Assembly: GCA_009780585.1 (NCBI GenBank)
Contig: WQZS01000003.1
Coordinates: 111,348-175,347, forward strand
DNA length: 64,000 nucleotides
Direction: 5' to 3'
From: Defluviitaleaceae bacterium
GTDB lineage: Bacteria; Bacillota; Clostridia; Lachnospirales; WQUN01
Part shown: positions 1 to 64,000 of the stretch, piece after piece
Layout of the letters: each line of letters begins with the position of its first letter
Numbering within the stretch: the first letter of the stretch is position 1
Made by a program: the position numbers and the translations under genes
Notes under the pieces: model-generated
Seen by the model: the letters and a program-made list of their open reading frames with translations, nothing else
Database searches by the model: none
Told to the model about the DNA's origin: nothing

Positions 1-328
1 ACATCCAAGTGGGCAGGCCGCGGGTTTCCGAACCGAAGATCAAGAAATCCCCCGCGGTATAGGAAACATCGGCGTAGGTTTTTTCAGCCCCTGTTTCCAC
101 CAGGAAAAAACGCGCGTTTGGATTTTCCTCCGTGAAGTGCGTAAAGCCGTCGTATTCCCGTACGTTTAATTTATGCCAGTAATCCAAGCCCGAACGTTTC
201 AACGATTTTTCATCTAAATAAAAACCCAGCGGACGGATGAGGTGAAGCGCGGAACCCGTCATCAGGCAGGTACGGCCGATCGCGCCGGTGTTGTGGGGGA
301 TTTCGGGTTGGTGCAGGACGATGTTCAT
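1..328 (-). CDS. trmL: tRNA (cytidine/uridine-2'-O-)-methyltransferase TrmL, partial
   Basis: The minus strand reads from an ATG at 326-328 off the left edge of the window, giving about 109 N-terminal residues. They begin MNIVLHQPEIPHNTGAIGRT, the opening of the SPOUT-family TrmL (YibK) enzymes, and continue with RPLGF, LDYW and the SAM-knot start FGSETRGLP. By family knowledge the enzyme 2'-O-methylates wobble position 34 of tRNA-Leu isoacceptors in the cytoplasm. The C-terminal half lies outside the window. It is divergent from ispF, sharing a ~100-bp intergenic region. I am sure of the family; the exact tRNA substrates are inferred. Confidence 0.9.
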   Translation of the reverse strand, partial: MNIVLHQPEIPHNTGAIGRTCLMTGSALHLIRPLGFYLDEKSLKRSGLDYWHKLNVREYDGFTHFTEENPNARFFLVETGAEKTYADVSYTAGDFLIFGSETRGLPTWM

Positions 329-356
329 ACGGCGATTATTATGTACGGGTTATCAT

Positions 357-386
357 TTGTCAAAGGATTTGCGTGTGGGGTATAAT
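357..386 (+). promoter_or_regulatory. sigma-A promoter for ispF-cysS-mrnC
   Basis: TTGTCA at 357-362, an 18-bp spacer and a perfect TATAAT at 381-386, 45 bp before the ispF start. It is the best vegetative promoter in the leftmost region and points into the tightly packed ispF-cysS-mrnC run. Confidence 0.75.
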
Positions 387-431
387 TCCAATTGATAATC
401 ATTTTGCTTAAATCGTAAGGAAGGTGCGGTT

Positions 432-917
432 ATGGCGTTCCGTATCGGTCAAGGTTATGACGTACACCGCTTGGCGGAAAACCGCCCGCTCATCCTGGGT
501 GGTGTGGAAATTCCGTATCCCTTGGGGTTGTTGGGACATTCGGACGCGGACGTGCTGTGCCACGCTATAATAGACGCGCTCTTGGGCGCGGCGGGACTGG
601 GGGATATCGGGCGTCACTTTCCCGACACGTACCCGCAATATAAAAACATGTCCAGCCTTAGCATGTTGAGCATGGTAGCGGACTTGCTGGCGAAGAACCA
701 ATTAGCCGTCGAGAACATCGACGCGACCGTCGTCGCGCAGGAACCCAAACTTACTGTATACAAAGAAAAAATGGCGGAGAATATCGCGCGTACGATGAAG
801 CTGCCTTCGGACGCCGTAAACATCAAGGCCACCACCGAAGAAGGGTTGGGCTTTACCGGCGCGGGGGAAGGCATCGCCGCGCAAGCCGTATGTCTGCTAC
901 GAAAGGGCAACGTTTAA
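432..917 (+). CDS. ispF: 2-C-methyl-D-erythritol 2,4-cyclodiphosphate synthase
   Basis: A 161-residue protein of normal IspF length. It converts CDP-ME 2-phosphate to MEcPP in the non-mevalonate isoprenoid pathway (cytoplasmic trimer, by family). The metal ligands are visible as Asp10 and His12 in GYDVHRL and His44 in [13 protein letters not shown], with the GHSDAD segment before them. The C-terminal [10 protein letters not shown] signature is intact. The start is set by the AAGGAAGG ribosome site 8 bases upstream. The stop overlaps the cysS start as TAATG, so the two are probably translationally coupled. IspD is not in this window. Confidence 0.96.
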
Positions 918-2338
918 TGAACATAAAAATCTATAACACCCTCACGCGCAGGAAGGAACCCTTCGTTCCGCTCGACCCCGACGGTAAAACCGTACGGATG
1001 TATACTTGCGGCCAAACGGTGTACAACGACATCCATATCGGTAACGCGCGTTTTTATGTGGTCTTTGACGTGATACGCCGCTATTTGGAATACCGTGGTT
1101 TTGACGTTCAATATATGCAAAATTTTACGGACATCGACGACAAGATCATCGCCCGCGCCGTGCAGGAAGGCAAAACGGTGGATGACATCGCCGACACCTT
1201 CGTCGCCCGTACCTTGGAAGACGTGGAAAATCTGAACGTGCGCCCCACTACGGCCAACCCCCGCGCCACGTATGAAATGCCCGAAATCGTTGATATGATT
1301 GCCCGGCTAATCGGGATCGGCGCAGCGTATGAAAGGGACGGTTCCGTTTACTTCGATACCACCCGCGTACCCGGCTACGGCAAGCTCTCACGAAAAAAAC
1401 CCGAGGATTTAATCGCCGGCGCGCGCGTCGAAGTGGATTCGGAAAAGCGTAACCCCGCGGATTTCGTGCTTTGGAAGCCCGCGAAGCCCGGCGAACCGTT
1501 TTGGCCAAGCCCGTGGAGCAAAGGCCGCCCGGGCTGGCATATCGAATGTTCCGCCATGGCGTATAAATATTTGGGCGAAGAAATCGACATCCACGGCGGC
1601 GGAGCGGACCTCATCTTCCCCCATCACGAAAACGAAATCGCCCAAACCGAAGCGATTACGGGCAAGCCTTTTTCCCGTTATTGGATGCATTGCGGCATCC
1701 TCACGGTCGATCATAAAAAGATGTCCAAGTCGCGCGGCAATTTTCAAACCCTGCGCGAAGTGGCCGAACGCTTCCCGTACGACGTGATCCGCTTTTACCT
1801 GCTCAGCGGGCATTACCGTATGCCGATGGAGTTTACCGACGAAGTGATCACCGCCGCCGCGAAAGGGCTGGAACGGATACGGAATTGTTACGACGCGTTG
1901 GCGCGATTATCCGAAAAAATGACCGAAGCAACTTTGTCTCAAATTGAGACAAAGTTAAATTGCCCGTATGAAGACGCTTTTTACGCCGCGATGGATGACG
2001 ACTTCAACACCGCCGATGCCGTTACGGCGATCTTTGAATGGGTAAAGTTTATCAACACGGAGTTGGCGAAGCACGAAAAACCCCCGCAAGAAACGTTTGA
2101 ACGCATGAAGGAACAGTTAACCCGAATGTGCGGTTTGCTGGGTATCGATTTGGAAAAACCCGCAACCCCTTCCGAAGATGACCCCGACACCGCCTACATC
2201 GAAGCCCGAATCGCCGCCCGCCAAGCCGCGCGCGCTGCGAAGGATTTCACCGAATCCGACCGTATCCGCAATGAATTAACCGAACGGGGTATTGTATTGG
2301 AAGACACCCGCGAGGGCGTAATTTGGAAAAGGGTATAA
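917..2338 (+). CDS. cysS: cysteinyl-tRNA synthetase
   Basis: A class I aminoacyl-tRNA synthetase charging tRNA-Cys, 473 residues. Visible landmarks are Cys31 in MYTCGQTVYN (zinc), the HIGH-box variant HIGN at 40-43, WHIECSAMA and FPHHENEIAQTEA (zinc and active site), KMSKS near residue 270, the FNTADA helix and a C-terminal DALR-type segment. The ATG at 917 overlaps the ispF stop; an in-frame ATG at 890 would lie inside ispF and is less likely. A 27-bp perfect palindrome at 1930-1956 lies in frame in the variable linker (about residues 338-347, LSQIETKLN). It closely resembles intergenic repeats elsewhere in the window, so this looks like a tolerated in-frame insertion. Confidence 0.96.
   Translation: MNIKIYNTLTRRKEPFVPLDPDGKTVRMYTCGQTVYNDIHIGNARFYVVFDVIRRYLEYRGFDVQYMQNFTDIDDKIIARAVQEGKTVDDIADTFVARTLEDVENLNVRPTTANPRATYEMPEIVDMIARLIGIGAAYERDGSVYFDTTRVPGYGKLSRKKPEDLIAGARVEVDSEKRNPADFVLWKPAKPGEPFWPSPWSKGRPGWHIECSAMAYKYLGEEIDIHGGGADLIFPHHENEIAQTEAITGKPFSRYWMHCGILTVDHKKMSKSRGNFQTLREVAERFPYDVIRFYLLSGHYRMPMEFTDEVITAAAKGLERIRNCYDALARLSEKMTEATLSQIETKLNCPYEDAFYAAMDDDFNTADAVTAIFEWVKFINTELAKHEKPPQETFERMKEQLTRMCGLLGIDLEKPATPSEDDPDTAYIEARIAARQAARAAKDFTESDRIRNELTERGIVLEDTREGVIWKRV
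1930..1956. repeat. 27-bp palindrome copy inside cysS
   Basis: AACTTTGTCTCAA, one central A, then its exact reverse complement. The arms match those of the intergenic copy at 18542-18574 over 12 positions. It is read in frame through cysS, encoding TLSQIETKL between two CysRS helices. Confidence 0.9.
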
Positions 2339-2339
2339 T

Positions 2340-2735
2340 TTGGAAGCGGATTTAAACCCCTTAACCTCCACCGCTGCCTTGGCATATTTGGGCGACGCGG
2401 TTTTTGAATTGCGCGTACGCGAAATGCTGCTTGCGCGGGACGAATGTAGTGCGTCGCCGCACGCATTAAACAAACAGGCGCGTAAATACGTGTCGGCGCA
2501 AGCGCAATCCGCCATGTACCACGCGATTTTCCCCTTGCTTAACGAACACGAGCAATCGATCATGAAGCGCGGGCGCAACCTTCATTCAACCTCCCGCGCA
2601 AAGAACGCCGACGTTACCGCCTACCGCCACGCAACCGGCCTCGAAACGCTCTTCGGCTACCTGCACGAACGCAACGACCAAACCCGCATCAACGAATTAT
2701 TTTCCGTATGCATAAACCACATAAATAACGCTTAA
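2340..2735 (+). CDS. mrnC: Mini-ribonuclease III
   Basis: A 131-residue RNase III-like protein without a double-stranded RNA-binding domain, the architecture of MrnC, which matures 23S rRNA in Firmicutes. AYLGDAVFELRVRE near residue 15 is the RNase III signature with its catalytic Asp, and the C-terminal ETLFGYLHERN segment carries the second acidic cluster. It starts at a TTG two bases after the cysS stop, with AAAAGGG just upstream; cysS-mrnC adjacency is typical of Firmicutes. No alternative ATG gives the full N-terminus. Confidence 0.93.
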   Translation: MEADLNPLTSTAALAYLGDAVFELRVREMLLARDECSASPHALNKQARKYVSAQAQSAMYHAIFPLLNEHEQSIMKRGRNLHSTSRAKNADVTAYRHATGLETLFGYLHERNDQTRINELFSVCINHINNA

Positions 2736-2769
2736 TTTTTTAACTTCCAATTCAAAAAAGGGGCCGACT

Positions 2770-4227
2770 ATGCGTAACCTCACCCTGCTTACCGACTTCT
2801 ACGAACTCACCATGATGCAAGCCTACCACCATGCCGCCGAAACCACGGGGCAGGGCCAGCGGGCCGTTTTTGACATGTTCTACCGCGAAAACCCCTGCGG
2901 CAACGGATACGCCGTGGCGGCGGGTTTGGCGCAATTGATCGAGTACATCAAGAACCTGCGCTTCGAAGACGCGGACATCGCTTACCTGCGCTCCGCGGGC
3001 GCGTTCCGCGAACCGTTTTTAAATTACCTTGAAAATTTCCGCTTCACGGGGGATATACACGCCGTACCGGAGGGGACGGTCGTATTCCCCGGCGAACCGC
3101 TGGTGCGTGTGACCGCGCCCTTGGCGGAGGGGCAGTTCATCGAAACCGCGTTGCTCAATATTATTAACCATCAAAGCCTGATTGCCACCAAGGCCGCGCG
3201 TGTATGCTGGGCGGCGGGAAGCGACCGCGTGCTGGAGTTCGGCCTGCGGCGCGCGCAAGGGCCCGACGCGGGCATATACGGCGCACGCGCGGCGATGATC
3301 GGCGGCTGCCACGGTACCTCAAACGTGCTGGCGGGGCAGCTCTTTGACGTGCCCGTGCGGGGTACCCACGCGCACAGTTGGATCATGTCCTTCGACGAGG
3401 AGATTACGGCCTTCCGCAGTTACGCCGAACTGTACCCGAACGCGTGCATCCTTTTGGTTGATACCTACGACACGCTCAAATCGGGCGTACCCAACGCGAT
3501 CAAGGTCTTCGAGGAAATGCGTGAAAACAGCATCCCGTTGACCCTCTACGGCATCCGCTTGGATTCGGGCGACTTGGCCTACCTTTCCAAACGCGCGCGG
3601 GAAATGCTGGACGAAGCGGGATTCCCCGACGCCATTATCAGCGCGTCCAGCGATTTGGACGAAACGTTAATTACCGAGCTGAAGGCGCAAGGCGCAAAGA
3701 TTACCCTGTGGGGTGTGGGCACGAATCTGATCACCTCCAAGGAATGTCCCGCGTTCGGCGGTGTGTATAAGATGGCAGCGCTTTCGTCGGACGACGGCCC
3801 GTGGATCCCCAAGATAAAACTCAGCGAAAACCCCGTTAAAGTCACCAACCCCGGCGTTAAGACGATATACCGCCTGTACGATACCGCCACGGGCAAGATG
3901 AAGGCCGACCTGATTACCCTCGCCGACGAACCGCTTTCCAACCGCGAAGACTTGACGATTTTCGATCCGCTGGCAACGTGGAAGCGCATGACCCTATCCG
4001 CGGGGGCGTTTATCGTACGCGAATTGCTGGAGCCCGTATTCATGGGCGGCGAATGTGTTTATCCCGACCACCCGGTGATGCGCATACGCGAATACGCCGA
4101 AGCCGAGCGCGAAACGCTGTGGGAGGAGCATAAGAGGCTGCTTAACCCGCACATTATGCCGGTGGATTTGTCACAAAAATTGTATGATTTGAAGCAAATG
4201 ATGATTGCGCAGGCGCGGGGGCGGTAG
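2770..4227 (+). CDS. pncB: nicotinate phosphoribosyltransferase
   Basis: A 485-residue enzyme joining nicotinate and PRPP in the Preiss-Handler NAD salvage route. The N-terminal LLTDFYELTMMQAY is the family opening. GGCHGTSNVL followed by GTHAHSW contains the histidine that is phosphorylated in ATP-dependent NAPRTases, and IRLDSGDL and the C-terminal GGECVYPDHP segments fit the TIM-barrel core. The start follows AAAAAGGGG by about 7 bases. It is 34 bases after mrnC and may be co-transcribed. It is a full-length member of the larger Firmicutes-type subfamily. Confidence 0.95.
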   Translation: MRNLTLLTDFYELTMMQAYHHAAETTGQGQRAVFDMFYRENPCGNGYAVAAGLAQLIEYIKNLRFEDADIAYLRSAGAFREPFLNYLENFRFTGDIHAVPEGTVVFPGEPLVRVTAPLAEGQFIETALLNIINHQSLIATKAARVCWAAGSDRVLEFGLRRAQGPDAGIYGARAAMIGGCHGTSNVLAGQLFDVPVRGTHAHSWIMSFDEEITAFRSYAELYPNACILLVDTYDTLKSGVPNAIKVFEEMRENSIPLTLYGIRLDSGDLAYLSKRAREMLDEAGFPDAIISASSDLDETLITELKAQGAKITLWGVGTNLITSKECPAFGGVYKMAALSSDDGPWIPKIKLSENPVKVTNPGVKTIYRLYDTATGKMKADLITLADEPLSNREDLTIFDPLATWKRMTLSAGAFIVRELLEPVFMGGECVYPDHPVMRIREYAEAERETLWEEHKRLLNPHIMPVDLSQKLYDLKQMMIAQARGR

Positions 4228-4279
4228 GCAAAACAAAAACTATTCAACGATATGAAGTAAAGAAAGGCAGGAAATCTAA

Positions 4280-5218
4280 ATGAAATTGATATGCTTTGAT
4301 AATATACCCGTCGCAAACGGTGTGTTTTACGGCGGGGACGCGGGCGCAAAGGATGCTGTTTTGTATGAAAACAACGTTTGGATGTTGAAATACCCAAAAA
4401 CCACACGTGACATGGTAAATCCGCAAATTTCCTATACCACCAGCCCGCTAAGCGAATATTTGGGTTCAAACATATATACTTCCATGGGATTTCCCGTACA
4501 CGATACGTTGTTGGGTGTGCGGAATAATAAAATGGTCGTCGCGTGCAAGGATTTTACGAGAAGCGGCGATGAATTGTGGCAGCCGTCACGGCAGTTGATT
4601 CATTTCCATTACTTAAAAAACAGCTTCATGGCAAGCGATTTGGAATCCTATTCCGGCTCGGGTTCGGAAACCCTTTTGGATGAAGTCCTCGCCGCTGTTA
4701 ACGGGCAAATTAATTTACGTACCGTTCCCGGCGTTACCGAGCGATTTTGGGATATGTTTGTCGTGGACGCTTTCATCGGAAACAATGACCGCAACAACGG
4801 GAATTGGGGGCTATTGTTAAACCCATTAAACGGCGAAATGTCACTCGCCCCCGTGTACGACAACGGCAACGCTTTTTTTAATAAAAGCGGCGCGATACAA
4901 ATGGAAAAACATCTAAATGACATTAATATCATGACAAACCTTGCGTACAAAAATCCCCGCTGCGTTTATAAATATACAAGCGTAGACGGCACGGGGGAAA
5001 GAATAAACCCCTTTGTGTTTATTAAGCAGCGTGACAACCCCGATTGCACCGCCGCTGCCGAACGCTTCTTGCAACGCGTGGATATGAAGCGCATCCAAGC
5101 CATCATCGAAGAAGTCCCCGAAACTTACGGCGCGTTGTCGGTCATGCCTGCGGTGCAAAAGGAATTCTATTTGGAATTGCTGCGCTTGCGGTTGGAATTT
5201 TTAACGCAGGCGATATAA
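4280..5218 (+). CDS. HipA-like (CtkA-type) protein kinase
   Basis: A 312-residue protein matching the kinase lobe of HipA. DAFIGNNDRNNGNWG at about 168-182 is the catalytic loop with its Asp, and LAPVYDNGNA near 195 carries the metal-binding Asp. MVVACKDF has a plausible ATP-contacting lysine. It lacks the HipA N-terminal subdomain, and there is no hipB or other helix-turn-helix gene beside it, so it resembles stand-alone CtkA-like Ser/Thr kinases rather than a classical toxin-antitoxin pair. The target is unknown. The ribosome site is AAAGAAAGGCAGG. The more A+T-rich body suggests separate ancestry from its neighbours (inference). Confidence 0.8.
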   Translation: MKLICFDNIPVANGVFYGGDAGAKDAVLYENNVWMLKYPKTTRDMVNPQISYTTSPLSEYLGSNIYTSMGFPVHDTLLGVRNNKMVVACKDFTRSGDELWQPSRQLIHFHYLKNSFMASDLESYSGSGSETLLDEVLAAVNGQINLRTVPGVTERFWDMFVVDAFIGNNDRNNGNWGLLLNPLNGEMSLAPVYDNGNAFFNKSGAIQMEKHLNDINIMTNLAYKNPRCVYKYTSVDGTGERINPFVFIKQRDNPDCTAAAERFLQRVDMKRIQAIIEEVPETYGALSVMPAVQKEFYLELLRLRLEFLTQAI

Positions 5219-5244
5219 AAGAATATAAATATTTTACGAGGTGA

Positions 5245-8523
<3,279 letters not shown>

Positions 8524-8538
8524 AAAGGGGCAACGCAT

Positions 8539-9492
8539 ATGTACACATTGGAAAACCGTAGGTTCTTTAAATGCACGTTGAAGGAACGGGCATCCTGTAT
8601 GGACGTTGTCGAAACCGTCGTGGATTTGGCGAACACCGCGCGCAAGGAAGGCGTACTGGCGTTGGAGGACCGCGCCGTAAACATGGACGACCCTTTCATC
8701 CAAAAAGGGCTGATGCTGATTGTGGACGGCACCGACCCCGAGTTGGTATATGATATCTTGCGGGTGGAAATCGTAACCTCGCAGCGGGAGGGTGCCGCGC
8801 TGCTGCGGTGGGTAATGGCGCTGGAAGGTCTGCTCTCCATCCAAGCCGGGGAGAACCCCCGCATCATCGAGGAAAAATTAAAGGGCTTCATCGGTTTCGA
8901 CGCGTTGGAATCCTTCGATGAAGAATTAAATAAAAAACCGCGTGTGAAGGTTCCCAACCCCCTGTGGGAAGGCAAATGCGATAAAATCCGTACCCGCAAC
9001 CGTGCCCGCATCAGGGAAATCAAACATTTGCGGGATACCGTAAACCGCCAATCCGCTATTATATTTGAGTTGAGAAATAAAAATAACGCTATCGAAGCAG
9101 CGCAACCGCGGGAGGGTGACACCCCCGAAATTGCAAACGCTTCCGTATCGGCAAACATCTCCGCATCCGCAAACACCCCCGAAGCCACGGACACCCTCTC
9201 CGCAAAAACGTTCACCTTCGAGGATTTCCTTGCCTTCCCCAACCGCGACATACAAATCATACTGCGCGAGGTTGACCAAACGGATTTTTCCATTGCCCTA
9301 AAAAGCGCGTCCGAAGCCTTAAAAACCCACTTCTTCGCTAACCTGTCAAAGCGCCTTGGTGAATTTATTAAAGAAAATATGTCACTCATGGGCGAGCTTC
9401 GCCCGGCGGACATAGAGGAAGCGCAACTAAAAATAATCAACATCGCCCGCCGCTTACAGGACTGCGGCGAAATTGTGGGGTGCCCGATATGA
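8539..9492 (+). CDS. soluble MotA-loop/FliG-C chimera
   Basis: A 317-residue protein built from flagellar stator and rotor parts. Residues 10-80 resemble the large cytoplasmic loop of MotA (ARKEGVLALED, DPFIQKG, VDGTDPELV). Residues 96-118 resemble the MotA C-terminal tail (GLLSIQAGENPRIIEEKL). The transmembrane helices that should precede and separate these pieces are missing. A charged, probably coiled-coil stretch (145-185) and an Ala/Ser/Thr-rich linker lead to residues 224-313, which match the FliG C-terminal domain including the torque helix (DIEEAQLKIINIARRL). No membrane segment is visible. It thus carries both faces of the stator-rotor contact in one cytosolic chain; the role is unknown. 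The stop overlaps the next gene as ATGA. Confidence 0.8.
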   Translation: MYTLENRRFFKCTLKERASCMDVVETVVDLANTARKEGVLALEDRAVNMDDPFIQKGLMLIVDGTDPELVYDILRVEIVTSQREGAALLRWVMALEGLLSIQAGENPRIIEEKLKGFIGFDALESFDEELNKKPRVKVPNPLWEGKCDKIRTRNRARIREIKHLRDTVNRQSAIIFELRNKNNAIEAAQPREGDTPEIANASVSANISASANTPEATDTLSAKTFTFEDFLAFPNRDIQIILREVDQTDFSIALKSASEALKTHFFANLSKRLGEFIKENMSLMGELRPADIEEAQLKIINIARRLQDCGEIVGCPI

Positions 9493-10175
9493 AAAAATAC
9501 GATGTGTTCCTGTTCGACGCGGACAATACGTTGTTCGACTACGACGCCGCGGAAAAAAACGCGCTGACAATTATATTAGCGCTTTACGGCTTGCCGTTTA
9601 ACGAAGAACTCCACGAAAAATACCGTGAAATCAACGCCGCCGTGTGGGCGGCCTTCGGACGCGGCGAAATGACGAAGACGCAATTACAGCACATCCGCTT
9701 CAAGCGGCTGTTTGCGCACATGGGCGCGGATGATGACGTTTCCGCTTTTAACGACGGCTACCTGGAGGAACTGGGCAAAGGTTCACAGCTCATCGAAGGC
9801 GCGTACGAAATATGCAAAGCCATCACCGAGCGCGGCAAAACCCTCTATATCATCACCAACGCCATCCTTAAAACCCAGCAGAACCGAATCAAACACTCCG
9901 CCATCAGCCCTTTTATTTCCGATTCCTTCATCTCCGAAGTGGTGGGCTACGAAAAACCCCACATAAAATTCTTCGAACACGTCCTCGCCCAAATCCCGCC
10001 AACCAAAAAGGAAAACATCCTCGTCATCGGCGATAACCTGTACGCCGACATCCAAGGCGGCATCAACACGGGGCTGGATACCTGCTGGTGTAATTTCCGG
10101 AGGGAAACGAACAAAACGGGGATAACGCCGAAATACGAGATCACCGGACTTGGGGAAATGGCCGGGTTTGTGTGA
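9489..10175 (+). CDS. yjjG: YjjG-family HAD nucleotidase
   Basis: A 228-residue HAD superfamily hydrolase. Motif I is FDADNTLFDY (nucleophile Asp), motif II IITNA, motif III YEKPHIKFF with its lysine, and motif IV IGDNLYADIQGG. The spacing and the FDADNTLFDYD opening fit YjjG, a 5'-nucleotidase for pyrimidine and non-canonical dNMPs in E. coli. Substrate here is inferred. The ATG at 9489 overlaps the preceding stop; a GTG at 9480 would add three residues. It is probably co-transcribed with the MotA/FliG chimera, with no obvious functional link. Confidence 0.86.
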   Translation: MKKYDVFLFDADNTLFDYDAAEKNALTIILALYGLPFNEELHEKYREINAAVWAAFGRGEMTKTQLQHIRFKRLFAHMGADDDVSAFNDGYLEELGKGSQLIEGAYEICKAITERGKTLYIITNAILKTQQNRIKHSAISPFISDSFISEVVGYEKPHIKFFEHVLAQIPPTKKENILVIGDNLYADIQGGINTGLDTCWCNFRRETNKTGITPKYEITGLGEMAGFV

Positions 10176-10195
10176 TTCTTCCCTTATGCTATTAT
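10168..10195 (+). promoter_or_regulatory. candidate promoter for the PHD-type gene
   Basis: TTGTGT, 16 bp, TATTAT, overlapping the end of the HAD gene and 44 bp before the next start. A modest match only. Confidence 0.4.
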
Positions 10196-10239
10196 ATTGT
10201 CATAATAATGACTAAATCCTATATGGAAGGGTTGACTTT

Positions 10240-10494
10240 ATGGTAGGATTCATGCCTGATGTAAAACCGTCAACAAGCATACGGCACGATTATAATTTGT
10301 TTTCCAAGCATTGTAAGGAATCGCATACGCCCGTTTTATTGACAAAAAACGGTGAGGCGGATTTGGTCGTAATGAGCGTTGAAACATATCAAAAAATGAT
10401 GGCACGGCACAGACTGGGACAAATGCTTTCAAAAGTGGATAAGGACATCGCCGCAGGCGCACCCATGCGTGATTTTAAAGATATATCATTTTAA
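10240..10494 (+). CDS. PHD/YefM-type antitoxin, apparently orphan
   Basis: An 84-residue protein with the PHD/YefM fold pattern. SIRHDYNLFSKHCKESHTPVLLTKNG is represented by TSIRHDYN, PVLLTKNGEADLVVMS and the VETYQKMM helix. The C-terminal tail (RHRLGQMLSKVDKDIAAG) resembles toxin-neutralising tails. Such proteins are DNA-binding antitoxins that repress their own operon. No RelE/Doc-type toxin follows; the next 100 bases hold only a long hairpin and then a convergent gene. It may be a solitary remnant or act on a distant toxin. Start chosen by AAGGG 9 bases upstream. Confidence 0.75.
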   Translation: MVGFMPDVKPSTSIRHDYNLFSKHCKESHTPVLLTKNGEADLVVMSVETYQKMMARHRLGQMLSKVDKDIAAGAPMRDFKDISF

Positions 10495-10514
10495 ACATCC
10501 GACCCACACGACAC

Positions 10515-10592
10515 CCGCCCCGCAGGGGTCATCGCGCCGCAAGACACGACTTTCACAGAGTGGCTTGCGGCGCGATACCCCGAGAGGGGCGG
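10515..10592. terminator. nested inverted repeat between convergent genes
   Basis: ATCGCGCCGCAAG at 10531-10543 pairs perfectly with CTTGCGGCGCGAT at 10564-10576, and an outer CCGCCCC/GGGGCGG pair (10515-10521, 10586-10592) encloses it. It lies between a + and a - strand gene, so it is probably a two-way terminator, although there is no long T-tract. Confidence 0.55.
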
Positions 10593-10603
10593 AGTCAGCA
10601 CGG

Positions 10604-11671
10604 TTATTTCAACGGAAACACCAACTCCGGGTATTTATCCCGCATATGGTTAATCGCGGGCTTCAATTCCTCGAACCCGCCGCAGCCGTCCACACGGTTG
10701 GAAGTCCAAGGCATGACGCCCTGCCAGCCGTTATCGAAGGCGTTTTGGTAATCCTCCGTAAGCGTATACCCCGCCGAGCCGTTGGCGGCACATTCGCCCA
10801 GTACCGCGGGCTTAGGGGGCCACAAGCCCCATCCGCCGGAAGCGGGTGAGCCGAAGGGCTTGACTTGGAAGGGCGAGCCGTAATGCTTACCCACCCAATC
10901 GTAATAATGCGGGGAATAGAAATCGATGTAAGCGTTTTTGTTCGGATAAATGCTTTGCAAGAAAGCGTCGGAAACCTTGTCCCCTTCGTAGCGGGCGTTG
11001 TCCTCGTAGCCCTCGAAGCCGTCGGAATGGTACTTGGGGAAGGAGAGCCCGACGGTTACGGGTACGTCGGAATTTTCATGGATGGCTGCCGCCGCGCGAG
11101 CGAAATAGCGGGAAAGGTCCTCCCATGCCAGGTTGCCACGGTATTCCTCCTCGTGGGCCCAATCGGGTTCGTTCATCAAGTCGATGCTCCACAGGTAGGG
11201 ATTTTCCTTGTAACGCAGGGTAAACGGGATTACATAATGCTTGACGAAGGCATCGACCTTTTCGTCGGTCAGCACCATTTTGCGCCAACGGCTTGCGTCG
11301 GGCCGTTCGTCGTTGCGGTTTTGGAAATGGTCGAAGGAGGTCAGCGTCGCCATGATGTAGATTTGGTGGCGTTCGGCGGCGGCGAAGAAGAGGTCGAGGT
11401 CGTCCCAATGCTTCCGCGATGTGCCGCTTACCGTGCCTTCCTCGTCGATAATGACCGCGCCCTGGTTGTTGTTACAGTTGACCCATACGCGGGTGGCGTT
11501 GAGCCCGTTTTCGTGCAGCAGCGCGAAGTGCTCGTTCCACCACGCGTCGTTGTATTCGCCGCCGAAGTCGTTCCACTTGTTCCACGGAGTGTTTGCCCCG
11601 TTGATCCAAATCCGCTTACCGTCCACCATGAAATGCTCACCTTGGATGGTGATTTTTTTATTTGCGCCCAT
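10604..11671 (-). CDS. GH5-like endo-glycanase or mannosidase
   Basis: A 355-residue TIM-barrel glycosidase of clan GH-A. The opening FMVDGKRIWINGANTPW is typical of GH5 cellulase/mannanase relatives. Glu168 in IDLMNEPDW is the expected acid/base and Glu293 in VLGECAANG the expected nucleophile. There is no signal peptide, so it probably acts inside the cell on imported oligosaccharides; the true substrate (beta-mannan, beta-glucan or other) cannot be read from the sequence. The ribosome site is GGGAGCGGAACAC before the ATG. It is divergent from the GH172 gene, which suggests a shared sugar-utilisation theme. Confidence 0.82.
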   Translation of the reverse strand: MGANKKITIQGEHFMVDGKRIWINGANTPWNKWNDFGGEYNDAWWNEHFALLHENGLNATRVWVNCNNNQGAVIIDEEGTVSGTSRKHWDDLDLFFAAAERHQIYIMATLTSFDHFQNRNDERPDASRWRKMVLTDEKVDAFVKHYVIPFTLRYKENPYLWSIDLMNEPDWAHEEEYRGNLAWEDLSRYFARAAAAIHENSDVPVTVGLSFPKYHSDGFEGYEDNARYEGDKVSDAFLQSIYPNKNAYIDFYSPHYYDWVGKHYGSPFQVKPFGSPASGGWGLWPPKPAVLGECAANGSAGYTLTEDYQNAFDNGWQGVMPWTSNRVDGCGGFEELKPAINHMRDKYPELVFPLK

Positions 11672-11719
11672 GTGTTCCGCTCCCTTTGCCCGGCAACCGT
11701 TACGATTGCGGGTATATGT

Positions 11720-11749
11720 TTGTTTATCCCCGATATTATACGTTATAAT
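11720..11749 (+). promoter_or_regulatory. candidate promoter for GH172 gene
   Basis: A perfect TATAAT at 11744-11749 with a weak TTGTTT 18 bp upstream, 41 bp before the start codon, in the divergent GH5/GH172 intergenic region. Confidence 0.45.
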
Positions 11750-11790
11750 AGAAACATTACAATCTCATTACATTTTAAAGGAGCGTCCCC

Positions 11791-12897
11791 ATGTTTGACT
11801 TATCGAACATCACCCGCATCACCTCCGGCACCACGCGCCTTTTCTCCCCCGAAAACGTTTACGCCGAAAAAGGCAAGGGCGGCATGGCAGACACAAGCGA
11901 TACGCCGCAGGAGGAAGTCGTACGCATCGGGCAGCAATGGGAAAATAACAAAGCCGCCCGCGAATTGGGGCAAAAGTGGAAGGTGCGCCCCTGCATCACC
12001 ATCCCCGCAGGGGACACAGCCACCATCATGGATACCCAAGGCCCGGGGCGCATCACGCACATATGGTTTACCGTGGACCAGAAGCGCTTCCGCGATTTGG
12101 TTCTGCGCATGTATTGGGACGGCGAAGCGGAACCCAGCGTGGAGTCCCCCGTAGGCGATTTCTTTTGCTGCGGTTTTTCGAAGGCATTGGCGATAACGGC
12201 CTTGCCGATTAACGTCAATCCGACAGGCGGTATGAATTCTTATTTCCCCATGCCTTTCCGCCAATCGGCGAGGATCACGGTGGAGAACCGCGGCGTGGAG
12301 GATTGCGGCGGCTTCTTCTACGCCATTTCCATGGACGAAGCTCCCGTCGCCGACGATGAGGCGTACTTCCACGCCAAGTTTCGCCGCACCAACCCCCTGC
12401 CTTACGGCGAGGATTATTTGATTATCGACGGCATCAAAGGCGCGGGTCACTATGTAGGAACGCAAATCGCCTGGCAGCAGAATTCCAACGGCTGGTGGGG
12501 CGAAGGCGAGGTAAAGGCGTTTATCGACGGCGAAAAGGAATTCCCCGGCTATTGCGGCACGGGCACGGAGGACTACTTCGGCGGCGCGTGGTGCTACAAC
12601 GCCAATTATTCGGCGCCGTTCCTCGGGTATCAAGACTTGATGGCGCTTGGTTTGTTCGGGCAGAAGCGCGAAACCAACGTGACCGGTAACCGCCATTCCA
12701 TGTACCGCTTCCATATCATGGACCCCATTCGTTTTAAAAAGGACTTGAAAATCGTCGTGCAAGCTATCGGCTGGCGCAGCGAATGGCGTTACTTGCCGTT
12801 GCAAGACGATATTTCATCCGTAGCGTACTGGTACCAAAGCGAGACGCATAATAAATTTGAACCGCTGGGTGACCGCAACGCGCTGGAAGTAATATAA
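11791..12897 (+). CDS. GH172-family (DUF2961) glycoside hydrolase
   Basis: A 368-residue protein with the DUF2961 signatures now assigned to family GH172: ITHIWFTV near residue 90, the central PINVNPTGGMNSYFPMPF and GYCGTGTEDYFGG. Characterised GH172 enzymes act on alpha-D-fructofuranosides or alpha-D-arabinofuranosides with paired glutamates; the Glu in GTGTEDYF is a likely catalytic residue. The protein has no signal peptide. Ribosome site AAAGGAG is 8 bases upstream. The stop codon abuts the next ATG (TAAATG). Specificity is inferred at family level only. Confidence 0.85.
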   Translation: MFDLSNITRITSGTTRLFSPENVYAEKGKGGMADTSDTPQEEVVRIGQQWENNKAARELGQKWKVRPCITIPAGDTATIMDTQGPGRITHIWFTVDQKRFRDLVLRMYWDGEAEPSVESPVGDFFCCGFSKALAITALPINVNPTGGMNSYFPMPFRQSARITVENRGVEDCGGFFYAISMDEAPVADDEAYFHAKFRRTNPLPYGEDYLIIDGIKGAGHYVGTQIAWQQNSNGWWGEGEVKAFIDGEKEFPGYCGTGTEDYFGGAWCYNANYSAPFLGYQDLMALGLFGQKRETNVTGNRHSMYRFHIMDPIRFKKDLKIVVQAIGWRSEWRYLPLQDDISSVAYWYQSETHNKFEPLGDRNALEVI

Positions 12898-14628
12898 ATG
12901 TACGAAACCATCAAGGAACGCTTCCTTGCCTATACCAACGCCTTGCCCTTGACACAAGAGCAACGCGAAGTAGCGAATACCATCAAGCTCGACCATACCC
13001 TGCGTGTGGTCGAGCTTTCCGATGTTTTGGCGCGTTCGGTATTCGGCGACGACCCCGCCCGTATCGGGCTGGCGAAGGTCATCGGCTTATTGCATGATAT
13101 CGGGCGCTGGGAGCAGGTTCTTTCGGCGGGCGCGTTCAGCGATACGCAAAGCGACCACGGCGCGATGGGCGCAAACGCCGTAATCCGCACCGGCATGATT
13201 CATGATTTAAGCGAATCCGATCAAGCCCTAATCCTGACCGCAATCCGCGAACATAACAAAAAATATTCCGCGTCCCATGACCCCGAAACGCAAGCCTTTG
13301 TGGACATCGTGCGCGACGCGGACAAGGTGGACGGTTTTTACGTAAACGTGAAGAACTACAGCCTTTCAAGCGACGAATGGAAGCGGGTACTGCCCATGTT
13401 CCTGCCCTTCTCCCACGAGATGAGGCTGTCCGACGGCTTGTACGACGCCATCATGGAGGAACGGCTTGCCGATTCCGCCGAGCGGCAGACGGTCATCGAC
13501 TTCCGCTTTTTCATCATGGCGTGGGTGTATGACATGAAGCTGGAAAAGAGCATGGAAATCCTCCGCGAAAAAGGATACCTCCACACCTTGTACAACGACA
13601 TCCCCAACCCCGACGAGCGCATGACGCGGGCTTACCGGAAAATCTGTGATTTCATAACACCCGAATATTTGTTTACCCGGGAGATTGCGGATTGGGACGC
13701 GTGGGGGAAGGTTTTCCAATCCGCCGAAGCCTTTACGCCCCTTGCCGCCCATATTTTTGAAAAGGAAAACCTACCCTTCGCACCGTTGGAAAACACGACC
13801 CCCGGCACGAACGCCGTGTTCAAATCCGGCGAATATGTAATCAAAATCTTTGCGCCCCATGCCAGCGAAGGGGCTACCCTGCGGGAGACCTTCGGCACGA
13901 ACGTGGATGTGGAGATGTTCGGGATGCGGTGGGCGGAAGCGCAGGGCGTACCCGCGCCGCGCCTCATCGCCCACGGGGAGGTTAAGGATAAATATAATTT
14001 CAAGTACATGGTCATGGATTACATCAAGGGTGAGCTGTTCAACGACGTGGAAAAACGCCTGACCTACGACGAAAAGGTCATCATCGGGCAAAAGGTGCGC
14101 GCCATCACCGACAAATTGAACCAACCCTGCGAAAACTTTAACAAAATTGACATGATGGAATACGCCTTCGCCGACCCCTCATGGGAGGACGAAGGCTTCC
14201 CCGCGTCCTTCCAAGCGGAACGGATGGCGTATTTACGGGACTTTGACACCGATGCGTACAAGCACCCACGAGCCTCCGATGCCGCAGCATACGAAAAAGT
14301 ATACTGCCACGCGGACTTCCACGGGGAGAATATCCTGGTGGACGAAAACCTGGACGTATACCTCGTAGACTTCGCCGATGCCATGTACGCCCCCGCCCAA
14401 TATGAACAGGTGTACGTCGTAAGCGCGTTGTTCTGCTTCGAAAAGCCGTACATGCGCGGCTATTTCGGCGAATACAACACGGAGGAAATCGTTGACCTAT
14501 GCATGGTGTGGCTGCCCATACACGTATGGGGACATTCCACGATTACCGGCCATTTTAAGCCCGTGTCGGAAATTACGTCGTTTGAAGTTTTGCGGGAAAA
14601 GCTGCGCGCTTTAATCGAAAAATCATAG
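12898..14628 (+). CDS. HD-domain / aminoglycoside-phosphotransferase-like kinase fusion
   Basis: A 576-residue two-domain protein. Residues 1-250 form an HD phosphohydrolase: LDHTLRVVELS, GLLHDIGRWEQ with the HD pair, a second histidine in REHNKKY and RDADKVDGF. Residues about 295-560 form an APH/choline-kinase-like domain: VIKIFAP, VMDYIKGE, the catalytic loop YCHADFHGENILVD and the metal-binding VDFADAMYAP. The fusion combines a phosphatase-like and a kinase-like module. No substrate can be assigned. It begins directly at the GH172 stop, so translation is probably coupled. A perfect 12-bp hairpin closes the operon. Confidence 0.85.
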   Translation: MYETIKERFLAYTNALPLTQEQREVANTIKLDHTLRVVELSDVLARSVFGDDPARIGLAKVIGLLHDIGRWEQVLSAGAFSDTQSDHGAMGANAVIRTGMIHDLSESDQALILTAIREHNKKYSASHDPETQAFVDIVRDADKVDGFYVNVKNYSLSSDEWKRVLPMFLPFSHEMRLSDGLYDAIMEERLADSAERQTVIDFRFFIMAWVYDMKLEKSMEILREKGYLHTLYNDIPNPDERMTRAYRKICDFITPEYLFTREIADWDAWGKVFQSAEAFTPLAAHIFEKENLPFAPLENTTPGTNAVFKSGEYVIKIFAPHASEGATLRETFGTNVDVEMFGMRWAEAQGVPAPRLIAHGEVKDKYNFKYMVMDYIKGELFNDVEKRLTYDEKVIIGQKVRAITDKLNQPCENFNKIDMMEYAFADPSWEDEGFPASFQAERMAYLRDFDTDAYKHPRASDAAAYEKVYCHADFHGENILVDENLDVYLVDFADAMYAPAQYEQVYVVSALFCFEKPYMRGYFGEYNTEEIVDLCMVWLPIHVWGHSTITGHFKPVSEITSFEVLREKLRALIEKS

Positions 14629-14663
14629 AAAGCCTTGAACGGTTTTACATCCAAGGCTTTCTA
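14626..14663. terminator. hairpin between convergent genes
   Basis: TAGAAAGCCTTG (overlapping the stop codon) pairs perfectly with CAAGGCTTTCTA across a 14-base loop. No strong T-tract. It separates the HD-APH gene from the convergent AraC gene. Confidence 0.65.
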
Positions 14664-14684
14664 TACATGGTTTGATTGATAACG

Positions 14685-15623
14685 TTACATAGCCTTCCTC
14701 ACCGGCATACACAGCGTCGCTTCGGGGCCGCCTTCGTTTTCATACCCTTTTCCGAGGGAATAAACTTCAAAGTACATAGGCCAGCCTTGTTCCTCGTAGC
14801 CGTTCTCCTTCATCCAAAGCCGCGCCCATCCGAACACGGCACCCGTCAAATGTCCGAAATCATCCCGATGTTCTTCGGGTACCAGTTCCTTCACGAAGGG
14901 GTCGTCGTAACGCAGGGGGATGTACACCCATTGCGAAGCCGGGACGGCGAGGCTTTCATGGTCGAAGGCCATCATTTCCACTTTGCTGACCTCGGCGGCT
15001 ACCATGTAGGCGTGACGGGCGTCCTTTCCGCGTTCCAAGTCGTATTGGAAGTCCAGCGACACGCCGATGCAACCTCCGCCTACTTTATTATTAATTTCAT
15101 CATGGATCTTTCCGCTGTTCTGCCATAACCAACCGATGTCTTCTTTTGAAGGGTTTGAACCGCCGAGGGTTATCCGCCGGCCCACCAGCAGGAAGGTGTC
15201 GCGCTCCACGATATAGGGTTGTAACATGGGATAGGCTCCTTTCGCCATACGATAATAGTATTCTTCCAACACGCCCTGCGGGGACAGTCCGGCCCGCCGT
15301 TGTCCGCGGTGCCGGAACATCATCGGGGTTTGGCCGTACCGCTCCCGAAACAGGCGGTTAAAGGTTTGCGTTGTGTCAAAGCCGCTCATCAGGCAAATGT
15401 CAAGGATGCTCCGCTCCGTGTCCAATAGCAAATCCGCCGCTTTATCCAACCGTTTGACGCGGATGAAATCGGTGACCGACATGCCGGTCACATGCAAAAA
15501 GACGCGGTGCAAATGGGACGCGGAAAAATAGAACCGCTCCGCCACCGTTTCGACGGTCATCCGGTTATCAAGCCCCTTGACGATGTGCCCCATAACCAGC
15601 CTTGCCAAATCGATGTTACTCAT
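14685..15623 (-). CDS. AraC-family regulator with GyrI-like effector domain
   Basis: A 312-residue one-component regulator. The two N-terminal helix-turn-helix motifs of the AraC family lie at about 22-105 (VAERFYFSASHLHRVF; ICLMSGFDTTQTFNRLFRERYG). The C-terminal half (from about 145) resembles the GyrI-like/SOUL effector-binding fold, with the WVYIPL, EEHRDDFGHLTG and YFEVYS segments. This order is that of the Rob/SoxS-relative group that senses small hydrophobic compounds. The start at 15623 follows GGTGA; a GTG three codons upstream is possible. No target gene is obvious. Confidence 0.87.
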   Translation of the reverse strand: MSNIDLARLVMGHIVKGLDNRMTVETVAERFYFSASHLHRVFLHVTGMSVTDFIRVKRLDKAADLLLDTERSILDICLMSGFDTTQTFNRLFRERYGQTPMMFRHRGQRRAGLSPQGVLEEYYYRMAKGAYPMLQPYIVERDTFLLVGRRITLGGSNPSKEDIGWLWQNSGKIHDEINNKVGGGCIGVSLDFQYDLERGKDARHAYMVAAEVSKVEMMAFDHESLAVPASQWVYIPLRYDDPFVKELVPEEHRDDFGHLTGAVFGWARLWMKENGYEEQGWPMYFEVYSLGKGYENEGGPEATLCMPVRKAM

Positions 15624-15754
15624 GGTGATCACCGTTATTATTTTACTTGAATATTAGGGGGTTGTCTGAACATTTTCCGCTATGTTTCATTATAGCCTTT
15701 GAAGATGAACCGTCCCTTGAAAAAAAGCTGGCGGTATTTTCGGAAATGTTCGGC

Positions 15755-15785
15755 TCAACTTGTGCCCTAGTAGGGCAGAAGTTAA
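15755..15785. repeat. palindromic repeat copy
   Basis: AACTTGTGCCCTA, G, TAGGGCAGAAGTT with one mismatch, part of the AACTT/AAGTT palindrome family. The following ~70 bases (agctttcttgttaaaaca) match the sequence after the copy at 18542. Confidence 0.85.
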
Positions 15786-15850
15786 AGTAATAATTTTCCT
15801 GCTGTTGCTTACTCCGATAGCTTTCTTGTTAAAACAACCCCGTTTTTAAG

Positions 15851-15879
15851 TTGACCTTAATACAACGAAATGCTAGGAT
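15851..15879 (+). promoter_or_regulatory. conserved promoter cassette, copy 1
   Basis: TTGACC, 17-bp spacer, TAGGAT, 41 bp before the P-loop gene. The spacer TTAATACAACGAAATGC is nearly identical to that of the cassettes at 18640 and 63410, which front different genes. Confidence 0.7.
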
Positions 15880-15919
15880 TTGACGCAGATAAATGATGTA
15901 AAACGAGGAGAACAAATGT

Positions 15920-16489
15920 ATGATTATATTGATTGGCGGCGTAGGTTATGCAGGCAAAACCTATATGGCTCAGCAGTTGCTTGAAAAATATAAATATCCA
16001 TCTCTATCTATAGACCACTTGAAAATGGGTTTATACCGTGCCGATATAGGATGTGGTTTTACGCCTACCGATAACATTGAATTAATAAGTGATAAGTTGT
16101 GGCCTATATTGAAGGGCATTATTATGACGTGTATTGAAAATAATCAAAACCTTATAATAGAAGGGTGCTATTTGTTGCCCGAAAAAATTAACGAGCTTGA
16201 AAATGAATATTTAACTAATGTTATTTCATTTTATTTAGGATTTTCAACGTCATATGTCGAAAAATACTATGGATCAAAGGTCTTAAATCATAGGTCAGTA
16301 ATTGAGCAAAGAGGCGAGATTTGTGATGAGTGGGATGTTATGGAGCATTATATTTTGTTAAATAAGACGCAAAAAGAAATTTGCGAAAAATCAAACGCCA
16401 AGTATTTTGAAATTCAAGACGATTACGAAGAGGAAATTAAAAGCGTCTACGATTGGATTGATGATAAAATATCACAGAAATTCACATGA
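15920..16489 (+). CDS. small P-loop kinase-like protein
   Basis: A 189-residue protein with a Walker A motif at 6-14 (GGVGYAGKT) and a likely Walker B-type segment (NLIIEGCYLLP). Layout resembles shikimate-kinase, zeta-toxin or 2-phosphoglycerate-kinase-like P-loop proteins, but I cannot name a substrate. It is markedly richer in A+T than the flanking genes, suggesting transfer. It is preceded by the palindrome and promoter cassette that also precede the second small P-loop gene at 18765. The ribosome site GAGGAG lies 9 bases upstream. No partner gene is in the same transcription unit. Confidence 0.7.
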   Translation: MIILIGGVGYAGKTYMAQQLLEKYKYPSLSIDHLKMGLYRADIGCGFTPTDNIELISDKLWPILKGIIMTCIENNQNLIIEGCYLLPEKINELENEYLTNVISFYLGFSTSYVEKYYGSKVLNHRSVIEQRGEICDEWDVMEHYILLNKTQKEICEKSNAKYFEIQDDYEEEIKSVYDWIDDKISQKFT

Positions 16490-16500
16490 TAGGCATGGCC

Positions 16501-17316
16501 TTACAATTCTTCTGGCAATTCACCCAAAGCCATATTCCAATATTGCCGTTTACCGTTGGTATCAACATTATTATTCGTGTCAATATATTGAATTGCGTTT
16601 TTGGGACAGCAATTATAACAGGCGAGGCACATTTGGCAGTTGGCGTGCTTCCACTTAACCTTTGAAGTGATTTCAATATTATCAGTAGGGCAGGAATATT
16701 TACATTTTAAACATTTGTTGCAAAGGGTTTCGTCAACTTCAAAACAGGTGTCTTGGTTGTACACTTGCAGAAAATGTTTGTAGCCGTAAGTCGGAAAATT
16801 ATATGTGATAGTTGGAAAAGGCGGATAATCTAAAATAGAAAATATGCGTGATTGTTTTTTTGCTTTTATATCGGCAAGGAAATCCCGAACTTTTTTCTCT
16901 GCTTTTTTATTTCGTTGACCTTTCACTTTTTCCGTTGAGCCATTAAAAATATAAAAAGGATAGTTGTTGCCCATCGTTACATAACGGAAAAACCGGTAGG
17001 TTCTTCCTCTTGCGTTAAACGCTGTATCAAGCTGTCTTTTTGCGCCGCCTGCCATTGGTTCGCCCCTCGTTACTATGACGAAAACATAGGCGTTTTCGGG
17101 GATATTTGTTTGCAATAAAAATTTTTCTACGATAATCGGAATACCAAAATAATAAACAGGGAACACAATCCCTATTGTGTCACATGCATTATCATGGTTT
17201 GGAATTTGCCCTTTTGCGATATTGATTAACGCAGAATTTTCCAAACCCTCACATACCTTTTTAGCAATCATGTAAGAGTTCCCTGTACCGCTAAAATAAT
17301 AAATGGTTGCACTCAT
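16501..17316 (-). CDS. EFR1-type flavodoxin-ferredoxin protein
   Basis: A 271-residue fusion of an N-terminal flavodoxin domain (YYFSGTGNSYMIAKKV, FMN phosphate loop; VFPVYYFGIP) and a C-terminal two-cluster ferredoxin (CNKCLKCKYSCP and CQMCLACYNCCP, two 4Fe-4S patterns). This matches the EFR1 family of Clostridia and archaea, presumed to move electrons between an iron-sulphur ferredoxin and FMN. Partners are unknown. It starts 3 bases after the upstream flavodoxin stop, with GGGGGT as ribosome site, so both belong to one operon repressed or activated by the divergent TetR gene (inference). Confidence 0.88.
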   Translation of the reverse strand: MSATIYYFSGTGNSYMIAKKVCEGLENSALINIAKGQIPNHDNACDTIGIVFPVYYFGIPIIVEKFLLQTNIPENAYVFVIVTRGEPMAGGAKRQLDTAFNARGRTYRFFRYVTMGNNYPFYIFNGSTEKVKGQRNKKAEKKVRDFLADIKAKKQSRIFSILDYPPFPTITYNFPTYGYKHFLQVYNQDTCFEVDETLCNKCLKCKYSCPTDNIEITSKVKWKHANCQMCLACYNCCPKNAIQYIDTNNNVDTNGKRQYWNMALGELPEEL

Positions 17317-17319
17317 ATC

Positions 17320-17763
17320 TTAATACCCCCGGTCCTGTATACCTAAAATTTTAATAATTTCTTTGGCGTTCGGCGCTTGCTTAAATACGCCATCCGTTGC
17401 GGGGCAACCCCAAAAATCCCTGTGAATAACCGGCTCGATATTCTTTTGAATACAATGTTTTGCAAAAATCCTTAACGAATTAGTCGAGTACCAACCGCAA
17501 GTCGTAAAAAGATATGCGGGCTTCGGTTTATCCAATCTATCCAACTTACCAATGAAGTTAAGTATCCCATCAGATGGGTGAGCATGAATGACCGGAAATC
17601 CGATAACAAACCCGTCATAAACATTTGGGTTAAATTCCCTTTGTAATTCTTCAACGGAAAATATTTCTGTGTCATGATTTTCGGATAAATTGGCGGCAAT
17701 ATTATTTGCAACTTTTTTTGTTACACCCACTCCCGAATGAAATAGTACGGCTATTTTTTTCAT
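17320..17763 (-). CDS. flavodoxin-like protein
   Basis: A 147-residue flavodoxin-fold protein: VLFHSGVGVTKKVANNIA is the FMN-phosphate loop, VIGFPVIHAHP and FTTCGWYSTN are the isoalloxazine-side loops. It is short and lacks iron-sulphur cysteines. It is first in the operon with the EFR1 gene, implying a small electron-transfer unit. A five-codon mini-ORF with its own AAGGAG site overlaps the start as ATGA. Confidence 0.82.
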   Translation of the reverse strand: MKKIAVLFHSGVGVTKKVANNIAANLSENHDTEIFSVEELQREFNPNVYDGFVIGFPVIHAHPSDGILNFIGKLDRLDKPKPAYLFTTCGWYSTNSLRIFAKHCIQKNIEPVIHRDFWGCPATDGVFKQAPNAKEIIKILGIQDRGY

Positions 17764-17777
17764 AAGGCTTTCCCCAT
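17760..17777 (-). CDS. five-codon leader ORF before flavodoxin
   Basis: ATG GGG AAA GCC TTA TGA, preceded by AAGGAG at good spacing; its stop overlaps the flavodoxin start. It may couple translation or simply reflect a re-positioned start. Short and unproven. Confidence 0.35.
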   Translation of the reverse strand: MGKAL

Positions 17778-17802
17778 GCTTTCTGCTCCTTAATATTTAC
17801 CA

Positions 17803-17852
17803 TTGTGTTTTGCGACAAGTGACATTATAATAGACAAATGTATGGCTATCAA
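17803..17852. promoter_or_regulatory. overlapping divergent promoters, TetR / flavodoxin
   Basis: Plus strand: TTGTGT (17803), 17 bp, TATAAT (17826-17831) toward tetR. Minus strand: TTGATA (17852-17847), 17 bp, TATAAT (17829-17824) toward the flavodoxin operon. The two -10 boxes occupy the same eight bases, so RNA polymerase can serve only one side at a time; the TetR operator is probably here. Confidence 0.7.
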
Positions 17853-17929
17853 CAATCAATCAAAAACGGTTTTGTCTTAAAACAGACACGTTTGCACGAT
17901 TGTGTCGGATTTGAAAAGGGCGGTTTCTT

Positions 17930-18511
17930 ATGAACATTGAATCAAAAGAGGACAGGCGAGTCAGAAAAACAAAAAAAATGCTGCGAGAAAGTCTTGCGGA
18001 GCTTCTTATGGAAAAAAGCATACAGAATATTACAGTAAGAGAATTAACAGATAAAGCGGATGTTCACCGCTCTACTTTTTATGCTAATTTCAATGATATT
18101 TATGATTTGTACAACCAAACCGAAGATTTTGTCATACAAGAAATCAGCGAAATCCTTTCAGCCGAACATAACTTGGACGCAAAGACATTTTTTAATGTTT
18201 TGCTTCAATATATTATTGATAATAAACAGGTCTGCCGCTTTATTTTAATCGGTAATATAAATGGCGTTTTCATAAATCGAATATCAGTTTTATTCAAGGA
18301 TTTGTGTATTGAATGTTGGAAGAAGGAGTATAGCCTTAAATGTTCGGATAAAGAGCTAGATTTTTATGCTCAATTTTTCCTTTCCGGCAATATGGGCGTA
18401 GTCGGGGAATGGGTTATGAATAATTTTGAATATTCTATGGAAGAAATAATGCTCCTGTTGGCTAATGTTGATTATTGCTTTGGAACACTTATTAAAGATA
18501 AGTTCTCTTGA
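17930..18511 (+). CDS. TetR-family regulator
   Basis: A 193-residue regulator. The N-terminal TetR domain is clear: RKTKKMLRESLAELL, ITVRELTDKADVHRSTFYANF and a following hinge (DIYDLYNQTEDFV). The C-terminal ligand domain resembles that of the TetR_C_33/YxaF-like clostridial group and has no recognised ligand. It is divergent from the flavodoxin-EFR1 operon with interlocking promoters, the usual layout for a local repressor. It is A+T-rich like its accessory neighbours. Ribosome site AAAAGGG. Confidence 0.88.
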   Translation: MNIESKEDRRVRKTKKMLRESLAELLMEKSIQNITVRELTDKADVHRSTFYANFNDIYDLYNQTEDFVIQEISEILSAEHNLDAKTFFNVLLQYIIDNKQVCRFILIGNINGVFINRISVLFKDLCIECWKKEYSLKCSDKELDFYAQFFLSGNMGVVGEWVMNNFEYSMEEIMLLLANVDYCFGTLIKDKFS

Positions 18512-18541
18512 TAAGACAAGTGTTTTTCCGGTTGTGTGGGT

Positions 18542-18574
18542 TTTAACTTTGTCTCATTTTGAGACAAAGTTAAA
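18542..18574. repeat. palindromic repeat copy
   Basis: TTTAACTTTGTCTCA, TTT, then the exact reverse complement: a 15+3+15 perfect palindrome. The flanking tttttccggttgtgtgggt is shared (reversed) with the copy at 55776, and the 3' flank is shared with that at 15755. Confidence 0.92.
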
Positions 18575-18639
18575 GAAATCGTTTTTCCTATTATTACTTG
18601 CTCCGGTAGCTTTCTTGTTAAAACAGCCCCTATTTAGCG

Positions 18640-18668
18640 TTGATTTTGATACAACGAAATGCTATGAT
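18640..18668 (+). promoter_or_regulatory. conserved promoter cassette, copy 2
   Basis: TTGATT, the 17-bp spacer TTGATACAACGAAATGC, TATGAT. Nearly the same 29 bases as at 15851 and 63410; 97 bp before the second P-loop gene. Confidence 0.7.
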
Positions 18669-18764
18669 TTATCGTCGATAATTTTTTATTATCTGTAGTT
18701 GCGTAGGGGCGGCAACCTACCGCCCGTTACGAAGAAAATCTATATTTTGTGAAGGAGGAGAAAC

Positions 18765-19253
18765 ATGAATACGGCTATATTTATAACAGGCACTATTTGT
18801 TCCGGGAAATCAACTTTGTCGGAAAGAATAGGTAATGCGTTAAATATTGATGTAATAAGCGAAACTAATTCTAATGGATTCTTTGGGATTATAGACAAAA
18901 TAAAAAATAATGAATTTACATCGCCTGTTATCGTCGAACACGCAGAAATCTATAATTTAATAAACAAGAACCGTGAACTCGAAATAAGCAAATATTTTGA
19001 TAAAATGATTATCATTCTTATAAATGTTTCTAACGACATACTAACGGCAAATTTAAACGATAGAAAGTCACGTAACATAGTCGGCGATTACCTTAAAATA
19101 GATATGTTCGAGATGAAAAAAAGTATAGAAAATCATTTCAATGAAATTCCGATGGATTTTATTAAATATATTGTAAATGTAAATATTGTCGATGATTATG
19201 AATTTGAATACAAAAAAATAATAGCTTTTTTGATAGATAATCTACGTACCTAA
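18765..19253 (+). CDS. small P-loop NTPase/kinase-like protein
   Basis: A 162-residue protein with Walker A GTICSGKST at about 8-16, a VIVEHAEIYN segment and an Arg-rich LNDRKSRNIVGDY region that could be the lid. It resembles small nucleoside or adenylate-kinase-like P-loop proteins but is too diverged to name. Very A+T-rich. The excellent GAAGGAGGAG ribosome site fixes the start. It shares its promoter cassette, but little sequence, with the P-loop gene at 15920; the pair may have come in by the same route. Confidence 0.68.
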   Translation: MNTAIFITGTICSGKSTLSERIGNALNIDVISETNSNGFFGIIDKIKNNEFTSPVIVEHAEIYNLINKNRELEISKYFDKMIIILINVSNDILTANLNDRKSRNIVGDYLKIDMFEMKKSIENHFNEIPMDFIKYIVNVNIVDDYEFEYKKIIAFLIDNLRT

Positions 19254-19307
19254 TAAACATTATATACGCTGCCCCATGGTGGCGCATAAAAAAGAACCAC
19301 GACAACG

Positions 19308-19343
19308 AAAAGCCCCAAACATCAGCCGTTAGGGGCTTCTTTC
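19308..19343 (+). terminator. intrinsic terminator at the left end of a repeat unit
   Basis: AAGCCCC / GGGGCTT stem followed by CTTTCG. A similar terminator with the same downstream ~110 bases recurs, reversed, at 62676-62807, so it belongs to the repeat unit. Confidence 0.6.
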
Positions 19344-19434
19344 GTGTGTATCAATCCCGACGCACAAACGCCCGCCAAGATAAGTTGGGTTGGATATACC
19401 AAAAAAAAATGGGATACCAACACACCGGACACCA

Positions 19435-19621
19435 GTGGGGCGGGGGCGGGCGGATGTTCCATAAGCAACGCCTACGCAATCGGACGATTAACGGCGAACG
19501 GGCGCGTTACGTGGTTGGCATCGGGTGCTTGTCAACCGATGCAACCACTTCGCGCACGGAGCCGTTCATCGCCCGATTGCGTTCAGCGCGGCGTTGGAAC
19601 TTCCGCCCGCCCCCGCTCCAC
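19435..19621. repeat. 187-bp hairpin (MITE-like) element, copy 1
   Basis: Terminal inverted repeat of about 26 bp (GTGGGGCGGGGGCGGGCGG at the left; its complement at the right) and an inner inverted repeat (CGCAATCGG...CCGATTGCG; GGTTGGCATCGG/CCGATGCAACC), so that nearly the whole unit folds on itself. Together with the terminator at 19308 it fills the 380-bp gap between 19254 and 19633. No credible coding sequence. Confidence 0.85.
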
Positions 19622-19633
19622 GGAATAACCGAA

Positions 19634-20014
19634 TTATTTTACATATTCAAAAAATTCCAACCTTTCCCCGTCCGGCCCTTCGAAGAACACGTTTTTAATA
19701 CCGCCCAGTATCTGTGCCGCGCTGATTTTGGCCGCGTCGATAACAATACCGTTTGCATTGGCGCGGGCAACGGCCGCTTCGATGTCGTCCACCGTCATCG
19801 CCACATGATCGACAACCCCCGCGGGCCGTGAGGTGTCTTTAATTTCAATCAATTCGATCAAGCATGTACCCGCGCTCAGGAACGCGAGCTTTACGCCTAC
19901 GCTTTCCTCCGCGTCCAGTGTAAAGCCGAGCCGTTTGTAGAAATCGATCGAAGCAGCCATGTCCTTTACGAAAACCCCGATATGGGCCAATCCGGTGATG
20001 CTTCCTTTTTCCAT
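19634..20014 (-). CDS. VOC (glyoxalase/dioxygenase-fold) protein
   Basis: A 126-residue single vicinal-oxygen-chelate protein with two beta-alpha-beta-beta-beta modules. Candidate metal ligands are His in GLAHIGVFV, Glu in CLIELIEI, His in VVDHVAMTV and Glu in GERLEFFEYV. It fits methylmalonyl-CoA epimerase, glyoxalase I and bleomycin-binding relatives alike; the activity cannot be chosen from sequence. AAAGGAG sets the start. Divergent from the MATE gene, so both may respond to the same toxic compound (inference). Confidence 0.85.
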   Translation of the reverse strand: MEKGSITGLAHIGVFVKDMAASIDFYKRLGFTLDAEESVGVKLAFLSAGTCLIELIEIKDTSRPAGVVDHVAMTVDDIEAAVARANANGIVIDAAKISAAQILGGIKNVFFEGPDGERLEFFEYVK

Positions 20015-20119
20015 TCCGATTCTCCTTTATGTTTTGTTTATGTGCCGTATGTCATGTTTGCTTGGATACCTTCCTATTATAATCCCTGCGTACATAATAA
20101 AGCAAAAGGAGCCATACCC

Positions 20120-21472
20120 ATGAGCAAAACCCGTGACATGACCGAGGGCAGCCCCCTCCGTTTGATGCTTGCTTTTTCCCTGCCGTTATTTTTGGCGAAC
20201 GCTTTACAGGTCTTTTATGTTATCGCCGATTCGGCCATCGTGGGGCGGATGCTGGGGGTGGCGTCCTTCGCAGCGGTGGGCGCGACCATGAGTACGCTCT
20301 TGCTCATCACCATGACGGTGCAAGCCGTTACCCACGGCTTCGGCATTGTGCTTGCTCAGCGCTTCGGCGCGAAGGACGAAGAAGGTTTGCGCCGTTCATT
20401 TATTATAGCGGTGTATTTTATCTCCGCGTTGGGCGTGTTGATCGGCTTGGGAGGGATTTTCGGCAGCCGACCCTTGCTTAACGCTTTAAACACGCCCGAA
20501 ACGCTTATGCCGGAAGCCGTGACCTATCTCGGCATCATCATGGGCGGGATGGGTATCACATGCGTTAACTTTTTATCGCAGGCTATGCTGCGTGCCGTGG
20601 GCGACAGCAAAACGCCCATGATCGCTATTATATCCTCGTCGTTGCTTAACATAGGGTTATCCATCGCGCTGGTGCGTCCCTTTGGTATCGCGGGGCCTGC
20701 CGCGGCCATGCTTTTGGCGAACGGCGCGTCCGCGTTGTATTGCTTTATTTCTTTGTATAAAAGCAAAATCCTTAAAAACTTGAATTTCCGCTGGCACGAC
20801 CCGAGCGCGAAGGCCCTTCTGCGAATGGGTTTACCGCTGGGGCTGCGCAACGTGGTTATCCAGTTCGGCGGGCTGGTCATGCAACGGTATATCAACGACT
20901 TCGGTGTGGACTTTATCGCGGGCGTTGCGATCGCCAAGCGTATGTACACCTTCATATTAATCGCCGCGCTTACCTTGGAAGCCGCCATCGCCACGTTCGT
21001 TGCCCAAAACTTCGGCGCGGGCAAACTTGAACGCGTAAAGCAGGGCGTACGCACGGGACTGTATTTAATGATGGGTTCGTCCGCCGTGATCATGCTTGTA
21101 ACATTCCTTGCGGGGCCGAGCATCTTGAAAGCGATGTTCACCGGCGATCCGGCGACGATCACCGCTGTGCTGGATATCGGCGTGTGGCAGCTTACGTGGA
21201 TGGTACTCGGCTTGCCCGTCGTTTACCTCATCTTCCTGTACCGTCCCGCGCTTGAAGGCATCGGCAAGCCTTTGATCCCCACGCTTTCCGGCTTTGCGGA
21301 GTTGGCTTTCCGTATCCTCGCGATCGTCGTCATTACGCCCTTTTTCGACGAATGGGGCGTGATCCTGGCTGACCAAATCGGTTGGGTGGGCGCGGCGGTG
21401 CTGCTTACGGCGGCGTATTATACCGTTTTGCGGAAAAAACCGTTCCCGTCCAAAGGGATTCCCCAAAAATAA
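20120..21472 (+). CDS. MATE-family efflux transporter
   Basis: A 450-residue membrane protein with about twelve hydrophobic helices and the two-fold MATE repeat. EGSPLRLMLAFSLPLFLANALQ is represented by the opening SPLRLMLAFSLPLF, and the helix-7 region starts MGLPLGLRNVVIQFGG. Such carriers export cationic drugs or metabolites using a sodium or proton gradient in the cytoplasmic membrane. The ATG at 20120 follows AAAAGGAG; an upstream in-frame start would overlap the divergent VOC gene. Substrate unknown. Confidence 0.92.
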   Translation: MSKTRDMTEGSPLRLMLAFSLPLFLANALQVFYVIADSAIVGRMLGVASFAAVGATMSTLLLITMTVQAVTHGFGIVLAQRFGAKDEEGLRRSFIIAVYFISALGVLIGLGGIFGSRPLLNALNTPETLMPEAVTYLGIIMGGMGITCVNFLSQAMLRAVGDSKTPMIAIISSSLLNIGLSIALVRPFGIAGPAAAMLLANGASALYCFISLYKSKILKNLNFRWHDPSAKALLRMGLPLGLRNVVIQFGGLVMQRYINDFGVDFIAGVAIAKRMYTFILIAALTLEAAIATFVAQNFGAGKLERVKQGVRTGLYLMMGSSAVIMLVTFLAGPSILKAMFTGDPATITAVLDIGVWQLTWMVLGLPVVYLIFLYRPALEGIGKPLIPTLSGFAELAFRILAIVVITPFFDEWGVILADQIGWVGAAVLLTAAYYTVLRKKPFPSKGIPQK

Positions 21473-21532
21473 AATGCTGTCGCGAAACCTCCTTTTATTT
21501 GATATAATGCAACGTGCAGCGGAGGTGAATGG

Positions 21533-22453
21533 ATGGAAGCGAAAAATCGTATTCTCTTGGTGGAGGATTCGAAGATCAGTATCATGCATTTGATGCAGAT
21601 ATTGAAGGACGATTACGATTTGGTGGTCGCCAACAACGGCACGACCGCGATTGAAATGGCCAAGGAATACAAGCCCGATTTGATTTTGCTCGATATTATC
21701 ATGCCTGAATTGGACGGATACGAAACGCTGGAGCTGTTAAAGGTAAACACGAAGACGCGGGACATCCCCGTGGTTTTCATTTCCAGCTTGGACGAGGAAT
21801 CGGACGAGGAACGCGGGCTTTCCCTGGGGGCGGCGGATTATATCACCAAACCCTTCAGCCCCGTCATTGTAAAACTGCGCGTACTTATGCAAATGCGTAT
21901 TTCCAACCAATTAAAAGCCATCCAGCGTTTGAGCATGATGGACCCCTTGATCAATATCCCCAACCGCAAGTTTTTTGACCGCAGGATGAACGAAGAATGG
22001 GAACGGGCTTACCGCAATTCGACGAGTATCGGCCTCATGCTCGTGGAAATCGACAAGTTTAAGGAATACAACGACCTCCACGGATATAAACAAGGGGACG
22101 CGGCGTTGGTTTCCACTGCCAATTTGGTGACGGGATGCCTTAACCGCCCGGGTGACTTAGCGGCGCGCTGGAGCGGCAAGTCATTCGCCGTATTAATGCC
22201 CGAAACCGATATGAGCGGGGTCGAAAACGTTTCCGAACGCGTACGCAAGGCCGCGGAGAAGAACGCGATTTGTAATCCGGCGGGGGAGGAAACCTTCGTG
22301 ACGGTAAACATCGGGGCTTGCGTGGGGCAGCCCGCCTCCAAGAACGCGCTGGATAAGTTCACCTCGTACGCGGACGCGGCCCTCCGCCAAGCGAAGAAGA
22401 ACGGCCGCAACCGTATCGTGATATACCAACCCACCGAAGAGTCCGGGGAATGA
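21533..22453 (+). CDS. response regulator with degenerate GGDEF domain
   Basis: A 306-residue protein: receiver domain at 1-125 with phosphoacceptor Asp in LILLDIIMPELDG and Lys in DYITKPF, then a diguanylate-cyclase-like domain at about 135-303. The active-site loop reads SGKSF (214-218) in RWSGKSFAVLMP instead of GG(D/E)EF, removing the metal-binding acids, and the usual LTGLPNR opening reads LINIPNR. It should therefore not make c-di-GMP; a GTP-sensing or protein-interaction role is likelier. It overlaps the next gene as ATGA and lies close to an HD-GYP regulator. Ribosome site GGAGGTG; TATAAT at 21502-21507. Confidence 0.9.
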   Translation: MEAKNRILLVEDSKISIMHLMQILKDDYDLVVANNGTTAIEMAKEYKPDLILLDIIMPELDGYETLELLKVNTKTRDIPVVFISSLDEESDEERGLSLGAADYITKPFSPVIVKLRVLMQMRISNQLKAIQRLSMMDPLINIPNRKFFDRRMNEEWERAYRNSTSIGLMLVEIDKFKEYNDLHGYKQGDAALVSTANLVTGCLNRPGDLAARWSGKSFAVLMPETDMSGVENVSERVRKAAEKNAICNPAGEETFVTVNIGACVGQPASKNALDKFTSYADAALRQAKKNGRNRIVIYQPTEESGE

Positions 22454-22968
22454 ACCCCAAACTGTATGGGGTGTTGGTTTTATGTAATATCGCTTTGGTA
22501 TTGCTTGTCGGTTTTACTTGGATATTACCCGCGTATACGTCCTTTTCACGCACACGTGAAATCGTCCGCCTGCAGGAAAACCGCTTAGCCGCGTACCAAC
22601 GCGTCCAAGGGACGCACAGCGAAGAATCGGTGCGCGGCAACGAAGAAGCGGGCTTGCGGCCGGTGCCGTATGGGGAATTGGCCGCCGCGCTCGCGGGGGT
22701 TACATATAGGGGGGTGGCTTTGGGCCTGCGAGAAGTGACGCTTTCCGCCGCGGAACCCATCGTACACGATTATGAAGGAACAAACGGACGCGGCGATCGC
22801 GTCCTTTTTGAAATGCTCGTATCGGCCGTTTACGAAGGGGAAGCCGACGCGTTGATAACGTTCGCGCGGGAGCCGGGGCATATCTATATACAAGGCTTAC
22901 AAATGCGCGTTGGCGGGGAACCCGCTTCGATGCGGATAAACTTTTCGCTTTTTGGCATATCCGAATAA
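22450..22968 (+). CDS. single-pass membrane protein, unknown
   Basis: A 172-residue protein with one N-terminal membrane helix (about 6-30, YGVLVLCNIALVLLVGFTW) and a ~140-residue exported domain that starts with a helical stretch and ends in mixed beta/alpha sequence. The layout recalls PilO/GspM-type bitopic assembly proteins, but the match is only in shape. Its ATGA overlap with the degenerate GGDEF regulator suggests joint function, perhaps envelope or appendage related. I do not recognise the family. Confidence 0.6.
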   Translation: MNPKLYGVLVLCNIALVLLVGFTWILPAYTSFSRTREIVRLQENRLAAYQRVQGTHSEESVRGNEEAGLRPVPYGELAAALAGVTYRGVALGLREVTLSAAEPIVHDYEGTNGRGDRVLFEMLVSAVYEGEADALITFAREPGHIYIQGLQMRVGGEPASMRINFSLFGISE

Positions 22969-23087
22969 GACGTCAAATATAATGAACGGACAAGCCGATT
23001 TCATCCTTCTATTTCCTGTGTACAAAATAAATGTCGCGACGTATAATCTTTTGCAGAAACAAGAATTTTCGTGTAGGGGGTTGGGGG

Positions 23088-23357
23088 ATGAAGCTGTTTT
23101 CCGAAAGGACCGTCGTGAGCAGGGAATTGTCAGACGTACGGTGCAACGCTTGCGGCAGGGATGTAGGTAAGGACGCGTCGGGTTATTTGCTTGACCATGT
23201 TTCGGTCAGTAAGCAATGGGGGTACCATTCGCCGTTTGACGGGGAATCCCACGCCATCGATTTGTGTATCGCGTGCTATCAGGCTTGGATCGGGCAATTC
23301 GAAATACCGCCCGCACAGGAGCCCGCGTACGCGGAGGAACGGTTCGCCTGCGCTTAA
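23088..23357 (+). CDS. small zinc-ribbon-like protein
   Basis: An 89-residue protein with two knuckles, CNACGRD near 19 and CIACYQ near 65, and a WGYHSPFDGE segment between them. Small cysteine-paired proteins with the pattern WGY...H.(x)LC..CY are common in Clostridia and have no assigned role. The start is the ATG after GTAGGGGGTTGGGGG. A strong terminator follows. Confidence 0.65.
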   Translation: MKLFSERTVVSRELSDVRCNACGRDVGKDASGYLLDHVSVSKQWGYHSPFDGESHAIDLCIACYQAWIGQFEIPPAQEPAYAEERFACA

Positions 23358-23373
23358 AAGGATAGCATCATTT

Positions 23374-23408
23374 ACGCCCCGCCGGAAAGGATCCCGCGGG
23401 GCGTTTTT
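23374..23408 (+). terminator. rho-independent terminator
   Basis: ACGCCCCGC / GCGGGGCGT stem with a 13-base loop and TTTTT, closing the GGDEF-like operon. Confidence 0.9.
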
Positions 23409-23423
23409 ATAGCTTCACTTCTA

Positions 23424-23452
23424 TTGAAACAAACCGTTTTATGGTATATGAT
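23424..23452 (+). promoter_or_regulatory. sigma-A promoter for the HD-GYP gene
   Basis: TTGAAA, 17 bp, TATGAT; 36 bp before the start codon. Confidence 0.65.
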
Positions 23453-23487
23453 TCCACCATAGGAAAATACATACGAGGGACGATGTT

Positions 23488-24519
23488 ATGAAGACGATTT
23501 TCGTAGTGGACGATAACAGCGCGAATCTGTTGATGGCTGAAGAGGTATTGTCGGACCAATATGAAGTGATCACGGTTTCGTCGGCGGTTACGATGTTTGA
23601 ACTGTTGGAGGACGTAATCCCCGATCTGATCCTGCTCGACATTATGATGCCCGACATCGACGGCTTCGAAGCGCTGAAGAAGCTGAAGGCGAATTCGAAA
23701 TACGCGGACATCCCCGTCATGTTCCTCACAGGCAAGTCGGACGGGGCGACCGAGGCGCGCGGCTTTGAACTGGGGGTGATGGATTTCATATCGAAGCCCT
23801 TCTTCGGCGCGGTGCTCGTTAACCGGATCAAGAAGCATTTGGCTATTGAAACGCTGATCGCCGAACGCACGAGGCTCTTGCAAACCCGTACGCATAAATT
23901 ACAACGCTTACAAAACAGCATGACCTCCGTACTGGCCAACATGGTGGAAAATCGCGACAAACTGACGGGTACGCACATCCAGCGCACCGCTTCCTATATG
24001 AAGCTGTTGATTTGCGCGCTCTTAAAGAAAGGCATTTACTACGACGAATTAATCGGTTGGAACCTCGATATCGTCATTTCCTCCTCCCGCCTGCACGACT
24101 TGGGCAAGATCGCCGTGACCGACGCGATCCTGAACAAACCCGGCAGGCTCACCGACGAGGAATTCGAAATAATCAAGACCCACGCGAGCGAAGGCGAAAA
24201 GATCATCAACGACATCATCACCGAATCGGGCGACGAGGAATTTTTGCATTGCGCTTTATTGTGCGCGGGGAGCCACCACGAACGCTGGGACGGCACGGGT
24301 TATCCCCGCGGCTTAAAGGGTGAAGAAATTCCGTTGCACGGGCGTATCATGGCCTTGGCCGACGTGTACGACGCGTTGGTGTCCAAACGGCCTTACAAGC
24401 CCGCTTTTACCCACGAGCGCGCGATCGAAATCATCAAGGAAAACAACGGGACCCATTTCGACCCGAAGATCGTCGAGGTATTTATCGAAATCGCCGACGA
24501 TTTCGCCAATCTGCCTTAA
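23488..24519 (+). CDS. response regulator with HD-GYP phosphodiesterase
   Basis: A 343-residue RpfG-type protein. The receiver (1-120) has VVDDNSANLL, phosphoacceptor LILLDIMMPDIDG and FISKPF. The HD-GYP domain (about 150-335) has SRLHDLGKIAV, the HHERWDGTGYPRGLKGEEIP motif split across a metal site, and MALADVYDAL. All key residues are intact, so it should hydrolyse c-di-GMP when phosphorylated. It lacks an adjacent histidine kinase. With the dead GGDEF protein nearby it suggests that this region senses or lowers c-di-GMP, relevant to motility (inference). Confidence 0.93.
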   Translation: MKTIFVVDDNSANLLMAEEVLSDQYEVITVSSAVTMFELLEDVIPDLILLDIMMPDIDGFEALKKLKANSKYADIPVMFLTGKSDGATEARGFELGVMDFISKPFFGAVLVNRIKKHLAIETLIAERTRLLQTRTHKLQRLQNSMTSVLANMVENRDKLTGTHIQRTASYMKLLICALLKKGIYYDELIGWNLDIVISSSRLHDLGKIAVTDAILNKPGRLTDEEFEIIKTHASEGEKIINDIITESGDEEFLHCALLCAGSHHERWDGTGYPRGLKGEEIPLHGRIMALADVYDALVSKRPYKPAFTHERAIEIIKENNGTHFDPKIVEVFIEIADDFANLP

Positions 24520-24532
24520 AGGGTGTTGCAAA

Positions 24533-25135
24533 ATGGCCAAGCTATACTTCCGTTACGGCGCGATGAACAGCGGAAAAACCGCGAACCTGCTGATGGTGGC
24601 GGATAATTACATAAAGCAAAACAGGAAAGTGATCATACTCAAGCCCGCCAAGGATACCCGCTGGGGCTTGCAAAGTGAAGTAAAATCGCGCGCGATCGTG
24701 GACGCCTTTTCGGCGGAGCTGGTCGCCGCGGACCACGACCTGCGCGAGCTGATCGAGGTACGCAGCATCGGCCAAAAATTGGATGCCGTACTCGTGGAGG
24801 AAGCGCAGTTCCTCTCCGCGGCGCAAGTGAGGCAGCTTGCCTTGGTGGTGGACGAGCTTAACCTGCCCGTATTGTGCTACGGCTTGCGTTGCTCGTTTAT
24901 GGACGGTAAATTGTTTGAGGGCAGCGAAGCCCTTATGTACTGGGCAGACACCATTGAGGAAATCAAGAATGTCTGCCAATATTGCAAATCGAAAGCGACC
25001 AAAAACCTGCTAAGGGTCAACGGCGTACCCCAATACGAAGGCGAAAGCGACGTGGTGATAGGGGATGTGGGCAGCGGCGACACCATCGAGTTTACACCCG
25101 TATGCAGGAGGCATTACCTCAACCCGCCGGGGTAA
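24533..25135 (+). CDS. tdk: thymidine kinase
   Basis: A 200-residue type II thymidine kinase that phosphorylates thymidine for dTTP salvage. Walker A is GAMNSGKT at 9-16, the lasso segment GLRCSFMDGKLFEGS binds substrate, VEEAQFL carries the catalytic Glu, and CQYC plus CRRH form the zinc site. The ATG at 24533 is 13 bases after the HD-GYP stop. The convergent oxidoreductase gene ends one base after its stop, without an obvious terminator between them. Confidence 0.95.
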   Translation: MAKLYFRYGAMNSGKTANLLMVADNYIKQNRKVIILKPAKDTRWGLQSEVKSRAIVDAFSAELVAADHDLRELIEVRSIGQKLDAVLVEEAQFLSAAQVRQLALVVDELNLPVLCYGLRCSFMDGKLFEGSEALMYWADTIEEIKNVCQYCKSKATKNLLRVNGVPQYEGESDVVIGDVGSGDTIEFTPVCRRHYLNPPG

Positions 25136-25136
25136 T

Positions 25137-26219
25137 TTACACGCGGACGATCCCCTTCGCTTTCTCCGCGATCATTTGGGCTTTGATACACAATTCCGAC
25201 GCCATGAACGCATGAACCTGCGTCATGGCGTTTTCCGTACGGTTAAGGCAATCCAAGATAAGCTGACCGAAATAAGGGCAGCCCACGCGCCCTTCCACGT
25301 CGATGTATTCCTCGGTTTTTTGGTTGGCAATGAAGAAGTGACCGCCGCGTTTGGTACGCCCGATGTCGATGTACTTGCGCAGCTCGATGAAGCCGTCCGT
25401 CCCCATGATAAAGGTGCGCCCGTCGCCCCAACTTGCCAAGCCGTCGGGAGTGAACCAATCCACGCGGAAATACCCCGTCGCGCCGTTGTCGCCGCGCAGG
25501 GTGCAGTCGCCGAAATCATCGATGCCGGGGTAATCGGGATTGTTGTAATTCTCTATTTGCGCGGCGGCGATTTCCGCGTCCTCCGCGCCCGTATAGTACA
25601 TAAATTGCTCGACCTGATGCGAACCGATATCGCAGAGGATGCCGCCGTTCTGCTCCCGCCGCATAAACCAGGGGGGGCGGTTTTTTATGTTGATGCGGTG
25701 CGGGCCCAAGCCGATGGTCTGGATGACTTTGCCGATCGCGCCTTCTTGGATCAACTGCCCCGCGAAGACGCCCGCTTCGCAATGGAGCCGCTCGGAGAAG
25801 TAAACGGCGTATTTTTTACCGGTCTTTTTTGTTACGGCTTTCGCTTCCTCGATTTGTTCAAGCGTTGTAAAAGCGGCCTTGTCCGCGAAATAATCCTTGC
25901 CCGCTTCCATGGCGCGGATACCCAAGGGGCATCGCTCGGAGGGGATGCACGCGGAAGCGACGAGAGCGACTTCCTTGTCGGCGAAGACTTCCTCTTCGCT
26001 GCGGGCGGCCTTCGCGCCGGGGTACATGGACAAATAATGGGCGACTTTTTTTTCATCCGGATCGTAGATCCATTTCAACGCCGCGCCTGCTTCGATTAAA
26101 CCGTTTGCCATGCCGCCGATGTGGCCGTGGTCCAAACCGACCGCGGCGAAAACGAACTCCCCGGGCTTAACCACCGGGTTGGGCTTGCCCCGCGGGGCGT
26201 AGTTCATGCCGTCACGCAT
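25137..26219 (-). CDS. Gfo/Idh/MocA-family oxidoreductase
   Basis: A 360-residue NAD(P)-dependent sugar or inositol dehydrogenase-like protein. The N-terminal Rossmann domain has FVFAAVGLDHGHIGGM, and AGKDYFADKAA holds the lysine of the usual EKP motif (here DKA). The C-terminal half has GGILCDIGSHQVEQ, the conserved DxGxH, and FRVDWFTPDG. Start at 26219 follows AAGGAGG, eliminating the 12-residue upstream extension. Substrate unknown. It lies just downstream of tRNA-Arg, separated by a hairpin. Confidence 0.88.
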   Translation of the reverse strand: MRDGMNYAPRGKPNPVVKPGEFVFAAVGLDHGHIGGMANGLIEAGAALKWIYDPDEKKVAHYLSMYPGAKAARSEEEVFADKEVALVASACIPSERCPLGIRAMEAGKDYFADKAAFTTLEQIEEAKAVTKKTGKKYAVYFSERLHCEAGVFAGQLIQEGAIGKVIQTIGLGPHRINIKNRPPWFMRREQNGGILCDIGSHQVEQFMYYTGAEDAEIAAAQIENYNNPDYPGIDDFGDCTLRGDNGATGYFRVDWFTPDGLASWGDGRTFIMGTDGFIELRKYIDIGRTKRGGHFFIANQKTEEYIDVEGRVGCPYFGQLILDCLNRTENAMTQVHAFMASELCIKAQMIAEKAKGIVRV

Positions 26220-26235
26220 GTAAATACCTCCTTGT

Positions 26236-26270
26236 AAAAAGCCCGCTACGGTCATCCGATAGCGGGTTTT
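26236..26270. terminator. two-way intrinsic terminator after tRNA-Arg
   Basis: CCCGCTA / TAGCGGG stem with an 11-base loop; T-tract on both strands. On the minus strand it ends tRNA-Arg transcription just before the oxidoreductase gene. Confidence 0.8.
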
Positions 26271-26275
26271 ATTTT

Positions 26276-26348
26276 CGTATCCTACAGGAGTCGAACCTGT
26301 GACCTTTCGGTCCGGAGCCGAACGCTCTATCCTCTGAGCTAAGGATAC
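26276..26348 (-). tRNA. tRNA-Arg (anticodon CCG)
   Basis: A complete cloverleaf on the minus strand: acceptor GTATCCT/AGGATAC, D stem GCTC/GAGC, anticodon stem TTCGG/CCGAA around loop CTCCGGA, T stem ACAGG/CCTGT with TTCGACT, and discriminator G. The anticodon CCG reads CGG arginine codons. CCA is not encoded. Confidence 0.96.
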
Positions 26349-26430
26349 ATATGATTTTACGGCGGTTCATTCTATCGGGCGGGGTGGAGGGTGTCAAGAT
26401 TCGGTTAAATGATCCGGTCATGCAATCCGG

Positions 26431-27153
26431 TCAAGCGATCAACCTTTTGCCCTTGCGCGAAAGGGGACATTCATTACCGCCCGTTAGCGTGACGGTGTTC
26501 CCTTTTTTATTGACCGCTTCGATTTTATGCTTGTTGATTATGTATGACTTGTGGCAGCGGACGAAGCGGGCATCGTTTTTGAATAACGCCTCCATGTCTT
26601 TCATCTCCGCGTTAAATTCCAATATCCGGTTGCGGGCGTGGAGGCGCAACTTGTGGCGTATGTGGGTGGTTTCGATGAGGATGATTTCGTCGGGGTCCAG
26701 CAAAATCGTTTTACCGCTCGCCGCGAGCTTGACGGTTTTACCCGCTGTTTTTATTACATACCGCGCCAGGGCCGTTTCGATACATTCGGCGATGCGGCCT
26801 TTTATGTTGTCCGTATTGTCCTTTACGATAAAATCGAGGGCCTCGACTTTATACCGGAAGGTGAGGGGCGTCATTTCGGAATGGGTGGTGAAGAAGACGA
26901 TGAAAGCGATTCTTCCTTGTTCCCTGATTTTACAAGCGAGTTCGATCCCGTTAATCCCCACACCCAGGTCAATATCCAGGAAAAAGAGCGCGGGGTTCCG
27001 TGTTTTTTCATATGCGTCGAATATTTCATAAGGATCGGCCGATGCCAAGGCGATCCCCGCGTCCATCCCCTGCACCGCGCAATAATTCCGGATAAACGCG
27101 GCGGTGGATTCCCTTTGCTTAACGTCGTCCTCGCAGATATAGATGTCCAGCAT
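26431..27153 (-). CDS. LytTR response regulator (AgrA/ComE type)
   Basis: A 240-residue regulator: receiver domain with CEDD at 8-11 and phosphoacceptor in LFFLDIDLG, then a LytTR DNA-binding domain from about 135 (ILIETTHIRHKLRLH; FVRCHKSYIINKHKIEAV). It pairs with the upstream kinase; their genes overlap as TAATG. Such regulators bind imperfect direct repeats and usually control peptide signalling, bacteriocins or exporters. The target is unknown; the divergent ABC exporter at 28663 is the natural candidate. Confidence 0.93.
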   Translation of the reverse strand: MLDIYICEDDVKQRESTAAFIRNYCAVQGMDAGIALASADPYEIFDAYEKTRNPALFFLDIDLGVGINGIELACKIREQGRIAFIVFFTTHSEMTPLTFRYKVEALDFIVKDNTDNIKGRIAECIETALARYVIKTAGKTVKLAASGKTILLDPDEIILIETTHIRHKLRLHARNRILEFNAEMKDMEALFKNDARFVRCHKSYIINKHKIEAVNKKGNTVTLTGGNECPLSRKGKRLIA

Positions 27154-28496
27154 TATGTTTCGTCCTCCGCGGTCAGTATCTGCGTGAAATGGCCGTCGTC
27201 GGTTTCCGTGCTTAAGGTCAGGCCCTTGAGCTTCGATGTGTATTGCCGCAGGGTGTGCAAGCCGATGCCTCTGCCTTCACCCTTGGTAGAATAGCCGAGG
27301 TCGAAGATTTTACTCAAGGGAAGGTCCTTTTTTAGCCACGTATTTTTCACGATGAAGGTCTTTGATTTGGGGTTGGTGAAAACGGCGACGCTAAGGGAAG
27401 GTTCAGCGATTTCGGCGGAGGTATTGGTAATGGTTTCGTCGGCTGTTTCAACGGCCCCCTCGATCGCGTTATCCAACAGGATGCCCAATAACCGACAAAC
27501 GACGGCGGTGGACACGCCAAAGGCTTCGACGGCTTCCCGCGCTTCGATGTGCACGTTTATCCCCTTGCCCGCCGCTTCCGCGCATTTATACGCGATGATG
27601 CTCTTGACTTCACTTGGGCGGATGTTTTGCAAATCGTCCGTCAGACGGCTTTCGTTGAGCATGTATTTATTGATTTCGGCGAGTTCATCGTAATAATATT
27701 TTTTAAGGCCCTCCATATCGCCGCTATCGATGTGGAGCTTAAGCGAAGTTAATATGTTTACGTAGTCATGCTTGACCGCGCGCAGGGAACGGTAAGATTC
27801 CTCCAGCGCGCCGACGTATTGCCGCGAGGCTTCGTGTATTTGCGCTTCGGCGTTTAGGGTATTTTCGCGGGAAATGTAACGCAAAATCAACGCGAAGGTA
27901 AACGCGGTTGAAACAAAGAACGCGAGGAAGGCGAAATAGGCGGGGTTCGTCCCCTCGGGGAATATGCGGTATAAGACGTTATCCGCGCCGCTGTACATGT
28001 ACATGAGTACCAGCGCGACGCCCGCGTTGATCATCAGGAAGTGGATAATCCTGTTGTTAAAGATATTCATATCTATGCGCTTTTTAAGGAACCGTTTAAT
28101 CAAAAACGTAGCCCCGAGCAAAATGGCGATATTTCCGACAAATAAAACCGCTCCGAAAGAGTCATAAATAGACGGCTCCCTGCCCAGCACCTTTAATTGC
28201 AAAACGGTCAGCGTAAAAAAAGCAAATAAAAGCGGCAAGGCATACACCGTAGATAATAACGCAACCTTGATCTTTTTATAGATGATTATATTAAGCAAGA
28301 GGAACATCCCCACGGTGGCGTACCCAATCATCTCCACGGGCATGAACTGCGTACAAACACCGTAAATAAACCCGATGATTATAGAAACAACGAATTCTCT
28401 TTTTTTATTCTTTACCGAAAGGAGGAGCATACTCTCCGAACACAATGCCATGAACAGGAAAAACCCCATAACGGCGAGCATCATGATGATATCCAT
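27153..28496 (-). CDS. AgrC-like GHKL sensor histidine kinase
   Basis: A 447-residue kinase. The first ~205 residues form about six membrane helices. The cytoplasmic part has the H-box RAVKHDYVNIL, the N-box LLDNAIEGAV and the G-box GRGIGLHTLRQ typical of the GHKL peptide-pheromone kinases (AgrC, ComD, VirS). I prefer the ATG at 28496 since the AGGAGGG site would be too close to the ATG at 28502. No agrB/agrD-like pair or precursor peptide is visible in the neighbourhood, so the signal is unknown. Confidence 0.9.
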   Translation of the reverse strand: MDIIMMLAVMGFFLFMALCSESMLLLSVKNKKREFVVSIIIGFIYGVCTQFMPVEMIGYATVGMFLLLNIIIYKKIKVALLSTVYALPLLFAFFTLTVLQLKVLGREPSIYDSFGAVLFVGNIAILLGATFLIKRFLKKRIDMNIFNNRIIHFLMINAGVALVLMYMYSGADNVLYRIFPEGTNPAYFAFLAFFVSTAFTFALILRYISRENTLNAEAQIHEASRQYVGALEESYRSLRAVKHDYVNILTSLKLHIDSGDMEGLKKYYYDELAEINKYMLNESRLTDDLQNIRPSEVKSIIAYKCAEAAGKGINVHIEAREAVEAFGVSTAVVCRLLGILLDNAIEGAVETADETITNTSAEIAEPSLSVAVFTNPKSKTFIVKNTWLKKDLPLSKIFDLGYSTKGEGRGIGLHTLRQYTSKLKGLTLSTETDDGHFTQILTAEDET

Positions 28497-28662
28497 TTTC
28501 ATCCCTCCTGTGTGGGGCTATTCTATCACACGCCCGGCACCGCCCGGCATATACGCGGGTTGCCGTTAATCCAAAATCCGTGCCATTTTATCCGTAAACC
28601 CGACATACCGCTTTATAATCGTTTATAATAATAGAATCACACAAGGAAAGGACATCACATCC

Positions 28663-29511
28663 ATGGACCACGTAATTACCATGTCGGACGTATGTAAGTC
28701 GTTCGGCGCGAAGACCGTCATCAACAACGTCTCGATTACGATCGCCAAAGGGGAGTTGATCGGCTTCCTGGGGCCCAGCGGCGCGGGCAAGACCACCACG
28801 ATCAAGATGCTGACCGGTCAGCTTCGGCAGAATACGGGTAAGGCGACGATCCTGGGCCGCGACACGACCACGCTCAACCACGAAATCTACAACCAAATCG
28901 GCATCGTGTCCGACAACTCCGGCCTGTACGAAAACCTCGACGCCTACGACAACCTGCTCGTATTTTCTAAAATCCTCAATACCGACCGGACGGAAATCCA
29001 ACCCCTGCTTAAAAAAGTCGGTTTGGGCGGCGACGCGAAGAAAAAGGTGAAGAAGTTCTCACGCGGGATGAAGCAACGCCTCGTACTCGCGCGGGCGATG
29101 ATCAACAAGCCGAAGATCCTCTTTTTGGACGAACCCACCAGCGGCTTGGACCCCTCCACGTCTGTTGAAATTCACAAATTAATGATGGAGATGAACGCCG
29201 CGGGCACGACGTTTTTCCTCACTACGCACAACATGGCCGAAGCGGCTAAGCTGTGCCACCGCATCGCGCTCTTTAACGAGGGCAGGATCGTGGAACTGGG
29301 GACGATGGACGAGCTTAGCCAACGGCACGACACCCACAAGCGCGTCAAGGTCCTTTTGGATACCGGAGAAACGGATGAAATTCCCCTTTCCCCGGAAAAC
29401 GCGCCGCGCATCGCGGAGTACATCGCAAACGAACGCGTCATTACGATACATTCCCAAGAGCCTACGCTTGAACAAATCTTCTTAAAAGTGACGGGGAGGG
29501 CATTATCATGA
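28663..29511 (+). CDS. ABC-2 type exporter ATPase
   Basis: A 282-residue ABC ATPase: Walker A GPSGAGKTT at about 38-46, signature FSRGMKQRL, Walker B ILFLDEPTSGLDP and the H-loop TTHNM. The ~60-residue C-terminal extension is typical of NatA/CcmA-like exporters. It overlaps the permease gene by four bases (ATGA). Two TATAAT boxes at 28614 and 28624 lie upstream. It is divergent from the LytTR two-component genes. Confidence 0.93.
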   Translation: MDHVITMSDVCKSFGAKTVINNVSITIAKGELIGFLGPSGAGKTTTIKMLTGQLRQNTGKATILGRDTTTLNHEIYNQIGIVSDNSGLYENLDAYDNLLVFSKILNTDRTEIQPLLKKVGLGGDAKKKVKKFSRGMKQRLVLARAMINKPKILFLDEPTSGLDPSTSVEIHKLMMEMNAAGTTFFLTTHNMAEAAKLCHRIALFNEGRIVELGTMDELSQRHDTHKRVKVLLDTGETDEIPLSPENAPRIAEYIANERVITIHSQEPTLEQIFLKVTGRALS

Positions 29512-30215
29512 TTTCCGGCAGAAAAATAAACGCCTTGGTGGGCAAGCAATTCAAAACCATGACATCGAACCCCTTCGTCATTACGCCGCTGTTATTGATC
29601 CCTTTTATGGCTTTTATGTTCTCCCTCGCCTTCGATTCGGAACTTTTGCCCGGCATGATACCGCTTCTGCTGGGTATGAACATGATATTAGGCGCGCCCA
29701 CAGTCATCAGTTGCCTCATCGCGGAGGAAAAAGAGAAGAACACCCTTAATGTGCTGATCACATCCACCGTATCTGTTTTGGATTTCCTGATCAGCAACGT
29801 GTTGATCGGTGTGGTATGCACCGTCGCGATCAATGTCTTCATCTTCTTCGTTATGAGCGCGGGGGATATTATTTCCTTCGGTACGTTTATGTTCTTGTCA
29901 AGCATCGGTGCGCTCGCTTCCGCGTTGTTGGGCGCGGTCATCGGCATCGCCGCCAAGAACCAAGCCGCCGCCAGCACCCTGGTTTCGCCGCTTATGCTCC
30001 TGTTGCTGCTGCCGACGTTCTTCCCCGATAACTTCTTGGTGGACAACGTCCTGTATTACTTCTTCACCGAGCAAGTGATCAATACCATGGGGGACATCGC
30101 TTTAAACGACGCTTCGCTTACCTGGATGCCGATGGCCGTCATCGCCGCCAACATCGCGGTGCTGGGTATCGCGTTCGGATGGTTCTATAAGAGGAAGGGG
30201 TTGGGGCTGGAGTAG
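29508..30215 (+). CDS. ABC-2 type permease
   Basis: A 235-residue integral membrane protein with about six helices, matching NatB/ABC-2 permeases (opening KINALVGKQFKTMTSNPFV; EEKEKNTLNVLITS coupling helix; helix-rich C-terminus). It partners the ATPase encoded just upstream. The substrate may be a peptide, drug or sodium. The stop directly abuts the convergent nucleoside hydrolase stop with no spacer. Confidence 0.9.
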   Translation: MISGRKINALVGKQFKTMTSNPFVITPLLLIPFMAFMFSLAFDSELLPGMIPLLLGMNMILGAPTVISCLIAEEKEKNTLNVLITSTVSVLDFLISNVLIGVVCTVAINVFIFFVMSAGDIISFGTFMFLSSIGALASALLGAVIGIAAKNQAAASTLVSPLMLLLLLPTFFPDNFLVDNVLYYFFTEQVINTMGDIALNDASLTWMPMAVIAANIAVLGIAFGWFYKRKGLGLE

Positions 30216-31112
30216 TTAAACCTTTCCCACCTTCTTAAACAAATCCAGGAAAATCCCATCCCTGTTAACGAAATAGGCTACCTTCATCGCGTGGCGGTGC
30301 GCGTCGTGGAGGTAGCCGTTGTCATAAGTCGGCAGGGGCGCGGGTACGGTCACGTCCTTTACGTATTTATCCCCCAAGAGCCACGCCACCACGGAAATGT
30401 CCCATATCACGCGGCTCCAAGCGGCGTTGCCGCCGTCGTGTACAGCCGCATGGCAGGTGATGCCGTAGAGGTAATCGCCCAGGGGGGATTTGCCCTTGCA
30501 ATGCTCGCGCAGCTCGGGTTCGGTGGTCATTAAATGGGAAACAACACCCATGCAGGGGAGCTGTACCAACGCGCAGCCGCTGTTGAATACCACCCGCGCG
30601 GCGGCGATATCCTGCACCATGTTAAACTCCGCCCATTTGAGATTGGCCCACGAATGTGCTTGGCCGCCCAGCCACACGACCACGATACGGTCGCGGATGG
30701 CGGGTTCCATCAGCAACGCGGACGCGATGTTGGTGATGCACCCGATGGTGAGTACGTACAAGGGATCGTCGGGGGTATGCGCCAGGGCGCGTTTGACCAA
30801 ATCACGCGCGGCTTCGGATTCGACGGGTGTTTTTTCGTCGGGCAGGTAAGTTTTGCTGCCGCGGTATGCGGGGAAGCCCTTGTGTCCGCACAATTCCAGC
30901 ACGCGGAGGATTTCCTCGTAGCTTTTTTCCATGCCTTCGGCGGGGGTGGCGGCGTTTTGGTTGGCGAAGGGCGCGGCGTAGATGGCTTGCGGACGGATCT
31001 TCTCCGTGGAAAGCATGAAGTACGCCAGCGCGAATTGGTCGTCGATTTCGTTGTACGTGTCGGTGTCGAGCACGGCGTTGACGATGCCTGTGGGTTGGGT
31101 GAGGTTTTTCAT
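30216..31112 (-). CDS. nucleoside hydrolase
   Basis: A 298-residue IUNH-fold enzyme cleaving N-glycosidic bonds of ribonucleosides. The calcium site DTDTYNEIDD at about 17-26 is the family hallmark (DTDxxxExDD variant of DxDxxxDD). LTIGCITNIASAL and EFNMVQDIAAARVV provide the other ligand-binding loops, and His in the C-terminal part (LHDAHRHAM) may be the general acid. Base preference unclear. Ribosome site AAAGGAG. Confidence 0.88.
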   Translation of the reverse strand: MKNLTQPTGIVNAVLDTDTYNEIDDQFALAYFMLSTEKIRPQAIYAAPFANQNAATPAEGMEKSYEEILRVLELCGHKGFPAYRGSKTYLPDEKTPVESEAARDLVKRALAHTPDDPLYVLTIGCITNIASALLMEPAIRDRIVVVWLGGQAHSWANLKWAEFNMVQDIAAARVVFNSGCALVQLPCMGVVSHLMTTEPELREHCKGKSPLGDYLYGITCHAAVHDGGNAAWSRVIWDISVVAWLLGDKYVKDVTVPAPLPTYDNGYLHDAHRHAMKVAYFVNRDGIFLDLFKKVGKV

Positions 31113-31205
31113 TTGAGGTGCTCCTTTCGGTGATACATATTATGGCATTTAACCAAGACAATCCGTAACTTGTACCATAATAGGGGACAAGTTCGGGATA
31201 TAAAG

Positions 31206-31236
31206 TTAACTTCTGTCCTACTAGGTCAGAAGTTAA
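31206..31236. repeat. palindromic repeat copy upstream of UroD-like genes
   Basis: TTAACTTCTGTCCTA, C, TAGGTCAGAAGTTAA. Its 3' end lies 3 bases before a TATAAT (31240-31245), so it occupies the -35 to -13 interval of the probable promoter and could act on it. Confidence 0.85.
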
Positions 31237-31274
31237 TGGTATAATAAACCAAAATACCGGAGAGGGGAACTCAT

Positions 31275-32357
31275 ATGACGGAACTCACGGGCATCGAGCG
31301 CACCGCGCGGATATTGGAACGTAAAAAAGCCGACCGCATCGGCGTGTACGAGCATTTTTGGCCGGACACGCAAGCGGCGTACGTAAAAGCGGGTCACATT
31401 AAGCCGGATGAGGACATCCAAGACCATTTCGGCTTGGACCTGCGCGAAAGCTGGGCCTTTAATTACACGGCGGACTTGGACTTCGGCTGGGAAGTGCTGG
31501 AGGAAACCGAAGACACGAAGCTGGTGAAGAACGGCAACGGCGCGACCCTCCGCCATCATAAAAAACACAGCACCACTCCCGAAAACGTGAACTACACCGT
31601 CAAGGAACGCCCCCAATGGGAAAAAGTGCGCCATCTGCTGACGAACATCGACGAACGACGCATCGACTTCGAAGGCTACCGCGCGGCGAAGGCGGACGCG
31701 AAGGCGAAGAACAAATTCTTCACGTGCGCGGGGGCGAATGTCTTTGAACTTCTTCACCCCATATGCGGGCACGAGCATATGCTGATGGGCATGGCGCTGG
31801 ACCCGGACTGGATTACCGACATGGTCAGCGTCTATACCGACTTGACGATTACCCTGCAGGAAATCCTTTTCGCCAAGGAAGGCAAGCCCGACGGCGTTTT
31901 TTACTATGATGATTTAGGGTATAAACAAAAACCCTTCCTTTCCCCCGCCATGTATAAGGAACTTATCTTCCCCGGGCATAAGCGCACGATCGACTTCGCT
32001 CACGGGCAAGGCTTGCCCGTCATTTTGCATAGCTGCGGCTATGTGGAGCCGCTATTACCCGGCTTCGTGGAAGCGGGCATTGACTGTCTGCACGCCATCG
32101 AAATTAAGGCGGGTATGGATTTGCTGCGGATTTATAAAAATTTCGGTGATAAAATCGCCTTCATGGGCGGCTTGGACGTCCGCGCCTTGTATAACAATGA
32201 CAAAAACGAAATCGACCGCGAACTGGAAGCGAAAGTCCCCATTATTAAACAAGGGTTCGGCTTCTGCCTGCACAGCGACCACTCGATACCGAGCAACGTA
32301 AAATATGAAACTTATAAATATTTCATCGAAAAGGGATTCGAACTGGGGAGGTATTAA
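31275..32357 (+). CDS. uroporphyrinogen-decarboxylase-fold protein (methyltransferase-like)
   Basis: A 360-residue UroD-superfamily protein. VILHSCGYVEPLLPGFVEAG at about 256 contains the His-x-Cys zinc pattern of MtaA/CmuA corrinoid methyltransferases, and FMGGLDVRAL is the matching C-terminal barrel loop. It lacks the N-terminal arginine cluster of true heme-pathway HemE, so methyl transfer is likelier than decarboxylation. It is two bases upstream of a second UroD-like gene, which suggests a paired system. Starts after GAGAGGGGAA. Confidence 0.82.
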   Translation: MTELTGIERTARILERKKADRIGVYEHFWPDTQAAYVKAGHIKPDEDIQDHFGLDLRESWAFNYTADLDFGWEVLEETEDTKLVKNGNGATLRHHKKHSTTPENVNYTVKERPQWEKVRHLLTNIDERRIDFEGYRAAKADAKAKNKFFTCAGANVFELLHPICGHEHMLMGMALDPDWITDMVSVYTDLTITLQEILFAKEGKPDGVFYYDDLGYKQKPFLSPAMYKELIFPGHKRTIDFAHGQGLPVILHSCGYVEPLLPGFVEAGIDCLHAIEIKAGMDLLRIYKNFGDKIAFMGGLDVRALYNNDKNEIDRELEAKVPIIKQGFGFCLHSDHSIPSNVKYETYKYFIEKGFELGRY

Positions 32358-32358
32358 T

Positions 32359-33456
32359 ATGTACACAGCGGAACAAAAACGCAACCGCCACCGCCGCTTT
32401 TGGCAGCCGCTTGAAAAAGGGGAAGGCGCGTACATCGCCGTACAGTCCCCCATCGACGATACGGGCACGCAAATCGGCCGCTTCAGCCCCGCCGTCAGCA
32501 AGGAGGAAAACTTGCTGGACGTAAGCCGCTGCGTGGAAAGAGCCGAAGCTACCGTTGCCGGTACGTACTTCGGGCTGGACGCGATCCATTCCCATTTTAT
32601 CAACTTCGGGCCGGGGGTACAGGCGGCCTTCTTCGGCGCGCCGTATACCATCACGGATAACAGCGTATGGTTTGATTTAAACCCGCCGATCAAATCGTGG
32701 GACCCCATGCCCGACCTAAAAATGAACCGTGAACACGAGCTCTACAAAGCCACCGAGGCGCAAACCCGCGCGTTGTGCGCGGCTTCAAAGGGCCGTTATG
32801 CTGTTTCCTATACCGACATCGGCGGGCAGTACGACATCCTTTTTTCCCTGCGCGGCGAGGATTTGTTTATGGATATGCTGGACTGCCCCGAAACCGTTTT
32901 GGCCGCCGAGGATAAGCTGGACGCGGCTTTTATAGAATATTTCAATACCCTGACTGATATCATCCGCCCCGCGGGCTTGGGCTTTACCAATTGGATGCCC
33001 GTCGTAAGCGATGTGCCTTGGTACCCCATCCAATGCGATATGTCGGTCATGCTTTCGCCCAAACAATTCGAAAGGTTCGTACTGCCGTCGCTGGACCGCG
33101 TTTCCGCGGCCATCGGCCAAACGATCTACCACCTCGACGGCCCGGAGGAAATCCGCCACCTCGACATGCTGCTTTCGCTCAAATATGTAAACGCCATCCA
33201 ATGGGTACCCCTGCCGACGCTGGCCCTGCCCGGCGGCGGCTATACGCAAAACTTCGCCGACAAAATGTCGCTGGACATTTACCGCCACGCCAAGGCCGCG
33301 GGCAAGAAAATCATGCTCTACGGCGTACGCGCGGAGCAAATTCAGACGATTTTTAACGCGGTGGGGCGGGATGGGATATTTATTTATACGTACTGCGGTA
33401 CGAGGAAGGACGCGGACGCGTTGGTAGAACACGCGGAAAGAAATTGGGTGCGTTGA
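32359..33456 (+). CDS. second UroD-like protein
   Basis: A 365-residue protein distantly related to the preceding one: a UroD-type barrel with TIYHLDGPEEIRHLD in place of the HxC loop, and ALPGGGYTQNF near the C-terminus. The zinc Cys is absent, so it may be a partner or a decarboxylase-like paralogue. Similar proteins occur in gut Firmicutes sugar and aromatic-compound loci, but the role is unknown. The ATG at 32359 follows GGGAGGT and starts one base after the previous stop. Confidence 0.78.
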   Translation: MYTAEQKRNRHRRFWQPLEKGEGAYIAVQSPIDDTGTQIGRFSPAVSKEENLLDVSRCVERAEATVAGTYFGLDAIHSHFINFGPGVQAAFFGAPYTITDNSVWFDLNPPIKSWDPMPDLKMNREHELYKATEAQTRALCAASKGRYAVSYTDIGGQYDILFSLRGEDLFMDMLDCPETVLAAEDKLDAAFIEYFNTLTDIIRPAGLGFTNWMPVVSDVPWYPIQCDMSVMLSPKQFERFVLPSLDRVSAAIGQTIYHLDGPEEIRHLDMLLSLKYVNAIQWVPLPTLALPGGGYTQNFADKMSLDIYRHAKAAGKKIMLYGVRAEQIQTIFNAVGRDGIFIYTYCGTRKDADALVEHAERNWVR

Positions 33457-33462
33457 TGATTA

Positions 33463-33657
33463 TTAAAAATACTTACCCAATCCTGCTTTCTTCAGGATTT
33501 CGTTAGCCGAATGGCGGCTTTTTATTTCACCATCTACCGAAGCGGTTCGCTTTGTTACGTCGTTGTACCATATTACATGGTCCCCTTTGCCTTTACGCGC
33601 AACAATGAACCCGTTGTTTGATAATATTTTACGCACTTGCTTTGTATAGTCAGCCAT
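33463..33657 (-). CDS. hicA: HicA-family mRNA interferase toxin
   Basis: A 64-residue double-stranded-RNA-binding-fold protein. VRKILSNNGFIVARKGKGDHVIWYN has the HicA catalytic His (in GDHVIW), and HSANEILKKAGL is the C-terminal helix. By family it cleaves mRNA until bound by its HicB partner. It follows the antitoxin with a one-base overlap (TAATG), antitoxin first. Confidence 0.9.
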   Translation of the reverse strand: MADYTKQVRKILSNNGFIVARKGKGDHVIWYNDVTKRTASVDGEIKSRHSANEILKKAGLGKYF

Positions 33658-33881
33658 TAGACCGCCGCCGCCAACTGCGTCAAACGTTCGGCTTTGAATA
33701 ATAGATTTACGGGACCGATATAATTACATGTGAATTCCAGCATATCCGGCATAGCGATTTTCACGCGTTCCATTAATGCTTCCAAAGAATTTGATTCCAA
33801 TACCAGCCCGTACCTGTCGTCGGAAGCTGCCGTCCATCTTTGTGATTCGTCATCGAAGGTACAAATAATTGTACAATTCAT
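33657..33881 (-). CDS. hicB: HicB-like (DUF1902) antitoxin
   Basis: A 74-residue protein with the DUF1902/HicB N-terminal fold (MNCTIICTFDDESQRW, LVLESNSLEALMERVKIAMPDML). It neutralises the adjacent HicA. It lacks an evident C-terminal DNA-binding module, as in the short DUF1902 class. The ATG at 33881 has GAGGTG at 6-base spacing, better than a TTG three codons earlier. Confidence 0.85.
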   Translation of the reverse strand: MNCTIICTFDDESQRWTAASDDRYGLVLESNSLEALMERVKIAMPDMLEFTCNYIGPVNLLFKAERLTQLAAAV

Positions 33882-33990
33882 ATAAAACACCTCTTTTTTC
33901 CCATTTTACCATATTCAACGCGTTTGCGTGATTATACCGGAATATCTCGTTGTTTGTCAGTTTCAAACAATCAAAGAATGCCCTTTCCGT

Positions 33991-34941
33991 TTACCCCACA
34001 ACCCCCAGCACCCGTATCCCGTAAATAATCAGCGTCAGCGTAAACGCCGACAGCAGCGTGCTTATGATCACGATCGTACCCGCCACGTACCCGTCGCCGC
34101 CCATCTCCACCACCATGGAATAGCCCGCGATAGCCGACGGCACGCCCCCCATAATGGTCATCGCGGCAAGGTCATACCCGCGGAAGCCCAGCAAATACCC
34201 CGCCCCCGCGAAGGCAATCGGCAACAGGATAATCTTGACGAAGCTCCCCCACATCGCGTATTTGAACTTTTTATCAAAGCCCGTAAACTTCATGCTCGCG
34301 CCGATACACAGCAGCGCCAAGGGCGTAGCCATGTCGGCGATATAACCCAGCGAGTCATCGATGATAACCGGCAGGCGTATGCCCGGCAGCACCAATCCCA
34401 GCCCGAGTGCCGTCGTTATGATGATCGGATTCTTGACAATCGTAAGCATAACCCCGCCCGGGGTTATTTTTTTATCCTTCCCGCAGGTGGAGGCTAGCAA
34501 TAAAATTGACAGAACGTTCGCAACCGGAAGGACAAAGGTGACCACCATCGTCGCGCGGATCAGCCCCGCCTCCCCGGCGAGCAGCGTCATTAGGGGTATC
34601 CCCAGGAACGCCTGGTTCCCGCGGAACGAACTCAACACAAACGCCCCGCGCACGGGCTTATCCTTGATCAAAGGCGTGGCGGACAGCCATACCGCCGAAG
34701 CCGTCACCACCGTAATGACAAGCATCGCGGTTACGAAGCGCGGGTCAAACAACTCACGGATATCCGCCCGGTAAATACTGCGGAAAATAATCACCGGCAG
34801 CCCTATGTAAAACATCAGCTTATTGCCGCCTGCCGCGAACGCGTCCCCGATCATATTTATCCGCTTTAACCCAAATCCCAGCAAAAGCACCATAAACAAA
34901 GGCATAACAATACCCAAGCTAAACAACAAATCCGAAAGCAT
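33991..34941 (-). CDS. AEC-family transporter
   Basis: A 316-residue membrane protein with about ten helices and the auxin-efflux-carrier pattern (GNKLMFYIGLPVIIFRSI; SSFRGNQAFLGIPL; the central hydrophilic loop at about 165; PLALLCIGASM). Bacterial members export organic acids such as malonate or malate. Start at 34941 is preceded by TAGGAGA. Substrate unknown. Confidence 0.9.
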   Translation of the reverse strand: MLSDLLFSLGIVMPLFMVLLLGFGLKRINMIGDAFAAGGNKLMFYIGLPVIIFRSIYRADIRELFDPRFVTAMLVITVVTASAVWLSATPLIKDKPVRGAFVLSSFRGNQAFLGIPLMTLLAGEAGLIRATMVVTFVLPVANVLSILLLASTCGKDKKITPGGVMLTIVKNPIIITTALGLGLVLPGIRLPVIIDDSLGYIADMATPLALLCIGASMKFTGFDKKFKYAMWGSFVKIILLPIAFAGAGYLLGFRGYDLAAMTIMGGVPSAIAGYSMVVEMGGDGYVAGTIVIISTLLSAFTLTLIIYGIRVLGVVG

Positions 34942-35025
34942 ATGTACCCATCTCCTATTTTTTATTCCAATTCTATTATACACCCTCCCGTGTCTAACGG
35001 GATATCGCGACGCATAAATTATACA

Positions 35026-36120
35026 ATGGAAAAAAACGTGAGCCGTATACGCCGTACCGTACGACGGCGCATGGTTTTGGGTGTGATGCTCCTAACCTGC
35101 GTGATGCTGTTTGCGTGGACGCGGTTAAATCCGTCGCGGGACGCGTTCCCCCTTTTCGGTTACGAAAGCGGCGTGTACGAAAACGGCATGGCCGATAACG
35201 CTTTACCCTTTATTCCGCGCGGGTCGGCGGATTACAACCGCTACCCCGACGCGTTGCTCGTAGGCTTGCGGGACATGATTTTTTCCCCGCCGCCGGATTT
35301 GCCCCCGCGGGAGCTGACCCGCACGGCGGATTCGCCGGAATACCGTGAAGTGCTTTCGGACTTCGCATATATAAGAGGCAATATCTTTTTGGAAGACCCT
35401 TCGACGATCCTCCTGCCCGAAGACATCGATGTCCCCGCCTTCCTCGAAGCCGACTTGCGCATCGACCCCACCCTGCCCGGCCCGCATGTGCTGATCTTCC
35501 ATACACATTCCACGGAATGGTTCATCGATACGGAAATGTACAACCCCGAAACGGGCATCGTCGCGGTGGGCCGCTATTTAGCGCAAATTTTGTCCGAGCA
35601 ATACGGCTTGGAGGTGCTGCACCACACGGGCAGCTTCGATATCGTGGACGATGTCCCCAACCGCCTGGGCTCTTATGAACGTATGGAGCCCGTCATTACC
35701 GCCCTCCTCGCGGAAAATCCCACCATCCAGCTCGTCATCGACCTGCACCGCGACGGCGTTTTGGACGGAGTCGGTCCCTTTACCCATTACATCGACGGCG
35801 TACCCACGGCACGCTTGATGTTTTTTAACGGCCTTTCCCGTCGCAACGTAAACGGGCAGCCCGTACCCACCGCATGGCTGCCCAACCCGTACCGGCAGGA
35901 AAACCTTCAATTCAGCTTCCAGGCCCAGCTCGCCGCCAATCGGCTGTTCCCCGGGCTTAACAGGCGTATTTATCTGCGCGCGTACCGTTACAGCCTGCAC
36001 ATACATCCGCGCACGTTATTCGTGGAGGTGGGCAACCAATACAATACATTGCGGGAAGCGAAGAACGCCATGTATCCCCTCGCGCGTATCATCGCCGAGG
36101 TGGTGCTGGCGGAAAGGTAA
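35026..36120 (+). CDS. spoIIP: stage II sporulation protein P-like amidase/endopeptidase
   Basis: A 364-residue protein with an N-terminal membrane helix (about 18-36) and a SpoIIP-type catalytic domain: HVLIFHTHSTEWF (zinc His), VVIDLHRDG-like LVIDLHRDGVL, and the C-terminal TLFVEVGNQYNTLREAKNAM. In sporulating Firmicutes SpoIIP works with SpoIID and SpoIIM to thin septal peptidoglycan during engulfment, so this is the main sign that the organism makes endospores. The ATG at 35026 has no clear ribosome site; a TATTAT box lies at 34974-34979. Confidence 0.9.
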   Translation: MEKNVSRIRRTVRRRMVLGVMLLTCVMLFAWTRLNPSRDAFPLFGYESGVYENGMADNALPFIPRGSADYNRYPDALLVGLRDMIFSPPPDLPPRELTRTADSPEYREVLSDFAYIRGNIFLEDPSTILLPEDIDVPAFLEADLRIDPTLPGPHVLIFHTHSTEWFIDTEMYNPETGIVAVGRYLAQILSEQYGLEVLHHTGSFDIVDDVPNRLGSYERMEPVITALLAENPTIQLVIDLHRDGVLDGVGPFTHYIDGVPTARLMFFNGLSRRNVNGQPVPTAWLPNPYRQENLQFSFQAQLAANRLFPGLNRRIYLRAYRYSLHIHPRTLFVEVGNQYNTLREAKNAMYPLARIIAEVVLAER

Positions 36121-36192
36121 AAACGGTAAATTTATGTCATGGATTATTTCCCCCATTTGTGCTAGCATCTTACGGACAAAGGTGGGGAATTT

Positions 36193-37155
36193 ATGTATGA
36201 GAGCAAAATAACCAACAACGATCAAGCCGTAAGGACCATGAAGGCGATCATCGGCAACGTGGAAAAGGTCATCGTGGGTAAGCGTTACGCCGTATCGCTG
36301 GTGATGGCGACGCTGGCGTGCCGCGGGCATGTGCTGATCGAAGACGTACCCGGCGTGGGTAAGACAAGCCTGGTGGCCGCGCTGGCCAAGTCGGTCAACG
36401 GGAGCTTTAAGCGCATACAATTTACGCCCGACATCATGCCGTCGGACATCACGGGTTATTCGGCGTTCTCGCCCAAGACGGGCGAGTTCGAATACCGCGC
36501 GGGCGCGGTGATGAGCCAGTTCGTGCTGGCGGACGAAATCAACCGCACCTCCCCCAAGACGCAGTCGAGTTTGCTTGAGGTCATGGAGGAAAACACCGTA
36601 ACCGTGGACGGGGAAACCTACGCCGTCCCCGCCCCCTTCATCGTATTGGCTACGCAAAATCCGGTCGAGTACCTCGGGACGTACGCGCTCCCCGAGGCAC
36701 AGCTCGACCGTTTTTTCATGAAGATCACGCTGGGGTATCCGGACGATAAGGAAGAAAGCAAGATGCTGGACCGCTTCCGGGGGAGAAGCCCGCTTGCTGA
36801 GCTCGAGCCCGTGGCCGAAGGCGAGGACATCGTCGCCATACAAGGGTTGGTCGAGCAAATCCACGCGGACGACGCCATCAACCAATTCGTCGTCTCGATC
36901 GCCCGGTATACCCGCCAACAGGAGGACGTCGCCCTGGGCGCGAGCCCCCGCGCAAGCCTGTGCCTGTACAAAGCCGCACAGGCGTGGGCCTTGTATAACG
37001 GGCGCGATTACGTGATACCCGACGACGTGATCCAAATGGCCCCGCATATATTGGAACACCGCATCCTGATGAAGCAGGAAGCGGCCGTTAAAAAAGTCCG
37101 CGTGCAGGATATTATCGGCCGCGCGTTGAAAGAGGCTACCGGAGCGGTATTGTAA
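36193..37155 (+). CDS. MoxR-family AAA ATPase
   Basis: A 320-residue AAA+ chaperone: Walker A EDVPGVGKT at about 50-58, Walker B VLADEINRTSPKTQS, sensor 1 VLATQNPVEYLGTY, and a C-terminal lid with ALGASPRAS. MoxR proteins act with DUF58 and transglutaminase partners, the order seen here. AGGTGGGG precedes the ATG. The next gene overlaps as TAATG. Confidence 0.93.
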   Translation: MYESKITNNDQAVRTMKAIIGNVEKVIVGKRYAVSLVMATLACRGHVLIEDVPGVGKTSLVAALAKSVNGSFKRIQFTPDIMPSDITGYSAFSPKTGEFEYRAGAVMSQFVLADEINRTSPKTQSSLLEVMEENTVTVDGETYAVPAPFIVLATQNPVEYLGTYALPEAQLDRFFMKITLGYPDDKEESKMLDRFRGRSPLAELEPVAEGEDIVAIQGLVEQIHADDAINQFVVSIARYTRQQEDVALGASPRASLCLYKAAQAWALYNGRDYVIPDDVIQMAPHILEHRILMKQEAAVKKVRVQDIIGRALKEATGAVL

Positions 37156-38339
37156 TGAACCGCAGCCGAATCCTGTACGGCGCGCTGTTTTTATTGATCC
37201 TTACCTTAGCATGGGTATACGGCGAACGGCTGCTTTACCTTGCGCTGATCGTCTTTGCGGCGATGCCCGCCGCTTCCTTGGTTATTACTTTTATCATGCT
37301 CCGTTCGCTGCTCATCCACCAAACCGTCCCCAAATCCGTCGTAAAGAACGAAACCGATTCCATCACCCTCCAAATGTTCAACCCCACGCCCATGCCCTTC
37401 GTGAACATCGGGTGTACCTTCCGTACCGACGACCTCGCCATCGAAACCGAAGCGGGTACAGCCTTCCGTTTAAGGGCCTTCCAACGGGCAAGCAAGGAAA
37501 TCCCCTTCACCGCAAAGTATCGGGGGCATTACCGACTGGGCCTCCAAACCGTTTACGCGTCGGATTTGATGGGCCTTTTCCGGCTCAAACGCAGGCTGGA
37601 CCGCGCGGCCGATATCACCGTCCTGCCCCGCGTCGTGGATATGTCGGGCTTCCCCCTGACCATGAACCTCTTGACCCAGGCACATTCCCGCTACGATATC
37701 AAGGACGAGGATTACGCCGTGATATCCGACATCCGCCCGTATTTACCCACCGATTCGATCAAACGCGTGCATTGGAAGCTGACCGCCAAGCGTAACGAAT
37801 GGCTGGTAAAGAATTTCCAATCCAACGCGCTTAACAAGGTCACGATATTGCTTGACTCTACACGCCTCCCCCTGCGCCGAAAGGAGCAAATCGTCCTGGA
37901 GGACAATATGGTCGAGCTGGCCATGGGGCTTTCGCGTTTTTGCCTGCGCAAAGGGATGCCTGTGGATTTTTCGGCGGGGGAAGGGCATACCCTCTCCTGC
38001 CAAAACCCGGCTATGTTCGAATCGATCTACCGGATCGGGAGCAAGCTCTCCTTTACCGAAACGCCTTCGCTTAACCCCCAATCCATGCTTACCCATTGCC
38101 TTAACGAAGCCAGCGGGTACCTCAACGCCGTCATCATGACCCCGCGCCTCGACGCCGCTTTATACGAACGTATACTAAACGGCATGAACAACGGCTATTA
38201 CATCGCTGTCCTGTATTTTTCCGCGCCGATAAAGGACACCGATTCGGAAAATATTTATACGTTGCTGTCCGAAGGCGGCGCGCCCTGCTTCCGCGTCACG
38301 GAGGAAAGCCTCGTACACGAAGGAAAGGAGGCCGCGTAA
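37155..38339 (+). CDS. DUF58-domain membrane protein
   Basis: A 394-residue protein with two N-terminal helices (about 8-25, 30-50), an immunoglobulin-like stretch and the DUF58 core DYAVISDIRPYLPTDSIKRV near 187, followed by KRNEWLVKNFQ. DUF58 proteins form a von-Willebrand-like fold and partner with MoxR. It overlaps genes on both sides by a TAATG junction, so the three-gene unit is co-translated. Confidence 0.88.
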   Translation: MNRSRILYGALFLLILTLAWVYGERLLYLALIVFAAMPAASLVITFIMLRSLLIHQTVPKSVVKNETDSITLQMFNPTPMPFVNIGCTFRTDDLAIETEAGTAFRLRAFQRASKEIPFTAKYRGHYRLGLQTVYASDLMGLFRLKRRLDRAADITVLPRVVDMSGFPLTMNLLTQAHSRYDIKDEDYAVISDIRPYLPTDSIKRVHWKLTAKRNEWLVKNFQSNALNKVTILLDSTRLPLRRKEQIVLEDNMVELAMGLSRFCLRKGMPVDFSAGEGHTLSCQNPAMFESIYRIGSKLSFTETPSLNPQSMLTHCLNEASGYLNAVIMTPRLDAALYERILNGMNNGYYIAVLYFSAPIKDTDSENIYTLLSEGGAPCFRVTEESLVHEGKEAA

Positions 38340-41098
38340 TGTTTTCAAAAACGCAATTCAAACCGCGGAACGAATACCTCTTCCTCTTCGGCGTGGGTGG
38401 GGCGTATTTGTACGCGGTCAATCGGGCGATCGTATCGGCTACGGTCATAGAGCTTTCGCCCATGCGCCTGTATATAATGGGATTGTTTTGCCTGCTGCTT
38501 TTTACGGCGATCATATTCAACCGCGTTACGCGCGTTGTTGCCGTATGCTTGGTTACCCTTACCGCGCTATATATCCTGACGCGGCGCGAATCGATGACGG
38601 ACATGTTCGACCACTTCTACGATCTGTATTTGTGGGCGACGGGGTATTTGCCGCCGCACCGCGAGGATTTGTGGCACACGCTTGTTTGGCTGTTATGCGG
38701 CGCGCTTGGTTTTACCACGGTCGTATTCATGTTATACCGCTTCAGCTTCACGGTTTTATTCTTTGGGGGCGGATTGATCTTCGCGCTTACCTGGATCACC
38801 AGCTTCGTCCGTGATACCGCGTCGTTTACGGTTTTTTTATTCGCGGTGATTTTGATTTTCGTGCGCAAGGCGAATAAAAGCGTCGATGGCGCCGCGCTGG
38901 CCGCGCCGTTGTGTTTTGTCATTATATTATTGGTACATATCTACATGCCCGCGCACAGCGAGGTATATACGCGCCGTACATTGCGCGATGCCTTTGAAGG
39001 GCGTATGGCCGCTGTTGAAGATTTTTTTTATGAATTATTTAACCCCGCTTATTTTTCCTTTGCCAATACGGGCTTTAGCGGCACGGGGGGGCGGCTGGGC
39101 GGCCCCGTTACGCCCAACCACCGCCACGCGATGGACATACAAGGCCCGGGCCTTCTGTACCTGAGCGGGGCGACGCGCAACCATTTTACGGGCGACGCGT
39201 GGACGGATACCCTGCGGGAAGGCGATATCGATACCCACGGCTTGCCCCGAGGTCACTTCGAAATGCTGGAAACCGCCGCCGCGCTCATACGCGACGCGGG
39301 CTTAACCCGCGGCACAAGCGGTTTAAGCGCGGGGATATTGCGCACCCGATTCCCCTTGGACGGCGCGTGGGACTTGATCACGAACCAGTTCGCCGTCGCG
39401 GGGATGTACGCGGAGGGGCTGTTCGACCCGATCACGGACGAATCGCCCGAACCCGGCGAATATGACCTGTGGCGCGACGAGTGGACGCTCGCTAACCCCC
39501 AATACGGCGTCATCCCCGAGCCCGACGACCACGGCTACGTCCGTTACTTTCGGCATGTGTATCTGCCGATGCAGACAGTTTCCGTTTTTTTCGGCCGTAA
39601 CCGTACGGGAACCGTTTTCCAACCGCCCGCTTCGCGCCAAATGTGGTTTGACGAATTAGGGCCGGATTATACCGACAGCGTACGCCGATCCCCCGCGGGT
39701 GATTTAAGCACGCCCGGGTTTATGGGACGCGGTACGGTTTATCACCACCATTTCCTGCACGTCAATCCGCGCCTAACGTTTGTGGAGGACATCCTGCGCC
39801 AATCCCGCCAAGGCATATACGCCGCGCGGGAGGAATCATTGTTTGCTTATGTCGCGGAAATTTTACCGGACGGCCATAACCACGAACGTATCGCCGCCGA
39901 TGTTTGGTTAATGGACGATATATTCCAACGCTTTACGCATCACGGTACGGCGACTGCCCATACGATCCTTGACTTCGCGAACCAAAGGGATTTGATTTCC
40001 GGTATCGACGCCTTTTCCGCGGACACGCTTGCCGCTTACGCGGAAAGTATCCGCGCCCATTTTATGTATGTACCCGCCACCGTCCCCCAACGGGTACACG
40101 ACTTGACCATGCAAATCATCAGCGGCGAGGAAACGGACTTCGGTCGCGTTACGGCTATCCGCGACTATCTCCTTTCCCATTTCACCTATACGCTGAACCC
40201 CGCCCCCTTGCCGCGCGGCGCGTGCTTCGTGGATTTCTTCCTTTTCGAAGGGAGGGAGGGGTATTGCACTTATTTCGCGAGTGCAATGGCGGTCATGTCG
40301 CGTATCGCGGGTGTGCCTTCGCGCTACGTCGAAGGCTTCTTCATACCCGGCGCAAACCGCCACGAATATACGGTCACCGCCGTCACCAACCGCATGGCGC
40401 ACGCCTGGGCGGAGGTTTACCTGGAAGGCTTCGGCTGGCTGATCATGGAAGCCACGCCACCGTACGCCTTTGCGTCGGCAATCACCGCCCCCTCGCCCGG
40501 CAGGATGAGCAGACCGGGATGGGATGATTGGGACGATCAATTGATAGACCCCGACGAATGGTGGTGGCACTACATGCATCGCGACCAAAACACGCCTGAC
40601 AATATGCCGCGCGTCACAACCGCACCTGCGCAGGAAGCGGGGGGGTTGTCGCCGTTATCCGTTGCCGTATTGATATTATTGGCGTGTTTATTGGTTTTGT
40701 CGGCTTCGGTACTGTTGTTCCTTTGGGTGTGCCGGATTCGTTTTTCCCTTGCAATTACAAGGCTAAATCGCGGTTCCCCAAATCATCAAACATGCGTTTA
40801 CTTCAAAGGTATCCTCAATATCAGCGAATATTACCACCTCCCCATGGAAGCGGGCGAAACGACGCTAGCCTACGGCAAACGCGCGGGCAAACGCTTCGCC
40901 TTCCGGTCGGACGCGGTTTTCCTGCGGGATTTGATCGCGATCTATAACCGCGCCAGGTACGGATACAGGCAAATATCCGACGCGGATCTTAATATAATGA
41001 AGGAAAGCTATTTCGCCATGTTCGATTTACTCCGCGCCATGCGGATCAAGCCGCATTACCTTTACCTGCGTTACATAAAAAACGTGGGAAGCGTATAA
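38339..41098 (+). CDS. membrane transglutaminase-like protein
   Basis: A 919-residue protein with an N-terminal block of about six helices (to ~205), a large exterior region and a transglutaminase-like core at about 590-715: EGYCTYFASAMAVMSRIAGV with the catalytic Cys near 642, AHAWAEVYL with the His near 687, and GFGWLIMEATPP as the acidic third position. A further helix at about 770-795 precedes a cytoplasmic tail (DUF4129-like). This is the third member of the MoxR-DUF58-transglutaminase set. Its role, perhaps wall or envelope protein processing, is inferred. Confidence 0.88.
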   Translation: MFSKTQFKPRNEYLFLFGVGGAYLYAVNRAIVSATVIELSPMRLYIMGLFCLLLFTAIIFNRVTRVVAVCLVTLTALYILTRRESMTDMFDHFYDLYLWATGYLPPHREDLWHTLVWLLCGALGFTTVVFMLYRFSFTVLFFGGGLIFALTWITSFVRDTASFTVFLFAVILIFVRKANKSVDGAALAAPLCFVIILLVHIYMPAHSEVYTRRTLRDAFEGRMAAVEDFFYELFNPAYFSFANTGFSGTGGRLGGPVTPNHRHAMDIQGPGLLYLSGATRNHFTGDAWTDTLREGDIDTHGLPRGHFEMLETAAALIRDAGLTRGTSGLSAGILRTRFPLDGAWDLITNQFAVAGMYAEGLFDPITDESPEPGEYDLWRDEWTLANPQYGVIPEPDDHGYVRYFRHVYLPMQTVSVFFGRNRTGTVFQPPASRQMWFDELGPDYTDSVRRSPAGDLSTPGFMGRGTVYHHHFLHVNPRLTFVEDILRQSRQGIYAAREESLFAYVAEILPDGHNHERIAADVWLMDDIFQRFTHHGTATAHTILDFANQRDLISGIDAFSADTLAAYAESIRAHFMYVPATVPQRVHDLTMQIISGEETDFGRVTAIRDYLLSHFTYTLNPAPLPRGACFVDFFLFEGREGYCTYFASAMAVMSRIAGVPSRYVEGFFIPGANRHEYTVTAVTNRMAHAWAEVYLEGFGWLIMEATPPYAFASAITAPSPGRMSRPGWDDWDDQLIDPDEWWWHYMHRDQNTPDNMPRVTTAPAQEAGGLSPLSVAVLILLACLLVLSASVLLFLWVCRIRFSLAITRLNRGSPNHQTCVYFKGILNISEYYHLPMEAGETTLAYGKRAGKRFAFRSDAVFLRDLIAIYNRARYGYRQISDADLNIMKESYFAMFDLLRAMRIKPHYLYLRYIKNVGSV

Positions 41099-41212
41099 AA
41101 TGATCTTACATAACAATCCCATAACAAAAAAATGTTATAAAAATGAAACATTCGACGGAATTTTACGTTATAATTAACGGACGTTTTCGATCCGCAACGC
41201 ATCGGGGGGATT

Positions 41213-41989
41213 ATGGAAGCATTATTCGACCTGCGTAACGTGCGCAAGGTGTACCGCATGGGCGAGGAGCGTATCGTCGCCCTCGAGGACATAAGCATCA
41301 CCTTCGAAAAAGGAAAGATCTATTGCCTGCTCGGTACGTCCGGGTCGGGCAAGTCTACGTTACTGAATATGCTGGCCGGCTTGGAGAAACCCACCAAGGG
41401 CAGCATTATTTTTATGGGCAAGCCGTTGGAAAAATTAAACGAAAAGCAACTCGCCCTGTACCGCCAACGCTACGTGGGGTTCGTATTCCAATCCTATAAC
41501 CTGCTGCCCACCCTCACCGCGCTTGAAAACGTCACCCTCCCCCTCACCTTCCGTAAGATCAAAAAACGCGAACGCGTCAAGCGCGCCCGTGTCATGCTCA
41601 AGGCCGTGGGGTTGGGTAACCGCGCAAGGCACAAGCCTTCGGAACTCTCCGGCGGACAGCAACAGCGCGTGAGTATCGCCCGCGCGTTTATCAACAACCC
41701 GCAAGTCGTCTTCGCCGACGAACCCACGGGCAACCTCGACACCCGCACCACCTTCGAGATGATGGACCTCATCATCGGCATCGCCCGCGAACGGCAGCAA
41801 ACCTTGGTCATCGTCACCCACGACACCGAAATCGCCCAATACGCCGACCAAGTGATCCATATACGCGACGGTTCCATCGAAAGCATCACCGAACGCAAGG
41901 CTATTATGAACCAATCGGAAATTGGGAATGAAGATGAAAATAAAAATGCAACAGACGGAGGTAATGGAAATGAAGAAACAATCGTTTAA
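41213..41989 (+). CDS. MacB/LolD-type ABC ATPase
   Basis: A 258-residue ABC ATPase: Walker A GTSGSGKST, signature LSGGQQQRVSIARAF, Walker B VVFADEPTGNLD and H-loop VTHD. This is the LolD/MacB subclass that works with FtsX-like permeases. The last ~25 residues are polar and Asn-rich because the gene runs into the start of the next one, overlapping by 20 bases. TATAAT at 41169-41174. Confidence 0.93.
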   Translation: MEALFDLRNVRKVYRMGEERIVALEDISITFEKGKIYCLLGTSGSGKSTLLNMLAGLEKPTKGSIIFMGKPLEKLNEKQLALYRQRYVGFVFQSYNLLPTLTALENVTLPLTFRKIKKRERVKRARVMLKAVGLGNRARHKPSELSGGQQQRVSIARAFINNPQVVFADEPTGNLDTRTTFEMMDLIIGIARERQQTLVIVTHDTEIAQYADQVIHIRDGSIESITERKAIMNQSEIGNEDENKNATDGGNGNEETIV

Positions 41990-44621
41990 CAGGTTTACGA
42001 AAATAATCATCGCGTGGTTTTTGGCGGCGGTCATCGCATTGGCATCACCCCTGGCGGTGAATGTATCCGCATCGCCGACGGAACTGGATTTGTTACAGCA
42101 AATCCAAGAAGCCATAAATAATGGCAATCAACTTTTAGTCGTAATTTTAAATGAATTGCTTTCCGGTATGCAAAACCAACCACCCCCGCCACCACCCCCC
42201 GAACCCCCGCCCGCCCCCCAAGTATTCGAACCCATCATACGTTTATTAACGCCGCAAACGATCACCCTGGAGCCGGGCGAAACGCGGGATATCCAGTTGA
42301 CCCTGCGCAATATCGGTATCAACACCGCTTCCGAGGTGGTGACGACCGTCAGCACTTCGGGACCTTACCGGGTAGAAATCGTGGGTGCCAACCGCATCGC
42401 CAGCATCCCGCAAAACCAGGAGCGCAATATCACTCTGCGCGTCACCGCCAATGCCGACGCTTCGCCCGGGGCAGGCCCCGATATTTCCTTACGGCATGAT
42501 TTCCGTACCGCTCAACCCGGCACGGGTTCGACTTCCAACGTAATCTCCGTCCATATCGGCGGCGAAGTCACCCAACCCCCCGCTATCCAAATCGGCAATT
42601 TCCGCGGGCTCGACGCAGCCGTACTACCGGGGCAATCCTTCACCGTAACGGCGGACGTTACTAACACAGGCCGAAGCGAAGCGCGCAACATACAAATCAC
42701 GCTCCCCTCCCTTTCCCCTCATGTAATCGCCACCAATTTAAACCAAGCCCTTATACCCGCGCTGGCTCCGGGGCAAACGCAAACGCTGTCCTTCACCTTC
42801 CAAACGGCTGTCGGCACACCGCGCGGCACACAAACGCTTGAATTCCGCGCGGCTTTCACCAACGAAAACGGCCAACCGCTCGAACCGCTCAGCTTCACAA
42901 GGTTTATTAACATATCAGCCGAAGAGGACGAGGACGATATTTTCGCAAACCTGGAAATCCGCGACCTTACCGCCCCCACCGGGCGCTTTGAACCGGGGCA
43001 GACGGCTCATATTTCCATGTACCTTTCCAACACGGGCGATACGGAGCTTACGCAAATCCACATCACAGCCGCGCTCCCCGCGGGCATCAACCCCATGACG
43101 CAAACAACATACGTTATCCCCGCCCTCTCCCCCGGCGAAAGCCGGCGGGTCACCTTCTCCTTCTCCCCTTCCCCGGCGGCAGGCAACCATACACATACGA
43201 TCGGCTTTACGGCGGAATACCGCGTGGACGGCGAGGCCGCCGTACCCATCAATCAATTCGCCGCGCTCAACGTACACAACCCCGAAGCGGACGAAAACGT
43301 ACAGGACGCAAGCCAGCGCCCCTGGCTCATCATCGAGAACTTTAACGTGGACCCGACGATCGCCCGCGCGGGTCAGAATTTTACGATGACGCTGACCTTC
43401 CGCAATACCAGCGATACCCACCACGTAAACAACGCCCGCATCGTCTTTACCCCGCTGGGCGTGGGGACGCAGGGCGACGTCGTGTTTATTCCGGTAGGGG
43501 GTTCGAGCAATACGGTGTTTATCGACAACATCCCCCCCGGCGGCACGGTCACCAACGAAATGACCTTCTTTACCGTGGGCGACGCTTTGCCGCGCTCCTA
43601 TACCATGCAGGTGAATAAGATTTACCAGTCCCCCGGCTTCCCCCAAGCCTTTGACGAAAGCGTGAGCCTGAGCATCCGCGTTTCGCAGTTCGTTCGGCTG
43701 GAAACCGTGCAAGACTTTTGGATGCCCGGTATGGTGAACGTGGGCGATCCGGTCCGCATCGACTTCCAGGTCATTAACAGCGGCCGCGTAACCCTGCATA
43801 ACGTGCGCCTCCGCGTGGAGGAACACAACCACGACCCCAACAACCCCAAACTCGACACCTCGGAGGCCAACCTACCCATCGGTGAAATGCAGTCCAGCCG
43901 CTGGCTGGGGTATACCGGGCAGTTCCGTCCGTTGGTACCGGGTTTGATTACGGGTGACATCATTATCTACGGGGAAGACCCCGCCTTCGAATTGGTGGAA
44001 CACCGCATCCCCTTTGAAATTTATGTCATGGACCCGTGGGGGAACGGTGATCCGTGGGGCAACGACCCATGGGGTAATGATCCCTGGGGCAATGACCCGT
44101 GGGGCAACGATCCCTGGGGCAATGACCCATGGGGCAACGATCCTTGGGGAAATGACCCCTGGGGACAGGAAGAAGAAGAACTCGGTTGGTTCCGGCGTTT
44201 ATGGCGCTGGCTGACCACCCCCATCGGCGGATACGCGGGCAACCGCGGTAACAGCAACCAAAACAACGCACCCCCGCAGCAGGATATGTGGCACGGCGGT
44301 TGGGGCGAAGCGGATTATCAAAACGGCGGCGGTATCGAACCGCTGGGCAGGATCGTAACCGAATCCGTCCAAGTGGTCCCGCGTCCGGGCGGTGTGTCCG
44401 TCGGCAGGCCCATATCCGGCGGCAGCCCCGTTTTGCACGACCCCTGGGGTGATCCGTGGGCAGAAGAACCGGAAAGCGATTCCTTTTTCATCCACGTATG
44501 GAACTTTGTGCGGATGCCCATTTTCCTGTTCCCCTTCGGCATCGGGGTGGGCGCGGGCGTTACGCTCCTTGTAATTAAAATAAAGAAGAAGCGCGCCGCG
44601 GAGATGGACTTCGATGAGTAA
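41970..44621 (+). CDS. secreted CARDB-repeat protein with DPWGN repeats
   Basis: An 883-residue surface protein. It has a signal peptide (KKQSFNRF then a hydrophobic run, cleavage near SAS), a proline-rich spacer near 75, about four CARDB/NEW3-type beta-sandwich repeats (ITLEPGETRDIQLTLRN; VLPGQSFTVTADVTNTG; RFEPGQTAHISMYLSNTG; IARAGQNFTMTLTFRNT), nine DPWGN pentads, and a C-terminal membrane helix followed by KIKKKR. ATG chosen for its 9-base distance from GGAGG. It sits between an ABC ATPase and its permease, so it is probably an accessory to that transporter, perhaps a substrate-binding or stalk protein. Confidence 0.85.
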   Translation: MKKQSFNRFTKIIIAWFLAAVIALASPLAVNVSASPTELDLLQQIQEAINNGNQLLVVILNELLSGMQNQPPPPPPPEPPPAPQVFEPIIRLLTPQTITLEPGETRDIQLTLRNIGINTASEVVTTVSTSGPYRVEIVGANRIASIPQNQERNITLRVTANADASPGAGPDISLRHDFRTAQPGTGSTSNVISVHIGGEVTQPPAIQIGNFRGLDAAVLPGQSFTVTADVTNTGRSEARNIQITLPSLSPHVIATNLNQALIPALAPGQTQTLSFTFQTAVGTPRGTQTLEFRAAFTNENGQPLEPLSFTRFINISAEEDEDDIFANLEIRDLTAPTGRFEPGQTAHISMYLSNTGDTELTQIHITAALPAGINPMTQTTYVIPALSPGESRRVTFSFSPSPAAGNHTHTIGFTAEYRVDGEAAVPINQFAALNVHNPEADENVQDASQRPWLIIENFNVDPTIARAGQNFTMTLTFRNTSDTHHVNNARIVFTPLGVGTQGDVVFIPVGGSSNTVFIDNIPPGGTVTNEMTFFTVGDALPRSYTMQVNKIYQSPGFPQAFDESVSLSIRVSQFVRLETVQDFWMPGMVNVGDPVRIDFQVINSGRVTLHNVRLRVEEHNHDPNNPKLDTSEANLPIGEMQSSRWLGYTGQFRPLVPGLITGDIIIYGEDPAFELVEHRIPFEIYVMDPWGNGDPWGNDPWGNDPWGNDPWGNDPWGNDPWGNDPWGNDPWGQEEEELGWFRRLWRWLTTPIGGYAGNRGNSNQNNAPPQQDMWHGGWGEADYQNGGGIEPLGRIVTESVQVVPRPGGVSVGRPISGGSPVLHDPWGDPWAEEPESDSFFIHVWNFVRMPIFLFPFGIGVGAGVTLLVIKIKKKRAAEMDFDE
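44031..44168 (+). repeat. 15-bp tandem repeat (DPWGN x 9)
   Basis: Nine units of the pattern GAYCCNTGGGGNAAY, 138 bases in all including one extra Gly codon after unit 1. Most differences are third-position changes, so the peptide is conserved although the DNA has drifted. Confidence 0.95.
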
Positions 44622-46053
44622 CTTCGACGTATTTTCCATGTGCCTGCGCAACATGTTCAAGCGCAAGCTGCGTACGTTCCTTACGATATTGGGCGTAATG
44701 GTGGGCACGGCGGCGATTGTGCTCATGATTTCCCTCGGGCTTGCCACGGAGGAACACCACCGCAAGCAAATGGAAGATGCCGAGATGGACATGACCATGA
44801 TAGAGGTATGGATGCCCTGGGTGGATGGAACGATTTGGAACCCCGACGGCACGCGCGAATTCCCCGAGGGCACGCCCATACTGGATGACGATATGGTCCT
44901 TTCCTTCGAGCGTATATCCGGTGTGCAAATGGCGAGCCCCATCATACGGGGCACGTTATTCTTCCGCAGCGACCCTTACTTTATGGAGGCTTGGGACGTT
45001 ACGGGCATACGCGCCGAGGTTATGCAGTTTATGGGCTTGCCCGTGGCGGAAGGGCGCACGCTGATGCCGGGCGACGAATTCGCCGTGGTATTCGGCGCGC
45101 ATGCCGAACGGGGCTTCGAGCTGTTGGGCGCCACTTGGCCCAACATTGCCGACCGCATGTGGATGTGGGGCGTACCCGATGACCAAATCCCCACCTTCGT
45201 GGACGTAATGCGCTCGAACATGCGCCTGTCCTACGACCGCCGCTTCATACAGGTAGGCATGGACGAACCCCAGCCCTTAACCGGGGGCATCCGCCCCATC
45301 CGCTCTTATAATGTAGATGTAGTGGGTTTGCTTGAACCCCACGGCTGGCAATACGACCGTACGATTTTTATGGACCTTGAGATATTGCTTTATCTAAACA
45401 ACGAGCGCATCCGTATGCAAAACGAAACGCAGCAGGACGAATGGCAGTTTTGGTTCACCGCCATACGCCAGCGCCCGCCCGAAAATTACGAGAACGTTAT
45501 GGTGCGCGTAACCGATATGCGCTACACCTCCCGCGTGGCGGAGGAAATCCGCGAGCTGGGCTTCCAAGCCAACTACCCGGGAATGCACTTGAATATGCTG
45601 GTAGCGGGACAACGCCAGCAGCAGCAGCTCCTTGCCGCCATCGGTGCGATTTCATTGATTATCGCGGCCATCGGCATCGCCAACACCATGATTATGGCCG
45701 TGTACGAACGCACGCGCGAAATCGGCATTATGAAGGTAATCGGCGCGGCAATCTGGGATATACGGCGGCTGTTCCTGTTGGAATCCGCGATGATCGGCTT
45801 CTTCGGCGGGTTGTTCGGCGTGGGGTTAAGCCTTGTCGGTTCGTATGTACTTAACAATTTCGACGTACCCTTCATGCGCCCCGACCCGATGCTCGCCATG
45901 ATGGGCATTGAGGTGGGCGACCCATCCCTGGTCACGATGTGGCTGTGCGGCGTGGCGTTATTGTTTGCAGGGATTATCGGATTGGTAAGCGGTTATTTCC
46001 CCGCGCGGCGTGCCACAAAGTTGTCCGCATTAGCGGCGATTAGGAGTGAATAG
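44614..46053 (+). CDS. MacB/FtsX-like ABC permease
   Basis: A 479-residue permease with the MacB layout: one N-terminal helix (RKLRTFLTILGVMVGTAAI), a large exterior domain (about 50-325) and three C-terminal helices, with IANTMIMAVYERTREIGIMK as the coupling loop and PARRATKLSALAAIRSE at the end. It overlaps the CARDB gene by eight bases and completes the ATPase/CARDB/permease set. Such systems export macromolecules or transmit mechanical force to envelope partners rather than import solutes. Confidence 0.92.
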   Translation: MSNFDVFSMCLRNMFKRKLRTFLTILGVMVGTAAIVLMISLGLATEEHHRKQMEDAEMDMTMIEVWMPWVDGTIWNPDGTREFPEGTPILDDDMVLSFERISGVQMASPIIRGTLFFRSDPYFMEAWDVTGIRAEVMQFMGLPVAEGRTLMPGDEFAVVFGAHAERGFELLGATWPNIADRMWMWGVPDDQIPTFVDVMRSNMRLSYDRRFIQVGMDEPQPLTGGIRPIRSYNVDVVGLLEPHGWQYDRTIFMDLEILLYLNNERIRMQNETQQDEWQFWFTAIRQRPPENYENVMVRVTDMRYTSRVAEEIRELGFQANYPGMHLNMLVAGQRQQQQLLAAIGAISLIIAAIGIANTMIMAVYERTREIGIMKVIGAAIWDIRRLFLLESAMIGFFGGLFGVGLSLVGSYVLNNFDVPFMRPDPMLAMMGIEVGDPSLVTMWLCGVALLFAGIIGLVSGYFPARRATKLSALAAIRSE

Positions 46054-46056
46054 CAT

Positions 46057-46692
46057 TTGCGTATCATCTTAGCCTCCGGCTCCCCCCGCAGGAAGCAACT
46101 GCTGGAGCAAGCCGGAATCGACTTCGAGGTAATCGTAAGCGAAGCAAACGAGGACATCGACGGCGAACCCTACGAACAGGTGGCTGCGCTGGCACGCCGC
46201 AAGGCCGAAGCCGCCGCCGCGCGTATATCGGGCGAAGCGATCATCATCGCCGCCGATACGCTCGTCTACCTGGAAAGCCGCAACGGCTCGGGCCACGTAT
46301 TGGGCAAACCTACGGACGCGCAGGACGCGTTTGACATGCTTTACGCCTTGCAAGGGCGCAAGCATACCGTATATACCGGCGTTGCTTTGTTGAAAAAAGA
46401 ATGCGGTGAAATTTCGACGGATTCCACCGGAATTATTGACCCGCTATCCGCAAACGTCTTCGTGGACGCCGCCTACGTCTACTTCCGCCCCCTGACCGAA
46501 CGCGAAATCCGCGCCTACATCGCCACGGGCGAACCCTTCGACAAAGCCGGCGCTTACGGCATACAGGAAAAAGGCGCGCTCCTCATCGAGCGGGTGGAAG
46601 GGGACTTCTACACCGTCATGGGCTTGCCCATTTCCAAATTATGCGTACAATTGGAGGAAATGGGGGTACAGATTTGGGAATCCTCGGAATAG
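46057..46692 (+). CDS. maf: Maf nucleotide pyrophosphatase
   Basis: A 211-residue Maf/YhdE-family enzyme that hydrolyses non-canonical or canonical nucleoside triphosphates. ILASGSPRRKQLLEQAG at the start, IIAADTLVYLE with the catalytic Asp, GKP near 89 and AGAYGIQEKGALLIE near 168 are all present. It starts at a TTG three bases after the permease stop, with AGGAG about 11 bases upstream, and overlaps acpS by 19 bases. Confidence 0.93.
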   Translation: MRIILASGSPRRKQLLEQAGIDFEVIVSEANEDIDGEPYEQVAALARRKAEAAAARISGEAIIIAADTLVYLESRNGSGHVLGKPTDAQDAFDMLYALQGRKHTVYTGVALLKKECGEISTDSTGIIDPLSANVFVDAAYVYFRPLTEREIRAYIATGEPFDKAGAYGIQEKGALLIERVEGDFYTVMGLPISKLCVQLEEMGVQIWESSE

Positions 46693-47039
46693 GTACGGAC
46701 ATCATCAAAATAGCCCGCTTTGAAGGGATGACGCCCCGGTTTATGGAAAGGGTGTTCACCCCGGATGAGCGGGCTTATTTATTGGGTAAGCCGACCGCTT
46801 CCGCGGCGGGGCTGTTCGCAGCGAAGGAAGCGGTGGCCAAGGCACTCGGTACGGGGTTCCGGGGCTTTTGGCCGAGCGACGTGGAGATTTGGCACGATGA
46901 ATTGGGGAAACCGCAGGTTAGGCTTCACGGCGCAGCGGAACAAGCCGCAGCGAAGCAAACCGCAGGAGAACACCGCGTCCATGTAAGCATTTCGCATACG
47001 GATACAGACGCGATTGCCTTCGCGGTTGTTGAAATTTAA
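46674..47039 (+). CDS. acpS: holo-[acyl-carrier-protein] synthase
   Basis: A 121-residue AcpS that transfers 4'-phosphopantetheine to acyl carrier protein. GIGTDIIKIARFEG has the metal-binding Asp, FAAKEAVAKALGTGFRG the catalytic Glu/Lys signature, and the tail HVSISHTDTDAIAFAVVE is typical. Starts at a TTG (46674) preceded by GGGGGT; it lies inside the end of maf. No ATG gives the full N-terminus. Confidence 0.93.
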   Translation: MGILGIGTDIIKIARFEGMTPRFMERVFTPDERAYLLGKPTASAAGLFAAKEAVAKALGTGFRGFWPSDVEIWHDELGKPQVRLHGAAEQAAAKQTAGEHRVHVSISHTDTDAIAFAVVEI

Positions 47040-47100
47040 ACCATGTTTATAATGTTATGGTATAATAATTTTCAAGTCGTTATATACGGAACGGAGATAA

Positions 47101-47364
47101 ATGATGCCAACAATAAGTATGTTTAGAGGGATAAAAGTATATATAAATTATTCCGATCATGCGCCGCCGCATTTTCATGCAGTATACGGAGGGGATGATT
47201 GTTGTATTTTAATAAATGAATTGGAAGTGCTGGAAGGCCGAATTCCTTCAAAACAATTAAAAATGCTCCTTGGATGGGCGGCATTGCACCAAGATGAACT
47301 TATGGAAAATTGGAACTTGGCTGTTATTAACCAAGAAACGTTTGTAATCGATCCTTTAAGGTAA
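47101..47364 (+). CDS. DUF4160 protein
   Basis: An 87-residue protein matching DUF4160: PTISMFRGIKVYINYSDHAPPHFHAVYGG is represented by ISMFRGIKVYI and HAPPHFHAVYG. These small proteins often sit next to DUF2442 genes, as here, and the pair behaves like a mobile two-gene cassette, possibly toxin-antitoxin (inference). Nine bases separate the two. A+T-rich compared with acpS. Confidence 0.8.
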   Translation: MMPTISMFRGIKVYINYSDHAPPHFHAVYGGDDCCILINELEVLEGRIPSKQLKMLLGWAALHQDELMENWNLAVINQETFVIDPLR

Positions 47365-47373
47365 GGTGGTAAT

Positions 47374-47694
47374 ATGGCGGTTCCCAGGGAAGTGCAAGAA
47401 TATTTTAGTAATGGAAGAAAGCGGATTGTTCGGATTACCGCCGGGGACGACTACACGCTGTTATTGGAATATGATAACAATGAACAGCGTATGTACGATT
47501 TGAATGATATGCTTACCGGGGTATTGGCGGTGCTTAAGGATAAGGATAAATTTAACGAGGTTTTCATCGACGCGTTTGGGAACATCGCATGGGATATCGA
47601 TAAAAATATTGATAGTAATGTTATATTCAGCAACCGAATCGATTTATCAGCCGATAACGCGTATATCTACGGTAAAAGACTTCAAGCAAGATAA
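47374..47694 (+). CDS. DUF2442 protein
   Basis: A 106-residue protein containing a DUF2442 domain (DYTLLLEYDNNEQRMYDL; VFIDAFGNIAWD). Preceded by AAGGTGG. With DUF4160 it forms a small cassette of unknown function beside the recombinase gene. The function is not known. Confidence 0.78.
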   Translation: MAVPREVQEYFSNGRKRIVRITAGDDYTLLLEYDNNEQRMYDLNDMLTGVLAVLKDKDKFNEVFIDAFGNIAWDIDKNIDSNVIFSNRIDLSADNAYIYGKRLQAR

Positions 47695-47746
47695 ATAATA
47701 TCCCCACGCTTATCACCCCGGATATCGCGGCTATAAAATAAGCCGG

Positions 47747-48319
47747 CTACTTCGTCCCCAGCACCACTTCCTTATAAACGGCATCCAGCTCGTCCTGGCT
47801 GATACCCAGGTACTTTCGGGTAATGTTGTAGTCGGAATGGTTGTAAATATCCATTAACAAAACCACGGTTACGCCCGCTTTCCAGGCGTGGTAGCCGAAG
47901 GTCTTACGCAAGGAATGGCATGATACATGAATGGCCGCCCGATTGTTTCGGGCGGCTGTTTTTATGATGCGGTGCGCTTGGGTGCGGTTGATGGGGTCGG
48001 CGCTTGCCCGGTTGTTGGGGAAGATGAACGCCCCGTTCCGATGGGGGAAGTAAGTACTGAGCGCGCTTAGGGCGGCTTTGTTTAAGGCTATGGTCTTCGT
48101 CTTGCGGGTCTTGCCTTCGACAAGGGTGAAATGCTCACGGAACACGTTCCGTTCAAAATCGTACAGGTCTTCCCATTTGAGGGAGAGCAGGTCGCTGATG
48201 CGCAAGGCCGTGTTAAGCCCCATTACGATGAGCGTGTGGTTACGTAATTGCCCCCGCTTTAAATAATGTTCGGCAAATTCCTTTAATGCCTTCATGTCCC
48301 TGATCGGTTCCGCCGTCAT
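47747..48319 (-). CDS. small tyrosine recombinase (FimB/RecV-like)
   Basis: A 190-residue protein that is essentially only the catalytic domain of the integrase family. The catalytic residues are in place: Arg40 (LNTALRISD), Lys near 73, His135 and Arg138 (HSLRKTF), His161 (YNHSD) and nucleophile Tyr170 (ITRKYLG). It lacks the N-terminal core-binding domain of phage integrases, as do FimB, FimE and other inversion recombinases. It is divergent from the csrA-flagellin operon and separated from it by a 191-bp candidate invertible element, its probable substrate. Ribosome site GGGAGG; good promoter at 48378-48406. Confidence 0.9.
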   Translation of the reverse strand: MTAEPIRDMKALKEFAEHYLKRGQLRNHTLIVMGLNTALRISDLLSLKWEDLYDFERNVFREHFTLVEGKTRKTKTIALNKAALSALSTYFPHRNGAFIFPNNRASADPINRTQAHRIIKTAARNNRAAIHVSCHSLRKTFGYHAWKAGVTVVLLMDIYNHSDYNITRKYLGISQDELDAVYKEVVLGTK

Positions 48320-48377
48320 TAAAAATCCTCCCGATGTACGCTGATGGATGGGTGATTATTCCCCACAACTATTTAAC

Positions 48378-48406
48378 AGTATACGTACGTCTTATTACGC
48401 AGTCAA
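48378..48406 (-). promoter_or_regulatory. sigma-A promoter of the recombinase gene
   Basis: On the minus strand TTGACT (48406-48401), 17 bp, TATACT (48383-48378), 59 bases before the start codon. A near-consensus promoter lying outside the inverted repeats, so recombinase expression should not flip. Confidence 0.75.
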
Positions 48407-48490
48407 ACATATAACGATAATTTTCAACAACCCGCGTATGGATTTCCGTCCGCGCTTTAGGCATTTTTAGCGCTTCCAATAAAAGATGCA

Positions 48491-48681
48491 ACCTTTGATT
48501 AGAAAGGTTGCATCTTTATTTCCTAATTCTATATCGGGCTAAGGGCTTCGCGCCTTTAGCCCTTTTTCTATGTTGAGAAAAATTCACCGTCATAAATCCC
48601 ATGAACGGCAAAAAAAGGCGTATTTACTGGCTTCCCGCCGATTTTCATTTCTTGGATTATGCAACCTTTCTAATCAAAGGT
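48491..48681. mobile_element. candidate invertible element upstream of csrA-flagellin
   Basis: A 23-bp sequence at 48491-48513 recurs as its exact reverse complement at 48659-48681, enclosing 145 bp. The left repeat lies in a larger symmetric site: 15-bp inverted arms (AAAGATGCAACCTTT at 48482 and its complement from 48503) around a 6-base asymmetric centre GATTAG. The right site has the same arm core and centre CTAATC, in inverted orientation. This is the structure of tyrosine-recombinase crossover sites. It ends 22 bases before csrA, and a tyrosine recombinase gene lies on its other side. The 384-bp gap at 48320-48703 is thus fully explained. Confidence 0.75.
48536..48567 (+). terminator. 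terminator inside the invertible segment
   Basis: An 11-bp stem (GGGCTAAGGGC / GCCTTTAGCCC, one G-T pair) with a five-base loop and TTTTT. In the orientation seen here it would stop transcripts coming from the left before csrA; if the segment were flipped the T-tract would be on the wrong side. Confidence 0.85.
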
Positions 48682-48703
48682 GCTATCCAGGGAGGGAACG
48701 GCC

Positions 48704-48928
48704 ATGTTGGTACTGACATTGGCGGAAGGGGACTACATCCAAATCGGCGATGACACGCGGGTCTACATCGATTGCACGGCGGGCGACGACGCGCTGGCGA
48801 TCGCCATCGACGCACCCGGGGACGCGAAGGTCCTGCGCGGCAAGCTCTACGAGGAAGCCAACCCCGGCAAACGCGGCGACGGCATCCCCCACAAGCGCAA
48901 CAACCGCAACCGCAGGAAGGCGGGCTAA
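48704..48928 (+). CDS. csrA: CsrA-like RNA-binding protein 1
   Basis: A 74-residue CsrA homologue: MLVLTLAEGDYIQIGDD at the start, AIAIDAP in the middle and VLRGKLYEE at the end, aligned with the CsrA core (Arg of the HREEIY motif kept as LRGKLY). Position 6 is Leu instead of the RNA-contacting Arg. A basic tail follows (GIPHKRNNRNRRKAG). CsrA dimers block translation by binding GGA in hairpin loops; in Bacillus the flagellin mRNA is the main target. Ribosome site GGGAGGG. Two bases separate it from the second copy. Confidence 0.85.
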   Translation: MLVLTLAEGDYIQIGDDTRVYIDCTAGDDALAIAIDAPGDAKVLRGKLYEEANPGKRGDGIPHKRNNRNRRKAG

Positions 48929-48930
48929 CC

Positions 48931-49167
48931 ATGTTGCAACTCACCTTATCCAAAAACGACTACGTGATGATCGGCGACTCCATCCGCGTCCAATACGCCC
49001 GCAACAACGGTAAGGACACCTTCTCGATAGCGGTAAGCGCGCCCAAGGAACTCAAGATCGAGCGCAAGAGCGTATTCGACGAAGGCGAAAAATCAGCCGC
49101 CGAACACCGCCGCCGCGCCAACATCCGCAGGGCCAACCAAGCTCGCTACCTCAAGCAACCCCTATAA
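48931..49167 (+). CDS. csrA: CsrA-like RNA-binding protein 2
   Basis: A 78-residue second CsrA homologue, clearly diverged from the first: MLQLTLSKNDYVMIGDS, FSIAVSAPKELKIERKSVF. The late RNA-binding Arg is kept (IERKSVF) and position 6 is again Leu. The C-terminal tail is strongly basic (EHRRRANIRRANQARYLK). The tandem pair may form heterodimers with altered RNA specificity (inference). It lies 171 bases before flagellin, with no terminator between, so flagellin and its regulators probably share a transcript. Confidence 0.82.
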   Translation: MLQLTLSKNDYVMIGDSIRVQYARNNGKDTFSIAVSAPKELKIERKSVFDEGEKSAAEHRRRANIRRANQARYLKQPL

Positions 49168-49338
49168 CGGCATTAAACCGGGTCGACACGGTTTGATCAT
49201 ATTCCCGAAAGGGATATAGCTGACCTTAAACAAGCAGCCGAAGCGGGGCAACCCCCCGCGCACAGGAGAAACATTCGCCAAGGAAACGCGGACCGCAACC
49301 CATCCGCATAAGGCGACCTCTCCTCTTAGGAGGATATC
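49168..49338 (+). promoter_or_regulatory. flagellin leader with candidate CsrA sites
   Basis: The 171-base leader has GGA motifs at CACAGGAGAAAC (about 49259-49270), CCAAGGAAAC (about 49277-49286) and in the ribosome site itself: CTCCTCTTAGGAGG forms a 5-bp stem (CTCCT/AGGAG, loop CTT) that masks the Shine-Dalgarno. Multiple GGA sites with one over the ribosome site is how Bacillus CsrA represses hag. Confidence 0.55.
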
Positions 49339-52300
49339 ATGAGTAATATGGTAGTAAGGACGAACGTCCTGGCCCTCAACGCCCACCGCAACTTGGGTAT
49401 GACGGGACTCCAGCAATCCAGGTCATCCGCAAGGCTTAGTTCCGGCTTCCGCATCAACTCCGCAGCCGACGACGCAGCAGGGCTGGGCATCAGCGAAAAG
49501 ATGCGCGCCCAAATCCGCGGGCTCGACCAAGCCGCCCGCAACGCGCAAGACGGCATCAGCCTCATCCAAACCGCCGAAGGCGCGATGGGTACGATCAACG
49601 ACATGGTAAAGCGCATCCGCGACCTGGTGGTGCAAGCCGCTAACGACACCAACGCCCACTTAATGCAAAACGAAGCCACCTGGTCGCAATCCGACCGTAC
49701 CCGCATCCAGGATGAAATCAACCAGCTCCTGGCGGAAATCGACGGCACCGTAGAGCGCACGGAATTTAACACCCGCAGGCTGCTCGACGGCTCGCTGGCG
49801 GCGGGTTCCGATGCCGAAACAGGCAAGGTAGCCAACGGTGATTATAACCCCGGCGCTTCCGCCATCGTAAGGGTAGGCGACCAATGGGTGCTTAACCAAG
49901 CCGCGTTTGAAAATGTGTTTAACGCGAACTTCAACATCGACGTAACCGACAAAATGAACGCGTGGGCGGTAGAGCAAGGCGCGGTGGACTTTGACGCGTG
50001 GATCGCCGCCAATGCCGGCAACGTGGGTACGACCGTAAATACGGTTGTTGCGCCCTTCTCTCCGGCACAGGTAGCGGAAATTATCAACCTTGACAACCAA
50101 AGGGATCCGGCTGTCGTTTCCGATTTCGGTACATTGGAAAACTTCCTTAACGGTTTAATCAAGAGCGACGAATTTGCTGCTATCTTTAAAACGATGGGTA
50201 TAGAAAACGCGGAAGATTTAATGAAAGGTATAACCCTTTCCAGTCAAACCAACTTTGTCAATGCATTAAACGGTTGGGGCGGACTTAACGGCAATGCCGC
50301 ATTGGGTACGCAAATGCTTGTACACCTTGATAATTGGGCTAACCAATACATCGTCAACGGCGGTGATATTGTAACGGCGGAAACAAGGGCAGGCGCCGGT
50401 CAGCATTATTTGGTTAACCAAATCGGCGTTGGCGTAGGTGGTTTTGCTGTTAACAACGTAATTAACAACCATACGGTTGTACAGGCTGACCTCGACGAAG
50501 CCGGTGCTCTTTACGGTAAGACGATTCAAGAAATATTAGCCGCCGGAGCGACACTAACCATTTCAGGCGCTGCCACAGTTGACGTTCCTGCTAACGCAGC
50601 CATTAACAACGTAACATTGCGCCCCGTAGGTGACCACGCCGGAGCGGTATTAACGATTGGTGATTCCATTAACGGCGTGCAAGTTACGGAAGAATCGATT
50701 GATGAAGGCGGTTTCCACCACACCTTGTTTGGCGGTGTCGGTCTTATCGCTTTAACCTCCGAAGGTAGCGCTAATTCGATTACCAGCGGTGGTACTACCG
50801 GTACTGACCCCGCTACCGCTCTGCGCCCCGGTCAAGACCTTAACGGCCATGTGTTAACCCCCGATGACCTCCACGCAGGCGGCGTACACGCAGCCAGGGG
50901 TATTACCGGCGACATGACCATTGCGGAATTGCTTGCCGCACTTGATGATCTTGACGGTACCGCCGTTTTGGCGCTCGGTGCCGGCACCAGTTCCTATGCG
51001 GCTATTCCAACCGTCGGTGCTGCTCATGTAAGGGAAGAAGGTCAGTTCGTTAATTTCCAATTAAAAGCAGGGGATTGGTTCGGCGTAAACGCAACGAGCA
51101 TCACCCAAGTAACGGAAGCCTCACTCCGTGGTCCCGGTATTCATCACAGCATATTAGGTCTCACCGATGCCGATGACGGCAGGACGTTAAACTTCGCCGG
51201 ACCCCTCGTAGAAGGCGCGGGCTTCTTCGCACTTATCGGGCGTTCCGAGTTCCAAGGAGCTTACGGCGTGGATACACCCGGCAGCGTACACCTGTCCTTC
51301 TTGCAAGCCAACGCCACCGCACAGGATGAAAGCGGAGGCCCGGTATCCATCGCGGAACGCATGTTTGATGTACTTGCCGCCGCGCCGGAAGCAGCACGTA
51401 ATGATTTAATTGCCGGTGGCGGTGTTTTGGCGGATGTAATGGCTATGGGTAATTTTACCGACAACCGTAAGGAAATCGTAGAAGCTCTTGCCGGTTGGTT
51501 AAAGGACGAGTTTGGCGGATTCGCCGGTGCCGCGTTTATTTACGGCATTGATGTAACGCCCGACAACGCCTTTACCGTAGATAACATGATCCGCGCGTTA
51601 GCGGGCAATCCCGATAACGACGACCATGATGGCCAAGGCATGACTTTTAACTCCGCTACCCCCAACGATGCTCAATCCACACGTACCCGCAACCTTGCGG
51701 AAAACTTGATTAACGCGTTCGACGCTTGGGCAAGGGACTTTACCAGCCCTGCGGGGCAATCCTTCGATGACTTTGCCGAATGGACGACTTGGGCGTTCTC
51801 CGGTTCTCCCGGTTCTTACTTCACCTATGACAGCGTGGAGAACAAACTCAACCATGCCGCCAACGGCGCGACCATCAGTTCCATCATCCCCGAATTCGCA
51901 GAAGAAGAAACAGCCGCAGCCGTAGACGGCGGGCAATTGTGGTTCCAAATCGGCGCCAACGCGGGTCAAGGCGTGCAGCTCAACATTGAATCGGTTAATG
52001 TAGCGGCTCTCAGCGCGGTAGGCGAACGTGGCGGCGTAGAAAGCGGTTTCAACTTTGCCGATCTGCGTTCCGACGACACCACTTTCGCGTCCCGCGGACA
52101 AGGCGTTATGAAGGTTAGCGGCGAGGATATATCAAAATATCTTACCGCCATTGACTTTGCTCTCTCCCACGCCACCAGCCAACGTTCCAACCTGGGTGCT
52201 ATGCAGAATCGCTTGGAATTCACCATCGAAAACCTCCAGGTATCCAGCGAAAACCTGTCCGCAGCCGAATCCCGCATCCGCGATGCTGACATGGCTAAGG

Positions 52301-52404
52301 AAATGATGCGCTTCACGCAGTCCAACATCCTGCAACAAGCCGCCATTTCCATGCTGGCGCAAGCCAACCAAGCTCCTAATATGCTGTTGAGCTTGTTGAG
52401 GTAA
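49339..52404 (+). CDS. fliC: very large flagellin
   Basis: A 1021-residue flagellin, roughly twice to four times usual size. Residues 1-155 are the conserved D0/D1 (NVLALNAHRNLGMTG, SSGFRINSAADDAAGLGISE, GISLIQTAEGAM, IRDLVVQAANDT). Residues about 885-1021 are the C-terminal D1/D0 (WFQIGANAGQG, AIDFALSHATSQRSNLGAMQ, ENLSAAESRIRDADMAKEM, MLAQANQAPNMLLSLLR). The ~720-residue middle is a surface-exposed variable domain with four diverged repeats around G-x-H. The Arg/Leu/Gln contact residues of the TLR5 site are kept (KRIRDLVVQAA). Ribosome site AGGAGG. Exported by the flagellar type III system. Confidence 0.95.
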   Translation: MSNMVVRTNVLALNAHRNLGMTGLQQSRSSARLSSGFRINSAADDAAGLGISEKMRAQIRGLDQAARNAQDGISLIQTAEGAMGTINDMVKRIRDLVVQAANDTNAHLMQNEATWSQSDRTRIQDEINQLLAEIDGTVERTEFNTRRLLDGSLAAGSDAETGKVANGDYNPGASAIVRVGDQWVLNQAAFENVFNANFNIDVTDKMNAWAVEQGAVDFDAWIAANAGNVGTTVNTVVAPFSPAQVAEIINLDNQRDPAVVSDFGTLENFLNGLIKSDEFAAIFKTMGIENAEDLMKGITLSSQTNFVNALNGWGGLNGNAALGTQMLVHLDNWANQYIVNGGDIVTAETRAGAGQHYLVNQIGVGVGGFAVNNVINNHTVVQADLDEAGALYGKTIQEILAAGATLTISGAATVDVPANAAINNVTLRPVGDHAGAVLTIGDSINGVQVTEESIDEGGFHHTLFGGVGLIALTSEGSANSITSGGTTGTDPATALRPGQDLNGHVLTPDDLHAGGVHAARGITGDMTIAELLAALDDLDGTAVLALGAGTSSYAAIPTVGAAHVREEGQFVNFQLKAGDWFGVNATSITQVTEASLRGPGIHHSILGLTDADDGRTLNFAGPLVEGAGFFALIGRSEFQGAYGVDTPGSVHLSFLQANATAQDESGGPVSIAERMFDVLAAAPEAARNDLIAGGGVLADVMAMGNFTDNRKEIVEALAGWLKDEFGGFAGAAFIYGIDVTPDNAFTVDNMIRALAGNPDNDDHDGQGMTFNSATPNDAQSTRTRNLAENLINAFDAWARDFTSPAGQSFDDFAEWTTWAFSGSPGSYFTYDSVENKLNHAANGATISSIIPEFAEEETAAAVDGGQLWFQIGANAGQGVQLNIESVNVAALSAVGERGGVESGFNFADLRSDDTTFASRGQGVMKVSGEDISKYLTAIDFALSHATSQRSNLGAMQNRLEFTIENLQVSSENLSAAESRIRDADMAKEMMRFTQSNILQQAAISMLAQANQAPNMLLSLLR

Positions 52405-52433
52405 GCATCATTTATGTAACACAAACAACCGAG

Positions 52434-52462
52434 CCGGCGCGGGTCAATCCGCGCCGGTTTTT
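52434..52462 (+). terminator. flagellin terminator
   Basis: CCGGCGCGG / CCGCGCCGG perfect stem, 6-base loop, TTTTT. Confidence 0.92.
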
Positions 52463-52485
52463 ACAAATTATGAAAGTGTGATTTA

Positions 52486-53823
52486 ATGCAAAAGTATTTT
52501 TTAAGCATTGATATGGGTGGAACAAAAACAGACTTATTGCTTTTTACGGTAGAAGGGGATTATATGGATTTTTGTACCCAACCCAGCCCCAAAGTCCAAG
52601 GTCATGTTGGCGCAATAGCCGACGAAATAAAGAAAAGTGTAATTTATTTTCTCAAGCGCAATCAGGTTTCGTTAAATGATATAGCTAAAATTACGTTAGG
52701 ATTGGTACAAATCGCCGATAACAAGGGCAGAATGACATTAACGAAATTATTACGTAAAGCGCTAAGGAGTGAAAACATAAATGTTATGACAGATGGTAAC
52801 CTTGCTATGTGCGGATACGCGACAAATCAATGGGCTGGGGTTTATTGTATTTCCGGTACAGGGGAAATGGTTTTAGCCTCTGATATAAAAGATAACCATA
52901 AAAGCATACCCGGGAATGACAATATTATAGCGGGTAAATCAAGCGGCAATTATCTTCACGAAAAAGCGATATCGTTATTATTTGATTCATACCATCGCTA
53001 CGGCGATGATTCAATCGCTTTTTCGCACATCATAGAATTATTGAAGTTTGATAAAAATAAATTAATCGATTCCATCATCAACGGACGGAAATTAATAAAA
53101 AGCAAGGCTAAAGAAATTATAGAAATTATGGATTTTGCTGCTATGTGCGGAGACAATGTCGCCGTCAATTTATTTTTAAAAGCGGGTATCAGCGCTGCTC
53201 ATTCTGTCGCGGGTTGCATGAAGGGGCTTGATTTCAACGGATTGGGTATACGAAAAAACCCCATACCTATTATATTAATGGGTAGCATATGGTGTAAGCT
53301 CTTAAATAATGTTATGCGTACTTCCTTTGCAAAAACCGTACATGATATAACGGGATACCATTTTCATATCGTCGTGTCAGCTATACCCCCCGCTGTAGGT
53401 GGTATCATCCATGCAAAGGTAAACAAAGGTGATTATACCCCCGATTTCCGTAAAAAGGTGATGGATGAAGCGATAAAAAATATAACAAACGCAGAAATAA
53501 ATAATTATTTAAGCACAAGCCCCACCGATGCAGATTTATTTCGTTTTTATATGATAATAAAAATGAATAATCAAAATGTAGCTGATATATTTAATTTATC
53601 TGCAAATATTAATAATCTTTTAAAAAAGAATCCTCTGTTATCCGGCATAACCGATAATTTAGCAGTTATCTTCCTCCCTGCCATATGCGCAATAATGGAT
53701 AAGGATTATGATACCGCCCTCCACCGCTTCGCTATGATTTCCCGTTTTGCACAAATTCCCCCGCACCTTGCCGAAATGCAATTAAAATTGGGTAGAAGTA
53801 TCAACGCCGCCGCAAAAATATAA
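52486..53823 (+). CDS. BadF/BadG-type ATPase, N-acetylglucosamine-kinase-like
   Basis: A 445-residue actin-fold (ASKHA) sugar-kinase-like protein. Phosphate 1 motif SIDMGGTKTDLLLF, connect/phosphate 2 ISGTGEMVLA, and adenosine-side MGSIWCKLL are visible. The first ~320 residues fit BadF/BadG GlcNAc kinases; the last ~115 are an extra helical region that I do not recognise. Its place right after the flagellin terminator could mean a link to flagellin glycosylation or amino-sugar salvage, but that is inference. A+T-rich; ribosome site weak (GAAAGTG). Confidence 0.75.
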   Translation: MQKYFLSIDMGGTKTDLLLFTVEGDYMDFCTQPSPKVQGHVGAIADEIKKSVIYFLKRNQVSLNDIAKITLGLVQIADNKGRMTLTKLLRKALRSENINVMTDGNLAMCGYATNQWAGVYCISGTGEMVLASDIKDNHKSIPGNDNIIAGKSSGNYLHEKAISLLFDSYHRYGDDSIAFSHIIELLKFDKNKLIDSIINGRKLIKSKAKEIIEIMDFAAMCGDNVAVNLFLKAGISAAHSVAGCMKGLDFNGLGIRKNPIPIILMGSIWCKLLNNVMRTSFAKTVHDITGYHFHIVVSAIPPAVGGIIHAKVNKGDYTPDFRKKVMDEAIKNITNAEINNYLSTSPTDADLFRFYMIIKMNNQNVADIFNLSANINNLLKKNPLLSGITDNLAVIFLPAICAIMDKDYDTALHRFAMISRFAQIPPHLAEMQLKLGRSINAAAKI

Positions 53824-53897
53824 AAGCATAAAATATTTCCGTTGGAATGTTTTAATAAAAAACGAATATTACCCAATTTCCGAAAATTCAAAAAAAT

Positions 53898-53921
53898 CGT
53901 CCGCTTAATCAAAAGCGGACG
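53898..53921 (+). terminator. hairpin after the BadF-type gene
   Basis: CGTCCGCTT / AAGCGGACG perfect stem with a 6-base loop; only weak T-tract, so a tentative terminator. The gap from 53824 to 54481 holds this hairpin, the palindrome cluster and a 187-bp element, with no gene. Confidence 0.5.
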
Positions 53922-54057
53922 CATGGAAGAAGCAAAAAGGAGCTTGCATGGTTTTTAGTATTGTTACTGGATGATGAAGAATTAATTTCGTTGAGCGGGC
54001 GGGTATAAAGCAGTTATATTTTTCATCGGGAATATCGTCGGAAATTTTTATACATCT

Positions 54058-54223
54058 TTTTACCGGTTACCGGAACTGGTAAAAATTAAAAAGGGGTTAA
54101 CATGTGCTTAAAATAAGCACATGTTACTTGTCCCCCACCGGAGGACAAATTAACTTTTGCTCGCGGCGAGCAAAAGTTTGAACCAAGGTGCGTTGACTTC
54201 TGACCTAATAGGTCAGAAGTTGA
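54058..54223. repeat. cluster of four 27-31 bp palindromes
   Basis: Four separate hairpins in 166 bp: 54058-54084 (TTTTACC...GGTAAAA, imperfect), 54098-54126 (TAACATGTGCTTA and its complement), 54152-54178 (AACTTTTGCTCGC, G, exact complement) and 54193-54223 (GACTTCTGACCTA, A, TAGGTCAGAAGTT). The last two share the AACTT/AAGTT ends of the dispersed family with unrelated cores. Confidence 0.85.
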
Positions 54224-54271
54224 GCCAGATATGCCAAAAGAAGAAACGGGGTGCCAACACACCGGACACCA

Positions 54272-54458
54272 GTGGGGTGGGGGCGGGCGGATGTTCCATA
54301 AGCAGCGCCTACGCAATCGGGTGATGAACGGCGAACGGGCGCGTTACGTGGTTGGCATCGGGTGCTTGTCAACCGATGCAACCACTTCGCGCACGGAGCC
54401 GTTCATCGCCCGATTGCGTTCAGCGCAGCGTTGGAACATCCGCCCGCCCCCGCCCCAC
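54272..54458. repeat. 187-bp hairpin element, copy 2
   Basis: Same length, terminal inverted repeats and inner palindrome as copy 1, in the same orientation, about 95% identical by eye. Left flank (gccaacacaccggacacca) is also shared. Confidence 0.88.
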
Positions 54459-54481
54459 GGAATAACAGCAAATAAGGCAGA

Positions 54482-54982
54482 TTAATCATTAATACGGGGA
54501 GGGTTAATAATTTGAAGGATTTCTTTGATTCTATCGTTATCAATGGAACATTCGGCATTTGCCGCTTCATTGCCCGCAGTATTATTTATACCGTGTAAAA
54601 ATTTTTTTAGTATAAGTTCGGCAAAAGCGGTCGCTTCCTTTTCTTGCAATGCCTGCATAGACGCGTTATTAAGGAGCATGTCAAAATGCATAAATCCATG
54701 TCCCAGCTCATGATTTAACACGCCTAATTTTATTAATCTGTCGCCATTTTCAAAAAGGGTAATGATAATATTAAAGCCCTGACCGGTTTTTTGCACGACG
54801 ATAAGACCCTGCCATTCCTTTAAAGTTGTAAAAAAGGAAGGGGAATGTCGGGTAATCGATACCGCGGAAACTCCCTTTATATGTTTTATGTAATGTTTGA
54901 ATTTGTTTATGCAATCGTCGAAGTAATAATCATAATTCATAAAATTATTTACTTCATCGAAAATATTTTTTGCGTTTGACAT
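54482..54982 (-). CDS. ImmA/IrrE-type metallopeptidase
   Basis: A 166-residue protein with the zinc motif NHELGHGFMHFD at about 88-99 (HExxH form) and EKEATAFAELIL, the third-ligand helix of the ImmA/IrrE family. Such peptidases cleave repressors or stress regulators. It is last in a three-gene minus-strand unit with two small unknown proteins. There is no adjacent helix-turn-helix repressor, so the substrate is unclear. GGGAGAG precedes the ATG. Confidence 0.82.
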   Translation of the reverse strand: MSNAKNIFDEVNNFMNYDYYFDDCINKFKHYIKHIKGVSAVSITRHSPSFFTTLKEWQGLIVVQKTGQGFNIIITLFENGDRLIKLGVLNHELGHGFMHFDMLLNNASMQALQEKEATAFAELILKKFLHGINNTAGNEAANAECSIDNDRIKEILQIINPPRIND

Positions 54983-55003
54983 TTGTATCTCTCCCGGATG
55001 CGG

Positions 55004-55276
55004 TTAAACGTAGAATGAAATACGGCGGGTCCTTCCCCTATTGTTATAATAGTGCAAGACAAACAGGTTATTTTCGGTATACGTTATATGGACTTGTTGA
55101 GGGTTAAGCGCATGGAACGAATCATCGAAATTAACCGTTTTGTTATCAAAAATCGCTTCATCGAGTACATGGATAAGCAATGTAGTCAAGAATTTTTTAA
55201 ACATTGCCTTGTTCGCAAACTTGTCGAATATTTCCTTTAGCAAGTCAACGTGCAAAGAGCTGTCTTGGGGGGTCAT
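55004..55276 (-). CDS. unknown small protein in ImmA operon
   Basis: A 90-residue protein (MTPQDSS start, chosen because ATGA overlaps the upstream stop). It has a helical N-terminal half (LLKEIFDKFANKAMFKKFL) and a beta-rich C-terminal half with an aromatic/basic end (RGRTRRISFYV). No known family recognised. It lies between another unknown and the ImmA/IrrE-type gene; the three probably act together. Confidence 0.62.
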   Translation of the reverse strand: MTPQDSSLHVDLLKEIFDKFANKAMFKKFLTTLLIHVLDEAIFDNKTVNFDDSFHALNPQQVHITYTENNLFVLHYYNNRGRTRRISFYV

Positions 55277-55575
55277 GATGCTTTTTCTCTGCAACTGTCA
55301 CAATCGGTTTGCTTCCAAACGCGGGAAGCCAGTAAATCCTTAGCCAAGTTATAAATATCCTCTTCGGTTAAAGTGGGCGACCCGCCGCCGCCGCCGATGC
55401 CCATTACATGGTAGAGGACAGAAGTACGGTCCTTAAAAGTAGTATCAGCAAAGCCGTATTTTACGAAGAGCGAATCAACCTTGTTGTATCCTTCCAAACC
55501 GCTGCAGGCTTCCAACTCCTGATGCAAACCGTTGTTCAACATCATTTTGTTCAAGCTATCGCCCGTTTCACTCAT
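55273..55575 (-). CDS. unknown small protein, first gene of ImmA operon
   Basis: A 100-residue protein with a polar helical N-terminal part, a glycine run (GIGGGGGSPTLTEED near 59-73) and a C-terminal Cys pair (CDSCREKAS). No family recognised. Ribosome site AGGGAGCG. Its own promoter is at 55670-55697. It overlaps the next gene by ATGA. Confidence 0.62.
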   Translation of the reverse strand: MSETGDSLNKMMLNNGLHQELEACSGLEGYNKVDSLFVKYGFADTTFKDRTSVLYHVMGIGGGGGSPTLTEEDIYNLAKDLLASRVWKQTDCDSCREKAS

Positions 55576-55669
55576 TTTAATACGCTCCCTATATTTTTGT
55601 TTATTACATCCTATGTGCGCTCGATTGCTCGGTTACACATGAAGGATATAAATATATACGCGCCAGGGT

Positions 55670-55697
55670 ATTATAGCATCCGTAATTAAATTGTAAA
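55670..55697 (-). promoter_or_regulatory. promoter of the three-gene ImmA operon
   Basis: Minus strand TTTACA, 16 bp, perfect TATAAT (55675-55670), about 95 bases before the first start codon. The rest of the 55576-55907 gap holds two palindromes. Confidence 0.65.
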
Positions 55698-55775
55698 CAA
55701 TACTTGCAATAAGTGAAATAACGCTCGATATGCTCTTGAAATAAACCGTTTAAACAGGGATCTGCTGATTAAGTA

Positions 55776-55810
55776 TTTTAACTTCTGCCTAAATTGAGCA
55801 GAGGTTAAAA
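55776..55810. repeat. palindromic repeat copy
   Basis: TTTTAACTTCTGC...GCAGAGGTTAAAA, imperfect in the centre. The 3' flank (cccatataaccggaaaaaca) is the complement of the 5' flank of the copy at 18542. Confidence 0.8.
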
Positions 55811-55837
55811 CCCATATAACCGGAAAAACACCTGTTT

Positions 55838-55868
55838 TTAACTTTGGACCTATTAGGTCCGAAGTTAA
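55838..55868. repeat. palindromic repeat copy
   Basis: TTAACTTTGGACCTA, T, TAGGTCCGAAGTTAA with one mismatch. Followed by gggatgccaacacaccgg, the left-flank sequence of the 187-bp element, which here has no element attached. Confidence 0.88.
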
Positions 55869-55907
55869 GACGGATATACGAAAAGAACGGGATGCCAACA
55901 CACCGGA

Positions 55908-56192
55908 TCAATCAAACAAATCGGTGTGTGTACCTGTTTCGACCAAAACGAGAATAAGATGTTTTTCAATCTTCCGGTAAATTAGTAACCAATCACCGCT
56001 TCCCGCAATGTGACATTCACGATACCCTTTATAATTCCCCCTAAGCGGATGATCCCGATATTGCGGCGGCATAGGTTTGCCGCTTGCCAACAATTCGATG
56101 GTTACCGTTAAGTCATCCATTGCATAACCACGCTTTACTACTTTCCTTACGCTGCGGCGGAATGATTTGAGTGATCGGTCTATCTCATACAT
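55908..56192 (-). CDS. yafQ: YafQ-family mRNA interferase toxin
   Basis: A RelE-superfamily toxin of 94 residues (100 if started at 56210). The key C-terminal pattern is present: YRDHPLRGNYKGYRECHI, DWLLIYR and LVETGTHTDLF with the catalytic His. By family it cleaves mRNA at the ribosome and is held in check by DinJ. The antitoxin gene comes first and overlaps by a few bases, the usual order. I prefer the ATG at 56192 from comparison with other YafQ lengths. Confidence 0.9.
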   Translation of the reverse strand: MYEIDRSLKSFRRSVRKVVKRGYAMDDLTVTIELLASGKPMPPQYRDHPLRGNYKGYRECHIAGSGDWLLIYRKIEKHLILVLVETGTHTDLFD

Positions 56193-56493
56193 CACTATCA
56201 TCTTCTTCATTTAGAATTTCGTTGAGAAAATCCCGGACACTATTATAAGGCGCAGGTTTACGTGTACCGTTGGTATATTCGTTTACAAGTCTTTCCGATG
56301 CATATAGCGCGTTTAACAAGTTCTCATTGGGTTGTTGGTAACGGACATCAAAGGGAAATCCATAATGCATAATTGATTTATGCAAAAAAACATTAATCGC
56401 GTCGCTTAATTTGAGCCCAAGGGATGAATAAATTTTTTCAGCACTTTCCTTAACCCCCGGGTCGATGCGGATATTGTACGTTGCGGTTTTCAT
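56185..56493 (-). CDS. dinJ: RelB/DinJ-family antitoxin
   Basis: A 102-residue protein with the DinJ ribbon-helix-helix start (TATYNIRIDPGVKESAEKIYSSLGLKLSDAINVFL, abbreviated here as YNIRIDPGVKESAEKIY) and a longer toxin-binding tail ending EEDDSDV. It neutralises the adjacent YafQ and probably represses the operon. AAGGTGA before the ATG. Confidence 0.9.
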   Translation of the reverse strand: MKTATYNIRIDPGVKESAEKIYSSLGLKLSDAINVFLHKSIMHYGFPFDVRYQQPNENLLNALYASERLVNEYTNGTRKPAPYNSVRDFLNEILNEEDDSDV

Positions 56494-56640
56494 AAAATCA
56501 CCTTCCTTTGTTAAATTGTATTACAACGCACCCACAATGTCAATTTAAAGGTGTTAATAACCATGACCACTTTTTAACAAAAACCGCAACAAACCGACCC
56601 AAAAATAGGCGTCGGCATCCAAATTAAGGACATGTTAGCT

Positions 56641-56736
56641 AAGTATCCCATGCCAACCACGTAACGCGCCCGTTCGCCGTTCATCGCCCGATTGCGTTCA
56701 GCGCGGCGTTGAAACATCCGCCCGCCCCCGCCCCAC
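56641..56736. repeat. 187-bp hairpin element, half copy
   Basis: Only the right-hand half is present (from gccaaccacgtaacgcgcccg through the CCGCCCGCCCCCGCCCC terminal repeat). The 3' flank cggaataatagcaagtaaggcag matches that of copy 2. It explains most of the gap between dinJ and the ATPase gene. Confidence 0.82.
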
Positions 56737-56790
56737 GGAATAATAGCAAGTAAGGCAGCCCCTTCATTCCCGGTCAGACACCTTCCTTTG

Positions 56791-58017
56791 TTACAAACAC
56801 CTAACAGGAATAACAAAATTACCCTTACCAAGCGGCATGAAGTTATCATACAAACAAACAACACCGCCGTTGCCTAAAAGTTTTTCGCTTTTTTCAAGGA
56901 GCCCGAAAACTTTAGTCAGACGCACATCGGGGTTGGATGTCTTTTTAATTTCCAAAGGATACAACGTGCCGTTCATTTCCCATAATAAATCTATTTCCTT
57001 GCTGTCCTTATCCCTGAAATAGAAAAGGTGCGGCATTTTCCCGCTGTTGCAATACCCTTTGGCGATTTCCGATATTGCGAAGTTTTCGAGCAACGCTCCC
57101 GCCTGCGCTCCGTTCATTAAGGCCTCAACGCTGTTCCAACGCGCCAAATGAGCGGCTAATCCGCTGTCATAAAAATATAGCTTCGGTGACTTGATGGTGC
57201 GTTTAAGCAGGTTGTTGGAATAGGGGTGCAGGTAGAATATAAGCCCCAATGTCTCTAATATATTGAGCCAATTCTTAGCTGTGACTTGGTCAATTTCCAC
57301 GTCATCGGCGATTGACTTATAATTAATAAGCTGCGCCGTCCGTGCCGCAACCGCAACCATAAAACGATAGAACTTCAATACGTCAATATCGCCGGAAAGG
57401 TCACGCACATCGCGTTCAATATACGTGCGGATATAGCTTTCGTAAAACCTTTCCTTGTGGGCGGCTCCTTCCGCGATGAGCTGCGGCATACCCCCGTTAA
57501 AGACACGGCTAAAAATGTCCGCGGGCGCAGCGCTCGGGATGTTTTCCGTCCTCTCCCGAAGATGCTCCATGCTTATATCAAGAGGACTGCATACCTTGTG
57601 ATTAAATATTTCGTTTTGGGATAACGGGAACAAATCAAGCAAGCCGACACGCCCGGCCAAACTTTCATTAACGCCGCGCATCAGCTTGAATATTTGTGAA
57701 CCGGAAAGCCAATAATCCCCGTTTTGCTTACGGGTATCAACTTGGATTTTAATATAGGCGAATAGTTCGGGCGCATACTGCACCTCGTCAATGAATACCG
57801 GCGGCGGGTATGTTTCGATGAACCCCTTGGGGTCATTTACCGCCAGTTGCCGAGTTGCCATATCATCAAGGGAAACATATTTTCTGCTTGTTCCCGCCAT
57901 AAGTTTTTCCAGCATCGTGGTTTTGCCGACCTGCCGCGGCCCCGTAACCAAAACAACCTTAAATTGGCTTGATACTTCAAGAAATACTTTTTCCATATCG
58001 CGTTTTATATAATTCAT
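56791..58017 (-). CDS. AAA_14/DUF4143 ATPase
   Basis: A 408-residue ATPase: Walker A GPRQVGKTT at about 26-34, Walker B PPVFIDEVQYAPELF, sensor WLSGSQIF, winged-helix middle, and a C-terminal DUF4143 nuclease-like module (ENFAISEIAKGY, FYFRDKDSKEIDLLWE, EIKKT). The D..ID..K arrangement resembles PD-(D/E)xK nucleases. The family is abundant in gut anaerobes and its role is unsettled (defence or addiction have been suggested). Its own promoter lies at 58058-58086. Confidence 0.87.
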   Translation of the reverse strand: MNYIKRDMEKVFLEVSSQFKVVLVTGPRQVGKTTMLEKLMAGTSRKYVSLDDMATRQLAVNDPKGFIETYPPPVFIDEVQYAPELFAYIKIQVDTRKQNGDYWLSGSQIFKLMRGVNESLAGRVGLLDLFPLSQNEIFNHKVCSPLDISMEHLRERTENIPSAAPADIFSRVFNGGMPQLIAEGAAHKERFYESYIRTYIERDVRDLSGDIDVLKFYRFMVAVAARTAQLINYKSIADDVEIDQVTAKNWLNILETLGLIFYLHPYSNNLLKRTIKSPKLYFYDSGLAAHLARWNSVEALMNGAQAGALLENFAISEIAKGYCNSGKMPHLFYFRDKDSKEIDLLWEMNGTLYPLEIKKTSNPDVRLTKVFGLLEKSEKLLGNGGVVCLYDNFMPLGKGNFVIPVRCL

Positions 58018-58057
58018 AATAACTGCCTCGTTTCGTCTAATGTTCGATTATAATACT

Positions 58058-58086
58058 ATTGTAGCCGAAATAAGTAATGAAAACAA
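58058..58086 (-). promoter_or_regulatory. promoter of the AAA_14 gene
   Basis: Minus strand TTGTTT (58086-58081), 17 bp, TACAAT (58063-58058), 41 bases before the start codon. Confidence 0.55.
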
Positions 58087-58117
58087 GTATTTCTAATACT
58101 TTCTTGTAATACCCCAC

Positions 58118-58147
58118 TTGCGCGACCTGTACCCTTTGTGGTAAACT
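58118..58147 (+). promoter_or_regulatory. promoter of secG
   Basis: TTGCGC, 18 bp, TAAACT; 49 bases before the GTG start. Confidence 0.5.
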
Positions 58148-58195
58148 CCCGCGTACGGGCGGGTGCCCGCATATGTTTGAATGGAGTGTTTTATC

Positions 58196-58441
58196 GTGTC
58201 TGTACCGTTTATCATCCTTAGCATCTTATATTTGTTGGGCTGCGGCGCGTTGGTCGCCGCGATATTGCTGCAAAAAAAGCGTGCCGCCGGGGTCGCGGGA
58301 TCGATTGCGGGTATGGGCAACGTATCCGATACGTACTGGGACAAAAATAAGAGCCGCTCAATGGAAGGCTCGCTGGAGCGGCTGACCAAGATCGGCGGCG
58401 TTTTGCTGGGTATCTTCGCCATCGTACTTTGCTTGATTTGA
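58196..58441 (+). CDS. secG: preprotein translocase subunit SecG
   Basis: An 81-residue protein with two hydrophobic helices (about 4-24 and 60-80) around a polar loop containing LLQKKRAAGVAGSIAGMG, the SecG pattern. It is the small accessory subunit of the SecYEG channel. I use the GTG at 58196, correctly spaced from GGAGTG; an ATG five codons upstream has no ribosome site. Confidence 0.88.
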   Translation: MSVPFIILSILYLLGCGALVAAILLQKKRAAGVAGSIAGMGNVSDTYWDKNKSRSMEGSLERLTKIGGVLLGIFAIVLCLI

Positions 58442-58474
58442 TCCAACCTAACTAAGCCTTGCGTTTTTTGCTTA

Positions 58475-58525
58475 CACCGTCCGCGTTCTTGCTAATATAG
58501 GAGAATCGCGGACGGTGCTTTTTTA
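58475..58525 (+). terminator. secG terminator
   Basis: CACCGTCCGCG / CGCGGACGGTG perfect 11-bp stem, 21-base loop, CTTTTTTATT. Confidence 0.92.
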
Positions 58526-58591
58526 TTGTCTGTATGGGTATACTATCCTTTATTGATCCGAATTCCGCACTCCGAACCAAAAGGGGGTTCC

Positions 58592-59410
58592 ATGCCCGAG
58601 GTCTTGGTCTTTGTTATAAACCTCATATACAAATGCCGTAACGATGAAGTGGTCGAACGCGCCGCGGGGCTTACTTATAGGGTGTTGCTCGCTTTTTTCC
58701 CGTTCCTTATCTTCTTGATGGCGGGGGTGGGTTTTTTGCAATTGGAGGAATCCGCCGTCACGCGTTACATCCCCGATATCTTCCCGCCCGACGTCGCCGA
58801 GTTGGTGAAGGGGTTCATTTATGACTTGGGCGCGGCGCAGAGCAGGGGCTTGCTTTCCACGGGATTGTTCTTTGCGGTGTATAATACGACCAACGGCTTC
58901 CGCGCGGTGATACGCTGTGCCAACCGCGCTTACGGCGTGGAGGATACGCGCGGGATGGTCAAAAATGTACTCCTCAGTTTTTTGTTGATGCTGTTATTTA
59001 CGTCATCCATCATCTTTATGGCGGGGGCGTTGGTCTTCGGCGCGGAGATATGGGCGTGGCTATTGCCGCACGCGCCTACGTTTTTGTTTAACGTGGTCCG
59101 TATCGCCGGTTCGTTGGTTGTCTTGACCTTTACCACTATGTTGATTTATAAACTCTCCTGCGCGGTGCGGCTGCGCTTGAGGCAGGTCCTGCCCGGCGCG
59201 GCGTTGACGGTCACGGGCTGGGTGGTGGCTTCGGCGGTGTTCGGCTTCTTCATCACCAACTTTACGCAGTATCCGGCGATATACGGCAGCATCGCAGGGG
59301 TGTTTATTTTGATATTGTGGCTCAATTTGATCTGCATCATCCTGCTCGCCGGCAATGAAATTAACGCGTTGCTATGGAAATCATTTACTTCCCGCAAGCA
59401 TATAATGTAG
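58592..59410 (+). CDS. YihY/BrkB-family membrane protein
   Basis: A 272-residue protein with about six helices, matching YihY (once mis-called RNase BN). ERAAGLTYRVLLAFFPFLIFL, FIYDLGAAQSRGLLSTGL, NRAYGVEDTRG and YPAIYGSIAGVFILILWLNL are the conserved segments, here quoted in part. Function unknown, perhaps lipid or cation transport. Start at 58592 follows AAAGGGGG. Likely same transcript as ddl. Confidence 0.85.
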   Translation: MPEVLVFVINLIYKCRNDEVVERAAGLTYRVLLAFFPFLIFLMAGVGFLQLEESAVTRYIPDIFPPDVAELVKGFIYDLGAAQSRGLLSTGLFFAVYNTTNGFRAVIRCANRAYGVEDTRGMVKNVLLSFLLMLLFTSSIIFMAGALVFGAEIWAWLLPHAPTFLFNVVRIAGSLVVLTFTTMLIYKLSCAVRLRLRQVLPGAALTVTGWVVASAVFGFFITNFTQYPAIYGSIAGVFILILWLNLICIILLAGNEINALLWKSFTSRKHIM

Positions 59411-59443
59411 AATATGTTATTAAAACGCAAAGGGGTATTTTAA

Positions 59444-60484
59444 TTGAAGAATATATGCGTACTGTTCGGCGGGGTATCGCCCGAGCATGAAATATCCGTA
59501 AAGTCCGTACAAGGGGTCGTCGGCGCGATCCGCGGGCATAACATTATCCCCGTATACATCACCAAGCAGGGCAAGTGGCTGATGTACGACGGCAAGCTGG
59601 ACAACATAGAGGGCATCGATTGGGAAAAGTTCGGCACGCCCGCGATGCTTTCACCCGACCGCGTCCATAAGGGATTGTTACGGATCGTAGGGGATAAGGT
59701 AAGGGTCATCCCGATCGATATCGTCTTCCCCATCCTGCACGGGCCCAACGGCGAGGACGGCACGGTACAGGGCCTGTGCGAATTGGCGGGCATCCCGTAC
59801 GTGGGCAGCGGCGTATTGTCCAGCGCGCTCTGCATGGATAAAGCCTTCGCCAAGATCGTCGCGCGCCACCATAAGATCCCCCAAGGCGAATATTTGGTAT
59901 ATAAAAAGGAAGCGTTGGAAAATCCCGAACCGCGTAAAGCCGCGTTGCGCAAAGTCGCTTCCAAATTGAAATATCCCTGTTTCGTGAAGCCCGCGGTCGG
60001 CGGTTCGTCCCTTGGGATCAGCCGCGCGGAAAACAGGAAAGAGCTGGAAGCCGCGATCACGCTCGCGCTTGCCCACGCACCCAAGGTAATATTCGAAAAA
60101 GCCATTGCCGGACGTGAAATCGAGCTGGCCGTACTGGGCGAAGGTATGGACGCGAAGGTCAGCATCCCGGGGGAAATCATCCCCGACGGCGTGTTCTACG
60201 ATTACGCCGCCAAATACGAAAAGCCCAATTCCAAGGAAAACATCCCCGCCGATTTACCCGAATCCGTTATCGCCGACCTGCAAAAATACGCGCTCGAAAT
60301 CTTCCGCGCCGTGGACGGCCGCGGCATGGCGCGTGTGGACTTCTTCGTAACCGATCAAAATGAGGTTTTCCTAAACGAAATCAATACATTGCCCGGCTTT
60401 ACGGCTATCAGTATGTACGCCAAATTGTGGGAATTTAACGGCGTGCCGCGTACGGAGTTGATCGAACGGCTTTTGTCGTGCTGA
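59444..60484 (+). CDS. ddl: D-alanine--D-alanine ligase
   Basis: A 346-residue ATP-grasp enzyme for peptidoglycan precursor synthesis. LFGGVSPEHEISVKS near the start, HGPNGEDGTVQG, FVKPAVGGSSLGI and FLNEINTLPGFT are the family motifs. The omega loop FYDYAAKYEKPNS keeps the Tyr typical of D-Ala:D-Ala rather than D-Lac or D-Ser ligases. Starts at a TTG with AAAGGGG; overlaps murI by seven bases. Confidence 0.95.
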   Translation: MKNICVLFGGVSPEHEISVKSVQGVVGAIRGHNIIPVYITKQGKWLMYDGKLDNIEGIDWEKFGTPAMLSPDRVHKGLLRIVGDKVRVIPIDIVFPILHGPNGEDGTVQGLCELAGIPYVGSGVLSSALCMDKAFAKIVARHHKIPQGEYLVYKKEALENPEPRKAALRKVASKLKYPCFVKPAVGGSSLGISRAENRKELEAAITLALAHAPKVIFEKAIAGREIELAVLGEGMDAKVSIPGEIIPDGVFYDYAAKYEKPNSKENIPADLPESVIADLQKYALEIFRAVDGRGMARVDFFVTDQNEVFLNEINTLPGFTAISMYAKLWEFNGVPRTELIERLLSC

Positions 60485-61290
60485 ATAAAGGCGATAACCG
60501 CCCCATCGGCGTATTCGATTCCGGTGTGGGCGGCTTAACGGTGATGCGCGCGCTTGGGGAACGTTTGCCCAACGAACGTATCGTTTACGTCGGCGATACG
60601 GCGCGCGCGCCTTACGGGGGGCTTTCGGCGGAAACGCTGCTATCGTACAGCCGCGATATCGTGCGGTTTTTATTGGATAAGGACGTTAAAGTCGTTGTGC
60701 TGGCCTGCGGGACGACTTCCTCCACGGCTTACGACGCGTTGTGCGCCGAATACCCCGACTTGCCTTTGGTGGACGTGATCCGCCCGGGCGTAGCGGCGGT
60801 AAAGCGGATCGAAGGATGGCGTGATTTGCGCCTGGGCTTCATCGCTACGGTGGCTACGGTAAAGAAGGGCTTGTTTGTAAAATTACTCCGCGGGGAGCAC
60901 CCCGATTGTATGATCGAATCACGCGCTTGTCCCTTGTTCGCGCCCATGGCGGAGCGGGGGCTTTTTTATTCCCTCGTTACAAAGTGGGCGGCGGAAGCCT
61001 ACCTTAGCGATTGGCGGGGCAAAATCGACGCGCTGGTGCTGGGGTGTACGCATTACCCCCTGTTGGCGGGTGTGCTGGGCGAAGTCCTCCCGTCCGTCAA
61101 ATTCCTGGACCTCGCGGATGAAACCGCTAAGGCAACGGCTATACGGCTGGATGCCGACGGCTTGCTGCGAAGTTCATCCGATTTGCCCGCGCACGAATAT
61201 TACGTGAGCGGACCGCCGGAAGCCTTTGACGCCATCGCCGAAAAAATTCAAAAAAAACCGTGCAAGGCAAAAAAGATCGTTTTTAAGTAA
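60478..61290 (+). CDS. murI: glutamate racemase
   Basis: A 270-residue racemase supplying D-glutamate for peptidoglycan. GVFDSGVGGLTVMRAL, YVGDTARAPYG and LGCTHYPLL are standard. The first catalytic Cys lies in VLACGTTSS, where most MurI read ACNTAS; the Asn after the Cys normally contacts substrate. The enzyme is otherwise complete. GTG start overlapping the ddl stop. Confidence 0.93.
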   Translation: MLNKGDNRPIGVFDSGVGGLTVMRALGERLPNERIVYVGDTARAPYGGLSAETLLSYSRDIVRFLLDKDVKVVVLACGTTSSTAYDALCAEYPDLPLVDVIRPGVAAVKRIEGWRDLRLGFIATVATVKKGLFVKLLRGEHPDCMIESRACPLFAPMAERGLFYSLVTKWAAEAYLSDWRGKIDALVLGCTHYPLLAGVLGEVLPSVKFLDLADETAKATAIRLDADGLLRSSSDLPAHEYYVSGPPEAFDAIAEKIQKKPCKAKKIVFK

Positions 61291-61316
61291 TCCTTCGATA
61301 AAACGCAAAAAACGGG

Positions 61317-61343
61317 GCCCGCCTTTAAAAAGCGGGCTTTTTT
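61317..61343 (+). terminator. terminator after ddl-murI
   Basis: GCCCGC / GCGGGC stem followed by TTTTTT. Confidence 0.9.
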
Positions 61344-61486
61344 GATTGAAAAAAAGCGGACATTTTCTAAGACTTTGTCTGAACAATTGTTTTACACAAG
61401 GCAATATAATGGCTTCACCGAACCGGGCGGGGCGCGAATCGCACCCACCTTCGGCTTCGAGTTCAATTATGAAAGGAGGTGAGAAC

Positions 61487-61687
61487 ATGGCGGTAGCGAG
61501 CAAAGCCCTCAGCGCGTCCCTTCGGGTAACCAACCTTCAGGACGAAACCATCCAAATCTTCCAACGTTTTAGGCCCGACATTATTTTGTCACAAGCCGAG
61601 TTGTTTTTGGACGCGGTAGGGATCATCCGCGGCGTACCGGTGGGCAACGGTTTCCTGACCGTTGTCAACGAGCTGGCGGAGGCGTAA
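61487..61687 (+). CDS. small protein, DUF1659-like (1 of 4)
   Basis: A 66-residue protein (AVASKALSASLRVTNLQDE; AELFLDAVGIIRGVPVGN) resembling DUF1659 small proteins. It opens a run of four genes each preceded by GAAAGGAGGTGA. DUF1659 and DUF2922 genes are commonly neighbours in Firmicutes; function unknown. Probably highly translated given the ribosome sites. Confidence 0.65.
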   Translation: MAVASKALSASLRVTNLQDETIQIFQRFRPDIILSQAELFLDAVGIIRGVPVGNGFLTVVNELAEA

Positions 61688-61729
61688 GCCACAGGTAAGT
61701 GAAAATCCAATCAGAAAGGAGGTGAAAAA

Positions 61730-61951
61730 ATGAACACGGTAACCAACAGCGCGATACTCCAATTCGTATCCAACACTAACGAGCGTATCCGCATCACCAT
61801 CCCCCGCGCGTGTATCGACGTAACCGAAGCGCAGGCACGGGCAACCATGGAAGCCATGATCGCGGGCGGCGCGATCGTCACGCAATCCGGCCGTCCGGCG
61901 TCCATCCACAGCATGGGCATCGTCACGACCACCCGCGCGAGCCTGGCGTAA
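61730..61951 (+). CDS. DUF2922 protein (2 of 4)
   Basis: A 73-residue protein with the DUF2922 pattern: ILQFVSNTNERIRITIPRA and VTEAQARATMEAMIAGGAIVT, quoted in part. It follows gene 1 by 42 bases with a near-perfect AGAAAGGAGGTGA site. Function unknown. Confidence 0.75.
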   Translation: MNTVTNSAILQFVSNTNERIRITIPRACIDVTEAQARATMEAMIAGGAIVTQSGRPASIHSMGIVTTTRASLA

Positions 61952-61989
61952 ACCGCGCCCGCCCCATCTAAACGAAAGGAGGTGAAAAA

Positions 61990-62166
61990 ATGAACTTAGA
62001 CTCAACGAACCTCGTGCTCCGTTATAACCCTTCCGGCCAGTATACGTTCCGCCGGTTTGACCACACCGCAAGCGATGACGCGTTGTACGCGCTGGCAAAG
62101 CAGGTCAACGCGTTCCAAACGGACGAGGCGCAAGTGATAAAGACCCAAGTGTTCTCCATTTGGTAA
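61990..62166 (+). CDS. DUF1659 protein (3 of 4)
   Basis: A 58-residue protein (MNLDSTNLVLRYNPSGQY start) with the DUF1659 centre ASDDALYALAKQVNAFQT. It is short but has the same GAAAGGAGGTGA site as its neighbours and the same order, so it is a real gene. Ends FSIW. Confidence 0.75.
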   Translation: MNLDSTNLVLRYNPSGQYTFRRFDHTASDDALYALAKQVNAFQTDEAQVIKTQVFSIW

Positions 62167-62212
62167 AAACGGACGGTAACACCCCATTAATCAATGAAAG
62201 GAGGTGAACCCT

Positions 62213-62440
62213 ATGAAGGAAACCTTGCAAATGACCTTCCGCACGTCCCACGGTAAAGACCGCGTTGTGTCGATCGTTGATCCCAGGGATGGATTGGCCG
62301 CGTCAACGGTCAACACCGCGGCGAGTATGCTGATCAACGCCAACCCTTTTGACGCGTTGACCGGCGCGCTTGTACAGTTGTTACGCGCAAACCGTGTGTC
62401 CGTGGCAACACAAATGATCGTCACGCCCCCCGCGGCTTAA
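62213..62440 (+). CDS. DUF2922 protein (4 of 4)
   Basis: A 75-residue DUF2922 protein (KETLQMTFRTSHGKDRVVSI; STVNTAASMLIN). The ATG at 62213 lies 6 bases after GAAAGGAGGTG; a GTG inside the ribosome site is not used. It closes the DUF1659-DUF2922-DUF1659-DUF2922 quartet, which looks like a duplicated pair. Confidence 0.75.
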   Translation: MKETLQMTFRTSHGKDRVVSIVDPRDGLAASTVNTAASMLINANPFDALTGALVQLLRANRVSVATQMIVTPPAA

Positions 62441-62489
62441 TGCGGACTTAAAAGAATGGGATGTCTTGCCTACCCTTGCCTCATGTTCC

Positions 62490-62675
62490 GTGGGGCGGGG
62501 GCGGGCGGATGTTCCAACGCCGCGCTGAACGCAATCGGACGATGAACGGCTCCGTGCGCGAAGTGGTTGCATCGGTCATAAATGCCCGATGCCAACCACA
62601 TAACGCGCCCGTTCGCCGTTAATCGTCCGATTGCGTAGGCGCTGCTTATGGAACATCCGCCCGCCCCCGCCCCAC
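62490..62675. repeat. 187-bp hairpin element, copy 4 (inverted)
   Basis: Full-length, in the opposite orientation to copies 1 and 2. The next 130 bp (to 62807) are the reverse of the left flank of copy 1, including GTATCAATCCCGAC and GCCAAGATAAGTTG, so the repeat unit is longer than the hairpin. The rest of the gap to 63084 (62808-63084) is A+T-rich and I see nothing in it. Confidence 0.88.
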
Positions 62676-62774
62676 TAGTTTACGGTGTGTTGGCATCCCG
62701 TTTATTTCTTTTGGTATATCCGGTTCAACTTATCTTGGCAGGCGTTTTTATGTCGGGATTGATACAAATGCAAG

Positions 62775-62807
62775 AAGCCTCAAACGGGTAATGTTTGGGG
62801 CTTTTTT
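62775..62807 (+). terminator. terminator at the outer end of the repeat unit
   Basis: AAGCCTCAAAC / GTTTGGGGCTT stem followed by TTTTTT; equivalent to the one at 19308. Confidence 0.7.
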
Positions 62808-63084
62808 CGTTGTTGTGGTTCTATTTTGGGAATTTTGAACGGAAAAATGAGGTAGTTTGTAATATCGCGTCTATAACCTATACATCCACTTTCACATGAA
62901 AACCTAATCTTAGACGATTATATGGAATTTTCATGTTATTATACATCTCCATGGGGTAGTGTATATAATGCTTGAGATTGTGTCAAAACCCCAAATCGGA
63001 CATTTTCTCTTTCATTTTACGTGTTTTTTCATCTTTATTTAGTTTTTGCGAATGAAAAATGACGTTTTTACACAACCTGGTTTA

Positions 63085-63375
63085 TTATCTGCCAATTTCT
63101 TTGAGTCTAATGTCGCGAGCTTTAGTTATGACTAAAACGGAAAGTCTTTTTGAGTTTATTATCATTTCAAGAGCTTGCTCTAATGCGTTTTTATCGTTAA
63201 TTATCCTTGTTGCACAACTTATACGAGTTATTTGTCCACCTAATTTAGTCGCTTTAGGGTTTTCATTAAGCAATATTTGAGCAAGACTATTTTTATCCGA
63301 ACAATTTTTAAAATCGTAAAAATAGTTTATAAATATTTCCTTACCAACTGAGTTTAAAAGTCTTTCCGTGTCCAT
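63085..63375 (-). CDS. small unknown protein with shared promoter cassette
   Basis: A 96-residue, A+T-rich protein, probably all helical, with a basic C-terminus (VLVITKARDIRLKEIGR). No family recognised. It has a good AGCGGAGG site and the same promoter cassette as the P-loop genes at 15920 and 18765, suggesting the same mobile origin. Its coding character is supported mainly by the promoter and ribosome site. Confidence 0.6.
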   Translation of the reverse strand: MDTERLLNSVGKEIFINYFYDFKNCSDKNSLAQILLNENPKATKLGGQITRISCATRIINDKNALEQALEMIINSKRLSVLVITKARDIRLKEIGR

Positions 63376-63409
63376 TTTTTACCTCCGCTAATAAAAATAT
63401 CAACGATAA

Positions 63410-63439
63410 ACCATAGCATTTTCGTTGTATCAAGGTCAA
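63410..63439 (-). promoter_or_regulatory. conserved promoter cassette, copy 3
   Basis: Minus strand TTGACC (63439-63434), 18-bp spacer TTGATACAACGAAAATGC, TATGGT (63415-63410), 35 bases before the start codon. Confidence 0.7.
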
Positions 63440-63493
63440 CGTAAAATCGGGGCTGTTGTTAAAAACAATCACTTCTCCGGTTGTACGGGCTTC

Positions 63494-63520
63494 AACTTCT
63501 GCTTAATTTAAGCAGAAGTT
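63494..63520. repeat. palindromic repeat copy
   Basis: AACTTCTGCTTAA, T, TTAAGCAGAAGTT: a perfect 13+1+13 palindrome. The ccggttgtacgggct flank lies on its promoter side, the reverse of the arrangement at 18542. Confidence 0.92.
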
Positions 63521-63567
63521 AAAGCAATAATCTTTTTGCTTTTACAACACAGTAGTTTCCCGTTAAG

Positions 63568-63722
63568 CAGGGCGGGAGGGCGGGGGGAAGTTCCATAAGA
63601 CGCGCCTACGCAATCGGGCGATTAACGGCGAACGGGCGCGTTATGTGGTTGGCATCGGGCATTTATGACCGATGCAACCACTTCGCGCACGGAGCCGTTC
63701 ATCGCCCGATTGCGTAGGCGAT
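63568..63722. repeat. 187-bp hairpin element, copy 5, truncated
   Basis: The left terminal repeat is decayed (gggcgggagggcgggggg) and the right terminal repeat is missing; the inner palindrome is intact. It stops five bases before the HIT gene stop codon. With the palindrome it accounts for the 63376-63726 gap. Confidence 0.8.
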
Positions 63723-63726
63723 GTTC

Positions 63727-64000
63727 TTATTTTTGTGTTCTCCTGTTTTCTTCTCTTTTTATCCAATTCCGAATACCGCGCCCCGCATATGGTTCGTCTG
63801 CGTGTCTTGGAATTATATGCAAATGAGCGTGAAATACGTGTTGACCACCGGCTTCGCCACAATTCCAACCCACGTTATATCCATCAGGCTTGTATTTTTC
63901 GTCTAAATAGCATTTTACCCTGTCAATAAGTTGTTTTGTTGCTTCCCATTCCTCAAAGGATAAATCGAATACTGTAACTTTATGCGCCTTCGGAATGATA
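63727..64000 (-). CDS. HIT-family hydrolase, partial
   Basis: The minus strand from the window edge reads about 91 residues to a TAA at 63729-63727. It contains NVGWNCGEAGGQ and the histidine triad FHAHLHIIPRH, the active site of HIT proteins (Hint/Ap4A-hydrolase-like nucleotide hydrolases or transferases). The N-terminus is beyond the window. C-terminus ends REENRRTQK. A truncated hairpin repeat lies directly behind its stop. Confidence 0.9.
   Translation of the reverse strand, partial: IIPKAHKVTVFDLSFEEWEATKQLIDRVKCYLDEKYKPDGYNVGWNCGEAGGQHVFHAHLHIIPRHADEPYAGRGIRNWIKREENRRTQK

What the first reader, a model, noticed from the sequence alone, without database searches (positions are those of the whole stretch)
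48320..49340. Probable phase-variation switch: 191-bp invertible element driving csrA-csrA-flagellin, with its own recombinase
Seen: a perfect 23-bp inverted repeat (48491-48513, 48659-48681) around 145 bp, directly before the csrA ribosome site. The left repeat lies in a 15-bp inverted-arm site with a 6-base asymmetric centre (GATTAG), and the right site has CTAATC. A 190-residue tyrosine recombinase with all catalytic residues is divergently transcribed from outside the repeats. The segment holds a terminator oriented to block transcription in the present state. On the minus strand of the segment, TAAA (48626-48623), 13 bp, GCCGTTCA (48609-) faintly resembles a flagellar sigma-D promoter that would face csrA only after inversion. 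Known: Fim switches and the C. difficile flagellar switch with RecV use this architecture. Inference: motility here flips on and off by DNA inversion, and the present orientation is OFF.
Basis: partly seen in the sequence, partly recalled or inferred. Interest (0 to 1): 0.93.

Follow-up and report, generated by a model that had tools for sequence, protein, structure and literature searches.

The report
Flippable flagellin-operon promoter with own recombinase
Beside an operon for two CsrA-like regulators and a flagellin lies a 191-base DNA segment bounded by inverted sites with a recombinase gene next door; it is likely a flip switch, predicted to sit in the OFF position here, and related segments are found reversed between matching stretches of other bacterial genomes.

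Summary
A perfect 23-bp inverted repeat (48491-48513/48659-48681) flanks 145 bp between a divergent 190-aa tyrosine recombinase and csrA-csrA-flagellin. It is not isolated. In 120 related recombinase loci, a loosely matched site pair ATGYAAC-N14/15-GTTRCAT lies just upstream of the recombinase in 52 (controls 2, 0, 6), and inverted sites enclose the recombinase gene in 29 others (controls 1, 0). Reversed segments are seen in L083/L084 (one locus, two assemblies) and L195/L196 (two copies in one genome). Of 26 enclosing loci with csrA, 24 have one orientation and 2 the other. A better flagellar sigma-D match, TAAA-N16-CCCGATAT (minus strand 48558-48531), lies inside the terminator hairpin and points away from csrA: predicted OFF. 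'Motility on/off' is doubtful, because the genome holds a flagellin paralogue with a sigma-D match that has no such sites; flagellin exchange is likelier. Inversion in this organism is not shown, and the right site's outer arm is decayed. Closest known: C. difficile RecV switches; Salmonella Hin in layout only. New variant of a known kind.

The parts
47747..48319 (-). 190-residue tyrosine recombinase (catalytic domain only), divergent from the operon
   Evidence: PF00589 3e-24; catalytic residues conserved in 18 aligned sequences; best solved relatives by sequence are Xer recombinases
48378..48406 (-). sigma-A-like promoter TTGACT-17-TATACT, predicted to drive the recombinase from outside the switch
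   Evidence: 10 of 12; 1 found, shuffles mean 0.9, so weak on its own
48482..48517 (.). left recombination site: 15-bp arms around core GATTAG (48497-48502)
   Evidence: family motif with 0 mismatches
48514..48658 (.). 145-bp segment predicted to invert
48536..48567 (+). intrinsic-terminator-like hairpin facing csrA in the orientation seen
48531..48558 (-). predicted flagellar sigma-D promoter TAAA-N16-CCCGATAT inside the terminator hairpin; would face csrA after inversion
   Evidence: 11 of 12; 3 of 300 shuffles as good; 6 such hits in 64 kb, both strands
48659..48686 (.). right recombination site: core CTAATC (48670-48675), outer arm degenerate
48704..48928 (+). csrA-like gene 1 (74 aa)
   Evidence: PF02599 4.8e-11
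48931..49167 (+). csrA-like gene 2 (78 aa)
   Evidence: PF02599 6.8e-11
49339..52404 (+). 1021-residue flagellin with a long central region
   Evidence: Flagellin_N 1.5e-38, Flagellin_C 1.1e-27
47035..49328 (.). stretch present here in place of the roughly 0.2-kb acpS-flagellin spacer of same-genus genome G002
   Evidence: homology stops at 47034 and resumes at 49329; sigma-D match in the G002 spacer

Best explanation
The 191-bp segment 48491-48681 is likely a site-specific inversion switch that the neighbouring tyrosine recombinase would flip, and in the orientation seen its predicted sigma-D promoter points away from csrA-csrA-flagellin, so the operon is predicted to be OFF. Shown by sequence: inverted sites with an asymmetric core, a recombinase with its catalytic residues, a terminator-like hairpin facing csrA, and a sigma-D-type match on the opposite strand inside that hairpin. 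Shown in relatives: segments with this site motif occur in both orientations beside matching DNA. Inferred: the recombinase binds both sites and exchanges strands in the 6-bp core; inversion places the sigma-D match 62 bp before csrA1; one transcript then makes two CsrA-like proteins and this flagellin; in the OFF state the terminator stops read-through. Because a near-twin flagellin elsewhere has a sigma-D match without these sites, the likely outcome is a change or mix of filament protein, not loss of motility.
For: Own locus. Family: site pairs within 800 bp upstream of the recombinase in 52 of 120 loci against 2 of 120 read backwards, 0 of 120 shuffled and 6 of 118 downstream stretches; 29 other loci have the recombinase gene enclosed by inverted sites against 1 of 120 read backwards and 0 of 120 shuffled. 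Inversion: L083/L084 align forward over 2.3 kb while a 164-bp stretch that spans the sites matches reversed at 96%; turning 136 bp of it round in a script gives a match apart from two-base gaps at the two joints. L195/L196, copies in genome G005, match forward over 811 bp (94%, recombinase side) and 252 bp (89%, target side) and reversed over the 171-bp switch (95%). L130 and L141 carry csrA-flagellin on the opposite side from the other 24 of 26. Promoter logic: in 27 of 29 enclosing loci a sigma-D match of 10/12 or better between the recombinase stop and the far site reads outward; 1 of 29 on the other strand. Syntenic relative: L162 (G058) has recombinase-switch-csrA-csrA-flagellin and a sigma-D match of 11/12 in the same direction.
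Against: No inverted copy in this assembly and no reads to test. The right outer arm is decayed, so the switch may be slow or locked. Only one relative with the same layout was found (L162), also predicted OFF and with no terminator by my rule. The sigma-D matches in L159 (9/12) and L136 (8/12) are no better than shuffles, and L151 (10/12) only weakly so (34 of 300). Sigma-A-like promoters are not enriched in the small segments. L196 has about 470 bp more than L195 between recombinase and switch, so that pair is not a pure inversion. A 62%-identical recombinase in G071 has no convincing site beside it.
Confidence: 0.82

Rival explanations
1. CwpV-type switch: the promoter lies left of the left site and inversion only adds or removes the terminator.
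For: A strong terminator-like hairpin faces csrA; 25 of 52 small segments hold one on one strand only, 22 facing the target and 3 the recombinase, against 10 of 520 one-strand mononucleotide shuffles; cwpV works this way (PMC2784873, passages seen).
Against: No sigma-70-like + strand promoter in 48300-48720 and no + strand sigma-D match of 10/12 in 48320-49338, by consensus scans only; relative L162 has no terminator by my rule; the 29 enclosing loci follow promoter logic.
Confidence: 0.08
2. A former switch now locked OFF by decay of the right site's outer arm.
For: 3 mismatches in the right site's arms against 0 in the left; single orientation in the assembly.
Against: The 23-bp repeat is perfect, the recombinase is intact, and 7 other paired loci of 52 also have a site with 3 or more mismatches.
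Confidence: 0.12
3. The repeats are only operators or a terminator of the recombinase gene, or ends of a small integrative element, and do not invert.
For: The left site alone is a 15-bp palindrome that folds (-21.9 kcal/mol); the recombinase lies in a 2.3-kb stretch absent at this place in G002.
Against: Two reversed pairs in related loci and both sides of csrA occupied in the enclosing group; cores are inverted between left and right sites across the family.
Confidence: 0.03

Closest known systems
C. difficile flagellar switch and cwpV switch with RecV (PMC5386303, PMC2784873; passages seen)
   Same: A tyrosine recombinase inverts a short segment (154 bp with 21-bp imperfect repeats; 195 bp between 21-bp repeats in cwpV) before a flagellar or surface gene; a terminator features in the cwpV model.
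   Different: RecV serves several switches and recV is not near cwpV; the paper reports no recognisable sequence identity between the repeats of the two switches; cwpV's promoter lies outside the segment, and flg regulation acts after transcription initiation. Here the recombinase is adjacent, the sites share a family motif, and a sigma-D promoter is predicted inside the segment.
Salmonella Hin flagellin switch
   Same: In the 29 relatives with an enclosed recombinase the layout matches: recombinase gene within the invertible DNA, promoter at one end, flagellin operon beside it in most. Hin lying inside the inverted DNA is stated in PMC2784873 (passage).
   Different: Hin is a serine recombinase (PMC3798978, start of abstract in the listing), these are tyrosine recombinases; the neighbouring regulator is CsrA, not FljA (FljA's role recalled). 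In this window the recombinase lies outside the segment.
E. coli fim switch (FimB/FimE)
   Same: Short promoter segment with a tyrosine recombinase beside it (recalled and PMC2784873 passage); weak match to NCBI models named tyrosine-type DNA invertase.
   Different: Far below those models' cut-offs (34.5 against 222, 29.9 against 221); one recombinase gene here; flagellin target.

Membership tests
Tyrosine recombinases (PF00589) | Catalytic domain with R-K-H-R-H-Y residues | tested here: met
   PF00589 86.2 bits against 27.1 cut-off; R40, K73/K75, H135, R138, H161, Y170 conserved; residue roles recalled
Promoter-inversion phase-variation switches | Inverted sites flanking a segment before the target gene | tested here: met
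Promoter-inversion phase-variation switches | Segment found in both orientations | tested here: inconclusive
   Met in relatives L083/L084 and L195/L196; not testable for this genome without reads; one orientation in the assembly
Promoter-inversion phase-variation switches | Promoter inside the segment that reaches the target in one orientation only | tested here: inconclusive
   Sigma-D match of 11/12 on one strand, best on the other 8/12; no transcription data
RecV-type switches of C. difficile | Recombinase is an orthologue of RecV | not tested
   No RecV sequence was fetched
Hin flagellin switch | Serine recombinase | tested here: not met
   Tyrosine recombinase
Hin flagellin switch | Recombinase gene inside the invertible segment | tested here: not met
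   Outside in the window; inside in 29 relatives
CwpV-type terminator switch | Promoter upstream of the inverted repeats | tested here: inconclusive
   No + strand promoter-like match left of the repeat, but these are consensus scans only

The most novel reading that the evidence does not exclude
Clostridia related to this genome have independently built a counterpart of Salmonella's Hin flagellin switch from a minimal tyrosine recombinase: the sigma-D promoter flips onto a csrA-flagellin operon, and the co-switched CsrA proteins play FljA's part by silencing the mRNA of the other flagellin, so that one inversion swaps the filament. In this window the promoter is written inside an intrinsic terminator, so the same hairpin DNA is a stop in one orientation and a start in the other.
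Probability: 0.35. Interest if true: 0.88.

Novelty: new variant of a known kind. Interest (0 to 1): 0.74.

Why it matters
Flagellin is a major antigen of gut Clostridia (recalled). A recombinase-linked switch on csrA-flagellin operons in many of them would mean that flagellin output is bistable and heritable, and could explain silent flagellin genes. The shared site motif makes it searchable in existing read sets, and a promoter nested in a terminator hairpin would be a compact two-state design.

Tried and rejected
Sigma-A promoters as the general rule in small segments: not enriched (of 52, 9 best toward the target, 8 toward the recombinase, 35 undecided; 115 of 520 one-strand shuffles pass). 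Many Lachnospiraceae loci looked single-sited at first; of 28 with csrA nearby, 26 then showed an inverted partner beyond the recombinase stop, L140 and L090 did not. Rfam: four hits, all below gathering scores, at the palindromes. A sister of G058 (G071) for the opposite orientation: 12 genomes searched, recombinase in 2, no convincing site in G071. A pattern search over 392 genomes for site plus CCGATA gave 2 hits, G058 and G080, no new syntenic relative. Structure model: mean pLDDT 67.5, residues 130-190 nearly all under 50, so weak support only; best PDB match XerA. Tree (114 of 120 proteins; 6 left out by my stop/length filter): this recombinase and L162 group with small-switch loci, L151 and L159 with enclosed-recombinase loci; 51 of 110 inner branches are open.

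Literature: ten searches. Judged by titles and starts of abstracts, none of the listed papers describes a recombinase switch before csrA-flagellin in Lachnospiraceae; the library holds open-licence PMC papers only, so prior description elsewhere is possible. PMC3720852 (Roseburia and Eubacterium flagellins; passages): 0 occurrences of recombinase or integrase in the main text. PMC5903667 (passages and section 13): inversions in Clostridia mostly near signalling and chemotaxis genes, flagella named among surface structures near invertible sites in general, an enclosed recombinase in a Providencia fimbriae locus, and 0 occurrences of flagellin; its table S2 was not seen.
Full report
Observation. 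The 23-bp perfect inverted repeat, its coordinates and the divergent recombinase are as described. The left site is a 15-bp palindrome around GATTAG; the right site keeps the inner arm, the core CTAATC and part of the outer arm, the rest having decayed. In the own genome (3.1 Mb, 53 contigs) the site pattern with up to 2 mismatches occurs only here. The terminator-like hairpin at 48536-48562 faces csrA. The only sigma-A-like promoter found in 48300-48720 is on the minus strand at 48406-48378, outside the repeats and facing the recombinase; one hit is no more than shuffles give.

Promoter. TAAA / GCCGATAT or GCCGATAA was used as the flagellar sigma-D pattern (recalled consensus). Of 18 stretches upstream of Flagellin_N matches (5 own, 13 same genus), 11 hold a match of 10/12 or better and 7 hold none; the own flagellin on contig C2 scores 12/12. 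In the switch the best match is minus strand 48558-48531, 11/12, spacer 16. It was reached by 3 of 300 dinucleotide shuffles, and the 64-kb window holds 6 such hits on both strands. It lies within the hairpin's stem. Reversal in a script puts its -10 end 62 bp before the csrA1 start. Both point away from csrA in the state seen.

Family. A search of 61 genomes (own plus 60 relatives; 53 match at E 0.001, ordinary Xer-type integrases included) and 80 named loci of genome contigs, the best 80 of 376, gave 120 recombinase loci: 80 named, 38 strong matches fetched with wider flanks, the own locus and L028. Two contig-edge fragments of G002 (L200, L201) and the weaker or partial matches were left out. 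One record is present twice, L146/L165. A loosely matched site pair (at most 9 mismatches in the 28 arm positions, inverted cores, spacer 14 in 49 and 15 in 3) lies within 800 bp upstream of the recombinase in 52 of 120; the same rule gives 2 of 120 read backwards, 0 of 120 shuffled and 6 of 118 downstream stretches. Median segment 115 bp. In 29 other loci the inverted sites enclose the recombinase gene (segments 663-1225 bp), against 1 of 120 read backwards and 0 of 120 shuffled. Either layout is found in 80 of the 107 loci with at least 300 bp held upstream. L083, L084 and L149 show site pairs but fell below the pairing rule and are not counted.

Inversion seen. L083 (a MAG contig) and L084 (Lachnospiraceae bacterium A4) align forward over 2.3 kb, while a 164-bp stretch that spans the sites matches reversed (96%); turning 136 bp round restores the match apart from two-base gaps at my joints. 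L195 and L196 are paralogues in genome G005: both flanks match forward, the 171-bp switch matches reversed, and L196 has about 470 bp more between recombinase and switch. In the enclosed-recombinase group csrA is present in 26 of 29 loci: divergent from the recombinase in 24, on the other side in 2 (L130, L141). Flagellin follows in 25 of these 26 (not found in L113); L143 has flagellins on both sides and no csrA hit; L154 and L199 have neither. In 27 of 29 a sigma-D match of at least 10/12 between the recombinase stop and the far site reads outward (not in L122 and L199; 1 of 29 on the other strand), so the divergent loci are predicted OFF and L130 and L141 ON.

Placement of this locus. Its nearest fully syntenic relative is L162 (G058, another family of the order): recombinase 60% identical, switch, csrA, csrA, flagellin, with a sigma-D match of 11/12 in the same direction. 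In same-genus G002 the acpS-flagellin spacer is about 0.2 kb and carries a sigma-D match of 10/12; the 2.3 kb with DUF4160, DUF2442, recombinase, switch and both csrA genes is absent at this place. So a flagellin behind a fixed sigma-D match and one behind a switch sit at the same chromosomal place; which state is older is not shown. The two flagellins are 51% identical.

Function. The genome has a fliW-csrA pair elsewhere (FliW assigned by eye, no domain search) and a near-twin flagellin on C2 (95% identical over the first 153 residues, 83% over the last 155). The leaders of that flagellin and of the G002 one fold with AAGGA in a hairpin loop, a CsrA-type site (motif recalled); in the switched flagellin's leader the GGA motifs fall in other contexts. 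This fits, but does not show, a scheme in which the switched CsrA proteins repress the other flagellin. Other small switches precede genes that look like surface, pilin-like and capsule-type genes (read by eye, not domain-searched).

Against. No reads, one orientation here, a decayed right arm, and weak or absent promoter matches in L159, L151 and L136. G071 carries a 62%-identical recombinase with no convincing site. Small segments in general show no sigma-A enrichment, so how the non-flagellar ones work is open; the terminators in 25 of 52 (22 facing the target, 3 facing the recombinase) may point to a cwpV-like mode in some.

Known versus new. Inversion switches by tyrosine recombinases before flagellar and surface genes are known in C. 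difficile (PMC5386303, PMC2784873, passages seen), and inversion signatures are reported in Clostridia (PMC5903667, passages and section 13 seen). What the ten searches did not list is a recombinase-linked family with a shared site motif placed on csrA-flagellin, including the enclosed-recombinase layout. Hence new variant of a known kind.

Noticed in passing
L083:1185-1739 and L084:6001-6555 with their upstream 300 bp: The same locus in two assemblies (one is Lachnospiraceae bacterium A4) with the switch in opposite orientations; the target side starts with a 223-residue ORF.
   Followed up: partly
G031 and G035 (L172-L192): 7 and 6 near-full-length recombinase copies fetched, several with the same switch layout; several of their contigs end within 100 bp upstream of the recombinase, perhaps because of paralogues or mixed orientations.
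   Followed up: no
L143, recombinase at 6001-6573: Enclosed recombinase between two outward-facing flagellin genes: one flip could swap one flagellin for the other.
   Followed up: partly
52 small-switch segments: About half carry a terminator-like hairpin on one strand, mostly facing the target, far above shuffles; its role outside the flagellar loci is unexplained.
   Followed up: partly
6 of 118 stretches 400-1200 bp downstream of recombinase stops: Site pairs also occur there; some may be the far sites of enclosed loci or further switches.
   Followed up: no
L234 (G071:C116): A 62%-identical recombinase lies downstream of a flagellin and a BadF-like ORF with no convincing site; the flagellin is followed by a BadF-like gene in the window too (52486-53823).
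   Followed up: partly
window 47101-47694: DUF4160 and DUF2442 genes, absent at this place in G002.
   Followed up: no
window 55908-56493: Small gene pair on the minus strand that looks like a YafQ/DinJ-type toxin-antitoxin pair (read by eye, not searched).
   Followed up: no
window 41922-44621: Surface-type protein with a run of DPWGN repeats near its C-terminus, between genes that look like an ABC transporter ATPase and a permease (by eye).
   Followed up: no
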